From NCBI RefSeq assembly GCF_000205165.1, contig NZ_GL883886.1:118491-182490 (forward strand): a DNA stretch of 64,000 bases, given 5' to 3'. A program made the position numbers and the translations under genes. Below the pieces are notes generated by a model. That model searched no databases. It was given only the letters and a program-made list of their open reading frames with translations, and was not told the DNA's origin. This DNA comes from Paraprevotella xylaniphila YIT 11841 (lineage in GTDB: Bacteria > Bacteroidota > Bacteroidia > Bacteroidales > Bacteroidaceae). Below are positions 1 to 64,000 of this stretch, piece by piece. Positions within the stretch are counted from its first letter, which is position 1; each line of letters starts with the position of its first letter.

Positions 1-35
1 TCCTGTTTTTCCAGGTTCGAATCCTGGTAGTCCAA
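1..35 (+). tRNA. 3' part of a tRNA gene, cut by the window edge (possibly tRNA-Gln)
   Basis: A canonical T arm is visible: stem CCAGG, loop TTCGAAT, stem CCTGG at 11-27. It is followed by a 7-base acceptor strand TAGTCCA and discriminator A at 35. The first bases TCCTG fit the 3' side of an anticodon stem and TTTTT fits a short variable loop, so this is a type I tRNA without encoded CCA. The implied 5' acceptor strand TGGACTA starts with T, which is typical of tRNA-Gln, but the anticodon lies outside the window and the isotype is a guess. Confidence 0.85.
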
Positions 36-39
36 CACG

Positions 40-71
40 AGGCTTTCCTCATTTCGGGGAAAGCCTTTTTT
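40..71 (+). terminator. Rho-independent terminator after the tRNA
   Basis: A 9-bp perfect stem, AGGCTTTCC (40-48) with GGAAAGCCT (58-66), has a 9-base loop and is followed by a run of T. It lies 5 bases after the tRNA and would end that transcript. Confidence 0.85.
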
Positions 72-123
72 GTGCGCGGTGGTTGGTTCCGGGGCGATGT
101 GAAAATGGTATTCTTTTCCCTCA

Positions 124-491
124 CAGGGATTTTTCAAAAAAGCTCCTTCATCTTTCAGGTCTTATCGTAAGTCTCTTAAAAACAAGTTTGTTGTGCCCTG
201 AAGGATGTACCGGCCATCTTTCAGCCGAAGGTGTCTGCATACCTTACGGAAGACGGGAAAGGCTCTTCCTTAAAAGGGCTTTTTTTCTGCGCCAAACGAT
301 TTTTCAATCTCAGCCAAGCGATTTTTCGTTCTGCGCCAAATGATTTTCCGCTTTCAGCCGACCGGTTTCCTGTTTTCATCCTGAAGGAAGGCTGAAAGAT
401 GGATGTTCTATCCTTCAGTTATTGTACGTGTTGGAACACAGTGTGTTATCGTTCGGGCTGAAAGATGAAGCCATTTTTCTGAAAACTCTTG
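124..491. repeat. Palindromic MITE-like element, copy A
   Basis: The element has nested inverted repeats. The outer arms share a perfect TTCATCTTTCAG (147-158) and CTGAAAGATGAA (458-469), with imperfect complementarity running out to CAGG at 124 and CTTG at 491. The inner arms are 27-base segments at 198-224 and 392-418, each reading CTGAAGGAT, a short spacer, then CATCTTTCAG on one strand. The centre carries four 22-bp modules. Copy D at 49771-50092 has the same architecture. There is no transposase inside and I see no clear target-site duplication. The short reading frame across this region (83-343) looks like repeat DNA rather than a gene. Confidence 0.75.
284..371. repeat. Array of four 22-bp modules, site A
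   Basis: Modules run 284-305, 306-327, 328-349 and 350-371. Odd modules carry CTGCGCCAAA and even ones CTCAGCC or TTCAGCC. The first two end in GATTTTTC, the third in GATTTTCC and the fourth is decayed (GGTTTCCT). The order and sequence match site D (49900-49987) almost base for base. Confidence 0.85.
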
Positions 492-532
492 GGAGAGGGG
501 GATACAGGGGGCACGTCAAGGTGTGGGGGGGG
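491..532 (+). other. G-rich tract with G-quadruplex potential
   Basis: Four runs of three or more G (3, 5, 5 and 8 bases) occur within 42 bases. The loops are short, then about 13 bases. The tract sits exactly at the right end of palindromic element A. A quadruplex is possible by sequence, but the long third loop weakens the case. Confidence 0.4.
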
Positions 533-1212
533 ATAGGATTTTATGGTGTGGCTATGTTCTTTTAACACTTGTTAGGTAGAAACGCCGTTTCATGTTTCGG
601 GCTGACGGAATATGCCTGAAGGAAGCTGTTTGGGAAAAAGAAGCCTGACGCGTGGAGGCGGCAGGCTTTGAAATCAGAAGGCTTCGGTGATGGCTTTGAG
701 GATTGTAATCAATGGGCACCAGGCTTTCTGCCCGATTTCAATCTTTATCCTTTTGGCCTTTATTCTCATGTGGCATACGGAGTAAATATTAGTTTAAGAC
801 GGGGCTTCCCCTGCCGGCCAATCTGTAAGAAGACGCTTAGTCGGCCTCGGCATCTAATATGTGGAGTAGGGTGAATCCTTTTCTTTGTTATGGAATTCAC
901 ACTTTCCGTGTTTTCCCGTTGGTGCCTTGTATGACATTAAATCCTTATGTACGGGTGGGGAAGAATACAGTCATCAATGGAGAAAGTTACCTTTCTGCTG
1001 CTGAAAAAGAAAATGAACTTTATTCGTTTTTCAATCTATCGCAAACCGTATTTTTCCATCTTTTTATAAGGGTGATATTTCAGCAATGCTAAAATTCTGG
1101 TATCCATCGCTGATCTTATACCATACAAAGAACAACATATTAACGAATAATTAAATGAGGATGAACTGTAAAACATAAACCGTGACTTCTTTACCGATTA
1201 TAATGAATACTT
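533..1212. other. Intergenic stretch without a recognisable gene
   Basis: Short open frames exist here (for example 668-874 and 859-1092), but none has a convincing start, composition or family resemblance. No tRNA, rRNA or known structured RNA motif was recognised. The stretch may be decayed sequence or an unknown RNA. Confidence 0.5.
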
Positions 1213-2334
1213 TTAAGGTTGGTAATATCCCTGCATGCTCATTTCCTTTGCCGTAAAATATTGATACTTATCCTCTTCTAGAGGATAGTCCCAACATCCC
1301 AATTGATGATAGATTTCTCCACCAAAACCATGTTTGAACTTATAAAGCCCGTACATGGGATGTGAGGCATCGGCATACGGAGCGATACCGAACATATCAT
1401 ACTCCAAGCAGTTGTGCTCACGCGCCAACTGTATTGCTCTCCATTGCAAGGCATAAGTGGGCATTAGGTTGCGGTGAGATGACGAAGAGGCTCCATAGAG
1501 GTAAGTAGCCCGATGGGATGAGAACACCAAGAACATCGCAGCCAACGGAGTGTTGTCATGATAGGCTATGAGTAACTTTACATTCACTTTGGGGTCGTCA
1601 CATTCCATCTTTGAAGCAAATATGGAATGGAAATACTGAATATCGTTCAGGTGAAGCCCGTTACGGAAAGCAGTTTCTTGATAGAGGCTATGCCAAATCT
1701 GTAATCCTTCGATTCCTGCCGAACGCACCTCTACTCCGTGTTTCAGTGCCAAGCGGATGTTATAACGTGTCTTGGGTTTCATCCGTGCAAGTATTTTCTC
1801 TTCATCGGTGGATAAATCAAGTACAATGGTATTGGCCGGCAGAATGTTGGTGTTGGCTTTACGCAGGTTATGGCAGCAAGTGCCATAGTTGAGTTTTATT
1901 TCTTGAAACTCTTTTTGGGGAAGTCCTACCCATCGGCCTGCTTCGTCAAAATCATCAGCTTTGCACCAATGGCTTTTCCAATTGAGGTCATAACGCAGGG
2001 CTATGCAATGCTTGGGCAGGAAAGAGCGAAGTGATTCGGAAAGTTCTTCCAGAAAAGTACCTTGATTTTCTTCTGATGGTTCTATCTCGGGGCCATAGGG
2101 CAGATAAGCGATATAATCCTCACGGTTGAGATGTTGAAAGAACATAATGAAATCGGCTTGAGTGTACGCATAACCTCCCACGTGGGTGTAAAGGTCACTG
2201 TTGCGCACGCTGTAATCGAAAGCGCAGGAACTCATGCCAAGCTGTTCTTTTACTTTCGACCAAAAGGAAGTTTGCTGAACAATGGGCGTACTATAAGCAT
2301 CTGTAATCTCTTTGGGTTCCAGTCGGATATTCAT
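1213..2334 (-). CDS. FemAB/GNAT-fold peptidoglycan bridge-type aminoacyltransferase family protein
   Basis: This 373-residue protein resembles the FemA/FemB/FemX family, which in Gram-positives transfers amino acids from tRNA to the peptidoglycan stem peptide. The family hallmark MKPKTRYNIRLALKHGVEV lies near residue 185. A second GNAT-like half follows, with a LYGASSSSHRNLMPTYALQW stretch typical of the family. There is no signal peptide or membrane segment, so it should be cytoplasmic. Gram-negative Bacteroidetes homologues have no proven role and may acylate peptidoglycan precursors or another acceptor. It stands alone, with a good minus-strand promoter at 2398-2429. The ATG at 2334 is the first in frame. 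Confidence 0.85.
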   Translation of the reverse strand: MNIRLEPKEITDAYSTPIVQQTSFWSKVKEQLGMSSCAFDYSVRNSDLYTHVGGYAYTQADFIMFFQHLNREDYIAYLPYGPEIEPSEENQGTFLEELSESLRSFLPKHCIALRYDLNWKSHWCKADDFDEAGRWVGLPQKEFQEIKLNYGTCCHNLRKANTNILPANTIVLDLSTDEEKILARMKPKTRYNIRLALKHGVEVRSAGIEGLQIWHSLYQETAFRNGLHLNDIQYFHSIFASKMECDDPKVNVKLLIAYHDNTPLAAMFLVFSSHRATYLYGASSSSHRNLMPTYALQWRAIQLAREHNCLEYDMFGIAPYADASHPMYGLYKFKHGFGGEIYHQLGCWDYPLEEDKYQYFTAKEMSMQGYYQP

Positions 2335-2397
2335 TTGTGAAATAGTTTTTTGTGCTCTTTCAGATGATGAAACAAACAGAGCGAATTAACAAAAATG

Positions 2398-2429
2398 CAA
2401 AATTAGCCTTTAAAAGTTTGACAAGCAAG
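2398..2429 (-). promoter_or_regulatory. Bacteroidetes-type promoter for the FemAB-like gene
   Basis: On the minus strand, TAATTTTG (2405-2398) fits the TAnnTTTG -7 consensus. A CTTG (2429-2426) lies 20 bases upstream, at the place of the -33 TTTG. The predicted start is about 55 bases before the ATG at 2334. Confidence 0.55.
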
Positions 2430-2543
2430 GAAAAAACGACAAATACGGGTTATTTGCCATCTTTTGCCATTTGTTGAAAAATATTAAGAATTTATCCATA
2501 CTACGTATGGGGCTGTAAAAGTCCCGGATGCTAGCCAATAACG

Positions 2544-2574
2544 TTTGTTTAACCGTATGTTTTTAGTATCTTTG
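2544..2574 (+). promoter_or_regulatory. Bacteroidetes-type promoter of the betaine transporter operon
   Basis: TTTG at 2544-2547 and TATCTTTG at 2567-2574 are separated by 19 bases, matching the primary-sigma consensus of Bacteroidetes. Transcription would start near 2581, giving a leader of about 260 bases before the first gene. Confidence 0.8.
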
Positions 2575-2719
2575 CAAATACATCGTGCAACAAAAGCCTT
2601 TAGAGGGCAGAATCATCGGGACAATTCTTAGTTGAAAACAGGTCCGTTTATCTCACATGATTCAGACTTATTAGTATCGCCCCTATTGTAGTTGTTTTCT
2701 GAAACAATAAAAAAGAAAT

Positions 2720-2782
2720 GATTGTTATTCCGTATGGAATGACAATCGAATTCCAGTGTGTCTATTTGCTTATCAAATAGAC
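2720..2782 (+). promoter_or_regulatory. Two strong hairpins in the transporter mRNA leader
   Basis: Hairpin 1 pairs 2720-2731 with 2736-2747 (12 bp including one G-U, loop GTAT). Hairpin 2 pairs 2760-2768 with 2774-2782 (9 bp, loop CTTAT). Neither is followed by a T-run, so they are not simple terminators. Their place between promoter and start codon suggests mRNA stabilisation or post-transcriptional control. I do not recognise a known riboswitch. Confidence 0.55.
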
Positions 2783-2843
2783 ATTCAACTTGTTTTGTGT
2801 TTAAGCCGAAGAAAAGATTAACGAATGAAAGAAAGGTTTGTTT

Positions 2844-4079
2844 ATGAATGAAAAAAAGAAAATAGAAGTGATGAAACTCTACCTTATTTTCGGTCGTGAA
2901 CGGAACAAAGCGTTCAAAATGCTGATGAAAGGAAAGAGTAAACAGGAAATCAAAAAAGAAACAGGATGCACTGTCGCTGTAAATGGAGCCAACTTTACCA
3001 TCAACGAAGGTGAGATATTCGTCATTATGGGGTTAAGTGGAAGCGGAAAATCCAGTTTGTTACGTTGTATCAACCGGCTTAATAAACCCACCTTTGGGGC
3101 AATTGCGGTCGATGGCAAGAACATCGTCACCATGTCCGATGAGGAACTGCGTGCCGTCCGACGCAAGGAACTGGCTATGGTATTTCAGCATTTCGGCCTG
3201 TTGCCTCACCGTACCGTGTTGCAGAATATTGCTTTTGGACTTGAGCTGCAAGGCATAGGTAAGGAAGGGCGCGAACAAAAAGCACTGGAATGCATGAAAC
3301 TTGTAGGGCTTGACGGCTATGAAAATCAGATGATAAACGAGCTTTCAGGCGGTATGCAACAACGTGTCGGATTGGCACGTGCTTTGGCGAATGACCCTGA
3401 GGTGTTGTTGATGGACGAGGCTTTCTCGGCCCTGGACCCGTTGATCCGGGTGCAGATGCAGGACGAGCTGCTGGCCTTACAATCAAAAATGAAAAAGACC
3501 ATCGTGTTCATTACCCACGACTTGGAAGAAGCCATCAAGTTGGGTGACCGTATCGCTATCATGCGCGACGGTGAGATTCAACAGATTGGCACCTCGGAGG
3601 AAATCCTCACGGAACCCGCCAATGGCTATGTACAGAGTTTTGTGGAGAATGTGGATCGCAGCCGTATCGTCACAGCCGCTTCGATTATGGTGGACAAGCC
3701 TCTGGTGGCACGTTTGGGTAAGGAAGGACCGGAAGTGCTCATACGCAAAATGAAGGAGCGTAAACTTACCGTACTTCCCGTAGTGGATGCGGGCGGTATT
3801 TTGCAAGGCGAGGTTCGGTTGGGAGATCTTGTGAAATTGCGTGAAGCGAAGGTGAAAGACATCGCTTCGGTCATAAAAAGCGAGGTTCATTCCATTACCG
3901 CAGACACGGTGGTGGAAGACATCCTTCCGCTGATGACCAAGACCAATTCGCCGATCTGGGTGGTGAATGAAGAACGCGAATTTGAAGGAGTGGTTCCACT
4001 TTCATCGCTCATTGTGGAAGTGACCGGCAAGGATAAGGAAGAGATAAACGACATTATCCAACAAGCAATTGATTTATAA
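2844..4079 (+). CDS. opuAA: Glycine betaine/proline ABC transporter, ATP-binding subunit
   Basis: This 411-residue ATPase powers compatible-solute import (OpuAA/ProV type). It shows Walker A GLSGSGKSS near residue 63-71, signature LSGGMQQR near 165, Walker B LLMDEAFSALDP near 185 and the switch His in FITHDLEEA. After about residue 280 there are two CBS domains, which sense ionic strength or nucleotides in this family. A TTG at 2838 is also in frame, but the ATG at 2844 is preferred; an internal ATG at 2871 is possible. It is the first gene of a four-gene operon with permease, binding protein and an MgtC-like protein. Confidence 0.93.
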   Translation: MNEKKKIEVMKLYLIFGRERNKAFKMLMKGKSKQEIKKETGCTVAVNGANFTINEGEIFVIMGLSGSGKSSLLRCINRLNKPTFGAIAVDGKNIVTMSDEELRAVRRKELAMVFQHFGLLPHRTVLQNIAFGLELQGIGKEGREQKALECMKLVGLDGYENQMINELSGGMQQRVGLARALANDPEVLLMDEAFSALDPLIRVQMQDELLALQSKMKKTIVFITHDLEEAIKLGDRIAIMRDGEIQQIGTSEEILTEPANGYVQSFVENVDRSRIVTAASIMVDKPLVARLGKEGPEVLIRKMKERKLTVLPVVDAGGILQGEVRLGDLVKLREAKVKDIASVIKSEVHSITADTVVEDILPLMTKTNSPIWVVNEEREFEGVVPLSSLIVEVTGKDKEEINDIIQQAIDL

Positions 4080-4099
4080 TACAAAAAACGATATATACA

Positions 4100-4915
4100 A
4101 TGATAGATATAGGATGTTATATAGAAGCAGCCATCGAATGGCTGGCCGAGGAAGGCGCGTTTTTTTTTGATGCGTTGAATGTAGGCGTAGAAAGTTTTAT
4201 TGATAGTTTCCAACTGGCATTGTACGCTATCCCGTTTTATGTTTTTATTCCACTGACCGTTTCACTGGCTTGGTGGAAAGTAGGTAAAGGCATGGGGGTT
4301 TTTACTCTTCTGGGACTGTTGTTGATATGGGGTATGGGATTTTGGGAGGAAACCATGCAAACGCTCGCCTTAGTGCTTTCCTCCACTTGCATGGCTTTGC
4401 TGATAGGAATCCCACTCGGCATTTGGGCGGGAAAAAGTGAACGCTGTAACCGGATGCTCCGTCCCGTTCTGGACTGTATGCAGACCATGCCCGCTTTCGT
4501 CTATCTGATTCCTGCGGTATTGTTTTTCGGATTGGGTACGGTTCCCGGTGCTTTCGCCACCATCATCTTTGCCATGCCTCCGGTGGTGCGGCTTACGGGA
4601 TTGGGCATACGGCAAGTACCTAAAAACGTAATAGAAGCTGCCCGATCGTTCGGAGCCACTCCCCGCCAATTACTTTTCAAGGTACAGTTGCCCTTGGCTT
4701 TACCCACCATACAAACCGGCATCAACCAGACCATCATGATGGCACTTTCCATGGTAGTGGTGTCTGCCATGATTTCAGCCGGAGGCTTGGGAGAAGTGGT
4801 ACTGAAAGGCATCACACAAATGAAAATCGGACTCGGCTTTGAAGGCGGCATTGCCGTTGTGATACTGGCTATTATTTTAGACCGTATTACCCAAGGTATC
4901 GCCCAAAAGAAATAA
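4100..4915 (+). CDS. opuAB: Glycine betaine/proline ABC transporter, permease subunit
   Basis: This 271-residue inner-membrane protein is of the ProW/OpuAB type. It has several hydrophobic segments and the EAA cytoplasmic loop IEAARSFGATPRQLLFKVQL near residue 190, which docks on the ATPase. The N-terminus is a short amphipathic region before the first membrane span, as in ProW. It starts 20 bases after the ATPase gene. The binding protein is separate, so the permease lacks the fused receptor found in some OpuABC types. Confidence 0.93.
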   Translation: MIDIGCYIEAAIEWLAEEGAFFFDALNVGVESFIDSFQLALYAIPFYVFIPLTVSLAWWKVGKGMGVFTLLGLLLIWGMGFWEETMQTLALVLSSTCMALLIGIPLGIWAGKSERCNRMLRPVLDCMQTMPAFVYLIPAVLFFGLGTVPGAFATIIFAMPPVVRLTGLGIRQVPKNVIEAARSFGATPRQLLFKVQLPLALPTIQTGINQTIMMALSMVVVSAMISAGGLGEVVLKGITQMKIGLGFEGGIAVVILAIILDRITQGIAQKK

Positions 4916-4940
4916 TCATCATATTTAGCACAATGAATTT

Positions 4941-5813
4941 ATGAGAATATTCAGATTTATCACAACCATTATCAGCAGTACCTTGATGACATCGTGTGTC
5001 ATCAACCCCAATAAAATAAGCATCGCTTATCCTAACTGGGCGGAAGGTATCGCAGTGACCCATTTAGCCCGTGAAATTCTTGTGGAACAAGGTTTTCAAG
5101 TAGAACTGCTCAATGCGGATATCGCCCCGATATTCACCTCGCTTGCACGTGGAAAGACGGATGTGTTTCTTGACAGTTGGCTTCCCGTTACGCATAAACC
5201 CTATTTTGAAAAATATCAGGGAAAATTTGAAATATTGGGGCAGGTGTTCGACAGTGCCCGTATCGGTCTTGTGGTACCGGCTTATGTCCCCATTAACAGC
5301 ATAGAGGAGCTGCCGGAGTTCACAGAACGTTTCAATGGGGAAATAGTAGGCATTGATGCAGGCACGGGTATCATGAAATGTACGGAAACGGCCATACCAA
5401 CTTACGGACTGGATTACAAACTGATGATTTCAAGCGGTCCGGCCATGACTGCGCTTCTTGACAAGGCGATTAAAAAGAAAGAATGGATTGTAGTAACCGG
5501 ATGGCCCCCCCATTGGATGTTCGACCGTTACGAACTTAAAGTATTGGACGACCCGAAAAATATCTATGGAGCCTCGGAATATATCCGGGCGATTGCCCGT
5601 ACCGGATTCAGCAAGGAACATCCATTCGCCGCAGAACTGTTGGGGAATATTCATCTTACGGACCGGCAAATCAGTTCACTGATGAGTGCCATTGAGCAGA
5701 CAAGGGGAACGGAACGCGAGGCTGTAAGGGAATGGATAAAACAAAACAGAGCTTTGGTGGACAGTTGGATACCCAAAGACAAGGAAACGAAAATATATAA
5801 ACGATGGATATGA
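4941..5813 (+). CDS. opuAC: Glycine betaine-binding lipoprotein of the ABC transporter
   Basis: This 290-residue protein has a signal peptide ending in the lipobox LMTSC (Cys19), so it should be anchored in the periplasm. The mature part matches OpuAC/ProX substrate-binding proteins. It contains the Trp-rich segments that form the aromatic cage for quaternary ammonium groups: YPNWAEG, DSWLPV and TGWPPHWMF. It follows the permease by 25 bases and overlaps the next gene through an ATGA junction (5810-5813). The exact ligand (glycine betaine, proline betaine or choline) cannot be read from the sequence. Confidence 0.92.
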   Translation: MRIFRFITTIISSTLMTSCVINPNKISIAYPNWAEGIAVTHLAREILVEQGFQVELLNADIAPIFTSLARGKTDVFLDSWLPVTHKPYFEKYQGKFEILGQVFDSARIGLVVPAYVPINSIEELPEFTERFNGEIVGIDAGTGIMKCTETAIPTYGLDYKLMISSGPAMTALLDKAIKKKEWIVVTGWPPHWMFDRYELKVLDDPKNIYGASEYIRAIARTGFSKEHPFAAELLGNIHLTDRQISSLMSAIEQTRGTEREAVREWIKQNRALVDSWIPKDKETKIYKRWI

Positions 5814-6454
5814 TTTTAGAAATAACACTTAGATTATTTGTAGCTCTTCTTTTAGGCGGAGTCATAGGAATAGAGCGTGAATATCGTTCAAAAGAAGCCG
5901 GATTCCGTACGCATTTCTTGGTGGCATTGGGTAGTGCTCTTTTTTGTATTGTATCACAATATGGTTTTGGCTTTGGTTTAAAAGACTCATCGAGAGTAGC
6001 GGCACAAGTGGTTTCCGGTATTGGTTTCCTTGGAGCGGGAACAATTATTTTTCAAAAGAATGCAGTGCGCGGTCTGACTACAGCCACCGGATTATGGGTA
6101 ACGGCAGCTATCGGGTTGGCCTGTGGAACTGGCATGTATATAGCAGCCGGCATAGCTACAGCCATGGTGCTTTTCGGACTGGAAGTTATGAATTCCTTTA
6201 TTCCGACTGTCGGAACTACTACGGTGCAACTTACCTTTACAGCTACTAAGAAAGAGAGCGTGAAACGTGTGGTCAACCAGATAAAGGATGACTGCATTGA
6301 ACTTTATTCTTATGAACTGCGTGACCGTCGTACCTCACAAGGTGAAATCTTCGAGGCCAACATTGAGATGAAGGTTAAACGCGGTAATCACAATGAACGA
6401 CTTATCGATTATATGGATGAATTTGATGATGTTACTATTTCAAGTATAGAATAA
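5810..6454 (+). CDS. MgtC/SapB family membrane protein
   Basis: This 214-residue protein has four to five N-terminal membrane segments with the family motifs GGVIGIEREYRSKEAGFRTH and GIGFLGAGTIIF, and a C-terminal soluble ACT-like region. MgtC proteins are linked to survival in low Mg2+ and to control of membrane ATP synthase in Salmonella; most homologues are uncharacterised. The ATG at 5810 overlaps the stop of the betaine-binding gene as ATGA; an ATG at 5804 in the same frame is an alternative. The coupling places it in the osmolyte-uptake operon, which suggests a role in ionic or osmotic stress (inference). Confidence 0.88.
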   Translation: MILEITLRLFVALLLGGVIGIEREYRSKEAGFRTHFLVALGSALFCIVSQYGFGFGLKDSSRVAAQVVSGIGFLGAGTIIFQKNAVRGLTTATGLWVTAAIGLACGTGMYIAAGIATAMVLFGLEVMNSFIPTVGTTTVQLTFTATKKESVKRVVNQIKDDCIELYSYELRDRRTSQGEIFEANIEMKVKRGNHNERLIDYMDEFDDVTISSIE

Positions 6455-6557
6455 AAGCTGATTATCACTTCCAATTGGATCATGCTTGTATTTATGTAAC
6501 AAACAAGTGCCGGATATATCTATACAATATGTAAAACAGGAATAATAAACGATTTAA

Positions 6558-7133
6558 CTATTTGTTTTTCAATAAGAAATGAGAATTTGAATGTCTTGCG
6601 CAATGCGTGGTCAGCGGTATGGACAGGCCGAGCTGTTGCCCGATTTTCTTCAAATCCGCTACGTCCGACTTTTTCAGGTAGGCCATGTCCACGAACGGCA
6701 TCTCACGGGTGAAGAAACTGAACATGAAGATGTCGCGGGCGAAAGCTGCCTGCGGCAAGCCGGACAAATCCATGCGGTAGATTCGTGATATGTCCTCTTG
6801 CCGGAGTGCCCGTTTCACGGTCTTGTCCACTCCGGTGTAGACGTGCCGGAACGGATGCCGGTCGGTGGTCAGCCCTTGTTCCACAGCCAGATTGTAACAG
6901 GTGCGGAACTGCCGGACGTAGAATGATGACGTGTTGCGGCAGAGACCTTGTTCCTTCAGATGGCTTTCATAACGTTGCACGAGGTCGGAGGTAACCTCGT
7001 CGTAACCCAAATCGGCATGATTCCGGAAACGCTTGAAGCTGTTCAGGGCGGTGAGGCAAGTCTCTGCGCCGCGCGTCCGTCCTGCGCTCCGCAACATTAG
7101 GCTGTGGCGGAGCATGAATTCAAAAACTTGCAT
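6558..7133 (-). pseudogene. Remnant of a tyrosine recombinase (phage integrase family)
   Basis: The frame reads like the SAM-like DNA-binding domain and first part of the catalytic domain of Bacteroidetes tyrosine recombinases (ALNSFKRFR, RNTSSFYVRQFR, FRHVYTGVDKTVKRA, FMFSFFTREMPFVDMAYLKK). After the segment AYLKKSDV, about 100 residues appear to be missing. The text then resumes at LKKIGQQLGLSIPLTTHCARHS, the second Arg box, and stops soon after without the catalytic Tyr. It is therefore an inactivated integrase. It begins at an ATG inside the terminator of the DUF349 gene and has no usual N-terminal arm. Confidence 0.85.
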
Positions 7134-7171
7134 AAAAAAAGCCGCGTCCGAAGTAAAATTCCGGATGCGGC
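7134..7171 (-). terminator. Terminator of the DUF349 gene
   Basis: On the minus strand GCCGCATCCGG (from 7171) pairs with the complementary GGACGCGGC, with one mismatch, and is followed by seven T (7140-7134). It lies 27 bases past the DUF349 stop codon. Confidence 0.8.
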
Positions 7172-7197
7172 AAATTGTTTTTAAATGGTTTGTCCTT

Positions 7198-9048
7198 TTA
7201 TTCAGCCTGGGCTGCTTTGATTTCCTTGTCGATGGCGGCAATCTTTTCGCTAATCAGGTTCAATTCGTCTTTCAACTTCTCCATCTTCTTGTTCATTTCG
7301 TTGAGGAGGCTGCTGCCCTTCTTCGAACTGCAAGTCAGGAAGCCCAGGTTGTTCTCGTACGTCTTGATTTCGCTGCGTTTGCTCTCGTAAGCCCGTACCA
7401 GGCGTTCCCGTTCGCGGGACAAGCCTTGTCCGCCTTCTTTGGCATCGTTCTTCAAGTTGTTCTTGAAGTTGTCCAGACGGCGGCGTGCGGCTGACATGTT
7501 CAGGGCCTTGAACAGTTGGTCTACCGTTTCGTGGTAAGCCTTATAGATTTTGTCTTTCTCCTTGAAAGGCACGAAACCGATTTCGTTCCATTCCTTCATC
7601 AGCTCTCTTACGGCATCCTGTTTGTTTTCTTCCTCGTTGGACTCCAACAAGGCTTTCAGCTTATCGATGACCTGTTCCTTCTTTTGCAAGTTCTCTTTTT
7701 CCTCCCCGCGTTGGGATGCCGTGTTCTTGCCCTTCTGTTCGAAAAAATAGTCGCAGGCACCGATGAAACGTTGCCAAAGAGATTCGGAATGCCTTTTAGG
7801 AACGGCACCGATGGTCTTCCATTCCTTCTGTATCTGCATGAGCTTGTTGGCCGTGGCTTTCCAGTCCGTGCTGTCTTTCAGTGCCTCGGCCTTTTCGCAG
7901 AGTTCCGTTTTCTTGGCCAAGTTTTGAGCCTGTTCCTCTTTCAGGCGTTTGAAGAATGAAGCCTTTTCCGTGAAGAAACGGTCGCATGCGCCACGGAAAC
8001 GCTCGAAAATCTTCACGTTCATCTTTTGAGGGGCGAAACCAATGGTACGCCATTCCTTTTGCATCTCGATGATTTGCTGCGTCTGTGACTCCCATGCAGC
8101 CGCCGTCTTGATGGCGGTCAGGTCGATGGCTTCTATTTTCTCGCAGAGTGCGGTCTTGTGTGCCAGGTTTTCTTCTTCTTTCTGCTTCAGCTCCTCGAAA
8201 TATTGTTGGTGGCGTTTGTTCACGGCGGTGGAAGCGGCTTTGAAGCGTGCCCAGATTTCTTCGCGCAATTCTTTCGCCACGGGTCCCGTTTCCTTGAATT
8301 CCTGATGCAAGGCTTGCAACTGTTGGAAAGCTGATATGACATCGGCTTCTTCGTTCAGCTTTTCCGCAGCTTCGCAAAGGCGTGTTTTGATTTCCAAGTT
8401 CTTCTTGAAATCGTATTCACGGAATTCGTTGTTGAGTTTCAGCTGGTCGTAATATTGCTCTACGTACAACTGGTAGGTTTTCCACAGCTCGTTGGCTTTT
8501 TCTGCCGGGACGAGTGTCAGTTCCTTCCATTGGTTCTGGAGTTCCTTAAACTCCTTGTAGGCTTGGTTGGCTTCCTCCGGTGTGGCGCTCAGGGTCTTGA
8601 TGCGTTCCAAGATTTCCTGCTTTTTCTGCAGGTTCTCTTCTTTCTGCCGGTCCAGTTCGGCCTGCAATTCAGCTCTTTTTTGCTTGATGACGTTCATGGC
8701 CGCCTTGAATTCGTCCTCGAGCACATTCGGTGCCGGAAGGAAAGCTTCTGGCTCGCCTCCGTTTTCGATGAATTGCGCACGGGCTGCTGCCACGTTTGCC
8801 TTATGTATTTTGTAGAAGGCCTGCTTCAGGGCATCCAATTCCTGTTTCTCGGCCGGAGCGTCGGCTTCGGCCAGTTCCTTCACTCGTGCAACGACTTCTT
8901 CCTGTGTTTGCGGCACTTCTATCGTTTGATTTTCCGTTTCGTTCACTTCTGGTGTTACGTTTTCTGTTACGTTCTCTTCCGTCTGGAGAGTTTCTTGAGA
9001 GTCCATCATGTTACTTGTTTTAGTATCTGATTCGGTTTTACTATTCAT
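7198..9048 (-). CDS. DUF349 repeat protein
   Basis: This 616-residue, highly charged protein carries about five DUF349 repeats of roughly 70 residues. Each has a conserved W(K/R) motif (for example EWRTIGFAP, EWKTIGAVP, EWNEIGFVP) and is predicted to be alpha-helical and partly coiled coil. The N-terminal 60 residues are acidic and low complexity. There is no signal peptide or membrane segment, so it is cytoplasmic. DUF349 proteins are widespread in Bacteroidetes and Actinobacteria and have no established biochemical role. It lies downstream of corA on the same strand (73-base gap). Confidence 0.9.
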   Translation of the reverse strand: MNSKTESDTKTSNMMDSQETLQTEENVTENVTPEVNETENQTIEVPQTQEEVVARVKELAEADAPAEKQELDALKQAFYKIHKANVAAARAQFIENGGEPEAFLPAPNVLEDEFKAAMNVIKQKRAELQAELDRQKEENLQKKQEILERIKTLSATPEEANQAYKEFKELQNQWKELTLVPAEKANELWKTYQLYVEQYYDQLKLNNEFREYDFKKNLEIKTRLCEAAEKLNEEADVISAFQQLQALHQEFKETGPVAKELREEIWARFKAASTAVNKRHQQYFEELKQKEEENLAHKTALCEKIEAIDLTAIKTAAAWESQTQQIIEMQKEWRTIGFAPQKMNVKIFERFRGACDRFFTEKASFFKRLKEEQAQNLAKKTELCEKAEALKDSTDWKATANKLMQIQKEWKTIGAVPKRHSESLWQRFIGACDYFFEQKGKNTASQRGEEKENLQKKEQVIDKLKALLESNEEENKQDAVRELMKEWNEIGFVPFKEKDKIYKAYHETVDQLFKALNMSAARRRLDNFKNNLKNDAKEGGQGLSRERERLVRAYESKRSEIKTYENNLGFLTCSSKKGSSLLNEMNKKMEKLKDELNLISEKIAAIDKEIKAAQAE

Positions 9049-9121
9049 TTAATCGGCACAAATTAAGTATAAAAAACGGTGGAAACCTAAAAAATCTCCT
9101 GTTTTTTTACTTTGCCCGGCT

Positions 9122-10048
9122 TTAAATCCATGTTTTTCGCTTGAAATACCATACGAATGCCACTGTAATGCCCACGGTAAGCATCAAAGCCACCGGGAAT
9201 CCCCATGCCCAATTCTCCATGCCGTTGACCAGGTTCATGCCGAGTAAACTGGCGATGAGCGTGGGAAACATGAGGATGATGGAAATGGACGTCAGCATTT
9301 TCATCACGCCGCTCGTGTTATTGTTGATGATGTTGGCGTAAGTGTCCATCGTCGAGTCGAGGATGTTGGCATAGATGGATGTCGTCTCGCGTGCCTGGCT
9401 CATCTCGATATTGACATCCTCGATAAGGTCGGCATCCAGTTCGTCCACCGGAAGTTTGAACTTCAGCTTGGAGAGCAACGTCTCATTGCCTCGGATGGAA
9501 GTGATGAAATAAGTCAGGCTGTCTTGCAGGCGCGACAAGTTGATGAGGTCCACGTTGTCCACGTTACGATCCAAGTGTTGCTTGGCTTTCTCGATGAGCA
9601 GGTTGATTTGCTTCAGCCGTTTCAGGTACCACACGGCAGACGAAAGGAACAGGCGGAACACCATGTCTACGGAGTCGGTGAATCCCAATCCGCGTTTTTG
9701 CTGGTAGCTCACGAAGTCAATCATCATGTTCGTCTCGAAATTGCACACGGTGATGCACACCTCTTTGTTCAGGATGATACCGAGGGGTATGGTCGTATAA
9801 GGCGTGCGCGAGCGTACTTCTTTCACGTAAGGGATACGCAGGATGATGAGTATCCAACCGTCGTCGAACTCATAGCGGGCACGCTCGTCGGTATCGGCGA
9901 TGTCCATTAAAAAGTAATCGGGGATGTGGAGCGTATTCTCCAGATAATCTATATCGTCCTGAGTCGGACAAGTAACTTGCACCCAACAGTTGGGTTCCCA
10001 CTTTTCGAGCGTGCGCAGGCCGCGGTTTGTATTCCAGTATGTTCGCAT
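9122..10048 (-). CDS. corA: CorA-family magnesium/divalent cation channel
   Basis: This 308-residue protein has a long cytoplasmic N-terminal domain rich in helices and two C-terminal membrane spans. The selectivity motif GMN is at about residue 270 (SLLGMNLVNGMENWAWG). CorA proteins form pentameric channels that admit Mg2+, or Co2+/Ni2+ in some members. The loop after GMN reads LVNGMEN rather than a typical MPE-type loop, so cation preference is uncertain. The gene has its own strong promoter (10174-10205) and a roughly 120-base leader. Confidence 0.9.
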   Translation of the reverse strand: MRTYWNTNRGLRTLEKWEPNCWVQVTCPTQDDIDYLENTLHIPDYFLMDIADTDERARYEFDDGWILIILRIPYVKEVRSRTPYTTIPLGIILNKEVCITVCNFETNMMIDFVSYQQKRGLGFTDSVDMVFRLFLSSAVWYLKRLKQINLLIEKAKQHLDRNVDNVDLINLSRLQDSLTYFITSIRGNETLLSKLKFKLPVDELDADLIEDVNIEMSQARETTSIYANILDSTMDTYANIINNNTSGVMKMLTSISIILMFPTLIASLLGMNLVNGMENWAWGFPVALMLTVGITVAFVWYFKRKTWI

Positions 10049-10173
10049 GAATAAAAATCCTCCATAATTATAACGGAACGGAGGCAGCTCCTTGCAAACC
10101 TCTGTCCTACTTAGTTCATATTTTCCGCGTGATAATCGTCCATTTTAAATAAATACTCTGATAAATTGCGGTG

Positions 10174-10205
10174 CAAAGATACGATAAACCGCTTGAAGTT
10201 ACAAA
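10174..10205 (-). promoter_or_regulatory. Full-consensus promoter for corA
   Basis: On the minus strand, TTTG (10205-10202) and TATCTTTG (10181-10174) are separated by exactly 20 bases. The -33 box overlaps the terminator of rsmA. The leader to the ATG at 10048 is about 120 bases. I saw a weak hairpin there but no known Mg2+ riboswitch. Confidence 0.8.
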
Positions 10206-10206
10206 T

Positions 10207-10234
10207 AAAAAAACGGCTTTGAGGCCGTTTTTTT
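10207..10234 (-). terminator. Terminator overlapping the rsmA stop codon
   Basis: AAAAAACGGC and GCCGTTTTTT pair around the loop TTTGAG. The A- and T-rich flanks make it usable in both directions. The last bases of rsmA lie inside the hairpin. Confidence 0.85.
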
Positions 10235-11084
10235 ATATCTTTTCTCCGGAGTATGCCGTTTCGGAAGTTTCCCGCGTTATGGCATTGGTCAGATTGATGA
10301 AATCGGCCACGGATAATTGTTCCGGGCGGCGGCCGAATATCTCGGCGGAGAGGAATTCGGCGTGGTCTTTAGGCAGCCGCCCTTCCTGCCGTGCCTTGTG
10401 GTCGGCATCGGCCAGCACGGGGCGGATGGAGTTGCGAAGCACTTTGCGCCGTTGGTTGAATGTGGTTTTCACTACCTGTTTGAAGAGCCGCTCGTTGCAA
10501 CCTAAGTCCGTCGTGGAGTTGCGTGTCATACGGATGACCGCGCTCTTCACCTTGGGGGGAGGATTGAATACGTGTTCATGCACCGTGAACAAGTATTCCA
10601 CGCTGTACCATGCCTGGATGAGTACGCTCAGGATACCGTAGGTCTTGCTGCCCGGACCGGCGGCAATGCGTTCCGCCACCTCTTTCTGTATCATGCCCGT
10701 ACAGCAAGGGATGAGGTCTTTGTAGTCGAGCATCTTGAAGAATATCTGGCTAGAAATGTTATAAGGGTAGTTGCCCGTAAGCACGAACGGTTGCCCGCCG
10801 AACGTCCGTTCCAGGTGCATTTTCAGGAAATCGTCTTCTATGATGTTTTCTTCCAACTGGGGGTAATTGGCACGTAGGTAGGCCACGGATTCGAAATCAA
10901 TCTCGACCACTTTGACGGGGCGGCCCTTGCCGACGAGGAACTGGGTCATGACACCCATGCCCGGCCCTACCTCGAGCACCGGGATTCCGGGGCAGGCATC
11001 TACTGTATCGGCGATGTCCTGTGCGATTTTCAGGTCTTTTAAAAAATGCTGTCCGAGAAACTTTTTGGGCTTGACTGTCTTCAT
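10233..11084 (-). CDS. rsmA: 16S rRNA dimethyladenosine transferase
   Basis: This 283-residue Rossmann methyltransferase dimethylates two adjacent adenosines (A1518/A1519 in E. coli numbering) near the 3' end of 16S rRNA during 30S maturation. Seen here: the N-terminal KKFLGQHFL motif, the SAM-binding LEVGPGMGVMT near residue 36, and the catalytic NYPYNIS near residue 104. The length is normal for KsgA/RsmA. It is divergent from the flippase-like gene at 11146, with a candidate promoter between them. Confidence 0.97.
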   Translation of the reverse strand: MKTVKPKKFLGQHFLKDLKIAQDIADTVDACPGIPVLEVGPGMGVMTQFLVGKGRPVKVVEIDFESVAYLRANYPQLEENIIEDDFLKMHLERTFGGQPFVLTGNYPYNISSQIFFKMLDYKDLIPCCTGMIQKEVAERIAAGPGSKTYGILSVLIQAWYSVEYLFTVHEHVFNPPPKVKSAVIRMTRNSTTDLGCNERLFKQVVKTTFNQRRKVLRNSIRPVLADADHKARQEGRLPKDHAEFLSAEIFGRRPEQLSVADFINLTNAITRETSETAYSGEKI

Positions 11085-11115
11085 TGTTGTTTTTTTGTTT
11101 TATTTTTGTGGATAC

Positions 11116-11123
11116 AAAGGTAA
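11116..11123 (-). promoter_or_regulatory. Candidate -7 element for rsmA
   Basis: TACCTTTG on the minus strand fits TAnnTTTG and lies 32 bases before the rsmA ATG. No TTTG is seen at the expected -33 spacing, so support is moderate. Confidence 0.45.
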
Positions 11124-11145
11124 TCAAAAATAGACAGAGACGGCA

Positions 11146-12162
11146 TTGGAAACTTCTAAGATCATTCGTCATGCGTTAAAAATAGCCTTCCCCTTGGCGT
11201 TGGGAGGCTTGATTTTGTGGTGGATGTACCGTGATTTCGACTGGAACGGGCTGTGGGAGGCTTTGAACGACGGGATGGATTGGACGTGGATGTGGCTTTC
11301 CATGCCTTTCGGTGTGTTGGCGCAGGTGTTGCGTGCCGTGCGTTGGAGGCAGGCATTGGCTCCGTTGGGAGAACGTCCGCGTTTGTCTTCGTGCGTGCAT
11401 GCCGTGTTTCTTTCATACGCTTCCAGTCTTGTGGTGCCCCGGGTGGGGGAGGTCTTGCGTTGCGGTGTATTGAAGAAGTACGACGGCACTTCTTTTACGA
11501 AATCCTTGGGGACGGTGGTGACGGAGCGCATGGTGGATTCCCTGTTGATTTTGTTATTGGCTGCTTTGGCAGTCTTGCTGCAGGTCAAGGTGTTCATGGT
11601 GTTCTTTGCCGAGACGGGAGTAAGTTTTGAAGAACTGGCCGGACGCTTTTCTGCAGCCGGTTATTGGGTCACGGCAGCTTGTTTGTTGGTCGTGTTGGTG
11701 TTTCTTGCCGTTTTGGCCAGGCGGTTGGCGTGGTTCAACCATACCCGCAATTTGCTTCGCAATATTGTGGACGGAGTGTTTTCTTTGCGCAATGTCCGCC
11801 ATATACCTATATATATAATGTATTCCTTGGGGATATGGCTTGCCTATTTCCTGCATTTCTATTTGACTTTTTATTGTTTTTCCTATACTTCGGGGTTGGG
11901 GGCTATGGCCGCCTTGATTGCTTTCGTGGTCGGCACGTTTGCCGTCTTGGTACCCACGCCGAATGGTGCCGGGCCGTGGCATTTTGCGGTGAAGACCATT
12001 TTGGTGCTCTACGGCGTATGTGAGCCGGATGCTGTCGTGTTCGTGCTCATCGTGCATACGTTGCAGACCTTGCTTGTCATGTTGTTGGGCTTCTATGCTG
12101 CCGGGGCATTGGCTTTTACCCGTCGGATAGGCCAGGAGGAAGCAGGGGGTGGAAGAAATTAA
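11146..12162 (+). CDS. Lysylphosphatidylglycerol synthase transmembrane region (UPF0104/AglD-type) protein
   Basis: This 338-residue integral membrane protein has about eight hydrophobic segments. It resembles the membrane half of MprF and the UPF0104/AglD group, including the RAVRWRQAL and PTPNGAGPWHF segments; the latter matches the family's conserved P-x-P-G-G region. It lacks the cytosolic aminoacyltransferase domain, so it cannot make lysyl-PG itself and a lipid translocation role is inferred. The start is TTG at 11146, since the next in-frame ATG would cut off the first membrane segment. It runs into pepD 32 bases later. Confidence 0.8.
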   Translation: METSKIIRHALKIAFPLALGGLILWWMYRDFDWNGLWEALNDGMDWTWMWLSMPFGVLAQVLRAVRWRQALAPLGERPRLSSCVHAVFLSYASSLVVPRVGEVLRCGVLKKYDGTSFTKSLGTVVTERMVDSLLILLLAALAVLLQVKVFMVFFAETGVSFEELAGRFSAAGYWVTAACLLVVLVFLAVLARRLAWFNHTRNLLRNIVDGVFSLRNVRHIPIYIMYSLGIWLAYFLHFYLTFYCFSYTSGLGAMAALIAFVVGTFAVLVPTPNGAGPWHFAVKTILVLYGVCEPDAVVFVLIVHTLQTLLVMLLGFYAAGALAFTRRIGQEEAGGGRN

Positions 12163-12194
12163 ATCAGATTGTCAAACCATAATAATAGGTTGTT

Positions 12195-13655
12195 ATGAAC
12201 GAGATTAAGAACTTGGAACCGCAGGTGGTATGGAAGAATTTCCATGCATTGACACAGGTTCCGCGTCCGTCAGGACATTTGGAAAAAGTACAGCAATTCC
12301 TGTTGGATTGGGCGGCAGCCCATGGTATCGAGGCTTTCAAAGACGGTGGCGAAAACATCGTCATGCGCAAACCTGCCACACCGGGCATGGAGAACCGTAA
12401 GAAAGCCGTCATGCAGGCCCACATGGACATGGTGCCGCAGAAAACGGCAGAGAGCCGGCATAATTTTGAGACCGACCCCATTGAAACCTATATCGACGGC
12501 GAGTGGGTGAAAGCCAAGGGGACGACCTTGGGCTCGGACGACGGAATGGGCGTGGCGGCCATCATGGCCGTGATGGAAGACGAGAGCCTGGAGCACGGCC
12601 CGTTGGAGGCATTGATTACAGCCGACGAGGAAACTTGCATGTACGGGGTCAACCATCTTGCGTCCGACACGTTGACGGGCGACATCCTGCTGAACTTCGA
12701 CAATGAGACGATGGGCGAATTTGTGGTAGGAAGTGCCGGAGGAGTGAACGTGACGGCATCGATTGCTTATAAAGCCGTGGAGGCAGACCCGGCAGACGTG
12801 GCGGTCAAGGTGACGGTCAAAGGGTTGCGCGGCGGACATTCCGGCTTGGAGATTTGCGAGAACCGTGCCAATGCCAACAAACTGATGGCGAGGTTCCTGA
12901 ACATGGCCATCCGCGAGAACGAAGCACGGTTGGCTTCGTGGAAAGGCGGCAACATGCGTAACGCCATACCTCGTGAGAGCGAAGCTGTAGTGACGGTACC
13001 GGCGGATGATGTGGATGAGTTGCAAGGACTGGTGGATTATTGTGCGGACATGTTTGCCGAAGAATACCGTGGCGTGGAAGAGCACATCGTGATGACGATG
13101 GAGCGCGTGGATATGCCTGCGGTTCAGGTGCCGGAAGAGATTCAGGACAATGTGCTGGATGCCATTGTGGCCTGTCACGACGGTGTGCTCCGTTACATCC
13201 CGTCCATCCCGCACATCGTGGAGACTTCGTCCAACCTGGCGATTGTCAACGTGACACCGGAACGTGCGGAAGTGCTGATTTTGGCACGCAGTTCGAGCGA
13301 GAGCATGATGGACTATGTCGGGACCATGTTGGAAAGCTGCTTCAACATGGCGGGCATGAAGGTGGAATTCAGCGGTCGTTACGGGGCATGGCAGCCTAAC
13401 TTCGATTCGCAGATTACGGCGCAGATGGTGGAAATCTATAAGGAGATGTTTGGCGAAGAGGCGTTGGTACAGGTCGTGCATGCCGGTTTGGAGTGCAGTC
13501 TTATCGGGGAAGTATATCCCGATATGGACTTGGTAAGTTTCGGTCCTACGCTCCGTTCGCCGCATACGCCGGATGAGCGTTGCCACATCCCGTCGGTGGC
13601 CAAGTTCTGGGATTTCCTGAAGGAGTTGCTCCGCCGGATACCGGAGAAGGCGTAA
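12195..13655 (+). CDS. pepD: Cytosolic aminoacyl-histidine dipeptidase (peptidase D, M20 family)
   Basis: This 486-residue zinc dipeptidase cleaves Xaa-His (carnosine-like) and other dipeptides. Metal-site motifs are visible in order: QAHMDMVPQK (near residue 76), TLGSDDGMGVA (near 115), TADEETCMYGVNHL (near 145) and KGLRGGHSGLEI (near 215, lid domain), with VHAGLECSLIG near the C-terminus. The length equals the family norm. There is no signal peptide. It is followed by its own terminator, so it likely ends a two-gene transcript with the upstream membrane protein. Confidence 0.95.
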   Translation: MNEIKNLEPQVVWKNFHALTQVPRPSGHLEKVQQFLLDWAAAHGIEAFKDGGENIVMRKPATPGMENRKKAVMQAHMDMVPQKTAESRHNFETDPIETYIDGEWVKAKGTTLGSDDGMGVAAIMAVMEDESLEHGPLEALITADEETCMYGVNHLASDTLTGDILLNFDNETMGEFVVGSAGGVNVTASIAYKAVEADPADVAVKVTVKGLRGGHSGLEICENRANANKLMARFLNMAIRENEARLASWKGGNMRNAIPRESEAVVTVPADDVDELQGLVDYCADMFAEEYRGVEEHIVMTMERVDMPAVQVPEEIQDNVLDAIVACHDGVLRYIPSIPHIVETSSNLAIVNVTPERAEVLILARSSSESMMDYVGTMLESCFNMAGMKVEFSGRYGAWQPNFDSQITAQMVEIYKEMFGEEALVQVVHAGLECSLIGEVYPDMDLVSFGPTLRSPHTPDERCHIPSVAKFWDFLKELLRRIPEKA

Positions 13656-13677
13656 ATAAGCGGAATTTTGCATAGGG

Positions 13678-13712
13678 AAAGGGGATGTGTCGTGCGGGCA
13701 TGTTCCCTTTTT
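13678..13712 (+). terminator. Terminator after pepD
   Basis: AAAGGGGATGTG (13678-13689) pairs with CATGTTCCCTTT (13699-13710) through 12 pairs, three of them G-U, with a 9-base loop and further T. It starts 22 bases after the pepD stop. Confidence 0.6.
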
Positions 13713-13872
13713 CCATGCGGCCATGATGGGCTTTGGAGATTACGGGGGCATGTTGCGGAGCGGATGTCTGCATCGCTTTGTCCGGATTTCTTGTTATTCT
13801 TACGTGTATCTGTAAACAGCTGTTTTTTAGTTGGTTGAATGCATTAAAAAGTTCTCCTTAGATTCGATAATC

Positions 13873-13938
13873 AATCTGCGCCAAACGAAAAATCAATCAA
13901 AGGAGACTGATTTTTCGTTTGGCGCAGAACGATTTTAC
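13873..13938. repeat. Array of three 22-bp modules forming a 21-bp perfect hairpin, site B
   Basis: Modules run 13873-13894, 13895-13916 and 13917-13938. The first ends in GAAAAATC (the inverse of GATTTTTC), the second in GATTTTTC and the third in GATTTTAC. As a result 13875-13895 and 13908-13928 are perfect inverted repeats with a 12-base loop. There is no T-run right after it, so it is not a classic terminator. The surrounding 13713-14122 holds no gene that I can support. Confidence 0.85.
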
Positions 13939-14122
13939 CACTTCCTCACTTCTCGTTTTGTCGTGGATTTTCAGGTTTTTGGGCTTTGGGTATGGGTGAA
14001 TTGGAGAACCAGTTGGTCTGTGATGTATGGTTTTTAGAATATTATAACGTTGAATAGTTTCATTTTTCAAGAAGAATGCCGTTATTTGCATGAATCAGAA
14101 CTAAAAACCAAAAGAAATAACT

Positions 14123-17100
14123 ATGAAGCAAAAAATCTTATGGAGTATATGCGTGATGTTCCTTTGTTTCGGAACGGGGTGCCCGGCTGCGGGTTTCGAT
14201 GATTTATGGAAACAAGTGGAAAAATATGAAAGACAAGATTTGCCGAAATCTGCTTATAAGGTTGTGGAACAGATAGCCGCCAAGGCAGACAAAGAGAGGC
14301 AAAAAGGTCAGCAGATGGCAGCTTTGCTCTACGGTTGCAAGCTCCGTCAGGACATCGTGCCCGATAGCTTTTATTCCGACATCATGAAACTGGAGCGGCT
14401 CAAACGGCAGACCACCGACGAGGTTCAACGGGCGGTGCTGGCTTCCGTGTTGGGAGATTTGTATGAAGACAATGCAGGCCGTAACCGGAATTACAGCGAC
14501 CGTACGGATGCCCATCCCGACAGCATCCGCGAGTGGTCGCGGGAGCAGTTTATGAAGGTTGCATCGGAGAATTACCAACTGTCCATGGCTCGTCCGGACT
14601 TGTTGGCAGCGGCCAAAGCCGCCGACTACATGCCTTTTGTGGAGAAAGGGAAGGATGCCGGTTACTTCGGCGGGGATTTGCTGAATGTCATCGGGAGGCG
14701 GGCAGTGGCTATGAAACGGTACAGGACCGTTGCGATAGAAGATGTGGACAAGGACGTGTATGGACAAATGCTCGCTGTCTATCGTAAGAATGGAAACCGT
14801 GAGGCGGAATTGTTGGTGATGTTAGACTCTATCGGACATGTGGCACGTGTGTCGAATGGAGGTGTGGCGGAGCATGACCCTGACGGTGTGGCAAGGCGCG
14901 AACGGGAAGTGCTGCAAACCGGAACGTATAAGGCGTACGAGCGGATGCTCGCCCATTTCGGTGATTTGCCGTTGGCGGCAGAAATTTATCTGTGCATGCT
15001 CGATTTGGAGGTCAGTCCGCGCCTGAAAGTGCAATGGATAGAAGAAGGCTATGAAAGATATAAGGCTTATCCACGTTCGAAGGAACTACTGAATCACCGG
15101 AAAAGACTGGAAGCACCGGAAATGCGTTTCCGGATGTCTGAAAGCGTGAACCCCGACATGGGTTACGAAGCACGAGTGGAACACCGCAATGTGTCCGGAG
15201 TGGAGTTAAGTTGGTACCTGTTGCCAGAGGGAGAACCTGATTGGGATAAGGTGGAAAAGAAGTATAGGAGCGACCGCTTGGCTTACTTGAAACGGTATGG
15301 ACGATTGCGGAAGACAGAACGCCTGGCATGGAAGGCGTATGCTCCATACGAGGCCGTGACAGATACTTTCGATTTGCGTGTTCCCGGTGTGGGCTACTAT
15401 ATGATAGTCGCAAAAGCGGATGGACAAGAAACATTGCAACCCTCCCAAATCCACGGGGTGAAGTCATCACGTTTGTTATTGGTGGGCGGTTTCTTGCCGG
15501 ACAGCACTAGCCTTTGCACGGTAGTGGAGGGATGTACGGGGCGGCCCGTGCCATCGGCCACGGTGGAATGGTACTATCGTGACACGCTGTTGCATACCGC
15601 TTTGACGGATGCCGAGGGAAAAGCCCGTTGGCGCGATGCCGCTTATATCCGGAACCATATAGGGCATTACGGCCTGACGATAAAGGCTCGTAAAGGGGAT
15701 GACCGTTATGCCCAACCTTGGCAGGAGCGTTTCCGGATGCCTTTCCACAAAGAAGAACGGGAACAGGTGCGGGAGCGTTTGTACACAGACAGGGCGGTGT
15801 ACCGCCCCGGACAGACGGTGTATGTGGGTGGACTGTGTTACAATGAGCGACAGGCTGAAAGCCATACCGTGCAAGGGCGTAAGGTGGTGTTGGAATTGCA
15901 CGACCCGAATGGGAAGGCCGTGGCGGAACAAAAAGTGGAGAGCGATGCTTTCGGTACGTTTTCGGGCACTTTCACTTTGCCAACGACCGGACTTTCCGGG
16001 CGTTATTTCATACGTACAGAATGGGGACATACGGATTTCAGGGTAGAGGAATACAAGCGTCCCACCTTTGAGGTGCATTTGGACGAGGTGGGCGAACACT
16101 TCGTCCCGGGCGACACGGTAAGCCTGATGGGTATGGCCATGAACTACAATGGGGTTCCCTTGCGGCATGCACGGGTGTCGGCCACATCTTTCGTCGTTCG
16201 TGCCCTCTATCGGGTGGTCGACGGGGAAAAGGAGCTTCCGCTCGATACGGTTTATACCGGTGAAGACGGGCAGTTCATGTTGCGTGTTCCGGTGCGTGAG
16301 ACTGAAGAGTCATGGGGTAGTTGGGGGCTGCGCCAGATGGTGGAAGTGTCGGTCACGTCTGCATCTGGCGAGACGCAGTCGGCCAAAATTGGATTCCCTT
16401 TGACCAAGGAGGGATTGGAACTTGCGTTGGAGGGGGCATTACCGTGCGTGAAAGACAGCCTGCCTGCTTTTACGGCAAGGGTGCGTACGGCTGCGGGTGC
16501 CCTTTATACGGGACCAGTGGAAGTGACCGCCGACCTCTTCTTGTCGGAGAAACACCGACTGACGAAGAAAGTGTTGTCGGGTATCTGTCTGCCTGCCAAC
16601 CGCGAGGTGCGGATTGCGGAGTTGTCAGCTCTTCCTTCTGCGGATTACGGATGGGTGGTACGGGCCGTGGCAGAAGGTGACACGGTGGAAACCTCCTACA
16701 CGTTCAAACTTTTCAGCCTGTCGGACCGTCGTCCGGGCAACGATGATAACCTTTGGTTCTATTGCGTGAACGACACCGTCCGTCCGGATAAACCTGCCCG
16801 TCTGATGGTGGGTACGGCGGCCGACAGTGTCACGCTATATTACATGTTGTTCTGTGAAGACCGTATTTTGGAGGAAAAGGTTTATTCTGTGTCCGATACC
16901 ATCATGGACTTCACTTATCCGTCCGTGCCAGATGGGGCAGACGGGATGCAGGCTGTGTTTTATTTGGTGCGGGACGGACGTTGTTCGACAAGGGAAGTGC
17001 GGCTTGTCCGTCCGTGTCCTGAACGGAAGTTGCGTCTTGCGTGGACATCGTTCCGCGACCGTCTGCAGCCGGGTACGGAAGAAACATGGCGGCTCCGGGT

Positions 17101-19903
17101 CACATTGCCCGATGGGCGGCCTGCTCCGGCACAGCTGATGGCTACACTGTATGATACCTCCTTGGATGCCATCAAGCCGCATGGCTGGAATTTTTACCAA
17201 CATTTCTTTCCCTCGTTGCCTTCTGTCAGGATGGGTATGACGAATTGGTTCGGCAGCAATTATATTGCGTATGCTGCACGTGTCCCTTACACGGTTTCTA
17301 AACCTTTGCGGTTCGACTATTTTAATCCGGCGATGTTGGCGTGGGGCGGTCTCCGTACGGTTGAAGAAGTGCTCAATATTACGGATAATACTGTAGTGGT
17401 GGGCATGTCTCCGGGTAGCGGTAGGATTGCCGGGTTGGATATGGCGTACGGGGCGCAGGCAGCCGAGGCAGAAGTTGCACTTGCGGAACCTCCTGTGCTG
17501 CACGCACCCGTGGCGATGTCAGCCATGAAAAAAACAGCGGACGGTGTTGCGGCAGACGGAGTGTCGCAAGACGTGGTAATTCGTGAGAACCTGAATGAAA
17601 CAGCCTTTTTCTATCCCCGTTTGATGACAGACACGAGCGGCGTGGTGACCTTGCGCTTCACTTTGCCCGAAAGCCTGACGACGTGGAAATTCATGGCTTT
17701 GGCCCATACGAAAGACATGATGGCGGGCTTGTTGACGGACGAGGTGGTAGCCGCCAAAGAGGTGATGGCCCAACTCAGCTTGCCGCGCTTCGTGCGGATG
17801 GGCGATCGTGCCACGCTTTCGGCCACGTTGTTCAACTTGACCGGGAAAACGTTGGAAGGCAAGGCCACGATGGAAGTGTTCGACCCGGCTACGGGAGAGG
17901 GCCTTTGGAAAGAGACGGTGAAGGTGGAGATGGAGGCGGAATCGGATACGGTGGTGTCTTTTGCCTACACGCCTTCAGGCAGTGTGTCCTTGCCGGCTTG
18001 TCGCATAATCTTCGAAGCCGGGGAGCATGCAGACGGGGAACAGCGTTATCTTCCTATTTTGGAGGACAAGGAATGGCTGACGCAGACCCTGCCTTTCGTG
18101 GTGTCGCACGAGGGGGATACGGTGATACGGCTCGGCGGTTTGTTCCAAGGCAACCATCCTGAGGCGGAGCACCGCTGTCTGACGGTGGAATATACGGCCA
18201 ATCCCTTGTGGTATGCCGTGCAGGCCCTGCCTTCCGTGTTGGAGCCACGGACGGATGATGTGCTCTCATTGGGTGCGGCCTATTATGCTTCCACGCTTTC
18301 CTCTACATTGGCCGCACGGTATCCACAAGTGAAAACGGCGGTGGAACTTTGGCAACGCGAGGCGGGTGAAGAGCTCAAAAGTCCTTTGTCTGGCGGGGAA
18401 GACCTGACCGGCATCGTGTTGGAAGAAACACCTTGGGTGGCTGATGCCGAGATGGAGACGCAGCGGTTGCCGGCTTTGCAACAGTTGTTTGATGCCAACC
18501 GTCAGGCTGACCTGCGTCGCCGGTTTGCCGAGGCTTTGGGCAAGTTGCAGCGCGGTGATGGTTCGTTCGGTTGGTTCAAGGGGATGTCCGGCAACGCATG
18601 GCTGACAGAGCGTGTGGCTTGTCTGTTGCTCCGGAGCGGGGCGGGCGTAAAGACAGACAGCCTCTTGGCGCAGTATGTGGACGTGAAGAAGATGATGGTT
18701 TATTTGATGGGCAAGGCACACGAAGAAATTATCAGGGACAAGGAAAGCCTGCGCGAGCATAAAATCCATGCGTACGGAGGTTCCTATTGGTTGGATTACC
18801 TCTATTTGGCAAGCCTGAGCGACGTGACTTGGTTTGATGCATCTGTCCGTAAAGATTTGGGATATATGCAAAGCCGTATACTGGATTGTGTGGAACAAAG
18901 AGAGGCTGACGGAAAACGACGGATGGCGGGGGATAGTGACAGGCTTTCTCTTACCGAAACCGCCCAGGCCGTCATCGTATTGCGCTATATGGGCAAGGCT
19001 GATGCCGCCGCCGGACTGGTACGTTCTTTGCGTGAACATTTGGTGGACGGGGCAGAAGGGTTGCACCTTGAATACCCTTCCAACGGCTTTGTGGGTTCCG
19101 ACCGGAAGATTGCGGTGCATACATTGTTGATGGAAGCATTATCAGCGCCGGGAGACGCGGATGAAAAGGAACAAGAGGGAATGTGCCGCTGGTTGTTATC
19201 GCAGAAGCGTTTGCAGGCCTGGGGGACTACTACGAGCAGCATGGACGCCGTGTATGCCTTGATGCAAGGGCAAAAACGGGATTTGGTCTTGCGCTCGAAT
19301 GATGTGGTCCGGTTGGAAAGCCCGAAGGGTGAAGAGCTGGCCGTATTGAAATCTTCGGAAAGCAAGTTGGCCGGTTTGGGTACGGTGACGGCTACGGTGG
19401 AAGGCCGTGAACTGTCGAAAGGTGCCGGTTTGTTGAAAGTGGAAAAGGCGGGAGACCGTCCGTCCGCTTGGGGTGCGGTGTATGCGCAATACCGTTTGCC
19501 GTTGTCCGAGGTCGGCAGTTCCGCTTCGGGTCTTCGCATCCGCCAGGAAGTGGACAATGACCGTCCCCGGGTGGGCGACCGCGTGACGCTCCGTTACGTG
19601 CTCACGTCCGACCGCGACTATGAGTACGTCCGCCTGAAAGCGGGCCGCGCGGCTTGTCTGGAACCTGTGGACTCCCGTTCGGGCTATGAATACCGCAATG
19701 GTTTGGGATATTATAAGGAGGTGAAGGACGCTTCGACGAACTATTTCTTCGAGCGTTTGCCCAAGGGGACTTACGTGATAGAGGCGGAATGCTACGTGGA
19801 GCGTGCCGGACGTTATGCCCTCGGTGCGGTGAAGCTGAACGGGGTGTATGCACCCGAGTTCAGTGCATACGGGGCAGGAACGGTATTGGAGGTAAGCGAA
19901 TGA
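14123..19903 (+). CDS. Very large exported alpha-2-macroglobulin family protein
   Basis: This 1926-residue protein has a signal peptide (about residues 1-23) and should act in the periplasm or on the outer membrane. It contains the MG1/MG2 region with YTDRAVYRPGQTVYVGG near residue 553, the bait/A2M core with FYPRLMTDTSGVVTLRFTLP near 1160, and an alpha/alpha-toroid-like complement domain after about residue 1450 (GDGSFGWFKGMSGNAWLTE). The thioester motif CxEQ expected in that domain is absent, so it belongs to the thioester-less class and would trap or bind without covalent capture. No pbpC-type partner is next to it. The next two genes are coupled to it by ATGA overlaps. Confidence 0.88.
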   Translation: MKQKILWSICVMFLCFGTGCPAAGFDDLWKQVEKYERQDLPKSAYKVVEQIAAKADKERQKGQQMAALLYGCKLRQDIVPDSFYSDIMKLERLKRQTTDEVQRAVLASVLGDLYEDNAGRNRNYSDRTDAHPDSIREWSREQFMKVASENYQLSMARPDLLAAAKAADYMPFVEKGKDAGYFGGDLLNVIGRRAVAMKRYRTVAIEDVDKDVYGQMLAVYRKNGNREAELLVMLDSIGHVARVSNGGVAEHDPDGVARREREVLQTGTYKAYERMLAHFGDLPLAAEIYLCMLDLEVSPRLKVQWIEEGYERYKAYPRSKELLNHRKRLEAPEMRFRMSESVNPDMGYEARVEHRNVSGVELSWYLLPEGEPDWDKVEKKYRSDRLAYLKRYGRLRKTERLAWKAYAPYEAVTDTFDLRVPGVGYYMIVAKADGQETLQPSQIHGVKSSRLLLVGGFLPDSTSLCTVVEGCTGRPVPSATVEWYYRDTLLHTALTDAEGKARWRDAAYIRNHIGHYGLTIKARKGDDRYAQPWQERFRMPFHKEEREQVRERLYTDRAVYRPGQTVYVGGLCYNERQAESHTVQGRKVVLELHDPNGKAVAEQKVESDAFGTFSGTFTLPTTGLSGRYFIRTEWGHTDFRVEEYKRPTFEVHLDEVGEHFVPGDTVSLMGMAMNYNGVPLRHARVSATSFVVRALYRVVDGEKELPLDTVYTGEDGQFMLRVPVRETEESWGSWGLRQMVEVSVTSASGETQSAKIGFPLTKEGLELALEGALPCVKDSLPAFTARVRTAAGALYTGPVEVTADLFLSEKHRLTKKVLSGICLPANREVRIAELSALPSADYGWVVRAVAEGDTVETSYTFKLFSLSDRRPGNDDNLWFYCVNDTVRPDKPARLMVGTAADSVTLYYMLFCEDRILEEKVYSVSDTIMDFTYPSVPDGADGMQAVFYLVRDGRCSTREVRLVRPCPERKLRLAWTSFRDRLQPGTEETWRLRVTLPDGRPAPAQLMATLYDTSLDAIKPHGWNFYQHFFPSLPSVRMGMTNWFGSNYIAYAARVPYTVSKPLRFDYFNPAMLAWGGLRTVEEVLNITDNTVVVGMSPGSGRIAGLDMAYGAQAAEAEVALAEPPVLHAPVAMSAMKKTADGVAADGVSQDVVIRENLNETAFFYPRLMTDTSGVVTLRFTLPESLTTWKFMALAHTKDMMAGLLTDEVVAAKEVMAQLSLPRFVRMGDRATLSATLFNLTGKTLEGKATMEVFDPATGEGLWKETVKVEMEAESDTVVSFAYTPSGSVSLPACRIIFEAGEHADGEQRYLPILEDKEWLTQTLPFVVSHEGDTVIRLGGLFQGNHPEAEHRCLTVEYTANPLWYAVQALPSVLEPRTDDVLSLGAAYYASTLSSTLAARYPQVKTAVELWQREAGEELKSPLSGGEDLTGIVLEETPWVADAEMETQRLPALQQLFDANRQADLRRRFAEALGKLQRGDGSFGWFKGMSGNAWLTERVACLLLRSGAGVKTDSLLAQYVDVKKMMVYLMGKAHEEIIRDKESLREHKIHAYGGSYWLDYLYLASLSDVTWFDASVRKDLGYMQSRILDCVEQREADGKRRMAGDSDRLSLTETAQAVIVLRYMGKADAAAGLVRSLREHLVDGAEGLHLEYPSNGFVGSDRKIAVHTLLMEALSAPGDADEKEQEGMCRWLLSQKRLQAWGTTTSSMDAVYALMQGQKRDLVLRSNDVVRLESPKGEELAVLKSSESKLAGLGTVTATVEGRELSKGAGLLKVEKAGDRPSAWGAVYAQYRLPLSEVGSSASGLRIRQEVDNDRPRVGDRVTLRYVLTSDRDYEYVRLKAGRAACLEPVDSRSGYEYRNGLGYYKEVKDASTNYFFERLPKGTYVIEAECYVERAGRYALGAVKLNGVYAPEFSAYGAGTVLEVSE

Positions 19904-20961
19904 AATATGTATTGAATGTCATATTCGGTATGGTGATGCTGTGGCTCTCCGCAGGATATGCGGTGGCTCAGCAAGTGGAACTCTTGAAACCGAAAGATTT
20001 GGGACAGTGGAACATTCGGCCGGGGAATTACAGCGGGATTACGCCGATAGGAGACGGGCACTATGCCGTGGTGAGCGACAAGGAGACACGGGACGGGTTC
20101 TTTGTGTTCCGTATCGTACAGGATGAACGGACGGGACAAGTGACCGAGGTGGTGAATGAAGGATTCCGTGGAACGGATTCCGCTTTGAAAGGTGGAAGGG
20201 ATGCGGAGGGTGTGGCTTTCGTGCCGGAAGATTCTTTGGTGTGGGTAAGCGGAGAAGCCGACCAACGTATTGTGGCCTATCGGACGGACGGCGCACCGGC
20301 ACATCGGGAATTGGCTGTCCCTCCGGCATTGGGGCGGTCGGCCATTACGCCGAATTATGGTTTCGAAGCTTTGGGTTACGACCGTGAGTCCGAAACTTTC
20401 TGGGCCGTGACCGAGAATGCCTTGAAGGTCGATGGCAGGGTGGCTGAACCCGGTGCGGGGCATGGCGTTTACCTTCGTTTGCAGAGTTTCGGGCGTGACG
20501 GGCTGCCGCGTGCATCGTATGCTTATCCGTTGGACATGCCCGTGTCGGAGGCCAAAGGAGAACAATATGCTTTCGGGGTGGTCGCGATCTGGCCGCAGGA
20601 AGGCGGACGCTTATGGGTGATGGAGCGGGAATTCAATGTACCGGAGAGGCGGTTGAAAGCCCGTACCCTGATGAAGATTTATGAGGTCGTACCCGGTTCA
20701 GGAACGGCACTTCCGGAAAAGCCCCCGTCGGAACGGTTATCCGGTTACGCTTTGAAAAAGGAACCGGTTGCGGCTTTTTCCACCCGCATGCGCTTGGTCA
20801 GGCCGAAATTGGCCAATTACGAAGGTCTGTGCGAAGGAAGCCGTCTGGCCGACGGACGGCGTACGTGGCTGCTCGTGAGCGATTCGCAGGGTGGTTATGG
20901 AAACAGATTGTGTCATTTGCGGGATTGGATTCGCGTCTGTGTCTCGCCTAAAGTAAAATGA
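19900..20961 (+). CDS. Exported protein with phytase-like esterase (beta-propeller) domain
   Basis: This 353-residue protein has a signal peptide (cleavage after VAQ near residue 22). Its fold resembles the esterase-like phytase domain family: repeated propeller-like motifs, SGITPIGDGHYAVVSDKE, RDAEGVAFVPEDSLVWVSGE and FEALGYDRESETFWAVTE. The substrate is unknown, and the family is named from similarity rather than proven esterase activity here. The ATG at 19900 overlaps the stop of the macroglobulin gene as ATGA, and its own stop overlaps the next ATG in the same way. A longer frame upstream lies inside the macroglobulin gene and is rejected as the start. Confidence 0.85.
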   Translation: MKYVLNVIFGMVMLWLSAGYAVAQQVELLKPKDLGQWNIRPGNYSGITPIGDGHYAVVSDKETRDGFFVFRIVQDERTGQVTEVVNEGFRGTDSALKGGRDAEGVAFVPEDSLVWVSGEADQRIVAYRTDGAPAHRELAVPPALGRSAITPNYGFEALGYDRESETFWAVTENALKVDGRVAEPGAGHGVYLRLQSFGRDGLPRASYAYPLDMPVSEAKGEQYAFGVVAIWPQEGGRLWVMEREFNVPERRLKARTLMKIYEVVPGSGTALPEKPPSERLSGYALKKEPVAAFSTRMRLVRPKLANYEGLCEGSRLADGRRTWLLVSDSQGGYGNRLCHLRDWIRVCVSPKVK

Positions 20962-21980
20962 ATATGAAGAAGAAAAGTTTTTGGAGGCAAGGGATTTTAG
21001 CACTTTGCGTGGCGTGTATGTGTTTCGCCTGTGGCGGTGGAGAAAAGAAAGCCCCGTTGGGGCCATCCAAGGGACTGCCCGGGGAGTTGTTGCTGATTGT
21101 AGATGCTTCGCTTTGGAAAACGAGTGCCCGTGATTCGTTGGAAGATGTGCTGAAAGGCAGTGTGCCCGGCTTGTCGCAGTACGAACCCATGTTCCGGATG
21201 ATGCGGATATTCCCGGAAAATTATTCGGGGCAATACTCCACGATGCGTAATATCATCGAGGTGCGTGAGGACCCTCAAGCCGATGGGGTGGAAATGGGAG
21301 TGGCGTATAATGTGAAAGCCGTACCGCAGACTTATGTGAACATCAAGGCGCGGGATGCGGCTTCGCTCAACCGTTTTCTGATGACCCATCGGGAGCAGAT
21401 AACCGATTTGTTCCTTGCTTCGGAAATGCAGTGGGAAGTAGCGCGTTTGAAGAAAAAGTACAGCAAGGTTGTGGATGACGCGTCGCGGGAACTTTTCGGC
21501 TATACGGTGAAGGTGCCGGCAGATATCGCCAAGGTCAAAAAAGGGGAACAGTTTATCTGGGCTTCGTCAGACCGTCAGACACAAGACATGAACTATGTGT
21601 GCTACAGTCTTCCGTTGGCAGACAGCAGCATGTTGTTGACCAAACGGTGGGTAGATCTGCGTGATTCGGTCATGAAACGGAATATTCCCGGTTCGACACC
21701 CGAGAACTGGATGACCACCACACGTGAAAACGGCGAACCGTTGGTGGTACAACGGTCTGTTCAGTTGGCCGACGGGCGTCAGGTATATGAGATGCGCGGT
21801 CTGTGGGAGATGCGCAAAGGGGCGCTCGGCGGTCCTTTCGTGTCGTTGGCATATCCCGACTCTGCGCAGGGGCGTTTGTTGGTGACGGAAGGGTTTATTT
21901 ATTCGCCCGATACGAACAAACGCGACCTGGTGCGCCGTATGGAAGCCGCCTTGCGTACGTTAGCTCCGGTGAAACCTTGA
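20958..21980 (+). CDS. DUF4837 family lipoprotein
   Basis: This 340-residue protein begins with a signal peptide and lipobox-like CFACGGG (Cys about residue 24), then a segment GLPGELLLIVDASLWKTSARDSL characteristic of DUF4837 proteins of Bacteroidetes. It should be anchored to a membrane facing the periplasm. No catalytic motif was recognised. It is the last gene of the coupled trio (ATGA overlap at 20958) and is followed at once by a terminator. Confidence 0.85.
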   Translation: MNMKKKSFWRQGILALCVACMCFACGGGEKKAPLGPSKGLPGELLLIVDASLWKTSARDSLEDVLKGSVPGLSQYEPMFRMMRIFPENYSGQYSTMRNIIEVREDPQADGVEMGVAYNVKAVPQTYVNIKARDAASLNRFLMTHREQITDLFLASEMQWEVARLKKKYSKVVDDASRELFGYTVKVPADIAKVKKGEQFIWASSDRQTQDMNYVCYSLPLADSSMLLTKRWVDLRDSVMKRNIPGSTPENWMTTTRENGEPLVVQRSVQLADGRQVYEMRGLWEMRKGALGGPFVSLAYPDSAQGRLLVTEGFIYSPDTNKRDLVRRMEAALRTLAPVKP

Positions 21981-22020
21981 AAAAAACGGTTCCTTCCTTG
22001 TGGGATGGGGCCGTTTTTCT
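21981..22020 (+). terminator. Terminator after the DUF4837 gene
   Basis: AAAAACGG (21982-21989) pairs with CCGTTTTT (22011-22018). Inner pairing TTCC/GGGG and TCC/GGA extends the stem. It starts right after the stop codon. Confidence 0.75.
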
Positions 22021-22028
22021 TATCTTTG
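21997..22028 (+). promoter_or_regulatory. Promoter for the DUF1573-meaB transcript
   Basis: TATCTTTG at 22021-22028 has CTTG at 21997-22000 exactly 20 bases upstream. The -33 box lies inside the preceding terminator hairpin, a compact stop-start arrangement. The gene's ATG is 22 bases downstream of the -7 box. Confidence 0.65.
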
Positions 22029-22049
22029 TCTCAAAATGAAAGTACGAAT

Positions 22050-23123
22050 ATGTCTGTGAAAAGAACCTTCCTGAGCGTTTGGGGAATGATACTGGCGGGA
22101 GCCGTGTGGGCACAACCCCGGCTTGCCATAGACCGCGATGTGGCCAACATGGGTGAGATTATGTTTCAACTGCCTTCTAAAGTAAACTTTACGTTGCGCA
22201 ACACGGGGACTGACCCGTTGAGTATCACGGAAGTCATCCCTTCATGCGGCTGTACGGCCGTGGACTGGACGCGCGAGCTGATAGCTCCCGGAGCGGAAGG
22301 TACGATTACGGCGGTATATGACGCCAAGATGCTAGGCGTTTTCCAGAAAGACCTTGAGGTGTACACCAATGCTTCGGACGAGCCGGTTTATCTGCATATA
22401 CAAGGGCGCGTGGTGTCTAAACTGTCCGACTATTCAGGCTCTTTTCCCATCGATTTGGGTAATGTGCGATTGAATATCAATAATATAGAATTTGACAACG
22501 TGAACCGAGGAGACCATCCGATGGTGGAACTGCAAATCGTCAATTTAGGCCGCAAGAGCTACAAGCCTTATCTGATGCACTTGCCGTCTTATCTCTCGGC
22601 GCAGTATTTCCCGGAGACGTTGAGCGGCGGGCGTATCGGCAAGATTATGCTTACGTTGGACAGTGAGAAGTTGCATCAGATGGGGTTGACGCAGACTTCC
22701 ATCTACTTGGCCCGTAAGGTGGGTGACAAGGTGTCGGAAGACAATGAGATTACGGTTTCTTCCGTGTTGTTGCCCGACTTTTCGTCCTTGTCGGCGAAAG
22801 ACAGGGAACAGGCACCTCACATGGAGCTTTCCGCCGACACATTGGACATGGGCGAACTGGGACGGAAGCGCAAGAAGTCTATGACAGTCCTTGTGAGCAA
22901 TAAGGGCAAGCGTACGCTCGAAATCCGGACTTTGCAAGTCTTCAATAAGGCTTTGGCTGTGGGGTTGAGCGACCGGAATATCGAGCCGGGCGAGACGGCG
23001 AAGCTGAAAGTCACGGTGTTGGCTAAATATCTGAATAAAGTGAAGAGCAGCCCGCGCGTGTTGTTGATTACGAACGACCCGGCCCGCTCGAAAGAGATTA
23101 TTACCGTAAACGTGAAGCAATAA
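22050..23123 (+). CDS. Exported DUF1573 domain protein
   Basis: This 357-residue protein has a signal peptide (cleavage about AWA-Q, residue 21) and one clear DUF1573 domain (MGEIMFQLPSKVNFTLRNTG through VIPSCGCTAVDWT), an immunoglobulin-like ASH/MSP-type fold. A second similar segment follows near residue 265 (LDMGELGRKRKKSMTVLVSN). DUF1573 proteins are abundant exported proteins of Bacteroidetes without known function. The ATG at 22050 is chosen because it opens the signal peptide directly downstream of the promoter. meaB begins 2 bases after its stop. Confidence 0.85.
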   Translation: MSVKRTFLSVWGMILAGAVWAQPRLAIDRDVANMGEIMFQLPSKVNFTLRNTGTDPLSITEVIPSCGCTAVDWTRELIAPGAEGTITAVYDAKMLGVFQKDLEVYTNASDEPVYLHIQGRVVSKLSDYSGSFPIDLGNVRLNINNIEFDNVNRGDHPMVELQIVNLGRKSYKPYLMHLPSYLSAQYFPETLSGGRIGKIMLTLDSEKLHQMGLTQTSIYLARKVGDKVSEDNEITVSSVLLPDFSSLSAKDREQAPHMELSADTLDMGELGRKRKKSMTVLVSNKGKRTLEIRTLQVFNKALAVGLSDRNIEPGETAKLKVTVLAKYLNKVKSSPRVLLITNDPARSKEIITVNVKQ

Positions 23124-23125
23124 AG

Positions 23126-24232
23126 ATGACGGCTATGGAACATCCTGAGAACAGTGCGGAATATAAGGGGCTGACCGTGAACAGCGGCGTAGCCCAACCT
23201 TCGATTGTGAACCCCTACCTGAAGCGTGGCCGGTACCGGCATCAGCAGATGTCGGCAGGGGATTATGTGGAAGGCATCCTGAAAGGGGACGTGACGGTGC
23301 TCGGCCGGGCCGTGACGTTGGTAGAAAGTACGAACCCCGCCCATCAGGCCGTGGCGCAGGAAGTGATAGAAAAGTGCCTGCCCCATGCCGGGCATTCCAT
23401 TCGCGTGGGCATCAGCGGGGTGCCCGGTGCCGGGAAAAGTACGAGTATCGACGCTTTCGGTATCCATGTGTTGCAGGAGTACGGAGGCAAATTGGCCGTG
23501 TTGGCCATCGATCCGAGCAGCGAGCGAAGCAAAGGGAGCATTTTGGGCGACAAGACCCGTATGGAGAAACTGGCCGTGCATCCTGACTCTTTTATCCGTC
23601 CCAGTCCCTCGGCCGGTTCGTTAGGTGGCGTGGCCCGCAAGACGCGTGAGACGATCATCCTGTGCGAGGCCGCCGGTTTCGACAAGATTTTCGTGGAGAC
23701 GGTGGGCGTGGGACAGAGCGAAACGGCCTGTCATTCCATGGTAGACTTCTTCCTGCTCATCCAGTTGGCCGGTACGGGAGATGAGTTGCAAGGCATCAAA
23801 CGCGGGATCATGGAGATGGCCGACGGCATCGTCATCAACAAATGCGACGGGAACAACGTGGACAAGTGCCAGTTGGCCGCTACGCAGTTCCGCAATGCGT
23901 TGCACCTGTTCCCGGCTCCTGAAAGCGGGTGGACACCACAAGTGCTGACCTATTCCGGCTTTTACAATTTGGGCGTGAAGGAGATTTGGGACATGGTGTA
24001 CCGCTATATGGATTTTGTGAAAGGGAACGGATATTTTGAACACCGGCGCAACGAGCAGTCCAAATACTGGATGTATGAGACCATCAACGAGCAGTTGCGC
24101 AACAGTTTTTTCCAGAACGGACAAATTGTATCCCGTCTGGCCGAAGCCGAAGCCATGGTGTTGTCGGGACGGCAAACCTCTTTCGTGGCAGCCAAACAGT
24201 TGCTCGATGAATATTTCGCCTCGCTCCGGTGA
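23126..24232 (+). CDS. meaB: Methylmalonyl-CoA mutase-associated GTPase MeaB
   Basis: This 368-residue G3E P-loop GTPase chaperones adenosylcobalamin loading and protection of methylmalonyl-CoA mutase, part of the propionate/succinate pathway. Seen here: Walker A GVPGAGKSTS near residue 94, the IDPSS switch region, ETVGVGQSE near residue 190 and the base-specificity motif NKCDG near residue 238. A C-terminal dimerisation extension is present. The mutase genes are not in this window. It is placed 2 bases after the DUF1573 gene, so cotranscription is nearly certain. Confidence 0.95.
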   Translation: MTAMEHPENSAEYKGLTVNSGVAQPSIVNPYLKRGRYRHQQMSAGDYVEGILKGDVTVLGRAVTLVESTNPAHQAVAQEVIEKCLPHAGHSIRVGISGVPGAGKSTSIDAFGIHVLQEYGGKLAVLAIDPSSERSKGSILGDKTRMEKLAVHPDSFIRPSPSAGSLGGVARKTRETIILCEAAGFDKIFVETVGVGQSETACHSMVDFFLLIQLAGTGDELQGIKRGIMEMADGIVINKCDGNNVDKCQLAATQFRNALHLFPAPESGWTPQVLTYSGFYNLGVKEIWDMVYRYMDFVKGNGYFEHRRNEQSKYWMYETINEQLRNSFFQNGQIVSRLAEAEAMVLSGRQTSFVAAKQLLDEYFASLR

Positions 24233-24250
24233 GCGGAGATGGCGCGTAGA

Positions 24251-24296
24251 AAACAGCCGGGACAGATGTGTGGCATCCGTCCCGGCTGTTTTTATT
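24251..24296. terminator. Bidirectional terminator between meaB and ispH
   Basis: A 13-bp perfect stem, AAACAGCCGGGAC with its complement, is extended by 4 bp after one mismatch (24251-24268 with 24274-24291). T-runs lie on both strands. It serves the convergent genes meaB (+) and ispH (-). Confidence 0.9.
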
Positions 24297-24323
24297 ATGG
24301 ACAGGAAGCCCCGTCCTGTGTGT

Positions 24324-25190
24324 TTACGGTTGCATCCGCTTCCGGATGGCTTCGGCGCATTCCTCCATCAGCCACTTCGGAGTGGACGTGGCCCCGCAAA
24401 TGCCTACCGAACGGCAGTCCTCCAACCAGACGAAATCAATCTCCGACGCGGCATCTACCAAATACGAGCGCGGGTTCACGCTCCGGCATTCGTCATACAA
24501 GACCTTCCCGTTGGAACTCTTTTTGCCGCACACGAAGAGAATCACATCGTGGCGTGTGGCGAAATCGCGGATGTGCGGCATGCGGTTGGCCACTTGGCGG
24601 CAGATGGTGTCGTAGTAACGGAAGGTGGCTGTGGGAGAGATGTGCGCGCCGATGTATTCCACGATTTTCCGGAAACCCTCCAACGGTTTGGTGGTTTGCG
24701 AATACAGGCAAATGTCCCGGTTGAAATCCAGTTTGTCCACTTCTTCCGGCGATTCGATGACGATGGCCTTGCCATCGGTCTGTCCCACGAGACCGAGCAC
24801 TTCGGCATGGCCGTTCTTTCCGTAGATGACGATTTGTTTGCTTTCCGTGCCCCCCGCCTGGTATTCCTTTTTGATGCGTTCCTGTAAGTGAAGTACCACA
24901 GGGCAGGTCGCATCTATGATTTCAATCCCGTTGGTTTCGGCTTGCCCGTACGTGGCCGGAGGCTCGCCGTGGGCACGCAAGAGCACTTTGGCGTGGTGCA
25001 AGGTCGAGAACGTGGCGTGGTCGATGGTGATGAGGCCGAGTTTTTTCAGGCGGTCGCATTCCTTGCCGTTGTGCACGATGTCGCCCAGACAGTAGAGCGT
25101 GGCTCCCCGTGCCAACTCTTCTTCCGCCTTGTTGATGGCGCGGGTCACGCCGAAGCAGAAACCCGACCCTTGGTCTATCTCTATCTTCAT
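24324..25190 (-). CDS. ispH: 4-hydroxy-3-methylbut-2-enyl diphosphate reductase
   Basis: This 288-residue iron-sulfur enzyme is the last step of the MEP isoprenoid pathway, making IPP and DMAPP from HMBPP. The three cluster cysteines are in conserved contexts: GSGFCFGVTRA (Cys12), DATCPVV (about residue 95) and SVGICGATSTP near the C-terminus. The catalytic Glu lies in the conserved mid region. It is cytoplasmic. It follows porQ and cmk on the same strand, with a 212-base gap that carries repeat site C. Confidence 0.96.
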   Translation of the reverse strand: MKIEIDQGSGFCFGVTRAINKAEEELARGATLYCLGDIVHNGKECDRLKKLGLITIDHATFSTLHHAKVLLRAHGEPPATYGQAETNGIEIIDATCPVVLHLQERIKKEYQAGGTESKQIVIYGKNGHAEVLGLVGQTDGKAIVIESPEEVDKLDFNRDICLYSQTTKPLEGFRKIVEYIGAHISPTATFRYYDTICRQVANRMPHIRDFATRHDVILFVCGKKSSNGKVLYDECRSVNPRSYLVDAASEIDFVWLEDCRSVGICGATSTPKWLMEECAEAIRKRMQP

Positions 25191-25241
25191 TTGTAAAAAT
25201 CCTTTAAGCTTTAAGCACTGTACCGTACAGTCCCTTTTCCC

Positions 25242-25351
25242 GTTTTGCTGAAGTTATCGTTTCGTTCTGCTCCGAATGGAAAATCAATCGAAGCAGAATG
25301 ATTTTTCAATCTCAGGAGATTGATTTTTCATTCTCAGTAGATTTTTTAGCC
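25242..25351. repeat. Array of 22-bp modules, site C
   Basis: Four clear modules run 25264-25285, 25286-25307, 25308-25329 and 25330-25351, with a probable degenerate one at 25242-25263 ending in ATCGTTTC. The first ends in GGAAAATC (inverse orientation), the next two in GATTTTTC. The first two modules match the head of site B base for base at most positions. It lies in the cmk-ispH gap. Confidence 0.8.
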
Positions 25352-25402
25352 AGATTTATCTTGTTGGTATGCAACGGTTTGCATATTTTTATAGAATACT
25401 CT

Positions 25403-26095
25403 TTATTCCGCTTCGGTAGCTTTTCGGAACTGGGCTGCAAGCCATTCCTTTTGTTCGGAAATCGTCATGTGGCTGTTGTCCAGTTCTATGGCGTCGTCGG
25501 CCTTACGGAGCGGACTTACGGTGCGGCTTGTGTCTATCCGGTCGCGTTCTTTCACGTTTTCCAGGATTTCCTCGTAACTGCCTTCTTCCCCTTTGGCCTG
25601 TAATTCGTCATAGCGGCGTCGGGCACGGATTTCGGGAGAGGCGGTCACGAATATTTTGAGTTCGGCATCGGGGAACACCGTCGTGCCGATGTCCCGTCCG
25701 TCCATGACGATACCTTTTTCCCGTCCCATCTGTTGTTGGAGGCTGACCATGGCCTCGCGCACGAAATCGAGTGCAGCCACGATGCTGACTTTGGACGATA
25801 CGGCCAGCGTACGGATGTCGTCTTCCACCAACGCCCCGTCTAGATAGGTTTGCGGCCTTCCTGTCTCGGGATTGAGCTTAAAAGAGATGTTCAGGTGCGG
25901 AAGGGCGGTTTTCAGGTGGTCGGTGTCTACCTCGTCTCCGTGGAATAGCCCATGCCGGAGGCAGTAGAGCGTGACGGCACGGTACATGGCACCGCTGTCA
26001 ATGTAAATATAGCCTATTTCGCGAGCTAAATCTTTGGCCATCGTGCTTTTCCCGCAAGAGGAAAAACCGTCTATGGCAATCGTGATTTTTTTCAT
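25403..26095 (-). CDS. cmk: Cytidylate kinase
   Basis: This 230-residue NMP kinase phosphorylates CMP and dCMP. It has P-loop [16 protein letters not shown] near residue 10, the [11 protein letters not shown] motif near 31, [12 protein letters not shown] near 142 and the RRRYDEL lid region near 165. The ATG at 26095 places the P-loop at the normal distance from the N-terminus; the longer upstream frame to 26257 is rejected. It is likely cotranscribed from porQ upstream (53-base gap) toward ispH. Confidence 0.96.
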
Positions 26096-26148
26096 GTCGT
26101 TCTGTATATTATAATAATGTATAAGCTGAAATGGGGACTTGGCTGTCC

Positions 26149-27123
26149 TTACAGGCGGTAGGACGCGTTGAAGACGAAAGACGGGGCGGACAGGTGGTAC
26201 TGGGCGTATGCCAGTCCGAAACCGAAACGGGAAAGCAGGATGCCCGCACCGGCACAAAGACCGGCGGCGTGGGAAGAGCCTGCCGCCTTCATTTCATTGG
26301 CTTTCCGGAAGTTGTAACCTAAGGACAGGTACATGTAGTCGGTAGGCAGGAAATCCACGCCCGCTGCCAGATGGTTCATAAGCATCTTGCCTGTAGACAA
26401 CTCTTCGCCCGATGCGAAATAGTAATCCTTGTCCCATCGTGTCAGGTCTACGAGGGTGACGGACACGCGGAATGGGGCGTGGTCGAATCCTTTCGTAAAA
26501 CCGATTTGCATGGAAAAGGGCAGTTTTTCGTGGATTTCACCGAATGCTTTTACCTGTCCGCCCAGGTTGCGCGCTACGGCCGACAACGAGAAATCCGTAT
26601 TCTCGTTGTAGTAATTTACGCCCAAGTCTACGGCCAGTGCCACGGATGAGTAGTCGCCGTATTTCGAATAGATGAACTTGCCCGTGGCACCACCGGCCCA
26701 CCGGTCGTTCAGGTTGTAGGCATACATTCCGCTCAAAGCCATGTCCATGGCCGAGAAAGAGCCCACGGTGACGTTGTCGGCCGTGATTTCGTCCATGGTG
26801 CCGTAGTGGGCATATTGTGCCGTGACGCCCATTGTGGAACGTTCTCCCAATATCTTGACAAACGCCGCGCTCCCCACGTTACACCCTTGCAGGTAAGTCA
26901 TGAAGTTGAGATTCAGCGTCTTGTCGCTCACGGAACTGAGCAGTGCGGGGTTGCTGAAGACGAGCGACGCGTCATCCTCTATCAGGGAGATGTTGCGCCC
27001 GCCCAAAGCCGTGGAATGTGCGGACACGGGCATTTCCAAAAAGTTGAACACGGAGTTGCTTTCTTGGGCATGTGACGCGGCGGCAAGCAGGATATATAAT
27101 GCTAAAATAAGCTTTTTCGTCAT
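26149..27123 (-). CDS. porQ: Type IX secretion system outer-membrane protein PorQ
   Basis: This 324-residue protein has a signal peptide (cleavage after HAQ, about residue 20) and a beta-barrel pattern of the PorV/PorQ (FadL-like) group. The hallmark [31 protein letters not shown] lies near residue 33. The C-terminus ends in an aromatic-rich strand (FVFNASYRL), as expected for BAM-dependent insertion. In Porphyromonas gingivalis PorQ is an outer-membrane shuttle component of the T9SS. It is the first gene of a porQ-cmk-ispH run. Confidence 0.88.
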
Positions 27124-27142
27124 CTGGAATGAATTTTGTGGC

Positions 27143-27150
27143 CAAAGATA
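27143..27150 (-). promoter_or_regulatory. Candidate -7 element for porQ
   Basis: TATCTTTG on the minus strand lies 19 bases before the porQ ATG. No TTTG is seen at the expected -33 position. Confidence 0.5.
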
Positions 27151-27314
27151 CGGATTTTCTGAAATATCTGATTATATTTGCGCAATAATTCCGTATGGGG
27201 ATACCGTTATGCAGATATAACGTGGAAAAGTCCGATTTAGGGTGTAGAACGAAAAAAAATGTGAGATTGGAAAAAAAATGGGGTGAAGCGCATGAGTATA
27301 TAAAAAAAATGTGC

Positions 27315-27322
27315 TACTTTTG
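27315..27322 (+). promoter_or_regulatory. Candidate -7 element for the tonB gene
   Basis: TACTTTTG fits TAnnTTTG and lies 37 bases before the tonB ATG. The upstream region is A-rich with no clear TTTG at -33. Confidence 0.5.
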
Positions 27323-27359
27323 CCCTTGCATGAAGAATACGTAAAAAGCTAAATATAAT

Positions 27360-28070
27360 ATGGAAATTAAAAAATCATTGAGCGCGGATCTCGAAGGCAA
27401 GAAAGGCACCGGATTACTGATGGGCTTTGTCTTGGCTCTTTCGGCCATGTTTGTCGCATTCGAGTGGACACAGCATGACAAGAAGGTTATTGAAACGGAA
27501 CCTGTATTCACGGCGGCGATTGAGGAGGACATGATTCCCATCACGCAGCAGCCCGAAGTGGTGGCGCCCCCCCCGGCTGCGGCCCCGAAAATTGCTGAAA
27601 TCATCAATATCGTGGACAACGAAACGGAATTGGTGGAGGAGGAAGTGGAAACTTCCGAGGAAGTGAACCAAGCCATTGTGACGACTCCGGGTACGGGTAC
27701 AACGGCCGTGGCTACGGGACCGGTAGGCCCTGTGGTGGAAGAAGTGGACGAAAACCAGATTTATGACATCGTGGAGGAGAATCCTCGTTTCCCCGGTGGT
27801 GAAGAAGCTTGTATGAAGTGGTTGTCCGACAACATCAAGTATCCCCCTATTTGTGTGGAGCAAGGTATTCAGGGACGTGTATACGCTCAGTTCGTGGTGA
27901 ACAAGGACGGTTCCATTGTGGATATCAAGATTGTGCGCAGTCCGGATCCTTATCTGTCAAAGGAAGCAGAACGCGTGTTGAAGATGATGCCGAAGTGGAG
28001 TCCTGGTAAGCAGAGAGGTAAACCGGTGCGTGTGAAATTCTCATTGCCGGTGATGTTCAGATTGCAATAA
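27360..28070 (+). CDS. tonB: TonB family energy transducer
   Basis: This 236-residue protein has a cytoplasmic start, one membrane span (GLLMGFVLALSAMFVAFEW, about residues 20-38), a Pro/Glu-rich periplasmic linker (VAPPPAAAPK and acidic stretch) and a C-terminal TonB domain of about 85 residues (GGEEACMKWLSDNIKYPP through VKFSLPVMFRL). It couples the proton motive force from ExbB/ExbD to outer-membrane receptors. The exbB-exbD-exbD block is 2.1 kb downstream on the same strand. A broken paralogue of its C-terminal domain is at 37704-38059. A terminator follows 18 bases after the stop. Confidence 0.92.
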   Translation: MEIKKSLSADLEGKKGTGLLMGFVLALSAMFVAFEWTQHDKKVIETEPVFTAAIEEDMIPITQQPEVVAPPPAAAPKIAEIINIVDNETELVEEEVETSEEVNQAIVTTPGTGTTAVATGPVGPVVEEVDENQIYDIVEENPRFPGGEEACMKWLSDNIKYPPICVEQGIQGRVYAQFVVNKDGSIVDIKIVRSPDPYLSKEAERVLKMMPKWSPGKQRGKPVRVKFSLPVMFRLQ

Positions 28071-28088
28071 TATAAGATGTATAATATT

Positions 28089-28117
28089 AAGGAGGCTGCT
28101 CACGGCAGCCTCCTTTT
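28089..28117 (+). terminator. Terminator after tonB
   Basis: AAGGAGGCTGC pairs with GCAGCCTCCTT around a 5-base loop and is followed by T. Confidence 0.85.
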
Positions 28118-28133
28118 GTGAGAAACATAGCCT

Positions 28134-29117
28134 ATGTATAATTGGAAAGAAGTTTTAGACTACATTAACGGCGAGATAGCCGGAATGTCTTTCGAGCGTC
28201 AGCCTGCAGAACTCTACGAACCGATTCGTTACGTCCTTTCGATGGGAGGAAAACGCATCCGGCCGGTATTGATGCTGATGGCTTATAACCTGTATAAGGA
28301 AAAGGTTGAGGAAATCGGTTTCCAAGCCGTGGCCATCGAAATTTATCATAATTATACGTTGCTGCACGATGATTTGATGGATAGGGCCGATATGCGGCGG
28401 GGCATGGCTACCGTGCATAAGAAATGGGATGACAATGCCGCGATATTGAGCGGGGACTCCATGTTGGTCATGGCTTACCGCTACATGCAGCAGGGGTGTC
28501 CGGCTGAACATCTGGGAGACGTTATGAGTTTGTTTACGGAAACTGCCCTCGAAATCGGAGAAGGGCAGCAATACGATATGGAATTTGAGGCTCGTGCGGA
28601 TGTCAGCGAAGAGGAATATATAGAAATGATTCGCTTGAAAACGTCCGTGTTGTTGGCTTGTGCGCTGAAAATCGGTGCATGGTTGGGGGGCGCTCCCCGG
28701 CAGGATGCGGAACTCCTTTATCGTTTCGGCGAGAACCTCGGCCTGGCTTTCCAGTTGCAGGACGATTATTTGGACGTATATGGTGACCCGGCGGTTTTCG
28801 GTAAGAAAATAGGAGGGGATATCCTGTGTAACAAGAAGACCTATATGCTGATTAACGCGTTGGGACGTGCTTTGCCTGCCGACCGGGAACGGTTGGAACA
28901 GTGGCTGAAGAAAGAGGAAGGAACTTATGTCCCGGAAGAAAAGATAGCCGCAGTGACAGCATTGTATAACAAGATGGGTATCCGTGCCTTGTGTGACGAG
29001 AAAATCCGTTTTTATTATGAACGGGCCCGTGAAATTCTGGACAAGGTAAATTTACCCGAGGAGCGGAAGGAACCTTTGTGGGAGATGGCGCAAAGTTTGT
29101 TGAATCGGAAGTCTTGA
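28134..29117 (+). CDS. Polyprenyl (farnesyl/geranylgeranyl-type) diphosphate synthase
   Basis: This 327-residue trans-prenyltransferase condenses IPP with allylic diphosphates. The first Asp-rich motif is DDLMDRADMRRG (near residue 80) and the second is QLQDDYLDVYGD (near residue 215). The N-terminal GGKRIRPVL motif binds diphosphate. A Tyr five residues before the first motif (NYTLLHDD) suggests a short product, C15 or C20, but this is inference. The IPP it uses would come from the MEP pathway that includes ispH at 24.3 kb. tatD starts 19 bases downstream, so they likely share a transcript. Confidence 0.92.
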   Translation: MYNWKEVLDYINGEIAGMSFERQPAELYEPIRYVLSMGGKRIRPVLMLMAYNLYKEKVEEIGFQAVAIEIYHNYTLLHDDLMDRADMRRGMATVHKKWDDNAAILSGDSMLVMAYRYMQQGCPAEHLGDVMSLFTETALEIGEGQQYDMEFEARADVSEEEYIEMIRLKTSVLLACALKIGAWLGGAPRQDAELLYRFGENLGLAFQLQDDYLDVYGDPAVFGKKIGGDILCNKKTYMLINALGRALPADRERLEQWLKKEEGTYVPEEKIAAVTALYNKMGIRALCDEKIRFYYERAREILDKVNLPEERKEPLWEMAQSLLNRKS

Positions 29118-29136
29118 AGGAGCGGGGAAGTCGGTG

Positions 29137-29919
29137 ATGAGAATAATTGATACGCATGCCCATTTGTTTGACGAGGTTTTTGCCGGAGATTTGGAGGAGG
29201 TGGTTTCCCGTGCCTTGCAGAACGATGTGGAAAAGGTGTTTCTCCCCAACATAGACGAGTCGACGATTCCTGCCATGTTGGACTTGTGCACGGGGCATCC
29301 GGGCTTTTTTTATCCGATGTTGGGGCTTCACCCCACGGAAGTGAGGGCAGATTATCGCGAGGTGCTCGGGCGTATGGAGGCACTGCTGCAAGCCGGCCAT
29401 CCTTTTATAGGTATCGGCGAAGTGGGATTGGACTATTATTGGGATAGTACTTATTATAAGGAACAACAAGAAGCATTCCGTTGTCAAGTGGAGTGGTCGT
29501 TAGCCTACGGGCTACCTTTGATGATTCATTCCCGTTCGGCACAAAAAGAACTGGTGGACGTGCTCGCTCCTTTTCGTACGAGAGGGGTTGGGGGAGTTTT
29601 CCATAGCTTTGGCGGCACGGCGGAAGAGGCGCGGGAGTTGCTTTCATTCGAAGGATTCATGATAGGTATCAATGGTGTGCTGACTTTTAAAAAATCCGCC
29701 TTGCCGGAAGTGTTGCGGCAGATACCAATAGAACGGGTGGTGTTGGAAACCGATGCTCCTTATCTGTCGCCGGTTCCTCGCCGGGGCAAAAGGAACGAAA
29801 GCGCATATATCCGGCACACGTTGGTGAAAGTGGCGGAAGTTTACGGTTTGCCGGTGGAAACGGTTGCCGGACAAACGTACGAAAATGCGTTGAAAATTTA
29901 TTCAGGCGCCCGTAAATGA
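29137..29919 (+). CDS. tatD: TatD family metal-dependent hydrolase/DNase
   Basis: This 260-residue TIM-barrel hydrolase has the metal-binding IDTHAHLFDE at the N-terminus, IGEVGLDYYWD near residue 92, IHSR near 130, VFHSFGG near 155 and ETDAPYLSPVP near 205. TatD/YcfH proteins are 3'-5' exonucleases or D-aminoacyl-tRNA-type hydrolases. The ATG at 29137 is preferred over an overlapping GTG at 29134. An AAGGAG sequence lies a little upstream. Confidence 0.93.
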   Translation: MRIIDTHAHLFDEVFAGDLEEVVSRALQNDVEKVFLPNIDESTIPAMLDLCTGHPGFFYPMLGLHPTEVRADYREVLGRMEALLQAGHPFIGIGEVGLDYYWDSTYYKEQQEAFRCQVEWSLAYGLPLMIHSRSAQKELVDVLAPFRTRGVGGVFHSFGGTAEEARELLSFEGFMIGINGVLTFKKSALPEVLRQIPIERVVLETDAPYLSPVPRRGKRNESAYIRHTLVKVAEVYGLPVETVAGQTYENALKIYSGARK

Positions 29920-30068
29920 AGCCGTCGAAAGGTTAAAATTAAACTTTTTGTAGGATGAGACGAACTTTTTGGGCTGAGTATGGTGGTAGTCCGGAAAAAA
30001 AAGAATATTTTTGTACTCGAAAACGGAGGCATATCGTTTTTTTTTGTAACTTGCGCCCGTTTTGAGAA

Positions 30069-30156
30069 GGAGAGATGCTCGAGTGGCTGAAGAGGCACGC
30101 CTGGAAAGCGTGTATACGCCTAAAGCGTATCGGGGGTTCGAATCCCCCTCTCTCCG
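30069..30156 (+). tRNA. tRNA-Ser (anticodon GGA)
   Basis: An 88-base type II tRNA. The acceptor GGAGAGA (30069-30075) pairs with TCTCTCC (30149-30155), with discriminator G at 30156 and no encoded CCA. The anticodon loop CTGGAAA between CACGC and GCGTG gives GGA, reading UCC/UCU. There is a long variable arm (TATACGCC, AAAGCGTAT) as in all tRNA-Ser, and the T arm is GGGGGTTCGAATCCCCC. There is no visible terminator before exbB, 60 bases downstream. Confidence 0.98.
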
Positions 30157-30215
30157 CTAAACATAAACGAGGAAATAATAATAATTAATATTAATCTTAA
30201 AAAATTAGACACACA

Positions 30216-31064
30216 ATGAAAAAGTTATTTGCAATTATTGCGATGTTTGGAGTTTTTGCATTCGGTGCGACTCAGGCCATGATGGCACAGACTGACGAGG
30301 CCGCTGCTGCGGAATCGGATTCGGCTGCCACTATGGTAGACAGTGCGGCTGTAGACTCGGCTGCTGTAGATACGGCGGCTGTTGAGGCAATGGATGCTAC
30401 GGAAGAAACCGTTGCACCGGTAGAAGAAGAAAGCTTCCACAAGGAATTGAAGACGAAGTTTATCGAAGGTGATGCTGGCTTCATGTCATTGGTTGCTATA
30501 GCCTTGGTGTTCGGTTTGGCTTTCTGCATCGAACGTATTATTTACTTGAGCTTGGCTGAAATCGATTCTAAGAAATTGATGGCTCAGATTGAGGAAAGAC
30601 TGAATGCAGGTGATGTTGAAGGTGCAAAGACGATTTGCCGTAACACTCGCGGTCCTATTGCTTCTATCTGCTACCAGGGCTTAATGCGTTTCGATGACGG
30701 TGTGGAGGATGTAGAGCGTTCTATTACGGCATACGGTGCCGTGCAGGCCGGTTATTTGGAAAAAGGATGTTCTTGGATTACCTTGTTTATTGCAATGGCA
30801 CCGTCACTCGGGTTCTTGGGTACTGTGATTGGTATGGTGATGGCCTTCGACCAGATTCAGGCTGCAGGTGATATTTCCCCGACAGTCGTTGCAGGTGGTA
30901 TGAAAGTGGCCTTGATCACAACTATCTTCGGTATTATTGTTGCATTGGTATTGCAGGTATTCTATAACTATATCCTTTCCAAAATTGAGGAAATCACTTC
31001 TAACATGGAAGAAGCTACTATTTCTTTGCTTGACATGTGCATGAAGTATAACTTGAAAAAATAA
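30216..31064 (+). CDS. exbB: ExbB/MotA/TolQ family proton channel protein with periplasmic-type N-terminal extension
   Basis: This 282-residue protein begins with a signal-like segment (MKKLFAIIAMFGVFAFGA). A repetitive Ala/Asp/Ser/Val tract follows (DSAAVDSAAVDTAAVEA, about residues 42-60). Then comes the ExbB core with three membrane spans: SLVAIALVFGLAFCIERI near 90, WITLFIAMAPSLGFLGTVIGMV near 190 and ALITTIFGIIVALVLQV near 235. It forms the proton channel that drives TonB. The next three genes (membrane protein, exbD, exbD) are tightly packed behind it, and tRNA-Ser is directly upstream. Confidence 0.92.
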   Translation: MKKLFAIIAMFGVFAFGATQAMMAQTDEAAAAESDSAATMVDSAAVDSAAVDTAAVEAMDATEETVAPVEEESFHKELKTKFIEGDAGFMSLVAIALVFGLAFCIERIIYLSLAEIDSKKLMAQIEERLNAGDVEGAKTICRNTRGPIASICYQGLMRFDDGVEDVERSITAYGAVQAGYLEKGCSWITLFIAMAPSLGFLGTVIGMVMAFDQIQAAGDISPTVVAGGMKVALITTIFGIIVALVLQVFYNYILSKIEEITSNMEEATISLLDMCMKYNLKK

Positions 31065-31072
31065 TTAGCAAT

Positions 31073-31558
31073 ATGGCAGCAAAGAAATATATGACGTCAT
31101 ATTATGTCCTGTATGCTTGCTTTGCAATCATCGTATTGTTTTTTGCGGCATTCTTCGGATATGGATATGATAATCCCGTAGGAGATTATAACGCTCCTGT
31201 TTGTACGGAAGGATTGATGTGGTTGATGTACGGCATGTTCGCTGTGACGTGTTTGTTAGCTCTTTGGAGTGTCATCCGCGGTGTTAAAATTTCCATGGGC
31301 TCTAAGGGTGGAGATATTAGCGGTGTGCCGGGTGCTAAAATCAGTGCTGTGTCTTTTGCGATTTTGGTACTTTCTTTGGTTATCGGTTGGGTGCTCGGAA
31401 TGGGCGAAACTGAATTTACAGCGGCTGATGGAACCGTGACTTCAGCGACAATGGTAACAGTAACCGATATGTTTATGGTTTCCATTTATATCATGTTGTT
31501 ATTGACTACTGTAGCTGTGGTTTTCAACATGTCCGGTATAATGAAGAGAAAGAAATAA
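31073..31558 (+). CDS. Small membrane protein between exbB and exbD, function unknown
   Basis: This 161-residue protein has four predicted membrane segments (about residues 8-24, 44-64, 87-107 and 128-150) and a short basic tail KRKK. I do not recognise a family motif. It starts 8 bases after exbB and 24 bases before exbD, so it is probably a structural or regulatory companion of the Ton/Tol-type motor. This is inferred from context only. Confidence 0.75.
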   Translation: MAAKKYMTSYYVLYACFAIIVLFFAAFFGYGYDNPVGDYNAPVCTEGLMWLMYGMFAVTCLLALWSVIRGVKISMGSKGGDISGVPGAKISAVSFAILVLSLVIGWVLGMGETEFTAADGTVTSATMVTVTDMFMVSIYIMLLLTTVAVVFNMSGIMKRKK

Positions 31559-31582
31559 GAAAAACGTCTAAAACGATAAGGA

Positions 31583-32173
31583 ATGGCAAGAAAAAAAAGA
31601 AAAGTACCCGGACTGAACGCCAGTTCAACAGCGGATATTTCTTTCATATTGCTGATCTTCTTCCTCGTAACGACTTCAATGGATACGGATTCGGGATTGG
31701 CAAGACGTTTGCCGCCCCCTCCTGAAGATGAACAAGACGAGGCGCAGATAGACGTGAAAGAGAGAAATGTGTTGATGGTCAAGGTCAATGCTGCCGGGCA
31801 GTTAATGTGCGGGGGTGATTTCATTGAGATTACACAGCTGTGTGATAAAGTGAAAGAATTCGTCAAGAATGAAAACAACAGTGCGACGATGCCAGAGAAG
31901 CACGCCAAGAATATTCCTTTGTTGGGGGTATGCGCTGTGACAGACAAGCATGTGATTTCAGTGCAGACAGACCGTGGTACGAGCTATAATGTGTATTTCC
32001 AAGTGCAGAATGAATTGGTACGAGCTTATAATGAGTTGCGTGATGAGTTGAGCAAAGCTAAGTTCGGAAGAGTTTACAGTGCTTTGGATGATGAGCATCA
32101 AGCTGCAATTCGTGAGTATTATCCGCAGAAGATTTCTGAGGCAGAACCTAAAAATTATGGAGGAAATGACTGA
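31583..32173 (+). CDS. exbD: ExbD/TolR family biopolymer transport protein (first copy)
   Basis: This 196-residue protein has one membrane span near the N-terminus, LNASSTADISFILLIFFLVTT, containing the proton-carrying Asp (about residue 18). A Pro-rich stretch (RRLPPPPEDEQDE) and a periplasmic domain follow. The stator unit ExbB5-ExbD2 energises TonB. The stop overlaps the start of the second exbD by one base (TGATG), showing translational coupling. Two ExbD paralogues in series are common in Bacteroidetes and may form heterodimers (inference). Confidence 0.92.
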   Translation: MARKKRKVPGLNASSTADISFILLIFFLVTTSMDTDSGLARRLPPPPEDEQDEAQIDVKERNVLMVKVNAAGQLMCGGDFIEITQLCDKVKEFVKNENNSATMPEKHAKNIPLLGVCAVTDKHVISVQTDRGTSYNVYFQVQNELVRAYNELRDELSKAKFGRVYSALDDEHQAAIREYYPQKISEAEPKNYGGND

Positions 32174-32631
32174 TGGGAAGATTTAGCAGAGGTGGAAGCC
32201 GTGAGATGCCAGAATTGAATACTTCATCGCTTCCAGACTTGATTTTTACAATCTTGTTCTTCTTCATGATTGTTACCACCATGCGCGAAGTGACTTTGAA
32301 AGTGAAGTTTACGGTGCCTACTGGTACGGAACTGGAGAAATTGGAAAAGAAGTCTGCTGTGTCCTTTATTTATGTAGGACCACCAACCGACCAGTTGCGC
32401 GCAGCTATGGGTTCAGGTACGCGTATCCAATTGAATGATCGTTTTGCAGAACCTGCAGAAGTCATGGATTTTATTGCGGAGGAACGTACAAGAATGACAG
32501 ACCAAGCAGCCCAAGTGGTCTCCATGAAAGTGGATCAGCGTACACAGATGGGTATTATAACAGACATCAAGCAGGTGCTGAGAAAATCGTGGGCCTTAAA
32601 AATCAATTATTCTGCAGCAAAGCGAAATTGA
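32173..32631 (+). CDS. exbD: ExbD/TolR family biopolymer transport protein (second copy)
   Basis: This 152-residue protein has the ExbD membrane segment LNTSSLPDLIFTILFFFMIVTTM, with the conserved Asp near residue 18, and a periplasmic domain. It is shorter than the first copy and lacks the Pro-rich linker. It ends the exb operon and is followed by a strong terminator 16 bases on. Confidence 0.92.
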   Translation: MGRFSRGGSREMPELNTSSLPDLIFTILFFFMIVTTMREVTLKVKFTVPTGTELEKLEKKSAVSFIYVGPPTDQLRAAMGSGTRIQLNDRFAEPAEVMDFIAEERTRMTDQAAQVVSMKVDQRTQMGIITDIKQVLRKSWALKINYSAAKRN

Positions 32632-32646
32632 TAGAAGGATATTATT

Positions 32647-32686
32647 AAAAAACGGTATTTTCATTATGAAAATACCGTTTTTTTTA
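32647..32686 (+). terminator. Terminator of the exb operon
   Basis: A 16-bp perfect stem (32647-32662 with 32668-32683) with loop ATTAT is followed by a T-run. Confidence 0.95.
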
Positions 32687-32717
32687 TGGATTTATACCAA
32701 GGTCTTTGTTTTTTCTT

Positions 32718-32725
32718 TATTTTTG
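32718..32725 (+). promoter_or_regulatory. Candidate -7 element of the Lrp-type regulator
   Basis: TATTTTTG fits TAnnTTTG and lies 21 bases before the ATG. The -33 position has no TTTG. Confidence 0.5.
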
Positions 32726-32746
32726 CAATAAATAAACGAATAGATT

Positions 32747-33265
32747 ATGGGGATTGCTAATTTGGATGCTCTTGACGAGCAGATTCTAAAGTTAATTGCT
32801 GACAACGCACGTATTCCTTTTTTGGAAGTGGCCCGTGCTTGTCACGTGTCTGGTGCAGCGATTCATCAGCGCATACAGAAGTTGACTCGCTTAGGAGTCT
32901 TGAAAGGTTCACAATACGTGTTGGATCCGGAAAGGATCGGTTACGAGACTTGTGCCTATGTGGGGCTTTTTCTGAAAGATCCTTCGGATTTCGACCGGGT
33001 GGTTGCGGAATTGTGGAATATTCCGGAAGTGGTTGAATGCCATTATACGACAGGCGATTATGACATGTTTATCAAAATCTATGCCCGGAACAACCATCAC
33101 ATGTTGAGTATCATCCATGATAAGTTACAGCCTTTAGGCTTGCAACGTTCTGAAACCATTATTTCTTTTCATGAGGCAATTAACCGGCAGATGCCGATTC
33201 CTGAAATAAAGCACAAGAAGGGCGGCACGGAGAATATGGATGTGGAAGTAGAGGAAGAAGAATAA
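32747..33265 (+). CDS. Lrp/AsnC family transcriptional regulator
   Basis: This 172-residue protein has an N-terminal winged helix-turn-helix (LDALDEQILKLIADNARIPF, then EVARACHVSGAAIHQRIQKL) and a C-terminal RAM/ACT-like effector domain (VVECHYTTGDYDMFIKIYAR). Members sense amino acids or related small molecules and form octamers. The tail after residue 155 is acidic and unusual for the family. It has its own promoter and terminator, so it is monocistronic. Targets are not deducible here. Confidence 0.93.
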   Translation: MGIANLDALDEQILKLIADNARIPFLEVARACHVSGAAIHQRIQKLTRLGVLKGSQYVLDPERIGYETCAYVGLFLKDPSDFDRVVAELWNIPEVVECHYTTGDYDMFIKIYARNNHHMLSIIHDKLQPLGLQRSETIISFHEAINRQMPIPEIKHKKGGTENMDVEVEEEE

Positions 33266-33277
33266 TTGGGAGAAAAG

Positions 33278-33322
33278 AAAAAGAGGTGGTCTCGTCAGGA
33301 AGGCGGACAACCTCTTTTTTTC
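33278..33322. terminator. Terminator between the Lrp-type gene and folA
   Basis: AAAAAGAGGT (33278-33287) pairs with ACCTCTTTTT (33310-33319) and is followed by T. A-rich flanks make it plausible on both strands for the convergent genes. Confidence 0.8.
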
Positions 33323-33379
33323 TTTTTAAGTCTTGTATTCTATACGGTTCTTCGTTTGAGACGGAATTTCTTCTGGGTA

Positions 33380-33877
33380 TCAATGGCGGCTCTTTCTCTG
33401 ATAATCTTTGAAGGAGAAAGGATATTGATGTTTCTCGTCCCTATTATGTCGAGAACTTTGTATGAGTTCCCATGGCCGGATGTCGAAAGGGGGGAAGAAA
33501 GCATCCGCTTCTTGGGGCGTGTCTTCTATTTCCGTGAGATATATTTTCTGGGCGAGTGGCAGGGCCTCTTGATACACGCTTTCACCGCCGATGATGAATA
33601 TCTCTTCTTCTTCCTTACAATGTGACAGGGCCTCTTGTAAGCTACTGAATGTTTCCGCACCGGGGAAGACGGCAGCTTTGTTTCTGCTCAGCACGATATT
33701 ACGCCGGTTGGGCAACGCTCCTTTGGGAAAGGATTCAAACGTCTTGCGCCCCATGATGATGGTATGTCCGGTGGTGAGTGCCTTGAATCGCTTCAGGTCG
33801 TCGGGAAGCCGGTACAGCAAGTGGTTTTCAAAACCGATGGCACGGTTGCGTGCAATAGCTACGATAATGGATATCAT
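33380..33877 (-). CDS. folA: Dihydrofolate reductase
   Basis: This 165-residue enzyme reduces dihydrofolate to tetrahydrofolate with NADPH. Motifs: MISIIVAIARNRAIGFENHLLYRLPDDL at the N-terminus (Trp of the usual LPW is replaced by Tyr), GHTIIMGRKTFESF near residue 38, IFIIGGESVYQEAL near residue 93 and the C-terminal beta strands. It lies 18 bases behind thyA on the same strand, matching its job of recycling the dihydrofolate that thymidylate synthase makes. Confidence 0.95.
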   Translation of the reverse strand: MISIIVAIARNRAIGFENHLLYRLPDDLKRFKALTTGHTIIMGRKTFESFPKGALPNRRNIVLSRNKAAVFPGAETFSSLQEALSHCKEEEEIFIIGGESVYQEALPLAQKIYLTEIEDTPQEADAFFPPFDIRPWELIQSSRHNRDEKHQYPFSFKDYQRKSRH

Positions 33878-33895
33878 GTCGGGATGGTTAGAGGG

Positions 33896-34690
33896 TTATA
33901 CGGAAACCGCACCGGCAATGTGCGGCCAAGGGTTATAGTTTTCCAATGTGAAGTCTTCAAACTTGAAGTCGAAGATGCTTTTCACGTCCGGATTGAGTCT
34001 CATGCGAGGCAGGGGACGAGGTTCCCGGGTGAGTTGCAGTTTCACTTGTTCCAGATGGTTCTTATAGATATGTGTGTCTCCTAACGTGTGTACGAAGTCG
34101 CCTGCTTTCAGTCCCGTCACCTGTGCCATCATCATCAACAACAGGGCGTATGATGCGATATTGAAGGGAACACCGAGAAACGTATCCGCACTACGTTGGT
34201 AAAGCTGAAGGCTCAATTTCCCTTTAGCTACGTAAAACTGAAAAAAAGCATGGCAGGGAGGCAGGTTCATGTTCCCGAGGTCGCCGACGTTCCATGCACT
34301 GACGATGATACGGCGTGAATCGGGATTGTGTCTGATGGTATCCACAGCCTCTTGTATCTGGTCTATGAATCCACCTTTATAGTCCGGCCACGAACGCCAC
34401 TGATACCCGTAAATATGTCCCAGATCGCCGTTTTCATCTGCCCATTCATTCCATATCCTTACGCCGTGTTCCTGCAAATATTTCACGTTGGTATCGCCTT
34501 GCAGGAACCAGAGCAGTTCATGGATGATGGACTTCAGGTGTAACTTCTTTGTGGTAAGCAGCGGAAATCCTTCTTCGAGGTTGAACCGCATCTGATGGCC
34601 GAATACGCTGAGGGTGCCCGTACCTGTACGGTCGCTCTTCTCCACGCCTTCTTCCATTATCCTATGTAACAGGTCGAGATATTGTTTCAT
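33896..34690 (-). CDS. thyA: Thymidylate synthase
   Basis: This 264-residue enzyme converts dUMP to dTMP using methylene-tetrahydrofolate. The catalytic Cys is in [12 protein letters not shown] near residue 146. [16 protein letters not shown] near residue 21 binds phosphate. The length equals E. coli ThyA (264). It sits between a small membrane protein gene (13 bases upstream) and folA, forming an apparent three-gene transcript. Confidence 0.97.
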
Positions 34691-34703
34691 TCTTAATATT
34701 GTT

Positions 34704-35279
34704 TTATTTTTTTTTCTTATTGATAAGGGTGGTCAGCCAATCGTTGGCGGCTATGCAGAGCATGACTACGCCCACGACGAACAACAAGTCTGTGAAGTCG
34801 ATGATCCATTCAACGACGATAAGCCCTACCCCCCAACAGGCGTTCTTTATGGCAGATTGTTTGAGCATTTGGTTTCTCGTATCTTCGTCTATCGTCCGTC
34901 TTTCAGGGTCATACGCGGCTCTTTCTATCCTCCTGTTCTTCTCGCGGTGGGAACGGTATATCAGGTAGACGGCCAAAAGCACGAGGAGGGCAGGAATGAG
35001 GAACAGGATTACGGTAAGTATTGTAAAGAGCACACCGCCAATTCCGAGAAGTCCGGATAAAAAGTCCAAAACTCCTTCGTTTCCCAAATCGTCCATGAGA
35101 GAAAATGTGTGGGAGTAAACCGATGGGGGAGAACTCCACGTGCTATCGTCGGCCACGTCTTCCAAAGCCGACACCGTATCGGAGTAGACAGTGATGCCAT
35201 TTTGTGCCAAGACAATATTTTGTGCGAGACAAGCCCATAAAAGGCAAAGCCATATGACGGGAAATATAGGGCGTTTCAT
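34704..35279 (-). CDS. Small exported membrane protein of unknown function (DUF6249-like)
   Basis: This 191-residue protein has a signal peptide ([20 protein letters not shown]). It has a hydrophobic segment near residue 80 ([28 protein letters not shown]) followed by basic [11 protein letters not shown], and two more membrane segments at the C-terminus. The span plus basic stretch resembles Bacteroidetes DUF6249 proteins; this is a recollection of pattern, not a search. The ATG at 35279 opens the signal peptide and sits 26 bases after a consensus -7 box. The function is unknown, and its link to thyA is by operon position only. Confidence 0.75.
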
Positions 35280-35304
35280 GTGGTAAGCGGTTTGATTTAA
35301 TGTA

Positions 35305-35336
35305 CAAAGATAGCGAAAGGCGAGTGCAGAGACAAA
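35305..35336 (-). promoter_or_regulatory. Promoter P1 of the membrane protein-thyA-folA operon
   Basis: On the minus strand, TTTG (35336-35333) and TATCTTTG (35312-35305) have a 20-base spacer. The start codon at 35279 is 25 bases downstream. Confidence 0.8.
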
Positions 35337-35392
35337 TGAAAACAAAGTTTTCTGGTTTGGCTATGCCAAGCCGCATCCTATCTTCGTGGGAA

Positions 35393-35424
35393 CAAAGATA
35401 GCGAAAGGCGAGCGCAGAAGCAAA
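35393..35424 (-). promoter_or_regulatory. Duplicate promoter P2 of the same operon
   Basis: The same boxes, TTTG (35424-35421) and TATCTTTG (35400-35393), have the same 20-base spacer and sit 88 bases upstream of P1. Confidence 0.7.
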
Positions 35425-35495
35425 TTAAAATCCGTCCGATTTTGTTGTTCGCCACGTTTTTTTTGCGTACTTTTATCCTCATAAAATGATACGAC

Positions 35496-37007
35496 ATGAC
35501 ACGACCGGATATATCTCAGGAGTTTAAAGACTACGCCCTACGTTTGCTTGGTACGGAGCGTTATGCACGTTTTGCCCAAGCTTTGGATGAAGAACCTTCC
35601 GTGAGTGTGAGGCTGAATCCGTTCAAGTCCTTATGGGCCGGTCTTTCGACGGAATATTTGAATGGGGGAGATGGCCCGGTGCCTTGGGCTTCCGGTGAAG
35701 GAGGTTACCTAAGCGAACGTCCTCCGTTCACATTCGACCCATTATTCCATGCCGGTGCCTATTATGTACAAGAGGCTGCTTCCATGTTTCTCGGGCAGGT
35801 CTTATGCCGTTATGTAACCCGTCCGGTGATAGCGCTCGACCTTTGTGCTGCACCCGGCGGCAAGTCTACCCATATTCGTTCGTGTCTGCCGGAGGGTAGT
35901 CTGTTGGTGGCCAACGAACCCGTAAAGGCACGTGCTCAGGTTTTACTGGAGAATCTGACGAAGTGGGGACATCCTGACGTGGTAGTGACCAACAGTTATC
36001 CAAGGGATTTTGCCCGTTTGCCAGCCTTTTTCGACTTGTTGGTGACCGATGTGCCGTGCTCCGGCGAGGGGATGTTCCGAAAAGAAGAAGATGCCGTGAC
36101 AGGTTGGAGTATGGAGGCTGTCCGGATGTGCCGTGACCGTCAGCGTGAGATTTTGCGTGACGTATGGCCTTCGTTGAAGCCTGGTGGGTTGTTGGTGTAC
36201 AGTACTTGTACGCTGAATGCTTTAGAGGATGAGGAAAATGTGGCTTGGATAGCCGAAGAACTCGGTGCGGAAATACTTCCTCTTGATGTGGAACCGGGTT
36301 GGGGAGTCGTGGGGAACCTGCTTCCGCTCTCCTCTGTAAAAGATACGGTGAAGGCGGAAAGGCTTTTTCCCGTCGCCCATTTCATTCCCGGTTTTACTCG
36401 TGGAGAAGGCTTCTTTTTGGCCGTTTTACGAAAAAATGGTGAGGAAGGGGCTTCAGATTGTGGGATGTCCTCTGACTGGTATAAAAGTGAGCGTGTGAAG
36501 TCTAAAAAGAAACGTACTGTACAAGCTTCCGTTCCGGCTTTGCCTGCTTCCTGCCGGTCATGGTTGCTTCATGCCGATACCTTTGATTTCGTTTCCGACG
36601 GACCGGTGTGGACGGCTATACGTGCTTCATTCTCCCGTCAGATAGGCTTGTTGAGAGAATCGGTTAAAGTATGGCAGGTTGGTGTTCCGTTGGCTACGGT
36701 AAAGGGGAAGGACTATATTCCGCTTCACGCTTTAGCGATGTCCGTCGACTTGAATCGTGCGGCTTTCCCGGTTGTCCCCGTTTCCTACGACATGGCGGTG
36801 CCCTATTTACGTAAAGAAGTGCTTGTCTTGCCTCCCGACACTCCTAAAGGTTACGTGTTGCTGACGTTTCAGGACACTCCGATCGGTTTCGTGAAAAATA
36901 TAGGCGGACGGGCCAATAACCTTTATCCACAGGAGTGGAAAATACGGACAAGCTATCTTTCGACTTATAGTTTAAAAGGAGATTTATGGCGTAAATCAAT
37001 AGAATAA
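35496..37007 (+). CDS. rRNA cytosine-C5 methyltransferase (RsmF/NOP2-Sun type)
   Basis: This 503-residue SAM-dependent methyltransferase has the SAM motif LDLCAAPGGKSTHIRS near residue 125, VTDVPCSGEGMFRKEEDAV near residue 187 (the releasing Cys in the PC motif) and the catalytic YSTCTLNALEDEENV near residue 235. The C-terminal part (residues 340-503) carries a PUA-like/RsmF-type RNA-binding extension. It should methylate a cytosine in 16S rRNA; the exact position is not deducible. It is divergent from the thyA operon, with the duplicated promoter between them. Confidence 0.92.
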   Translation: MTRPDISQEFKDYALRLLGTERYARFAQALDEEPSVSVRLNPFKSLWAGLSTEYLNGGDGPVPWASGEGGYLSERPPFTFDPLFHAGAYYVQEAASMFLGQVLCRYVTRPVIALDLCAAPGGKSTHIRSCLPEGSLLVANEPVKARAQVLLENLTKWGHPDVVVTNSYPRDFARLPAFFDLLVTDVPCSGEGMFRKEEDAVTGWSMEAVRMCRDRQREILRDVWPSLKPGGLLVYSTCTLNALEDEENVAWIAEELGAEILPLDVEPGWGVVGNLLPLSSVKDTVKAERLFPVAHFIPGFTRGEGFFLAVLRKNGEEGASDCGMSSDWYKSERVKSKKKRTVQASVPALPASCRSWLLHADTFDFVSDGPVWTAIRASFSRQIGLLRESVKVWQVGVPLATVKGKDYIPLHALAMSVDLNRAAFPVVPVSYDMAVPYLRKEVLVLPPDTPKGYVLLTFQDTPIGFVKNIGGRANNLYPQEWKIRTSYLSTYSLKGDLWRKSIE

Positions 37008-37166
37008 AGTGAAAAATGCTAAAAAATAATATATTTCTCTCTTGTTACTTGCTTTCTTATTCTGTAAATGCTATATTTAAAGCCTGAGAGTGTGAATGGA
37101 TTGAAGCGATGAGAGTTCTACTCACACCGTAGATGTCTAATTGTCTAACTTAATCTATACAGCGCT

Positions 37167-37637
37167 ATGAAAATTTTATTTATCGGTTCAGGGTGCGCCT
37201 GTAGGTTACCTTTTGTAGAATATCTTTTTAAGAAGAAAATACAAGAGGCAGAGGTGCCGGATATTGAAGTAGAGTCCGCCGATATGGCCATGTGGGGAGT
37301 CACTTCTCATGAAAGTGTGGTTCCGGAAAGCAGTGGTCCTGATAAAGTAGGCAACTTACTGAATCAGGCCGATTTTATCGTGGTTATGGAAGGACGGCAG
37401 CGCAACTTTCTGACACGTTTTATGGATTACAGTAGTTGGAATAAAATTCACTTATTCTTGGATTATTGTACATCTGAGAAGGAACATCTGGTAGGTTCCG
37501 TGTGTGGCGATCTCGATTATCAGACGCAGGATGAAGAGATGAGTAATGGTTGTATGAATCTGATAGCTCGCATAAAGGCTTTTTTGAAGGAGCATTTAAG
37601 CGAGAAAACGGAAATCTCCACATTGATGCCGGCTTAA
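37167..37637 (+). CDS. Low-molecular-weight phosphatase-like protein lacking the catalytic cysteine
   Basis: This 156-residue protein follows the fold pattern of low-molecular-weight protein tyrosine phosphatases: an N-terminal beta strand and P-loop, FIVVMEGRQRNFL in the middle and a C-terminal helix. The P-loop, which should read CxxxxxR(S/T), reads FIGSGCACRLP instead. The residue six before the Arg is Gly, and the following Ser/Thr is Leu. The usual C-terminal Asp-Pro acid is also not evident. It is probably a pseudo-enzyme or a protein of different chemistry, unless a shifted Cys10 or Cys12 acts. It lies upstream of a decayed TonB-domain gene. Confidence 0.6.
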   Translation: MKILFIGSGCACRLPFVEYLFKKKIQEAEVPDIEVESADMAMWGVTSHESVVPESSGPDKVGNLLNQADFIVVMEGRQRNFLTRFMDYSSWNKIHLFLDYCTSEKEHLVGSVCGDLDYQTQDEEMSNGCMNLIARIKAFLKEHLSEKTEISTLMPA

Positions 37638-37640
37638 ACG

Positions 37641-37685
37641 ATAAAGCATATCGGGCAGGGACATTCCATGTCGGGTATGCTTTAT
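37641..37685. other. Stable hairpin after the phosphatase-like gene
   Basis: ATAAAGCATA (37641-37650) pairs with TATGCTTTAT (37676-37685), and an inner stem GACAT/ATGTC closes a TCC loop. No T-run follows, so it may be a processing or stability element rather than an intrinsic terminator. Confidence 0.6.
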
Positions 37686-37703
37686 GATTAGAAATGAAGG
37701 AAT

Positions 37704-38059
37704 ATGTGTTTGGTGAAAACTATTGTGAGTCTCCTTGTGATGCTTATGGCGGGGTTGCAAAGTGTGCAATCGCAAAATTGGGTTATTGTGAAAGAACGGT
37801 CTGTAGGAGTGGATTCTGAAAGTTTGAGGGTTGGAGGCGTTTTGGGGAAAGCGAAAAAAGGTGTGGTATTATGCCAACGGGACGGTGTGGAAACAAGGCA
37901 TGTATGGCCTTCTTATCGAAAAATATAAAGTATCCGCCAGTTTGTGTATCTGAAGAAGCGAGTGGAAGAGTATATATGCAATTTGTGGTGGAAAAAGATG
38001 GGGAAATCTGCCAAATCAGGGTGTTGTTTTCTTTACCGGTAAAGTTCGGGTTGAAATAG
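37704..38059 (+). pseudogene. Broken TonB C-terminal domain protein
   Basis: The frame starting at 37704 opens with a signal peptide (MCLVKTIVSLLVMLMAGLQS). A second frame from about 37871 encodes ACMAFLSKNIKYPPVCV and GRVYMQFVVEKDGEI, nearly the same as the C-terminal domain of tonB at 27.8 kb (ACMKWLSDNIKYPPICV). The two frames differ (37704 versus 37871), so a frameshift separates them. About 33 residues between the IRV and FSLPVKFGL segments are missing. It is a decayed paralogue. Confidence 0.8.
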
Positions 38060-38074
38060 GCATGAGGAAAAAGA

Positions 38075-40096
38075 TTACTGCTCTTTTGCCTCCGTGTTGT
38101 TTTTCGGGGTTTCCGGAGTATCGAACAAACCGTAAGTGGTACGGAGGACGCGGAATTCCGTCCGGCGGTTCAGGGCGTTGCAGATTTCCTGCTGTTCTTC
38201 TGGCAGTTTTTTGATGAAAGCCTCCGTCAATGTGTCGTTCTCATGCAGGAACGGGTACCGTTCCGTCAATCGTTTGCGGATGACTTTCGGGCGTGTCTCG
38301 CCATATCCGATGGGAGTCAGGCGGTCGGTAGCGACGCCGTGTGCTATCAGGTACTTCACCACTGATTCTGCCCGGCGTTGGGAGAGGCGGATATTGTATT
38401 CATCCCTTCCCCGGTAGTCGCAATGCGAGCTGAGTTCAATCGTGATGTTCGGGTTGTCTTCCATGAGCGTGACGAGGGAGTCCAGTGCAAGAGTAGAAGA
38501 GTCCGTGAGTTCCGCACTGTCGAAGGCGTAAAATACATTGTCTACCAGTACGGGAGCTGTGATGGAAGCCAGTTCGAACTGAAGTACGTATTCTTTGCTT
38601 ATGCTGCTAGTGTCCACTCGCAGTTGTTCTTTATGGTTCAGGAATCCCTTGCACGTACCTAAGAATACATAGTCTACATTGGGTTGGATTTCTTGGGTAA
38701 AAGAACCGTCTCCTTTCACGCTCAGTTTCAAGTTTGTCCCGTCGTTGCCCACCATGTAAACCAGGCCTTCCGGCAGTTCATAGCCGTCTTTTTCGTAGAC
38801 CCATCCTTTGACCGTAAGCAATACTTCCGGGCATTCGAAACTCATGATGTGGTCCCACCCTCGGGCATCTCCCCGGTTGGTGCTGAAAAATCCCCGGTTG
38901 TGCAGTCCGTCAAAAGTCATGGCAAAATCATCTCCTTGCGAATTCATCGGATATTTCAGGTTTTCTACGGTCCATGTACCCGCACTGTCCTGTTCGGCCT
39001 TGAATAAGTCTAATCCGCCCATGCCAACGTGTCCGTCGGAGGAAAAATACAAATCTCCGTTCGGACGGAATGAAGGGAACATTTCATTCCCCGGAGTATT
39101 GATGGGTTCGCCGAGATTATCCACTCCGCCTAATCCATGTTCTCCTATTTCTATTCGCCAGATGTCCAAGCCTCCTAATCCTCCCGGCATGTCGGATACG
39201 AAATACAGCCATCTGCCATCCGGCGATACGGTAGGATGGGCAAAGGAGGATAAAGTGTCTTTTGTGATTTCCAATAATTTGGGTGCACTCCAACTGGCAT
39301 CCGTGCGTTCCGAGGTATAAATTTGTGCATATCGTGGATATTCGGGGTCATGCGTGCAACGGGTGAAATACATTGTTTTGCCGTCCGGCGAAAAGGCGCA
39401 GGCTCCTTCATCGTATTCGCTGTTTACTTCGGATTCTACCAGTTCCGGTGCCTGCCATTTCCCTTTATCGTCTTTTCTGGAGATAAAGATATCACCGGAC
39501 TTGATACCCGTAATGCCGCTCAGTTCGTTGCCTGTTGCCTGTGGGCGTGTGGAAGTCAGATACAGCATGTCCATGTCATCACCTGCCAACATCGGGCAAT
39601 AGTCCGAGCGTCGGGCATTGAGTAGCGGTTCTTTCCTTATCGAATACAGTGTCGGTTTCTGTTTCCAGATGGGTGCCATGGTACAGCCCTGTAGTCCGTG
39701 ACGTGCCAATACGTCGTTTGGTTTGTACTGAAGGTAAATCTCATAATTCTGCAACGCCTTTTTATAATCGCCGTTTTTGCGTTGCATTTCAGCCAAATAA
39801 AAATAAACGATGCTGTCCGGGTAGTTGTATCGTGCTGCATTTTGGTATGATCCGATGGCCCGTGAAGTATAATTGATGCGCCGGTAGCAGTCCGCAGCTT
39901 TGTAGGCCCGTTCGCCCCTCTTGGCGCGTTCCTTGGGTTTGGTGCGCATATAGGCTTTACGGTATTCGGCTGCCGCTTCGAAGTATTCTCCTATGGCATA
40001 GAATTTATCTCCCTTTTTCACATTGCTTTCCGCGCTACAGCTTGCGAGCCATAACGTCACAAAAATACCCCCAAAAAGAGAAATCCATTTTTTCAT
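38075..40096 (-). CDS. porE: PorE-like T9SS lipoprotein: TPR, beta-propeller, CRD and OmpA domains
   Basis: This 673-residue protein has a signal peptide with lipobox LWLASCS (Cys about 20). TPR-like helices (residues 25-140) are followed by a WD40/PD40-type propeller (about 180-430; FSPDGKTMYFTR, VSPDGRWLYFVS, FRPNGDLYFSSD), a carboxypeptidase-regulatory-like domain (about 435-510) and an OmpA peptidoglycan-binding domain (about 525-640, with LSSHCDYRGRDEYNIRLSQRRAESV). Domain order and length match PorE of the P. gingivalis T9SS, which tethers the machine to peptidoglycan. The ATG at 40096 is preferred over a TTG six codons upstream. Confidence 0.82.
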   Translation of the reverse strand: MKKWISLFGGIFVTLWLASCSAESNVKKGDKFYAIGEYFEAAAEYRKAYMRTKPKERAKRGERAYKAADCYRRINYTSRAIGSYQNAARYNYPDSIVYFYLAEMQRKNGDYKKALQNYEIYLQYKPNDVLARHGLQGCTMAPIWKQKPTLYSIRKEPLLNARRSDYCPMLAGDDMDMLYLTSTRPQATGNELSGITGIKSGDIFISRKDDKGKWQAPELVESEVNSEYDEGACAFSPDGKTMYFTRCTHDPEYPRYAQIYTSERTDASWSAPKLLEITKDTLSSFAHPTVSPDGRWLYFVSDMPGGLGGLDIWRIEIGEHGLGGVDNLGEPINTPGNEMFPSFRPNGDLYFSSDGHVGMGGLDLFKAEQDSAGTWTVENLKYPMNSQGDDFAMTFDGLHNRGFFSTNRGDARGWDHIMSFECPEVLLTVKGWVYEKDGYELPEGLVYMVGNDGTNLKLSVKGDGSFTQEIQPNVDYVFLGTCKGFLNHKEQLRVDTSSISKEYVLQFELASITAPVLVDNVFYAFDSAELTDSSTLALDSLVTLMEDNPNITIELSSHCDYRGRDEYNIRLSQRRAESVVKYLIAHGVATDRLTPIGYGETRPKVIRKRLTERYPFLHENDTLTEAFIKKLPEEQQEICNALNRRTEFRVLRTTYGLFDTPETPKNNTEAKEQ

Positions 40097-40111
40097 ATTC
40101 CATTCGGTATG

Positions 40112-40119
40112 CAAATATA
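40112..40119 (-). promoter_or_regulatory. Candidate -7 element for the porE-like gene
   Basis: TATATTTG on the minus strand lies 15 bases before the ATG at 40096, which would leave a very short leader of under 10 bases. No TTTG at -33. Confidence 0.4.
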
Positions 40120-40219
40120 ATTTTTTTATTTCATTTACCGTTGGAACTAACGGATTTTTTTGAACCGAAATGGATTCAGGAGTATCTTTTTGAGGGTGTC
40201 TTGTTAGATAGACGGAACG

Positions 40220-43200
40220 CTAACGAATGACAACCTTTTCTTGTTTCATGGTGCCGTCGTTGAACAGTGTCTGTCGGATATAAATGCCTTTCTGCAAATT
40301 GGTAGTTCGTATGCCGTCTAATGTATAGTAGAGTTTACGTATGACGGTATGGTTTCCCGTTTGGGTCTCAGGTATGCTGCTGCCTTCTATGGGAATAAAT
40401 TCAAAAGGATAATCGTTAGGTTCTTCTGTTGCAGCGAAATTTATGTTCCCGTTTTCGTCCACATTCCAGAATATTTTACCCGATCGTGCGGATTTCTGTA
40501 TGGCCAGAGGTGTTATGCCTTTGGCTCCGCTGAGGCGGAACATCCTTGTGGATGTTGTTTTCCATGTCCCGTCATCTTTCAGATAGGCTTGGTCCAATAA
40601 AGACATGAAACCGCATGCTGTGGAAGGCGGTCTGTTGTCCACATACCATTGTTGGGCTTTGTTCTCTTCTCTTCCTTTCGGTTCAAAGGATGGAACCGTG
40701 CCGTTCCCATGGTTGGTCAGGTAAGTGTCATATCCTCTGTGTCGGATATAATAATAGCCGACCGGGATAGTTCGGTAATTGTTGTCTTTTACATAAATTT
40801 GATAGTTGAGGGTGGTGGAGTGGTTTCCTGCCGTATAAGAAAGGCTATACGTCCCGGAAGTCTGTATGTCGTTGATTACAAGTTCGTCTCCTGTCGAATC
40901 GTCGTTCCATAGGTAACTTCCGTTCACCATGAAGTCGGATGGGGTGACAGAAAGGGTCACGTTGTCCCCTTGTTCCACTATGGCCATGGAGGAGTCCGTG
41001 TAGCGTCCTCCGTTGACAGTGATGTCCGGACGGGCAATTTGCACGTTGATATGGAATGTCACCTTTTGTTTCCGTCCACCTTGTCCGATGAATAATACGG
41101 ATACGTTCCGGCTAGTTGTCACGTTCGGCAAAGTGATGGACGGACCGGTGGCTCCGTTTTCCCATGTGTAATATCCCCAACCCATCTTTGCTTGGACTTC
41201 GAGGGTTACGGGGTTGCCGTATAGGATGTTGACCGTGCGGGTTTGCAATTTGTTTCCATTGGCAGTAATAAAAGGTATAATGTCGCTTTCTTCGCAATCT
41301 CCTGCTACGGCAATGGTGAACGCCTGTTCGCTTTCCACGCCTTTTTCATTGGTGTAAGTCACGCGCCATACACCGCTCTTGTTCGCCACAATCGTAATGT
41401 CCTTGGATGTCTCTCCGTTGTTCCATTTCCATTTCCCGGTGTCTGCCGTGCCAACCGGAAGTTGGGGCTTCAGCGTGACGATAGTGCCAACCGGGAGGGC
41501 GTTGGTCGGTGCTATGGCATAGGTGTTGGTAAGCCCGCCAAGTTCGTTGCGGGGTACTGTTGTTCCATTATATTCCATGACAGGGGTGAGTGGTGTGGGC
41601 ACTTGGTCAGGTTGTGCGAAGTCTCGGGTGTTCATCAGCACGGAATAGCCCATGTGGTCGTATCCTCCGCTGACACTGCCCTGTCCGCCTCCGTCAATAC
41701 CCATTTTTTCGTAAGCCATTTCAGAGAAAGGCATTTTCACGCCTTTGATGCCCTCGTAATGTCCGATGACGGTGCCCCAGTACGGACGAATTTGTTCTCC
41801 CAGTGCCGGTGATTTTTGTAGCCACGACCGGTTGTCCCACCAAGCTAATCCCCGGTCGGCATAATGATAGTCGGTCCAAGGCAGGTTAGGCACGCTTTGC
41901 GTCTGTGCCGCCAAATATTCGATGCCGGCGGCCAGACGGTTGTCCATGTAGGAAAACAGGTCGTCTCCTTGGTTCCATCCGATGTGTGCCACATCCACAG
42001 CCAATCCTGCAGCCATGGCAGCGTGACCGATGTCGCGACCGCTTTCCTGCATCTGTCCCAATTTTCCGTACGCACCTGTTTCCAACTCCGAATTTTGTGT
42101 CGTGACCACCAGATTGCCTATGAATTCTGTCAGTCCGTCATTCAAAATCGGGTTGGCTGTACGTGGGTCTACGAAAGTACCTACTTGGTCGTATTTGTAG
42201 AAAGAAAGGCCTTGGTTATAAAGGAACACGTCATCACAAAGGATGCCGATGCTCATTACGGCCAATACGTTGCACAATCCCCAGTTCGACCAATAATGCC
42301 CAGGGCACTTCCCCCATCCTCCGGAGTTTTCCCACGTGCCGTTTCGGCCATGTAGGAATCCTATACAAGAAGGATACCACACATTGAGCATCCATCGTTT
42401 GAACTCTGCAAAGTCTTCTGCATTCCAACCCTCGTAGTCGCGTACCAGTTCGGCTGCGTTGGCAAAAGCATAACCGTATAGTCCGGCTGCCAACGCATAA
42501 TTGGAGTCTCCGCCGATGGCTTTCGTCGTGCGTGCCCAAGCCATAAGGACGTCTACGGCGTGGCGGGCGTGTTCTTCCGACCTGTCTATTTTCCAACGAA
42601 GCGCATTCTGGTAAGCGATGGTGGCACCGCGTGCGGCGTTGATATAGTTTTCCCCTACTCCTCCGCCACGGACAATGGTTTCAACGGGATAGGTGGCGGC
42701 ATTGGATTGTGAATAAGCCGCGTTTTTCAGTACATTGTATGCGGCTATGACTTTTGCGTTGCCGTCCTTCAACTGTTGCCGTATGCGTTCAAAGTCCTCA
42801 TCGGTGTGGAGCGCACCGGGATGTCGGAATCCTTTGTCCGTATCATAGCCTTCCACGACATCCTCGTCATCGAATTCAAATCCGTCAGTGGCTTTCAACG
42901 TGTTCTGTGCTGCGGCCAAGGCTTTGATTTGTTTGTCAATGACGTTTTGGTTCACTTTTCCTTCCTCAGCGAGGGTTTTGGCCATGTTGATTTCATCCAG
43001 GTAAATCGCCACGGCAGCTTCCGGATAAATTGCAGCATGCCCGGCCAAGAAATCTTCTGCTTCCCGGATGGCGGTTCGCAGGGCTGTGAAATCGCCGGGG
43101 GTACCATAGCGGAATTCATGCTCCAAATCTTCGGTGATTTGTGAGAGGGCGTTGATTTCCGCCGTGCCCAATACTTTGCCGTAAAGTCTGATGTCGCTCA

Positions 43201-43891
43201 CGAGGGTTTGTTTCAAGTAATTGTCTGCGGAAAAAGGAGCACGTCCAATCCATACGTAAGGAATGGAGGCATTGAAGTTTTCCGAGTTGGCAGGCATCGA
43301 ACTGTTTGACCCTTTGCGTACACCGTTAAGATAAAGCGTGCCGTTCTTTCCGTTTTGTGTATAAAGGACGTGCATCCACCGGCCTTTTTCCGATTCTCCT
43401 CCGATTTCAATACCCGTTTCGTGTTGATAACCACCTGTGGAGTTGGCAAACCGTTGTGCGTTCAAGCGGTAGGCCGAATATTTCCCCTCAGAAGCGGTGC
43501 AAGCCATGGATGTGGAGAAGGACCAAAGGAAGAATCCCGCGCCGGAAAGCGAGGCGTTTTCGTCTACCCGGTAGTACATGGAGACTGTATAGGAGTCCAT
43601 TTCTTTGAATAGGGCGCCCGTTTTTTCGGTCAAATCAAGATAACCAGACTGGTTGCCCAAATTGAGCACATGGTATTTTCCCATTTCTTCCACCTTGGCA
43701 CCGTTTTTCAACGAAGCTATGATGCCGGACGTAGAAGCGTCCGTGACGGAAGTACCGTTTACTTGTTCGAAGTCGAAGTGCAGCCGCAATCCGTCTTCCT
43801 GTGCATAAAGTCCGGTGCCGGTACATGCCACGAAGCAAGAAGCTAACAGCATGCAGAGTTTTTTCCTTTTGCTTTTCATGTCATTGTTCAT
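40220..43891 (-). CDS. T9SS-exported alginate-lyase-family polysaccharide lyase with LamG domain
   Basis: This 1223-residue protein has a signal peptide (after about residue 30, ending YAQ). Then come a LamG/concanavalin-like domain (about 35-240), a helical linker (250-340), an alpha/alpha-toroid of the alginate_lyase family (about 350-760; HPGALHTDEDFERIRQQL, NWGLCNVLAVMSIGI, WNQGDDLFSY), Ig-like repeats, a ricin/lectin-like module near 1060 (YIRHRGYDTYLTNHG) and a T9SS type A-like tail (LYYTLDGIRT, GIYIRQ, KVVIR). The substrate is an acidic polysaccharide, probably uronate-containing, but not fixed by sequence. A GH43 enzyme is next upstream on the same strand. Confidence 0.85.
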   Translation of the reverse strand: MNNDMKSKRKKLCMLLASCFVACTGTGLYAQEDGLRLHFDFEQVNGTSVTDASTSGIIASLKNGAKVEEMGKYHVLNLGNQSGYLDLTEKTGALFKEMDSYTVSMYYRVDENASLSGAGFFLWSFSTSMACTASEGKYSAYRLNAQRFANSTGGYQHETGIEIGGESEKGRWMHVLYTQNGKNGTLYLNGVRKGSNSSMPANSENFNASIPYVWIGRAPFSADNYLKQTLVSDIRLYGKVLGTAEINALSQITEDLEHEFRYGTPGDFTALRTAIREAEDFLAGHAAIYPEAAVAIYLDEINMAKTLAEEGKVNQNVIDKQIKALAAAQNTLKATDGFEFDDEDVVEGYDTDKGFRHPGALHTDEDFERIRQQLKDGNAKVIAAYNVLKNAAYSQSNAATYPVETIVRGGGVGENYINAARGATIAYQNALRWKIDRSEEHARHAVDVLMAWARTTKAIGGDSNYALAAGLYGYAFANAAELVRDYEGWNAEDFAEFKRWMLNVWYPSCIGFLHGRNGTWENSGGWGKCPGHYWSNWGLCNVLAVMSIGILCDDVFLYNQGLSFYKYDQVGTFVDPRTANPILNDGLTEFIGNLVVTTQNSELETGAYGKLGQMQESGRDIGHAAMAAGLAVDVAHIGWNQGDDLFSYMDNRLAAGIEYLAAQTQSVPNLPWTDYHYADRGLAWWDNRSWLQKSPALGEQIRPYWGTVIGHYEGIKGVKMPFSEMAYEKMGIDGGGQGSVSGGYDHMGYSVLMNTRDFAQPDQVPTPLTPVMEYNGTTVPRNELGGLTNTYAIAPTNALPVGTIVTLKPQLPVGTADTGKWKWNNGETSKDITIVANKSGVWRVTYTNEKGVESEQAFTIAVAGDCEESDIIPFITANGNKLQTRTVNILYGNPVTLEVQAKMGWGYYTWENGATGPSITLPNVTTSRNVSVLFIGQGGRKQKVTFHINVQIARPDITVNGGRYTDSSMAIVEQGDNVTLSVTPSDFMVNGSYLWNDDSTGDELVINDIQTSGTYSLSYTAGNHSTTLNYQIYVKDNNYRTIPVGYYYIRHRGYDTYLTNHGNGTVPSFEPKGREENKAQQWYVDNRPPSTACGFMSLLDQAYLKDDGTWKTTSTRMFRLSGAKGITPLAIQKSARSGKIFWNVDENGNINFAATEEPNDYPFEFIPIEGSSIPETQTGNHTVIRKLYYTLDGIRTTNLQKGIYIRQTLFNDGTMKQEKVVIR

Positions 43892-43986
43892 AAGTGTAAA
43901 TTAAGTAATGATAATAAATCTCTTTATGTATATACGAATAAGGACGGCGAATTACTTATTTTTTTAATATTAAAGATGGTTAAGAC

Positions 43987-44037
43987 AATAAAAAGCCACG
44001 AATACGGACGAATGAGAAAAACCGTATTCCATGGCTT
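43987..44037 (-). terminator. Terminator of the GH43 gene
   Basis: On the minus strand AAGCCATGGAATACGG (44037-44022) pairs with CCGTATTCGTGGCTT (44007-43993), with a bulge, followed by TTTTTATTG. It separates the GH43 gene from the lyase gene. Confidence 0.75.
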
Positions 44038-44106
44038 GGGTTGCGCAGGCGGTTCCGTTATGGTTTTACCTATGGAGATAGAGCCTGTGCAGGGAGGAGG
44101 ATTTTT

Positions 44107-46584
44107 TCAGTGTTTCTGATTATTCCAGTAATCTTCGAGCCGGTCCGCCTCTTCTTTTGTCAGGTGGATGACGGCACCGTGCTTGGGCGACCGGAAGTTG
44201 GTGGTTTTCATTATGCCTTCGTTGAAGCGTCCCAAGTTCTTGAAGTGTACGAAGTCACAGGTTTCCACAAAGCCGAAGTTGTGCGGGTTGATGCCGAAGA
44301 TGTCGTACATGAGTACCCATTTGTTTTCACCGATGCGTTTCCAAACGTTAGGTGCCTCACAGGCCACCGGTTCAAAGTCTATCCAACGCGGGTCGAACCG
44401 GTAGCTTCCGTCGATACGGTCGGAAACCGCCTGTTTGATGCCCGAACCGGATTCATGCGCCACGTAGAACAGGTGATATTCCATTTTTTGCCGCTCCTCG
44501 TTCCATATCGGGGTGATGTCGCCGTCGATGGCAGACGCTCCAGAGGGGTATTCAAACAAGATTTGCGGAATACTCTCGATACGGTTGAAATCTTGGTTTA
44601 CGTAGACATAATAAAGCCTGTTTTGCTCGTTGCCGAACCGCATGGTGAAATAAATCATCATCCGTCCTGTGGCGGGGTCATAGACTGTTTCCGGTGCCCA
44701 AGCACAACCTATCTGTGCAAATTCCTTGGACATCTGGTCGAAACGTATGTTGGTGCGTGTCCAATGGATGAGGTCGAACGATTTCATCAGCACCAAGCCA
44801 CGGTTGTTTCCCCAACCATAAGCTTTCCCGTCGCGCTCCCATTCCGTATCGCGGTAACCCTCGCGTTGTGCATAAATATGCAAGTCGGTCATGGCCAAGT
44901 AGAAGCCGCCGTCCGGGCCACGGTAGATATGCGGGTCGCGGATACCTTTCTGGTCGGCGATTGTATCGCCTGCAATAATGGGCTTGCCATCGTTCAGGGC
45001 GGTAAACGTATAACCGTCGCGGCTGATGGCTGCATGCAGGCAGTGGTCTTCGTCCTGATGGAATACCATAAGGTAGGCCGCCATGTCTTTTTCTTGCGGT
45101 GTGGCGTCACGGTAGGTGAAGTTGCGGAAAGTCGTACGTCCTTTTCCTGCGGACAGGAGTGCAGGACGGAGGGCATAGAACCCACCGTAGTTGTTGTGAT
45201 GAAGTCCCGACACGTCGATATCCGTGGCCAGTTCCTTCCATGACTTTCCGTCCTTGCTGGCAGAGAGGGTCACGCGGTTGGCACGGTTGAGCAGGCGGAG
45301 GTAGAAATGCTTGTGGTAATCGGACGGCATGGTTTCGGCTTTTTCCCCGTTGCGGTATATCGTGAGCGTCTTTCCGTCCGAAGCGACACCGGCGTATGCC
45401 TTCTCGTCATAGAAAAGGAGCAAACCGCCCGTGTTCCCTTTTCCGAGGGTGATTTCCGTCGTGAGCTCATAGTTCTTGTCTGTGGCTGTGGTCAAAAGCA
45501 AACGTCCATCCGTAGGAGTCTTGCCTTTGGCTTTGACGCTCATGCCGTCCTTGCCGAATGAGAGGCTTTCGGGGGCGTATTCCTTCCAAAAGGTCCATTG
45601 CAGGCCGAGTTGCTTGCCCGTGAAGTCATCGGAGAGTTCCAGTCCGTGTTTTTCAGGGTCTTGTGCCGGGAGCGGACGGGCATCATGCCGCAGCTTGACC
45701 CATCCGTCGGCTGTCCATTCCACCGGGTCTATCAGCGTCTGGCGACCCAACGTGTGGTAACCTTGTGCGTAAGCATGGTACACCACCCACCAGTTCCCTT
45801 CGGCATCGTCGATGAGCGTACCGTGTCCTTTCGACCACCAAGGGTCGCTTGCATTGTAGGTATGCACCAAAGGGTTGTAGGGGGAGTTCTCCCACGGGCC
45901 GAACACGCTTTTGGAACGTGCCACGACTACCATGTGACTCGTGGCCGGTCCGGCGGTGCCGCCTTCTGCCGATACCATATAATAATAACCGTCCTTGTGC
46001 AGCAGTTTCGGGCCTTCGAGGAACATGTCGCCATTGCCTTCGGTTTTCCAATCCTTGGGGAACCGCCAACCTTCGTAGACGGTCTTTTTCGGTCCCGTCA
46101 CTTTCAGCCCGTCGTCGCTTAGCGGGGCTATGGCACCTTTGTCCACATATAAATACCGTTTGCCGTCTTCGCCCACTACATGTCCAGGGTCGATGCCCGT
46201 CAGGTCGAGTTTCACCGGTTGGCTCCACGGGCCTCGGATATCATCGGCATAGACCACATAGTTGGCTCCGGCAGCAGGATAGTAGATATAGTAACGTCCT
46301 TTGTACTTCACCAAGTCTGGAGCGTAGACCGAACCGTCGAGTGCATGGAGTGCACGGGCTATGGGGGTCCAGTTCACCAAATCGGTAGAGTGCCAAATGA
46401 GCAGTCCCGGTGCGTAATTGAAAGATGAGTTTGTCATGTAGAAGTCTTTTCCTTCCCTGATGATGGACGGGTCGGGATAATCCCCACTCAAAAGCAGGCG
46501 AGGGAAGGTTTGTGCACGGCCTGTGGTTGCCAGGCATAAAAATAGTAAACTAAGAATCAGTTTGCTGATACGAGTACTGTTCAT
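44107..46584 (-). CDS. Two-domain glycoside hydrolase family 43 protein
   Basis: This 825-residue protein has a signal peptide (cleavage after RAQ, about 25). The first GH43 five-blade propeller spans about 30-300, with catalytic-base context LSGDYPDPSIIREGKDFYM and EGPKLLHKDGYYYM. A concanavalin-like accessory domain (about 310-480) precedes a second GH43-like propeller (about 495-815; KGIRDPHIYRGPDGGFYLAM, WAPETVYDPATGRMMIYF). GH43 enzymes act on arabinan, xylan or galactan side chains; the activity of each module is not assigned. There is no T9SS tail, so it is probably periplasmic or outer-membrane localised. It has its own terminator. Confidence 0.9.
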   Translation of the reverse strand: MNSTRISKLILSLLFLCLATTGRAQTFPRLLLSGDYPDPSIIREGKDFYMTNSSFNYAPGLLIWHSTDLVNWTPIARALHALDGSVYAPDLVKYKGRYYIYYPAAGANYVVYADDIRGPWSQPVKLDLTGIDPGHVVGEDGKRYLYVDKGAIAPLSDDGLKVTGPKKTVYEGWRFPKDWKTEGNGDMFLEGPKLLHKDGYYYMVSAEGGTAGPATSHMVVVARSKSVFGPWENSPYNPLVHTYNASDPWWSKGHGTLIDDAEGNWWVVYHAYAQGYHTLGRQTLIDPVEWTADGWVKLRHDARPLPAQDPEKHGLELSDDFTGKQLGLQWTFWKEYAPESLSFGKDGMSVKAKGKTPTDGRLLLTTATDKNYELTTEITLGKGNTGGLLLFYDEKAYAGVASDGKTLTIYRNGEKAETMPSDYHKHFYLRLLNRANRVTLSASKDGKSWKELATDIDVSGLHHNNYGGFYALRPALLSAGKGRTTFRNFTYRDATPQEKDMAAYLMVFHQDEDHCLHAAISRDGYTFTALNDGKPIIAGDTIADQKGIRDPHIYRGPDGGFYLAMTDLHIYAQREGYRDTEWERDGKAYGWGNNRGLVLMKSFDLIHWTRTNIRFDQMSKEFAQIGCAWAPETVYDPATGRMMIYFTMRFGNEQNRLYYVYVNQDFNRIESIPQILFEYPSGASAIDGDITPIWNEERQKMEYHLFYVAHESGSGIKQAVSDRIDGSYRFDPRWIDFEPVACEAPNVWKRIGENKWVLMYDIFGINPHNFGFVETCDFVHFKNLGRFNEGIMKTTNFRSPKHGAVIHLTKEEADRLEDYWNNQKH

Positions 46585-46964
46585 GGTTTAAGTGATTAAA
46601 AGTTATTGGGTTGAATTTCTCTCCAAAGTTATATAAATAGGGAGTGAAGAGTGTGCTGTTTACACGCAAATGCCTGTGTTTTTAATACAGTTTAACTATT
46701 ATTTATTGTTCTTCTGCGATAACCAGGATGGGGTTGGACATGTCGTCCAATGGATAATCATTTACCGCTGTTTTCTAAAAAAACGATAGCGAAATAAAAT
46801 AGATTAGAAATAAACTGCTTGTGAGTCCTTTTTCAAATAACGGGGTAATGACTTGGCAACAGTCTCAAATTTCGTGAAATGCGTTGCTTTTCTTTCTGTC
46901 AAACAACTCTTATTATGCAAAAGTAGTGCAATTTGTCTAATGAAAAGCATTATGAGCGTTTTTA
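46585..46964. other. Intergenic region between helicase and GH43 genes
   Basis: No gene is seen. Two minus-strand -7-like boxes occur: TAACTTTG at 46631-46624, near the GH43 start, and TACTTTTG at 46925-46918, which would give a leader of over 300 bases. No clear terminator of the helicase gene was found. Confidence 0.5.
46624..46631 (-). promoter_or_regulatory. Candidate -7 element for the GH43 gene
   Basis: TAACTTTG on the minus strand is 39 bases before the ATG at 46584. There is no TTTG at the consensus distance, which would fit an activator-dependent carbohydrate gene (inference). Confidence 0.45.
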
Positions 46965-49580
46965 TTATTGCTTGCCTTCTAGTTTTCCTATTCGCATAAC
47001 GATAGAGGTTTGACTTCTTCCCATTTTCTCTGCGATGTACTTTATGCTTTTTCCTTCATGGTAAAGGGTAAGTAGGAATTTGTCAGCACTGCGTGTCCAT
47101 TTCTTGTTGGCATTGGGGTGTTTGGTGTAACTTTCTTCCGTGACTTTACCGGGGTGTAAGAACTCGTCAACAAAAACGGATGGGAAGTGTCTGTCGTAAA
47201 GTACGTATGTCTTTATTTTGGCTCTGGTGATAGCCACATAAAACAACCTACGTTCTTCCCCATACGGATATTGGTCGCTTTTAGTCAGAACATAATCAAG
47301 AACAGGGTCATCACTTACCATTGAAGGGAATCCATAGGTATCTTTGTTGCATTGAAGTATTATTACATAATCTGCTTCAAGTCCTTTGGATTTATGGACT
47401 GTAAGGAATTCAATCTTTCTGTTTCCAATGAAGTAGTAAAAGCGATTGCCCTCTTTTACCGATTTGTACAGAAACGACAAATAGTAGTCATCAAAGGAAT
47501 ACCGCCCTAACAAAAAGATGGATTTATCCGCAGGGATAGACGCAACCAATAGTCCGATAGCGTTACAATAGTCACGTCGTTCATAAGCGCAGAATTGTAA
47601 TTCGGTTTTGATTTGCGGATTGAATGGGTGTATATCCTTTTTTAGCTGTGTCTTATTCCGTTGGATGAATTGCGATGACAGGCTTACCAAAGGCTCTCCA
47701 AAACGGTATGTCGTTTCGATTCTATTGATTTCTGTGGAGCCGAAATAATCAGAGAATTGATTGAAAAGAGCCATGTCACTTCCTGAAAAACGGTATATGG
47801 ATTGCCAATCATCGCCCACGCAATACAATTTTGCAGGAGGATTGCCTTCTCGGAGTACTTTAAGGAAATTGTAGCGGTCAACTGATATATCCTGGAACTC
47901 GTCAACGATGATATATTCATACTTTACAGGATGGGAGGAACGGCATATTTCCGTGGCTTGCAGAATAGCATCGGTAAAGTCTATCTGATTACTGCTTTTC
48001 AATTCTTCAATATACAGTTCATAAACAGGCTGAAATATTCTCTTGATAATAAATGTGCTGCGTTCGTCCCCAACACTTTTAGCCTGTTTCAAAACCTCTT
48101 TTATAGACTTGCAACTGGACTTAATTAATGTCGCAAAAGTTACAACAAGCCGAATGAAAGCCTTTTCTTGCTTGCTGTTTGGAGGAAGAACCATATCGTA
48201 TAATTCGGCATCTGTTTTTTCTTGAACAGGAACGCCTATCTTTTCCAATGAAGCTTTTAATGTATGCCGAATATCTGAATAATGGAAATCAGCACTTGAA
48301 GTTGTCAATAATATAGTCCCAAACTTCTCATGGGCTGCTTTTTTCCATGTTATTCCGTCATTGTATTTTTGGTTTGCTTCTTCATAAGTAATGCCTTTGT
48401 CTTTTGCAAACCATGTGGGAACAAGTCCATGCTCGTTCACGCCAAAATGCTCTAAATAAATACGTTTTGTATTGCCATCTTGCTCAAAGTAAATGGAAAA
48501 ATCGGGTCTGTATTGTGAATGCATTTCATCAGCCAATGGATGTTCGTAAGGCTCTTCATACCTGAATTTCACACCCAAAGAAGATAATACAAAACAGATT
48601 TTCTGCTCCTGCTCACTACGAACATAAATAGTTTTCCCGTCCATGTCAGGGAATTGCGCTTTCAAGCGTGCTTCTTTTAATTCGGAGAGTTTTTGTCTAC
48701 GCTCATTTTTGTGATGCTCCCAATCCTCTTCTTGCACTTGATAGTCAACAAAGTATTCTATAATACCTTTTTTGAACCACTTATCTTCTAATAGTTTATG
48801 ATATATTTTCACAAACAATGCGTCTGTGTTATCGCAGATGGAGGGCTTTTGTCCTGTCGCTTTCCCGATGATGTCAATAGCAAGTTTATGAAAGGTGTAT
48901 CCCCTTAGTCCTTCTATATCCATCCTTTCCGTCAACTCGGCAGCAGCTTTGTTTGTATAGCTGATAAGAAGAATCTTTTGAGGATTGATGTGCTTGATGT
49001 CTACCAGGAACCTTCCCTTTCCTACAATGGACGATGTTTTTCCACTTCCTGCACTACTAACCACCAAACAATTATCTTCCTCAGACACGATTGAACGCCT
49101 TTGCTGTGTGTCTAACGGGTATTTAAGACAATGGTCGAAAAAAACTTTGTGGGTGTCAAGAGTGTCTTGGATAACCTGCTCATTATGTCTTTTGACAATT
49201 GAGTGGATGTTTCCGAAATCATGTGTAAATTTTGAGATTGTCTCGGACGGTTTTATATGGAATGCTTCAAGACTTCTCTGCAAAGAATTGACTTTATGGA
49301 AGAACTCAGTATAATATTTTGTGAATTGTTTCTCTTCCGAAGAGGATATTATGTGTTCATTAAAACTATTCCTTAAATCGGTTTCAATATCAATGAAAAA
49401 ACTTTCATTACTTTGCTTTAGTTCCTTTTCTCTGCTTTTTTGTATATCCTTATAAGGAGTTATGGTTGTAATTCGTTCCGACAGTTCATTTAATCTCTTT
49501 TTTAGCAATAACCGTATCGTTACTATGACGATACCTATTATAGTAGCGATACTTAGTCCTAAAACAAAAGATGAAAGCAT
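46965..49580 (-). CDS. Membrane-anchored UvrD/Rep-type (helicase IV-like) helicase with internal PD-(D/E)XK-like segment
   Basis: This 871-residue protein begins with a membrane segment (LSSFVLGLSIATIIGIVIVTI) and a coiled-coil region. Helicase motifs: Walker A SSAGSGKTSSIVGK near residue 178, IIVDEFQDIS near 560, GDDWQSIYRFSGSD near 590, TVHKSKGLEADYVIIL near 725 and RRLFYVAITRAK near 780. Between the first motifs (about 345-375) YRPDFSI and IYLEHFG resemble the nuclease-like insert of helicase IV homologues. The C-terminus ends in a helix-turn-helix-like segment. Its lower GC and isolated position beside a repeat element suggest an accessory gene. Repair or anti-invader roles are both possible. 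Confidence 0.85.
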   Translation of the reverse strand: MLSSFVLGLSIATIIGIVIVTIRLLLKKRLNELSERITTITPYKDIQKSREKELKQSNESFFIDIETDLRNSFNEHIISSSEEKQFTKYYTEFFHKVNSLQRSLEAFHIKPSETISKFTHDFGNIHSIVKRHNEQVIQDTLDTHKVFFDHCLKYPLDTQQRRSIVSEEDNCLVVSSAGSGKTSSIVGKGRFLVDIKHINPQKILLISYTNKAAAELTERMDIEGLRGYTFHKLAIDIIGKATGQKPSICDNTDALFVKIYHKLLEDKWFKKGIIEYFVDYQVQEEDWEHHKNERRQKLSELKEARLKAQFPDMDGKTIYVRSEQEQKICFVLSSLGVKFRYEEPYEHPLADEMHSQYRPDFSIYFEQDGNTKRIYLEHFGVNEHGLVPTWFAKDKGITYEEANQKYNDGITWKKAAHEKFGTILLTTSSADFHYSDIRHTLKASLEKIGVPVQEKTDAELYDMVLPPNSKQEKAFIRLVVTFATLIKSSCKSIKEVLKQAKSVGDERSTFIIKRIFQPVYELYIEELKSSNQIDFTDAILQATEICRSSHPVKYEYIIVDEFQDISVDRYNFLKVLREGNPPAKLYCVGDDWQSIYRFSGSDMALFNQFSDYFGSTEINRIETTYRFGEPLVSLSSQFIQRNKTQLKKDIHPFNPQIKTELQFCAYERRDYCNAIGLLVASIPADKSIFLLGRYSFDDYYLSFLYKSVKEGNRFYYFIGNRKIEFLTVHKSKGLEADYVIILQCNKDTYGFPSMVSDDPVLDYVLTKSDQYPYGEERRLFYVAITRAKIKTYVLYDRHFPSVFVDEFLHPGKVTEESYTKHPNANKKWTRSADKFLLTLYHEGKSIKYIAEKMGRSQTSIVMRIGKLEGKQ

Positions 49581-49633
49581 AACGCTCCTTTTTTATTTCA
49601 CGTGTATTGAAAAGAGTTGCCTCAATCCGAATA

Positions 49634-49641
49634 CAAAGATA
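49634..49641 (-). promoter_or_regulatory. Candidate -7 element for the helicase gene
   Basis: TATCTTTG on the minus strand lies 53 bases before the ATG at 49580. No TTTG at -33. Confidence 0.5.
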
Positions 49642-49770
49642 GTGGATTTTTACGATAATCTCTTATTTTCTAATGATTTTCTTTATTTCTTCAAAGAACT
49701 TAGGATAGTTGGAGATTGTTGGGATAGAAAAGGTATTTTGCCGGAGTCCATCATTTTCTGTATGTTTCCC

Positions 49771-50092
49771 CAAGGTTTTTTGCAAAAACATCCTTCATCT
49801 TTCAGATTGTTCGATAATCGGTTGTTATAGAATGAATTGTAGGATGAAGGATGTTTCAGTCATCTTTCAGTTCCCCTTCATGGCAGAAAGCAATGAAAAG
49901 TTCTGCGCCAAATGATTTTTCAATCTCAGCCGAACGATTTTTCGTTCTGCGCCAAGCGATTTTCCTGTCTCAGCCGAACGAAATGAAGCATGGCTGAAAG
50001 ATGCCTGAAATATCCTTCAGCTTATAACATCAATGTTATGAGGATGTTAAAGTGCATCCTGAAAGATGAAGGATGTTTTCACGAAAAACTTG
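49771..50092. repeat. Palindromic MITE-like element, copy D
   Basis: The outer arms are perfect 21-bp inverted repeats at 49785-49805 and 50059-50079 (core CATCCTTCATCTTTCAG), with weaker pairing out to CAAG at 49771 and CTTG at 50092. The inner arms 49843-49870 and 49994-50021 are also nearly complementary. The centre has four 22-bp modules. An ATAACAT/ATGTTAT hairpin lies in the right half. There is no coding sequence inside. It occupies most of the gap between the helicase and topB genes. Confidence 0.85.
49900..49987. repeat. Array of four 22-bp modules, site D
   Basis: Modules run 49900-49921, 49922-49943, 49944-49965 and 49966-49987, alternating CTGCGCC and CTCAGCC cores as in site A. 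The first two end in GATTTTTC, the third in GATTTTCC, and the fourth has lost the T-run. Confidence 0.88.
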
Positions 50093-50125
50093 TGTAGGAG
50101 GCGGTATGGCATGCAAGGACGCGGC

Positions 50126-52333
50126 TTACGAAGAGATTTCCAACGGTGCGCGGAAAGTACATCCGTTTTTCCATTCCGAACAGCCGAAAGCGGTCTTGCC
50201 TTTGATGATGTGCCCCTTTCCGCAGAGCGGGCAGAGGTTACCCTCTTTGGGGGCAGGAGGCGTGGCCGGGATTACGGCTGTTTGGGGAGCGGCCGACTTT
50301 TTAGATAAATCGCTCTCGCCCGGCATAGTCAGGCGGGCTTGGTTCTGCTCTCGCTTGCTCGCGATTTTGCGTGCCGTTTTTGGTGCTTTAGCTGACTTTT
50401 CTTTTACGTTTCCCTTTTTCCCTTTTGGTACAGGTTTATCTTCCTGTGTTTCCGCGACGCGACGGTTGGTGTTGTCTGCCAGGACGGTATGCACGATTTC
50501 GGCTACCATTTGCTTGAGTTCTTCCAAAAAAGTTTTGGCATCGTAGGTTTTCTTTTCAATCAACCGAAGGCGGCGTTCCCAAATGCCGGTCAACTCGGCA
50601 CTTTTGAGCAGTTCCTCATGGATGAGGCTGATGAGTTCCACTCCCGTGGGAGTGGCTATAAGGTTCTTTCGTTCCAACCGAATATAATGCCGCTTGAAGA
50701 GGGTCTGGATGATGGCGGCCCGGGTGGACGGACGGCCGATACCGTTCTCTTTCAAGGCATCACGCAATTCGTCGTCGTCCACCAGGCGACCCGCAGTCTC
50801 CATGGCGCGCAAGAGCGTAGCTTCTGTGTAAGGTTTGGGTGGCTGTGTCCATTTTTCGGCCAAGTCCGGAACGTGGGGGCCGCTTTCACCTTTCGTGAAA
50901 ACAGGGAGCGTACGTTCTTCCTCGGCGTTTTTTCCCAAGGTTTCCACCGTCTTGGCCTCCTGTGCATACACCTCTCGCCAACCCGGCAAGAGAATCTGTT
51001 TGCCGGTGGCTTTGAACGGGATGTTGGCCGTTTCGCCGAGGATGGTGGTGGTGGCGAATTTGCAGTCGGGGTAGAACGCTGCAATGAAACGCCGCGCCAC
51101 GAGGTCGAATACCCGTTGTTCGTCCGGTGTCAAGCCGTGCGGTGCTACTCCTGTGGGGATAATGGCATGGTGGTCGGTGACTTTGGAAGAGTCGAACACC
51201 TTTTTACTCTTTTTCAACGCCGCGCCACGTAAGGGTTGGAGCAAGGCGGCATATTCGCCGGCTATACCGTTGAGGATGGCGTTGCATTTCGGATAAATGT
51301 CGTCGCTCAGGAAAGTGGTGTCCACACGTGGATAAGTCGTGACTTTCTTCTCGTAGAGCGACTGGATGAGTTGCAGGGTCAGGTCGGACGAGAAAGAAAA
51401 CTTGCGGTTGCATTCCACCTGTAGCGAGGTCAGGTCGTACAAACGGGGAGGGGCTTCCGTTCCGTTTTTCTTGGTGACGGACGTAATCGTGAACGGTGCG
51501 TCTTTGATTTGTTCAAGGGCTTTCCGTCCTTCTTCTTCCGAGGTGAATCCCCGGCGTGCCACATCGTTTGCCTTGCCGCTTCCGTTGCCGTTCGCACCTT
51601 TTTCCTGAGAAACCGTCGCGGTTTCCTCTTCGTCTTGTTCCAACACAGCGGTAAAGACTGTATCACGGTAGTTGGTGGTCAGTACCCAATAAGGTTCCGG
51701 CTTGAAGTTCTCGATTTCCTGTTGACGGTTGACGATGAGAGCCAGTGTGGGGGTTTGAACCCGTCCGATGCTCAGCACCTGGCGGCCCTGTGCGTACTTC
51801 AATGTATAGAGCCGCGTGGCGTTCATGCCCAAAGTCCAGTCGCCGATGGCGCGGCTCAGTCCGGCTTCGTAGAGCGACTGGTATTCGCTCTGGTCTTTCA
51901 GGTTGCTGAATCCCTCACGGATGGCTTCTTCCGTGAGTGACGAAATCCAGAGGCGTTTCACCGGGCATCGGGCACCGGCCTTCTGCATGACCCAACGTTG
52001 TATCAACTCTCCCTCCTGTCCGGCATCACCGCAGTTGATGATCATGTCAGCAGCCTGCATCAGCCGTTCAATCACCCGGAATTGTTCTTCGATGCCCTTG
52101 TCATTTTTCAGCTTGATGCCGAAGCGGGGCGGAATCATGGGTAATGAAGAAAGGCTCCACGCTTTCCAGAGCGGAGTATATTCGTGCGGTTCCTTCAGTT
52201 CGCAAAGATGACCGAAAGTCCAAGTGACCTGGTAGCCGTTGCCTTCCCAATAATTACGGTGGTCTTGCGTGGCGCCCAGTACTTTGGCAATGTCTTTACC
52301 CACACTGGGTTTCTCGGCGATACATACAATCAT
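50126..52333 (-). CDS. topB: DNA topoisomerase III
   Basis: This 735-residue type IA topoisomerase has the N-terminal TOPRIM (MIVCIAEKPSVGKDIAKVLG, then INCGDAGQEGELIQRW with catalytic acidic residues), the active-site Tyr in TYPRVDTTFLS near residue 320 and DHHAIIPTG near residue 385. A single C-terminal zinc finger (CPLCGKGHIIKG to GC) follows a basic linker rich in Lys. The ATG at 52333 starts directly at the TOPRIM strand; the longer frame to 52432 is rejected. It resolves single-strand crossings after replication or recombination. TopB genes also travel on mobile elements, but this one looks like the chromosomal type. Confidence 0.94.
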   Translation of the reverse strand: MIVCIAEKPSVGKDIAKVLGATQDHRNYWEGNGYQVTWTFGHLCELKEPHEYTPLWKAWSLSSLPMIPPRFGIKLKNDKGIEEQFRVIERLMQAADMIINCGDAGQEGELIQRWVMQKAGARCPVKRLWISSLTEEAIREGFSNLKDQSEYQSLYEAGLSRAIGDWTLGMNATRLYTLKYAQGRQVLSIGRVQTPTLALIVNRQQEIENFKPEPYWVLTTNYRDTVFTAVLEQDEEETATVSQEKGANGNGSGKANDVARRGFTSEEEGRKALEQIKDAPFTITSVTKKNGTEAPPRLYDLTSLQVECNRKFSFSSDLTLQLIQSLYEKKVTTYPRVDTTFLSDDIYPKCNAILNGIAGEYAALLQPLRGAALKKSKKVFDSSKVTDHHAIIPTGVAPHGLTPDEQRVFDLVARRFIAAFYPDCKFATTTILGETANIPFKATGKQILLPGWREVYAQEAKTVETLGKNAEEERTLPVFTKGESGPHVPDLAEKWTQPPKPYTEATLLRAMETAGRLVDDDELRDALKENGIGRPSTRAAIIQTLFKRHYIRLERKNLIATPTGVELISLIHEELLKSAELTGIWERRLRLIEKKTYDAKTFLEELKQMVAEIVHTVLADNTNRRVAETQEDKPVPKGKKGNVKEKSAKAPKTARKIASKREQNQARLTMPGESDLSKKSAAPQTAVIPATPPAPKEGNLCPLCGKGHIIKGKTAFGCSEWKNGCTFRAPLEISS

Positions 52334-52360
52334 GCGTTTCTCTTCTTCATTATAGCGGGA

Positions 52361-52368
52361 CAAAGATA
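52361..52368 (-). promoter_or_regulatory. Candidate -7 element for topB
   Basis: TATCTTTG on the minus strand lies 27 bases before the topB ATG. There is no TTTG at the consensus -33 distance. Confidence 0.5.
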
Positions 52369-52505
52369 GTGCTTTTTGCCGGAAAAATGCAGGGAAAGCC
52401 TTTCGATTTGCAAGTGGATGCAAGGATGCCATGGGAGGATTGTATTTTTTCGGTTGTTTTATAGTTAAAAAACGCCCAAAGTCTCTTCTTTTCTTTCTTT
52501 TTTAT

Positions 52506-52513
52506 TATTTTTG
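52506..52513 (+). promoter_or_regulatory. Candidate -7 element for the 52.5-kb secreted protein gene
   Basis: TATTTTTG fits TAnnTTTG, 30 bases before the ATG at 52544, within a pyrimidine-rich upstream region. Confidence 0.5.
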
Positions 52514-52543
52514 CATTGTTTTAATGCAAAAAAAAGTGTGTCT

Positions 52544-53734
52544 ATGAGAAAATCTACTTCTATTAATTTTAAGGCTGTTTTGATTGCCTTGTTTGTTGTT
52601 TCATTGGGTATAGAAATGGTTTCGGCAGCCGGTTTCCCTTCGGTTAAGGAATTGTATGGCCGCTATAAATTTAGTGGAGAATGCTCTTATGTTGACATGG
52701 TTTCTGGAGCGGCGGGCGAGGCTCCGGTTCCTGCGACAACGGGTTATAATATGGCCGTGTTGCCGGGCGAGTCAGAGAATGAATTGAAGGTGCTCGGTTT
52801 CTTCGGTTATGGCGGTGGTGTGACGCTGACCTACAATCAGGAAGATGGTACATTGAAGGGAGAAACGCCAACGGCCGTGTTTATGATGGGAATGAATTTG
52901 ATGCTTGTAGCAGATGCAGCATCCACAGGAGGAACTGTCGTTTTTAACTATCAGGTGACGGAGAAGGATGGCAAAATAGAGATTACGGCGCAGAATGCAT
53001 TGGAAAATGTCACCATTATGGATATGGAGGACGGTATTATGGGGATGCTTTCTTACGCTTCTGCATATACCATGACCAAGGAAGACATATCCTATAATCT
53101 TAGTGATGTGATTGGGGAGTATGATTTCGCGTCGACGAGGGTAGATAATAATTTGTTGGCTGATGCGTCTGAAAATTTTAAGCTGAAAATTACGGGAAAT
53201 ACCTCAGAAACGGTTCCTTCCGGTGTGAGCGTAGGGAATTGGTTCGGGATGGAAAATACGGAAGTGGCCGCAGAGTTCTATGCCGATGGTGGCATATTGG
53301 TATTGCCGCATGATGTGAAATTGGCCAATGGCATGTGCTTCGGGGCGCAACCGGAAGAGGAAGGCGGTTATAATCCCAACGAAGCTTCGTTCTTTTTTGT
53401 GGAAAAAGACAAGTTGGTGACACCGGGTTATTTGGTCTTAGACAACGGATTCGACGAGGTGATGGAAATGCCATTGCAAATGGCAGTCATAGGCGGTGAG
53501 GCCGTGAAGACAGGAAGTGGCATTAGCAGCCGTTGTATCAAGGATGTCAAAATTTATGGTTCAGACGGCTCGATTCGCGTAGAAGGGTTGGAAAGTGCCG
53601 AAATCAGTGTGTTTGACGCACAGGGTATGTTGGTGTCGTCTGTGCACGGAGCTACGGCTGCATTCGGCAGTCTGAAGTCTGGGCTGTATTTGGTAAAAGT
53701 CGGCAGTCAGACAGCGAAAGTTGTAGTGAAATAA
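52544..53734 (+). CDS. Secreted protein with two beta-rich repeats and T9SS type A sorting tail
   Basis: This 396-residue protein has a signal peptide (about residues 1-29, ending VSAAG). Two related halves begin VKELYGRYKFSG and LSDVIGEYDFAS and look like all-beta, lipocalin-type repeats of about 140 residues. The last 65 residues match a T9SS type A C-terminal domain: VKIYGSDGSIRVEGL, ISVFDAQGMLVSS, LKSGLYLVKVGSQTAKVVVK. It should therefore be exported to the cell surface and processed. The function is unknown. It lies 154 bases upstream of the SusC gene on the same strand, with a probable terminator between. The ATG at 52544 directly opens the signal peptide. Confidence 0.82.
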   Translation: MRKSTSINFKAVLIALFVVSLGIEMVSAAGFPSVKELYGRYKFSGECSYVDMVSGAAGEAPVPATTGYNMAVLPGESENELKVLGFFGYGGGVTLTYNQEDGTLKGETPTAVFMMGMNLMLVADAASTGGTVVFNYQVTEKDGKIEITAQNALENVTIMDMEDGIMGMLSYASAYTMTKEDISYNLSDVIGEYDFASTRVDNNLLADASENFKLKITGNTSETVPSGVSVGNWFGMENTEVAAEFYADGGILVLPHDVKLANGMCFGAQPEEEGGYNPNEASFFFVEKDKLVTPGYLVLDNGFDEVMEMPLQMAVIGGEAVKTGSGISSRCIKDVKIYGSDGSIRVEGLESAEISVFDAQGMLVSSVHGATAAFGSLKSGLYLVKVGSQTAKVVVK

Positions 53735-53751
53735 CCTGAAGATATATATGT

Positions 53752-53803
53752 AAAACGAGGGAACCGGGTCTTGTGGGACTTCTTTCTCTTCGTTTTATTT
53801 TTC
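53752..53803 (+). terminator. Possible terminator between the secreted protein gene and susC
   Basis: AAAACGAGGGAA pairs imperfectly with TTTCTCTTCGTTTT, followed by a T-rich tract. The stem has mismatches, so confidence is limited. Confidence 0.45.
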
Positions 53804-53887
53804 TTTTTCCAAAGTGTTGGAGAAAGGGAATATAAAATGGTTGGCAGGAGTAATAATGTCCTGCTTTTTATATATAACGAAAGAAGT

Positions 53888-56800
53888 ATGAAAATAAACT
53901 TGAGAATCGTATTTTTCCATTTAAAGGCTTGCGGTGCCGGGTTTGCCCTTTTCGTTTTTGTTATGGTGCTTTCATCAGTCTCTGCGCTTTATGCACAGAA
54001 CGGTACAGGTGTCGGAGGGGCGGTTCGTGCTGAAACAGTCGGAAGTCCGGAGAAAATGACGGTAAAAGGAGTTGTGGTGGACAAGGAGACTGGAGAGACC
54101 ATGATTGGAGTTTCCATTCGTGTGTTGGGTACGGACGTGATTACGGTGACGGATATAGACGGTGCTTATTCATTAACTTTGCCCAAAGGACGTTATAAAG
54201 TGGTTTTCACTTATATCGGCTACGAAAAGTTAGAGCGGGAATTGGACGCGTCCCATACGGAAAGTTTTAAGAAGGTAGTGATGGCCCCGGCATCGAAAAC
54301 CATGAATGAAGTGGTGGTGACGGGAATATACCAACGTAAGAAGGAAAGCTTTACGGGGTCGGCTGCTACTTTCGAGGGACCGGAATTGAAAAAAATCGGG
54401 GTGCAGAATGTATTGCAGAGTTTGAAAACCCTCGATCCATCTTTCAAAATCGCGGACAACATCCAATTTGGTTCAGATCCCAACCGCATGCCGGACATCG
54501 AAATCCGCGGCAAGAGCAGCATCATGGGGTTGAAAGAGGAATATGGTACGGATCCGAATCTGCCCTTGTTCATACTGGACGGATTTGAAACCGATTTGCA
54601 GACGGTCTCGGATTTGAACATGAACCGAGTGGCTTCCGTTACGATATTGAAGGATGCGGCCTCTACGGCTATTTATGGTTCGAAAGCGGCCAATGGTGTT
54701 GTGGTCATCGAGACGGTGAAGCCGGAGAAGGGACGGTTGCGCTTGAGTTATAAAGGCGACTTCTCCCTGACAATGGCCGATTTGACGGATTATAACCTGA
54801 TGAATGCCAGCGAAAAGATAAAGTTCGAAGAATTGGCCGGGTTATATACTGATTTGACGAACGACCCGTTAAACCAACTGAGGTTGGACAACCTGAGGAA
54901 CGAACGCTTGAAAGAAGTGGCACGTGGAGTGGATACTTATTGGTTGAGTGAGCCATTGCGTACCGGTTTCGTGCAAAAACATAACGTTTATGCCGAGGGT
55001 GGAGAAGAGAAAATCAGGTATGGCTTAGGGCTGACTTACGGGAATACGGAAGGCGTGATGAAGGAGTCGAGCCGCCAGACCCTATCCGGTAATCTGGATT
55101 TGATTTATCGTACCGGGAAGTTTCAGTTCAGTAATAAACTGACGATTGATTATCTGGAAACGTCCGACCCTGTGGTCTCGTTCTCCGAATATGCTTTGGC
55201 TAATCCCTATTACCGCAAGTACAATGCCGATGGCGGAGTAGACAAGTATTTGTATGTTCCGGAGAATGACGACGAGGCTCCTGTTCCGAATCCGCTTTGG
55301 AATGCCCGTCTGAACAATTATGACCGTGGGGATGAATTTGGCTTTACGAATAACTTCATTGCGGAATGGTTTGCCACGACGGATTTGCGTGCCCGTGCCA
55401 AATTCGGAGTGACGAAAACTACGGCCACAGCCGAAACGCGTTTGTCTCCGTTGCATACGGATTTCGACAGTATGAGCGATACGGAGAAGGGCTCATACGA
55501 ACATTCCACTACTGCTGTCACGAAGTATGAAGGGGACCTGTCCGTGACTTACGGCAAGCTGTTCCGGGAAGTCCACATGCTCAATCTTGTCGGCGGGTTT
55601 AATTTTTCCAACACGGAGTCTACCCGTAACGGTTATAAGGCAATAGGCTTCACCGAAGACCAGTTCGGTGCACCTTCTTTTGCCAATGGCTATCCGGATG
55701 GTGGAAAACCTTCATATTCAGAAAGCACCACGCGTGCGGCCAGTTTCTATTTGAATGGTGGATACGCGTATGACAACCGTTATTTGCTCGACGTTAACTA
55801 TCGGCGCGACGGGGCTTCCATGTTCGGGTCGAGCCACCGTTTCCGCGATACGTGGTCGGTGGGTATAGGTTGGAACATTCACAAGGAAAAGTTTATGAGC
55901 GGCACGGACCTGTTCCAACTGCTCAAGTTGCGTGCGTCTGTCGGCAATCCCGGTAATCAGAACTTTTCCGCTTATCAGGCTTTCACGACTTATCAATTCA
56001 ATGGATGGATGACCAATGTGTTCGGTGCGGGTGTTTTGATATCGGCTTTGGGAAATCCCGACCTTCAGTGGCAGAACACTTTGAATTATACGGTAGGGAC
56101 GGATATAGCCATGTTCGACAATCGTTTGAATGTAACTGTGGATGTTTTCCGCAAAATTACAGACCCGCTGTTGGCTGTCATTACGACACCGGGTTCGGTA
56201 GGCGTAAAGAGCGTAGCGATGAATGCCGGCCAGCAAAATACGAACGGACTGGAGGCTACGTTGCGTGTGTCTCCTATTCATAACGTGGAAAAGGGGATAC
56301 AATGGACCGTCAGCTTGAATGCGCGGACGTACAAATCGGAGTACGCTCATATAGGCAATTCTTTGAGTGCTTTGAACAAAGCCGGACAGGCTTCGGTGAC
56401 GGGGACGACGCGTTATTACGATGGAGGAAGCCCGACGGCTATTTGGGCTGTCCGTTCGGCAGGTATTGACCCGGCTACGGGTAAAGAGCTTTTTATTAAG
56501 AAAGACGGTAGTTATTCGTTCGATTATGATGTGAATGACGAAGTGGTCGTCGGTGACACGCAGCCTAAATTGGAAGGGGTCTTGGGAACGACCTTTTATT
56601 ACAAGGGCTTTTCGTTCGGAGCTTATTTCCGTTACCAACTCGGGGGGCAGATATTCAATTCAGATTTATATAATAAGGTGGAGAATATCGATTTGAGTGA
56701 CATAAACTACAATCAGGACCGACGTGCGCTGTATGACCGTTGGTCCGTTCCAGGTCAGGAAGCGCAGTTTAAGGGTATCTCCTTAGTGCAGAAAACGGAC

Positions 56801-57022
56801 AAGTCTTCCCGTTTCGTAATGGATGAGAATACGTTTGCCGGAGAGTCCTTCAATGTAGGATATGAATTCACGCAACCTTTCATTAAAAAGGTCGGTCTGT
56901 CGTCGTTGACCCTTCAGGCTAACATGAACGACATCTTCCGGGTGTCTACCGTAAAAGCGGAACGGGGTATTGATTATCCTTTTGCGCGAACTGTGTCATT
57001 TTCTGTTTCAGCCGTATTCTAA
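53888..57022 (+). CDS. SusC/RagA family TonB-dependent outer-membrane receptor
   Basis: This 1044-residue receptor has a long signal peptide (to LYAQ, about 37), a carboxypeptidase-regulatory-like domain (about 57-140; VKGVVVDKETGETMIGVSIRV, the SusC N-terminal extension), a plug domain (MNEVVVTGIYQRKKESFTG, then TILKDAASTAIYGSKAANGVVVIET) and a 22-strand barrel ending in Phe (VSFSVSAVF). It forms the pedal-bin importer with the SusD 14 bases downstream, energised by TonB/ExbB/ExbD. The ATG at 53888 follows an AAGAAG and opens the signal peptide; the upstream in-frame extension is not credible. The substrate is unknown. Confidence 0.95.
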   Translation: MKINLRIVFFHLKACGAGFALFVFVMVLSSVSALYAQNGTGVGGAVRAETVGSPEKMTVKGVVVDKETGETMIGVSIRVLGTDVITVTDIDGAYSLTLPKGRYKVVFTYIGYEKLERELDASHTESFKKVVMAPASKTMNEVVVTGIYQRKKESFTGSAATFEGPELKKIGVQNVLQSLKTLDPSFKIADNIQFGSDPNRMPDIEIRGKSSIMGLKEEYGTDPNLPLFILDGFETDLQTVSDLNMNRVASVTILKDAASTAIYGSKAANGVVVIETVKPEKGRLRLSYKGDFSLTMADLTDYNLMNASEKIKFEELAGLYTDLTNDPLNQLRLDNLRNERLKEVARGVDTYWLSEPLRTGFVQKHNVYAEGGEEKIRYGLGLTYGNTEGVMKESSRQTLSGNLDLIYRTGKFQFSNKLTIDYLETSDPVVSFSEYALANPYYRKYNADGGVDKYLYVPENDDEAPVPNPLWNARLNNYDRGDEFGFTNNFIAEWFATTDLRARAKFGVTKTTATAETRLSPLHTDFDSMSDTEKGSYEHSTTAVTKYEGDLSVTYGKLFREVHMLNLVGGFNFSNTESTRNGYKAIGFTEDQFGAPSFANGYPDGGKPSYSESTTRAASFYLNGGYAYDNRYLLDVNYRRDGASMFGSSHRFRDTWSVGIGWNIHKEKFMSGTDLFQLLKLRASVGNPGNQNFSAYQAFTTYQFNGWMTNVFGAGVLISALGNPDLQWQNTLNYTVGTDIAMFDNRLNVTVDVFRKITDPLLAVITTPGSVGVKSVAMNAGQQNTNGLEATLRVSPIHNVEKGIQWTVSLNARTYKSEYAHIGNSLSALNKAGQASVTGTTRYYDGGSPTAIWAVRSAGIDPATGKELFIKKDGSYSFDYDVNDEVVVGDTQPKLEGVLGTTFYYKGFSFGAYFRYQLGGQIFNSDLYNKVENIDLSDINYNQDRRALYDRWSVPGQEAQFKGISLVQKTDKSSRFVMDENTFAGESFNVGYEFTQPFIKKVGLSSLTLQANMNDIFRVSTVKAERGIDYPFARTVSFSVSAVF

Positions 57023-57035
57023 AGCTATAGAAATT

Positions 57036-58535
57036 ATGAAAATATTAAAATATATCATATTGTCTTTTTCCGGCTTGTTTTTCACGGCCGGATGTAGTGA
57101 CTGGCTTGAAGTGAAGCCCTACGACACCATGGCCGAAGGTGATTTGTTAAGTACCGAAGAAGGTTTCAAGAAATTGCTTAACGGAGTGTATATTGATTTG
57201 AACAAGGACGAGCTGTACGGCCAGACGCTTACCGTGGAAATGGTGGAGATTATGGGAGGGTCTTATCTGATTGGTACCGATCCATTGACTTGGGGCGATT
57301 ATATTGATTTGAACAACCGGAACTTCACTACCGAGTATTGGCGTACGAGACTCGACAATACGTGGGACAAGGCGTATGCATTGATTCGTAATTGCAATAC
57401 GATATTGGAACAGATGGAGAGTCGTAAGCCGGTCTTTACAGGCAACAATTATAATTTGATTCGGGGAGAAGCGTTGGCGTTAAGGGCTTTGCTGCATTTC
57501 GACATGTTCCGTCTGTTCGGTCCCGTGTATAAGCTGAACCCGACGAAGACCAGTATTCCCTATGAGACATCCACTACCTTGCAGGTGCAGGAACTGTTAC
57601 CGGGGAATGAAGTGATGCGCCATGTCATAGAGGATTTGTCTGAAGCGGAAAAACTGTTGGCCGATGACCCGATTATCACGACGACGGACCATTTGGTCAA
57701 TCATGCGACGACGGGGGGAAGCAATTTCTTGGAGTACCGTACGTTGAGGCTTAATTATTATGCCGTACAGGCGTTGTTGGCGCGGGCATATCACTATATA
57801 TCCAGTTACAAGGATGAGCATCAGGAGGACTATAAAGCCAAGGCTAAAAGCTATGCCGAAGGGATTATTAATATTGCCCCGCAGCATTTCCCGTTTGTGA
57901 ATAAAGCGGACGTGTTAGGGACACCGGAGAATGTGGATCGCATTTTTGCTACGGAAGTGATTTTCGGTCTGACGAATGTGAACCGTAATCTGATGTTCAA
58001 GAACAACAACGATCCGGATCGAAGCCCGAAGCCGGTGCTCAGGATGGATCCGGCTCTTCTGGAGATGCCTTATTTCGGCGGCGGAGCGGACTACGGCGGG
58101 TCTACTGACGACTATCGTTACATTGCCAACTGGAAAAAGAGCGGAAATGATTACTATTTCTATAAGTATGCGGACATTACCGACGTGGGGAAGATAGAGA
58201 ACACCATCGTTCCGATGATACGGTTGGGAGAAATGTATCTGATTATTGCAGACCTTTACGACGAGGTGAGCGAACGCCCTCTTATGGGCAGTTGGGTGAA
58301 TAAGTTACGGGAACACCGTGGAGTAGAGAAAATGGATGAATCTAAATATGCTCCGCGTTTCTTGGGATACGAGGTCGTGAGAGAGCTGTATGGGGAGGGA
58401 CAAATCTTTTTCTATCATAAGCGGAACTATTCACCGGTATTGATTACTTTTGATCCTATTACGGAATTCATCCCGGCTTCGGAGAAATTTTTTGTAGTTC
58501 CTTTACCGGATACGGAATCAGACAACAGACAATAA
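57036..58535 (+). CDS. SusD/RagB family substrate-binding lipoprotein
   Basis: This 499-residue lipoprotein has lipobox FFTAGCS (Cys about 20) followed by DWLEVKPYDTMAEGDLLSTEEGF, the standard SusD start. TPR-like helices carry the binding face (AYALIRNCNTILEQ, RGEALALRALLHFDMFRLFGPV, LRLNYYAVQALLARAYHY). It caps the SusC barrel on the outer surface. It starts 14 bases after susC and ends 7 bases before the DUF4843 gene. Ligand type cannot be read from sequence, and no glycan enzyme is in this operon. Confidence 0.95.
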   Translation: MKILKYIILSFSGLFFTAGCSDWLEVKPYDTMAEGDLLSTEEGFKKLLNGVYIDLNKDELYGQTLTVEMVEIMGGSYLIGTDPLTWGDYIDLNNRNFTTEYWRTRLDNTWDKAYALIRNCNTILEQMESRKPVFTGNNYNLIRGEALALRALLHFDMFRLFGPVYKLNPTKTSIPYETSTTLQVQELLPGNEVMRHVIEDLSEAEKLLADDPIITTTDHLVNHATTGGSNFLEYRTLRLNYYAVQALLARAYHYISSYKDEHQEDYKAKAKSYAEGIINIAPQHFPFVNKADVLGTPENVDRIFATEVIFGLTNVNRNLMFKNNNDPDRSPKPVLRMDPALLEMPYFGGGADYGGSTDDYRYIANWKKSGNDYYFYKYADITDVGKIENTIVPMIRLGEMYLIIADLYDEVSERPLMGSWVNKLREHRGVEKMDESKYAPRFLGYEVVRELYGEGQIFFYHKRNYSPVLITFDPITEFIPASEKFFVVPLPDTESDNRQ

Positions 58536-58542
58536 ACAGGTT

Positions 58543-59361
58543 ATGATGAAGAATTTAAAAATATGGTTTCCGATGTGCCTTGCGCTTTGCTTGTGGAGTG
58601 CATGCGATGAACGTACGCCGGATTTGTATAGTGCTCCCGACGGAATTTACTTTAATAACCGGACTTCGGGGAGTGTGTTGGTAGATACGACGACTTTGAC
58701 TTTCGTTTATGAGCCGGACGAAACGATGTATCTCGACGTACCGGTAGTCATACAGACCATTGGAAGGCAGGCTGATATCGATCGTCCGGTCAATCTCAAG
58801 GTTTGGTCGGACAATGCCGAGGAAGGAGTGGATTATGAGTTGCTGACACCGGCGGTGGTACCGGCTCATGCTTCCATGTTTTCCTATGTGGTTCGTTTGA
58901 AACGTACGGAAGCCATTAAAACGGGATTGAAGTCCATTTATCTGGAACTGTCGGCTAACGAGTATTTCACTACGTTTCTGGAGAGGGATTCTACGGGAAG
59001 CGAGGAACGTCCTTACACCGAGATGTTGAAGTTCCGGATAGATTTTTCCGACTTCTATTCTACTCCTCCGGTCGGATGGCTTCCCGAGTATGTCGGCGAG
59101 TTTTCAGAACGTAAGTTACGTCTGATGTGGAAGCTGTTCGATGATGTGGTGGATCGTGCCGACTATAATGTGAAGGGGGCTATTCCTTTCAATAAATGGG
59201 TGTACATGCAAAGGGAAATAGATACTTATATGACGAAGCAATTATATATATTGTTGGGATATGAACAAGGAACGGTGGATGTAGACGCATTGGTGGACCC
59301 GGCAGCCGAAGGGGATGATCGCCAACTGTTGGATTTTACTCCCATAACCTCTGATAACTAA
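58543..59361 (+). CDS. DUF4843 lipoprotein
   Basis: This 272-residue lipoprotein has lipobox LWSACDE (Cys about 22). The DUF4843 features are APDGIYFNNRTS near residue 32, DVPVVIQTIGRQADIDRPVNLKV near 65 and AEEGVDYELL. These look like a Calx-beta-type fold followed by a C-terminal helical part. Such proteins accompany SusC/SusD pairs as surface accessory lipoproteins with unknown ligand. Confidence 0.85.
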   Translation: MMKNLKIWFPMCLALCLWSACDERTPDLYSAPDGIYFNNRTSGSVLVDTTTLTFVYEPDETMYLDVPVVIQTIGRQADIDRPVNLKVWSDNAEEGVDYELLTPAVVPAHASMFSYVVRLKRTEAIKTGLKSIYLELSANEYFTTFLERDSTGSEERPYTEMLKFRIDFSDFYSTPPVGWLPEYVGEFSERKLRLMWKLFDDVVDRADYNVKGAIPFNKWVYMQREIDTYMTKQLYILLGYEQGTVDVDALVDPAAEGDDRQLLDFTPITSDN

Positions 59362-59372
59362 AATGGAATGAT

Positions 59373-60947
59373 ATGGAAAGAATGAAATATATCCGTTTGC
59401 TATGGTTGGTGTTGCCGTTCTTATGGCAAAGCTGTGCGGAAGATAAGGGGAATTACGATTACAGGGATTTGAACGATTTGAACATTTCGTTCGATGACGC
59501 TTATTCTGCCATTTCCCGTGAACCTTTCGTCATAAAGCCGGAGGTGGCAGCAAAAGAGTTCGTACCGGATGCTTATACTTATGAATGGAAGGCGTACGAC
59601 CAGGCCGGGAGCCAGGAACCGGTTGTGTTGGGTACGGCTTTGAATCTGGATGTGGAATTGACTCTTGCACAGGGCAACTATCAGTTGGTACTGACCATTA
59701 GGGAGAAGGCGTCGGGGCTGTATTATCAAAAGTCGGCCACGTTGAACGTGGATACGCCGCTTTCGTTGGGGTGGTTGGTATTGTGCTCCGACAACGGGCG
59801 TGTGCGTCTGGACATGGTGTCGCACATCAAGGAAACGGATAATGTGAATTATGATTTGTTGAAAGGGACGGAGTTGGAGGATTGGCTACAACCTTACCAG
59901 CTGGTTTGCGACCCCGGGATGCAAGAGCCTTTCTATTTGGTGGCCGGTAGTGGGACTACGCGTTTGAGCAATAACGATTTTCAGTGGAACGACTCCTATA
60001 TGATAGGTTATGAGTTCGGTAACGGAATGTATACCGGTACGGTACGTTGCTTGGCTTCTCACAGGCCAGGCAAGTTGTTTGTCGATATTGCGGGACGTGT
60101 GTATTATTGTAATACTTTGTCCGGCGACGGGTTGTTCGGTTCCGTCCGAGCCAATGGTTTTTATGTAGAGCCGGCAGTCGGTTATAATGCCAAAGGGACT
60201 CCTTTTATTCCGGCTTTTATGATGTGGGACAAGAATAACCGCCGTTTTGTGGTCTGTGCTTCGGAGTTCGCGTCTATCGGATTGGATAATGTGAGAGACG
60301 TGCCGATGGATGAATTGGCCGCCGACGGTTTCCCTACAGTGAATGAAGAGCTTTTCGCATGGCCGAAAAGAGCAGACCGAATGGACTTTATCTGTATGGA
60401 GAATACCCGCTACGACCGTAATCAGGACGGTAACGGGATGACATATGCCGTTTTGGGTAAAGACAACCAACGTTTCTTGTATGGCATCATTCTCAATGAA
60501 CTTTACTCTTTTGCCGAAGCCAAATACGGTTATGCCTATGAGAAAGCTTATTATGTGGATTTGTCTGCTTGTACCGACATTGCCGGGGCCACACACTTTG
60601 CGTTCAGTTCCCTGAAGACATTTATGTATTATGCCGTGGGTAGAAAGGTCTATCGCGTGAATTTTTCCAATGCGGCTCCGGCGGCAGAATTACAGTTCGA
60701 ATTGCCAGAAGGAGAAGAAATCACCTGTTTGAAATTCTATCTGTGGGAACAAGAAGACACAGACAACCGTTCTTACGACCTGATTGTAGGCAGCAAGAAA
60801 AATGATACGGGCGAGGGTACATTGCGTATTTATGACGGATTCACGAATGAAGGCAATTTCCAGAATGCCGTTCCGGTGGAACGATACTCCGGTTTTGCAG
60901 ATATTGTGGACGTGATTTACCGCGAGAAAGTAATTTATCAACAATAA
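59373..60947 (+). CDS. PKD-like family lipoprotein
   Basis: This 524-residue lipoprotein has signal and lipobox LWQSCAED (Cys about 21), then GNYDYRDLNDLNISF, the usual beginning of the PKD-like family of SusCD-linked lipoproteins. The first 130 residues form an Ig/PKD-like domain (YTYEWKAYDQAG, GNYQLVLTIREKASG). The rest (about 135-520) looks like a beta-propeller. It lies 11 bases after the DUF4843 gene and 6 bases before the thioredoxin-like gene. Likely a surface-exposed binding partner of the SusCD importer (context inference). Confidence 0.82.
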   Translation: MERMKYIRLLWLVLPFLWQSCAEDKGNYDYRDLNDLNISFDDAYSAISREPFVIKPEVAAKEFVPDAYTYEWKAYDQAGSQEPVVLGTALNLDVELTLAQGNYQLVLTIREKASGLYYQKSATLNVDTPLSLGWLVLCSDNGRVRLDMVSHIKETDNVNYDLLKGTELEDWLQPYQLVCDPGMQEPFYLVAGSGTTRLSNNDFQWNDSYMIGYEFGNGMYTGTVRCLASHRPGKLFVDIAGRVYYCNTLSGDGLFGSVRANGFYVEPAVGYNAKGTPFIPAFMMWDKNNRRFVVCASEFASIGLDNVRDVPMDELAADGFPTVNEELFAWPKRADRMDFICMENTRYDRNQDGNGMTYAVLGKDNQRFLYGIILNELYSFAEAKYGYAYEKAYYVDLSACTDIAGATHFAFSSLKTFMYYAVGRKVYRVNFSNAAPAAELQFELPEGEEITCLKFYLWEQEDTDNRSYDLIVGSKKNDTGEGTLRIYDGFTNEGNFQNAVPVERYSGFADIVDVIYREKVIYQQ

Positions 60948-60953
60948 TTAATA

Positions 60954-62339
60954 ATGAATGAGATGATGAAAAATAATATGTGGTTTAAGACAGCCTTTTT
61001 AACGTTTGTCTTTTGTGTTTTGGGGTTCGTACAGAGTCGGGCCGATATTCAGTTGACAGTCGATGTGGCAAATAAGACGGCTTCGACAGTTGTTGTGGTG
61101 TATCAGACTACGATCGTAGAGATTCCGTTAGACGACAACGGGCACGGTAGTCATACCTTTCAGCATATAGGTGCCGTACATGCCAGTCTGTTTTATGGAA
61201 TGGACAGCAAAAATATTTTTTTGGAAGACGGAGATCGTATCCATATCTCCTTCGACGGGGCTGATTTCAAGGGAACCGTAAAATTTGAAGCGGATGGAGG
61301 CAAAGAGAAAATCTTTAAGTATCTGAATCAGGTGACCCTGTTGGATGTCCCGCAAGAGAAGATGGCCCTGCCATTTGATGAGTACGCCGCGTTGGTGGAC
61401 AAGAAAGAAGAGTCCATGATGCGTATATTGAAGGCATGGAAGTTGGACGAAGTCAGTCCGCGTTTCGTTGCCGTCGAAACCGGCCGCATCCGTTATGCCT
61501 ATGCTTCTTCGCTGATGATGTACGCTGTGGGGCATCCTTTTGTGGCTCAGGATACCACTTACCGCCCGGACGAAGCCTATTACGATACGCTTAAAAAGTA
61601 TGCTGTGGCAGACGAAAACCTGGTAGAACTGAAAGAGTATCGTGAGTATATGAAGGAGATAGCCCGAATGTTCGGCTGCAAGAAAGAAGAAGCAAAGACA
61701 CCATACGACCGTACTATTTGCATGATGAACTACATTGCCGACCATATCGAGGACGACAAAGTGAAACAGACGCTGCTGAACGTGTTGGCTATCGAGCAAG
61801 TAGAACAGTATGGCATCAGCAATATAGATGAATTGCTGAATCTGCACGGCACTTACGTGACCGATCCCGTACTGCAGACTGCCTTCAAAGAAAAATATGA
61901 TGCTTGGGATTTGGCTCGTCCGGGTAACCCTTCTCCCGATTTCCGGGCATGGGACGTGGACGGGAAAGCTTATACCGTAGCCGATTTCAAGGGGAAATAT
62001 GTGTATATCGATCTTTGGGCGACGTGGTGCGGTCCGTGCCGCCGTGAGATGCCTTTTCTCAAGCAGTTGGAGGAAGAATACAAAGGGCGCAATATCACCT
62101 TCCTGAGCCTTTCTACGGATGCACGTAAGGCCGATTGGCTGAAGATGGTGAAAAGTCAGCCGATGACGGGAATACAGTTGCATTTAGGTACCGGCAGCCG
62201 TTTCCAGACGGCATACAAGGCCGACGGTATTCCCCATTTCATCCTGCTCGATCCCGAGGGGAAGATTGTGAATGCCAATATGTTGCGTCCTTCTTCGCCC
62301 GACATTCGCAGTTACTTGGACCGTCAACCCGGTCTGTAA
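60954..62339 (+). CDS. Exported TlpA-like thioredoxin-fold protein
   Basis: This 461-residue protein has a signal peptide (about residues 1-30, MWFKTAFLTFVFCVLGFVQS), an N-terminal beta-rich domain and helical middle region (DUF4369-like), and a C-terminal TlpA/AhpC-type thioredoxin domain with redox motif WATWCGPCRREMPFL near residue 362. It should act as a periplasmic or outer-membrane-associated disulfide reductase. It closes the five-gene SusCD operon, whose terminator follows 18 bases later. Confidence 0.9.
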   Translation: MNEMMKNNMWFKTAFLTFVFCVLGFVQSRADIQLTVDVANKTASTVVVVYQTTIVEIPLDDNGHGSHTFQHIGAVHASLFYGMDSKNIFLEDGDRIHISFDGADFKGTVKFEADGGKEKIFKYLNQVTLLDVPQEKMALPFDEYAALVDKKEESMMRILKAWKLDEVSPRFVAVETGRIRYAYASSLMMYAVGHPFVAQDTTYRPDEAYYDTLKKYAVADENLVELKEYREYMKEIARMFGCKKEEAKTPYDRTICMMNYIADHIEDDKVKQTLLNVLAIEQVEQYGISNIDELLNLHGTYVTDPVLQTAFKEKYDAWDLARPGNPSPDFRAWDVDGKAYTVADFKGKYVYIDLWATWCGPCRREMPFLKQLEEEYKGRNITFLSLSTDARKADWLKMVKSQPMTGIQLHLGTGSRFQTAYKADGIPHFILLDPEGKIVNANMLRPSSPDIRSYLDRQPGL

Positions 62340-62357
62340 AGGAAGTGATATGAGGAT

Positions 62358-62384
62358 AAAAGGAGCTTTCGGGCTCCTTTTTTT
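62358..62384 (+). terminator. Terminator of the SusCD-TlpA operon
   Basis: AAAAGGAGC (62358-62366) pairs with GCTCCTTTT (62373-62381) around TTTCGG and is followed by more T. Confidence 0.88.
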
Positions 62385-62449
62385 GTGGGGACAAGCCTTG
62401 TACGGTTACACTCGGAAATATCTTTTTTGTTTTTTTACGGCACGGACGG

Positions 62450-62480
62450 TTGACGAAGAATGTTATTTTTTTCATCTTTG
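62450..62480 (+). promoter_or_regulatory. Promoter of the antiporter gene
   Basis: TTGA (62450-62453) and CATCTTTG (62473-62480) with a 19-base spacer approximate the TTTG/TAnnTTTG consensus. The ATG is 27 bases downstream. Confidence 0.55.
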
Positions 62481-62507
62481 TACAATTAAATTCCAAGAGC
62501 CGTAACT

Positions 62508-63956
62508 ATGAATGTTTCCATTGAAATAGGATTGCTTGTATCCGCCTTTCTGATTTTCTGTAGTATCCTGATGAGCAAGACCGGTTACCGTTTCGGTATC
62601 CCTACCCTGTTGATGTTCTTGTTGGCCGGCATGCTGTTCGGCACAGACGGTCTGGGCATACAGTTCGACGATGTGTCGGTGGCCCAACATATCGGTATGG
62701 TGGCATTGTGTATCATTCTTTTCACGGGAGGAATGGACACGAAGATGGAGGACATCCGTCCGGTATTGTCGCCGGGGGTCATGTTGGCTACCTCCGGCGT
62801 GTTTCTGACTACGCTTTTTTGCGGATTGTTCGTCTATTGGGTTTCCGGTTGGCAACTGCATACGGGCGTCGGTTTCACCCTCATCGGTTCCTTGTTATTG
62901 GCCGCCACGATGTCGTCCACCGACTCCGCCTCCGTCTTCAACATCCTTCGTTCGCAGCAAATCAACCTGAAACATAATCTTAAACCGATGTTGGAACTCG
63001 AAAGCGGGAGCAATGACCCGATGGCCTATCTGTTGACCATCATCCTGATACAATGCCTGCAGGCCGGAGGAGTTTCAGGTTGGGAAATCCTGTGGTCTTT
63101 TCTGCTGCAGTTTGTAGTCGGCATAGCCGGGGGGTATCTGTTGGGACGTTTGTCCGTATGGCTCATCAACCGTGTGAGCCTGAAGAATGCCGAGCTTTAT
63201 TCCATCATGGTGCTTTGTTTCATTTTCATCATTTATTGCTCGGTCTATTTGCTGAAAGGCAATGGGTATCTGGCGGTTTATATTGCCGGTATGGTCATCG
63301 GCAACAGCCGCCTGTTCAAGAAGAAGGAAATAGGAACTTTTCTCGATGGCATGACATGGCTGCTCCAGATTGTGATGTTCCTCATGTTGGGACTGCTGGT
63401 CAATCCCCACGAGATGCTTCCCGTCATGCTGACGGCTGTCCTGGTCAGCGTCTTTATGACCTTTGTGGCCCGTCCGCTTAGCGTATGGTTAAGCCTTCTG
63501 CCTTTTGGACGGAAAATCACGAATAAATCCAAGCTTTTTATTTCCTGGGTCGGTATCCGTGGGGCTGCTCCCATTATTTTCGCTACCTATCCGGTGATGG
63601 CGCAAGTGGACGGTGCCAGTCAGATTTTCAATATCGTGTTTTTCGTCACGTTGATATCTTTGCTTTTTCAGGGTATGTCCTTGTCATGGGTGGCACGTAA
63701 GTTGGGCCTTACGGAACCCTTGCCGGAAAAAGAGGACAACTTCGGTATCGAACTGACCGAGGATGTCGGGAGCACGTTACGCGAAGTGCTTTGTACGGAA
63801 GAGCTTCTGCAACGGGGACGTCATATTCGCGAACTGTCGCTCCCGGAAGGAACGCTGGTTATTATGATTAAGCGGGGCGACCGTTATATTGTGCCGAACG
63901 GTTCGCTGGAACTGATGTTGGGCGACCGGTTGTTATTGATGATTCATAATGTATAA
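62508..63956 (+). CDS. Potassium/proton antiporter (CPA1/NhaP2 type) with C-terminal TrkA-C domain
   Basis: This 482-residue inner-membrane protein has about 12 hydrophobic segments with the ion-site region SSTDSASVFNILRSQ and LELESGSNDPMAYLLTI (residues about 143-170). A soluble C-terminal TrkA-C domain (about 405-482; LPEGTLVIMIKRGDRYIVPNG, LMLGDRLLLMIHN) would bind a regulatory ligand. The family exchanges K+ (or other monovalent cations) for H+ and helps adapt to turgor and pH. It is shorter than E. coli NhaP2 but normal for Bacteroidetes. Only 44 bases follow it in the window. Confidence 0.9.
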   Translation: MNVSIEIGLLVSAFLIFCSILMSKTGYRFGIPTLLMFLLAGMLFGTDGLGIQFDDVSVAQHIGMVALCIILFTGGMDTKMEDIRPVLSPGVMLATSGVFLTTLFCGLFVYWVSGWQLHTGVGFTLIGSLLLAATMSSTDSASVFNILRSQQINLKHNLKPMLELESGSNDPMAYLLTIILIQCLQAGGVSGWEILWSFLLQFVVGIAGGYLLGRLSVWLINRVSLKNAELYSIMVLCFIFIIYCSVYLLKGNGYLAVYIAGMVIGNSRLFKKKEIGTFLDGMTWLLQIVMFLMLGLLVNPHEMLPVMLTAVLVSVFMTFVARPLSVWLSLLPFGRKITNKSKLFISWVGIRGAAPIIFATYPVMAQVDGASQIFNIVFFVTLISLLFQGMSLSWVARKLGLTEPLPEKEDNFGIELTEDVGSTLREVLCTEELLQRGRHIRELSLPEGTLVIMIKRGDRYIVPNGSLELMLGDRLLLMIHNV

Positions 63957-64000
63957 ATGATTGTTTATAAGTTATCTATATTTTCCTTTGAGGCTTTTTG

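Follow-up and report, generated by a model that had tools for sequence, protein, structure and literature searches.

The draft genome from which the window was taken (3.79 Mb, genus Paraprevotella; the window is the 64,000-nucleotide stretch C82:118491-182490) carries at least 100 arrays, mostly made of four 22-bp units. Each site, in which dyad centres recur every 11 bp, may be a compact cis element about 88 bp long, with four tandem predicted binding sites at a phase of 22 bp (about two helical turns) that a putative sequence-specific DNA-binding protein would occupy cooperatively on a single face of the helix. The arrays would then act as anchoring or boundary points of chromosome domains, with a role in topology, folding or segregation, and the protein would co-evolve with lineage-specific words. 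This reading of the arrays as four in-phase sites for a putative architectural protein, with its predicted binding, domain anchoring and co-evolution, is drawn from sequence patterns and is offered tentatively, as a serious possibility that stops short of being probable.

Arrays in the window

The earlier note described four unrelated intergenic sites, A to D, built of 22-bp units. All were found at the positions noted there, with steps of exactly 22 bp; they are related, however, in that they have one grammar in common.

Site A: 283..364, no strand assigned, four-unit array of four 16-bp cores and three 6-bp linkers
Site B: 13850..13931, no strand assigned, four-unit array
Site C: 25263..25344, no strand assigned, four-unit array
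Site D: 49899..49980, no strand assigned, four-unit array

Site B has an extra degenerate upstream unit beyond its previously described extent, its units 2 and 4 are nearly complementary, and its neighbours are an M20-peptidase-like and an alpha-2-macroglobulin-like gene. Site C, which lies 72 bp from the end of a called LytB-family ORF (24324-25190, minus strand), also has a weak fifth unit (25241-25256). Site D is flanked by a UvrD-type helicase ORF (46965-49580, minus strand) and a bacterial DNA topoisomerase gene (50126-52432, minus strand), a neighbourhood (window 46965-52432) that is probably a coincidence. The seven genes scanned next to the four sites have no obvious common theme.

TRF reported period 22 at sites A, C and D, and no such period at site B. 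In the window alone, a one-unit pattern gave 11 matches where shuffled sequences averaged 5.65; 2 of 100 shuffles reached 11, so that the excess is only weakly significant. TRF also reported a two-copy period-22 tandem, ATTATGAAAAAACCGTATTTTC, at window 32641-32683, the letters of which differ from those of the arrays.

Unit anatomy and grammar

The unit of the window genome consists of a 16-bp core, composed of a few half-words in either orientation, and a 6-bp A/T linker; the block of four cores and three linkers measures 82 bp. From the 103 arrays found in window-genome DNA three weak two-unit matches were dropped, and in the 100 analysed, unit positions 0 to 3 are occupied in 81, 96, 99 and 80%, the adjacent outer positions scoring as units in just 3 and 7%. 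The grammar of 336 cores is an outer CRWT/AWYG with inner half-words CTGC, CTCA, CTCC, TGGC, CGGC and a few others. Favoured pairs are CTGC with TGGC (87 observed, 26.8 expected) and CTCA with CGGC (46, 14.8 expected); TGGC with TGGC (12.2 expected) and TGGC with CGGC (13.8 expected) are never seen. Linkers are mainly ATTTTT or AAAAAT, plus near variants. Both here and in P. clara, dyad symmetry is maximal at unit phases 8 and 19, which are 11 bp apart; the peak in the core is partly imposed by the symmetric model, and that in the linker is not directly imposed. In P. clara C39 (L188-L207) intergenic 8-mer repeats peak also at distance 88 (69 counts), or 4 x 22.

The constant unit length claimed previously held at further sites, even where linkers are unrelated. 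The T-run, which had been presented as a recurrent mark of the units, is not a general feature because a relative (G022) and another genus (g30), described below, keep the 22-bp phase without a T-run linker. A CRISPR had been dismissed, and correctly so: units abut, 6-bp linkers are held in common and there are no unique spacers between identical repeats.

Family size

The family is dispersed, as had been proposed, with further sites far above chance: allowing up to three mismatches, the one-unit pattern gave 203 matches in the whole window genome and none when read backwards. A four-unit detector found 23-24 arrays in 400 kb of P. clara, 18-19 in another 390 kb of that species and 4 in the 64-kb window, and reversed control sequences gave 0 arrays at each threshold from 18 to 28. 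Across 18 Paraprevotella genomes a wider one-unit pattern gave 289 matches in the window genome (G000), 349 in P. clara (G188), 136 in G204, 1 in G048 and 0 in the remaining 14. Only G000 and G188 had more than one match among 201 genomes sampled from the taxonomic family, a sample that does not include G204. Confinement of the arrays to three Paraprevotella genomes was nevertheless rejected, being true for the window words only, as relatives have 22-bp arrays with other words. Each of three exact array patterns gave 0 matches in viral_contigs, and a phage origin was therefore rejected.

Conservation between the window genome and P. clara

Where both flanks of a window-genome array could be mapped to P. 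clara C21 or C39, an array was present in 13 of 14 cases, and the single empty site reads as a deletion. Thirteen more were mapped by one flank, ten near a P. clara array and three not, several of these matches being to the arm sequence, which is itself repeated; the remaining window-genome arrays were unmapped in these contigs. In the reverse direction, eight P. clara arrays fall in contiguous window-genome contigs, and seven of them have an array there. In all, 32 P. clara arrays were mapped, from loci in which 69 are counted; the 24 assigned to site-centred stretches were excluded because those stretches had been selected for containing arrays. Nine gaps are syntenic between P. clara C21 and the window genome's own contigs, with arrays in both in three, only in P. 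clara in one, only in the window genome in none and in neither in five (P 0.048). The counterpart of site A is identical at 77/82 positions (L041:1075 to own_C82:80283, window 283) and that of site D at 65/82 (L081:1326 to own_C82:129899, window 49899); none was found for sites B and C in the P. clara DNA examined.

The array grammar is retained better than neutral drift predicts. P. clara partner arrays have a grammar score of 47.1, where neutral simulation gives 31.5 and the window-genome arrays score 49.6, and the score exceeds the simulated mean in 13/13 pairs, with individual P below 0.05 in 9/13; the simulation is a simple one, with uniform substitution at flank divergence, and the model, which was trained on the window genome, also served to find the partners.

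The 31 array pairs compared (one probably paralogous, as L032 and L087 both map to own_L029) include three with an exact inversion of a two-unit segment between species, and several paired changes occur inside arrays (for example L004, L070/L144, C21:10025 and C21:307485), indicating that the arrays are subject to hairpin-type mutation. What is conserved is something other than hairpins, because arrays without complementary units are common: no unit pair is complementary in 13/16 positions in 54/100 window-genome and 42/69 P. clara arrays. Hairpin or RNA structure was rejected as the conserved feature on this ground.

Arrays with other words in related genomes

G048 and G022, two other Paraprevotella genomes sampled in depth, lack the window words and instead have 22-bp-phased arrays of their own. 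Intergenic 8-mer repeats peak at distance 22, with 54 counts in G048 (mean of the others 1.2) and 44 in G022 (1.1), and de novo clusters at spacing 22 number 8 and 10 respectively, with at most 2 at any other spacing. Single 16-kb stretches gave two clusters in G069, three in G010 of another genus, not all convincing, and none in G103, G118 and G013. The gene adjoining one array was detected in 12/18 Paraprevotella genomes; at this gene G048 has one flank in common and, judged by eye, a different 22-bp-phased array, and the gaps there in other Paraprevotella species contain none of the window genome's words.

The fixed word of G022 is TTGCGCAA, for which a search permitting separations of 16-38 bp gave 142 pairs, and among the pairs listed 19/19 are exactly 22 bp apart. 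In 160 kb of this genome 44 TTGCGCAA positions have spacing 22, three have spacing 18 and none has any of seven others from 19 to 26. The intervening 14-bp linkers are unrelated and just the 8-bp core recurs. Four TTGCGCAA pairs, all spaced 22, are present in G152 (g11). The word of genus g30 is AACGCGTT, with 17 pairs in each of G089 and G120, 16 in G148, 1 in G176 and 0 in the remaining 7 of the 11 sampled; most of its 14-bp inserts consist of two half-words flanking ACGT.

Place rather than spelling appears to be kept, the strongest sign of which is co-occupancy with G022, resting on four loci. Synteny of G022 with the window genome covers 21 gaps, into which just 5/12 G022 arrays fall; arrays are present in both genomes in four gaps, only in G022 in one, only in the window genome in none and in neither in 16 (P 0.0008); where both gaps are at least 250 bp long, four have arrays in both, none in a single genome and ten in neither (P 0.001). 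G022 arrays 17160, 92325 and 125655 map to own C61 positions without an array, and none of the seven gaps syntenic between G048 and the window genome has an array in both. In G204, 7/14 arrays have a single flank with a match in the DNA examined from the other two species, and 2/7 of these are near an array, at 67% identity, which weakly suggests that its arrays are at different positions from those of the window genome and P. clara.

Chromosomal placement

Placement was analysed in a contiguous set of 1.62 Mb (P. clara C21, 400 kb, and C39, 390 kb; own C33, 285 kb, C61, 234 kb, C66, 147 kb, and C82, 164 kb). All 79 arrays in these six contigs are outside called genes, with gene calls from a home-made ORF caller that missed some genes, and the reversed sequences gave 0 arrays. 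By context, 26 arrays are in convergent, 39 in same-direction and 14 in divergent gaps, and the background of 346 gaps of at least 120 bp is made up of 62, 197 and 87 respectively. Convergent gaps are thus enriched (26/79 vs 62/346, P 0.005), and the deficit in divergent gaps has P 0.19.

The arrays are evenly spaced. The pooled interval CV is 0.43 (73 intervals), compared to 0.89±0.09 for random intergenic placement with equal weighting (2000 draws, lowest 0.63) and 0.87±0.09 with length weighting (lowest 0.62); no draw reached 0.43. The mean interval per contig ranges from 14.8 to 51 kb, and own C66 has a 70-kb array-free stretch with island-like restriction-modification and PriCT/DUF3987 genes as well as ordinary genes. 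The first 160 kb of G022 C2 contain 12 arrays (mean interval 13.3 kb, 7/12 in convergent gaps) with a CV of 0.40 against a null of 0.86±0.22 (P 0.0024). The generality of even spacing is in doubt, because evenness in G048 is borderline (8 arrays, P 0.043) and G120 of genus g30 has only about 13 pattern sites in 3.1 Mb. The broader proposal of a chromosome-wide ruler, in which evenly placed four-site docking arrays would occur family-wide, keep their places, change words in concert and be served by their own putative binding-protein family, is possible but doubtful.

Inverted repeats around sites A and D

Sites A and D are enclosed by nested inverted repeats, resembling the envelope of a MITE, which are absent from the earlier note.

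Site A envelope: 128..488, no strand assigned, nested inverted repeats with arms 128-158/458-488 (81% complementary) and 198-226/390-418 (83%)
Site D envelope, outer: 49775..50089, no strand assigned, nested inverted repeats with 31-nt arms 49775-49805/50059-50089 (90% complementary)
Site D envelope, inner arms: 49837-49881/49983-50027, no strand assigned, 78% complementary

The arms resemble CATCCTTCATCTTTCAG, and arm sequence occurs in 3/18 genomes (16 matches in G000, 13 in G188 and 6 in G022). Array and envelope are separable: a loose arm motif lies within 120 bp of 16/100 window-genome arrays, the arm copies in G022 lack window-type arrays, some of them continuing into GC-rich sequence at contig ends with no array, and locus L105 has a short arm copy without an array. 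Outside the four units conservation is at most 0.46 bits per flanking position; terminal inverted repeats bounding a repeated element were found only for the envelope of this minority, including A and D, and not for the arrays themselves.

Comparison with known systems

The earlier note knew of no named family with this layout, and a match to a described repeat, sought in Rfam and in the accessible portions of the full-text literature (including PMC4596501, PMC2817692, PMC3733652 and PMC5771137), was not found. REP/BIME elements are described in the accessible text as short palindromic extragenic repeats, usually of more than 100 copies and species-specific, which form composite clusters with regularly spaced units and for which a role in chromosome organisation has been proposed (PMC2817692). 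Like these, the arrays are high-copy, extragenic and palindromic; unlike them, they have four units at 22 bp and even chromosomal spacing, some loci are common to a relative with different words, and the carriers have no match to Y1_Tnp as a cognate transposase. The BrickBuilt repeat of Porphyromonas gingivalis is, as far as the text available to us describes it, a minisatellite within a MITE, with imperfect direct repeats of 23 nt in 1 to 22.8 copies at 19 sites per genome, some copies lying within leader and tail segments with terminal inverted repeats and some without (PMC4596501). The arrays resemble it, on that partial description, in being intergenic tandem units of nearly equal length in Bacteroidales, some of them enveloped, and differ in having 22-bp units, usually four, a distinction drawn from unit length, number and arrangement as described.

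A simple minisatellite, with a variable number of mutually copied units, was rejected given the usual four units and the unrelated G022 linkers at the same phase. Plasmid iterons are protein-binding sites in tandem, with steps of about 22 bp that place them on the same face of the DNA. They are direct repeats at a single replication origin, whereas the arrays consist of dyads in either orientation and occupy 100 or more places in the chromosome.

Alternative explanations

The main rival to domain anchoring, which we regard as unlikely, is a BIME/REP-like mobile repeat spread by a lineage-specific mobiliser and then fixed, its even spacing arising from target immunity or selection against close copies and its words from successive waves of elements. 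With REPs and BIMEs, as described in the accessible text (PMC2817692), the arrays have in common that they are dispersed, palindromic, intergenic and particular to a species; they favour convergent gaps, some lie near the MITE-like arm motif, which also occurs array-free in G022 and L105, and the G204 positions seem, weakly, to differ. Mobility does not sit well with the low information in the flanks beyond the four units, or with loci common to G022 and the window genome despite different words. Two empty sites, inspected by eye, lack a clear target duplication; L123 reads as a loss from P. clara by deletion, and the picture at own C66:55399 is ambiguous. Mobilisation by RAYT was rejected as there is no Y1_Tnp (RAYT, PF01797) match in the draft carrier genomes G000, G188 and G204 (the last 82% complete); among the 18 Paraprevotella genomes only G087 has one.

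Concerted evolution of self-complementary DNA, in which template switching or recombination homogenises and inverts units with no function needed, would account for the three exact two-unit inversions, the several paired changes and a vocabulary specific to each genome. We consider it improbable, as about half of the arrays or more (54/100 and 42/69) have no complementary unit pair, the 8-bp core of G022 with its unrelated linkers is judged too short for ordinary homologous exchange, and it leaves unexplained why the units usually number four and why the arrays are evenly spaced and lie between genes. Elements acting as RNA, either 3'-end hairpins or bidirectional terminators, agree with the convergent-gap excess and with a fold z that averages -4.2 across 169 arrays and is below -2 in 61% of them (30 shuffles per array), yet many arrays lack a strong stem (L010, for instance, has z +1.7), divergent gaps are used too (14/79), and a tRNA was the sole Rfam match above gathering score in the whole window, with none at the arrays; we find this explanation very improbable. 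Least credible by a small degree are local operators of a large regulon. Four tandem dyads do resemble a classic cooperative operator, but divergent, promoter-containing gaps are not preferred (14/79 vs 87/346), even spacing would be unexpected and the seven genes scanned at the window sites suggest no theme.

Cooperative binding by the putative architectural protein would be in keeping with a phase that stays fixed while linkers are unrelated, with a usual number of four units whose dyads share a face, and with evenly spaced positions between genes. The earlier note had likened the layout to repeated protein-binding sites on one DNA face, with which a phase that stays at 22 even with unrelated linkers is consistent; the usual four units, even chromosomal spacing, shared positions and lineage-specific words are points absent from it. 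An anchor role would be preferred to single-gene operators because at least 100 elements are fairly evenly spread between genes. If the arrays do organise the chromosome, they would provide a mappable set of domain anchors in these gut bacteria, and words that change in concert at common loci would serve as a natural experiment on how a DNA-binding protein and a hundred targets change together. If they are mobile instead, they represent a class of repeats, usually of four units, that would be spread by a putative mobiliser.

Variant arrays

A recurrent subtype has two good units only and adjoins a ATGCGGAGAAAA...TTTTTTC stem. A further type, also phased at 22 bp, combines TGCGG with AGTACT or GTACTC palindromes.

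ATGCGGAGAAAA-stem subtype: L131, L135, L140; P. clara C21:29030, 216179; C39:194046, 364588
AGTACT/GTACTC array type: G048:C2 51803, 117767; G069:C1 4198, 12889
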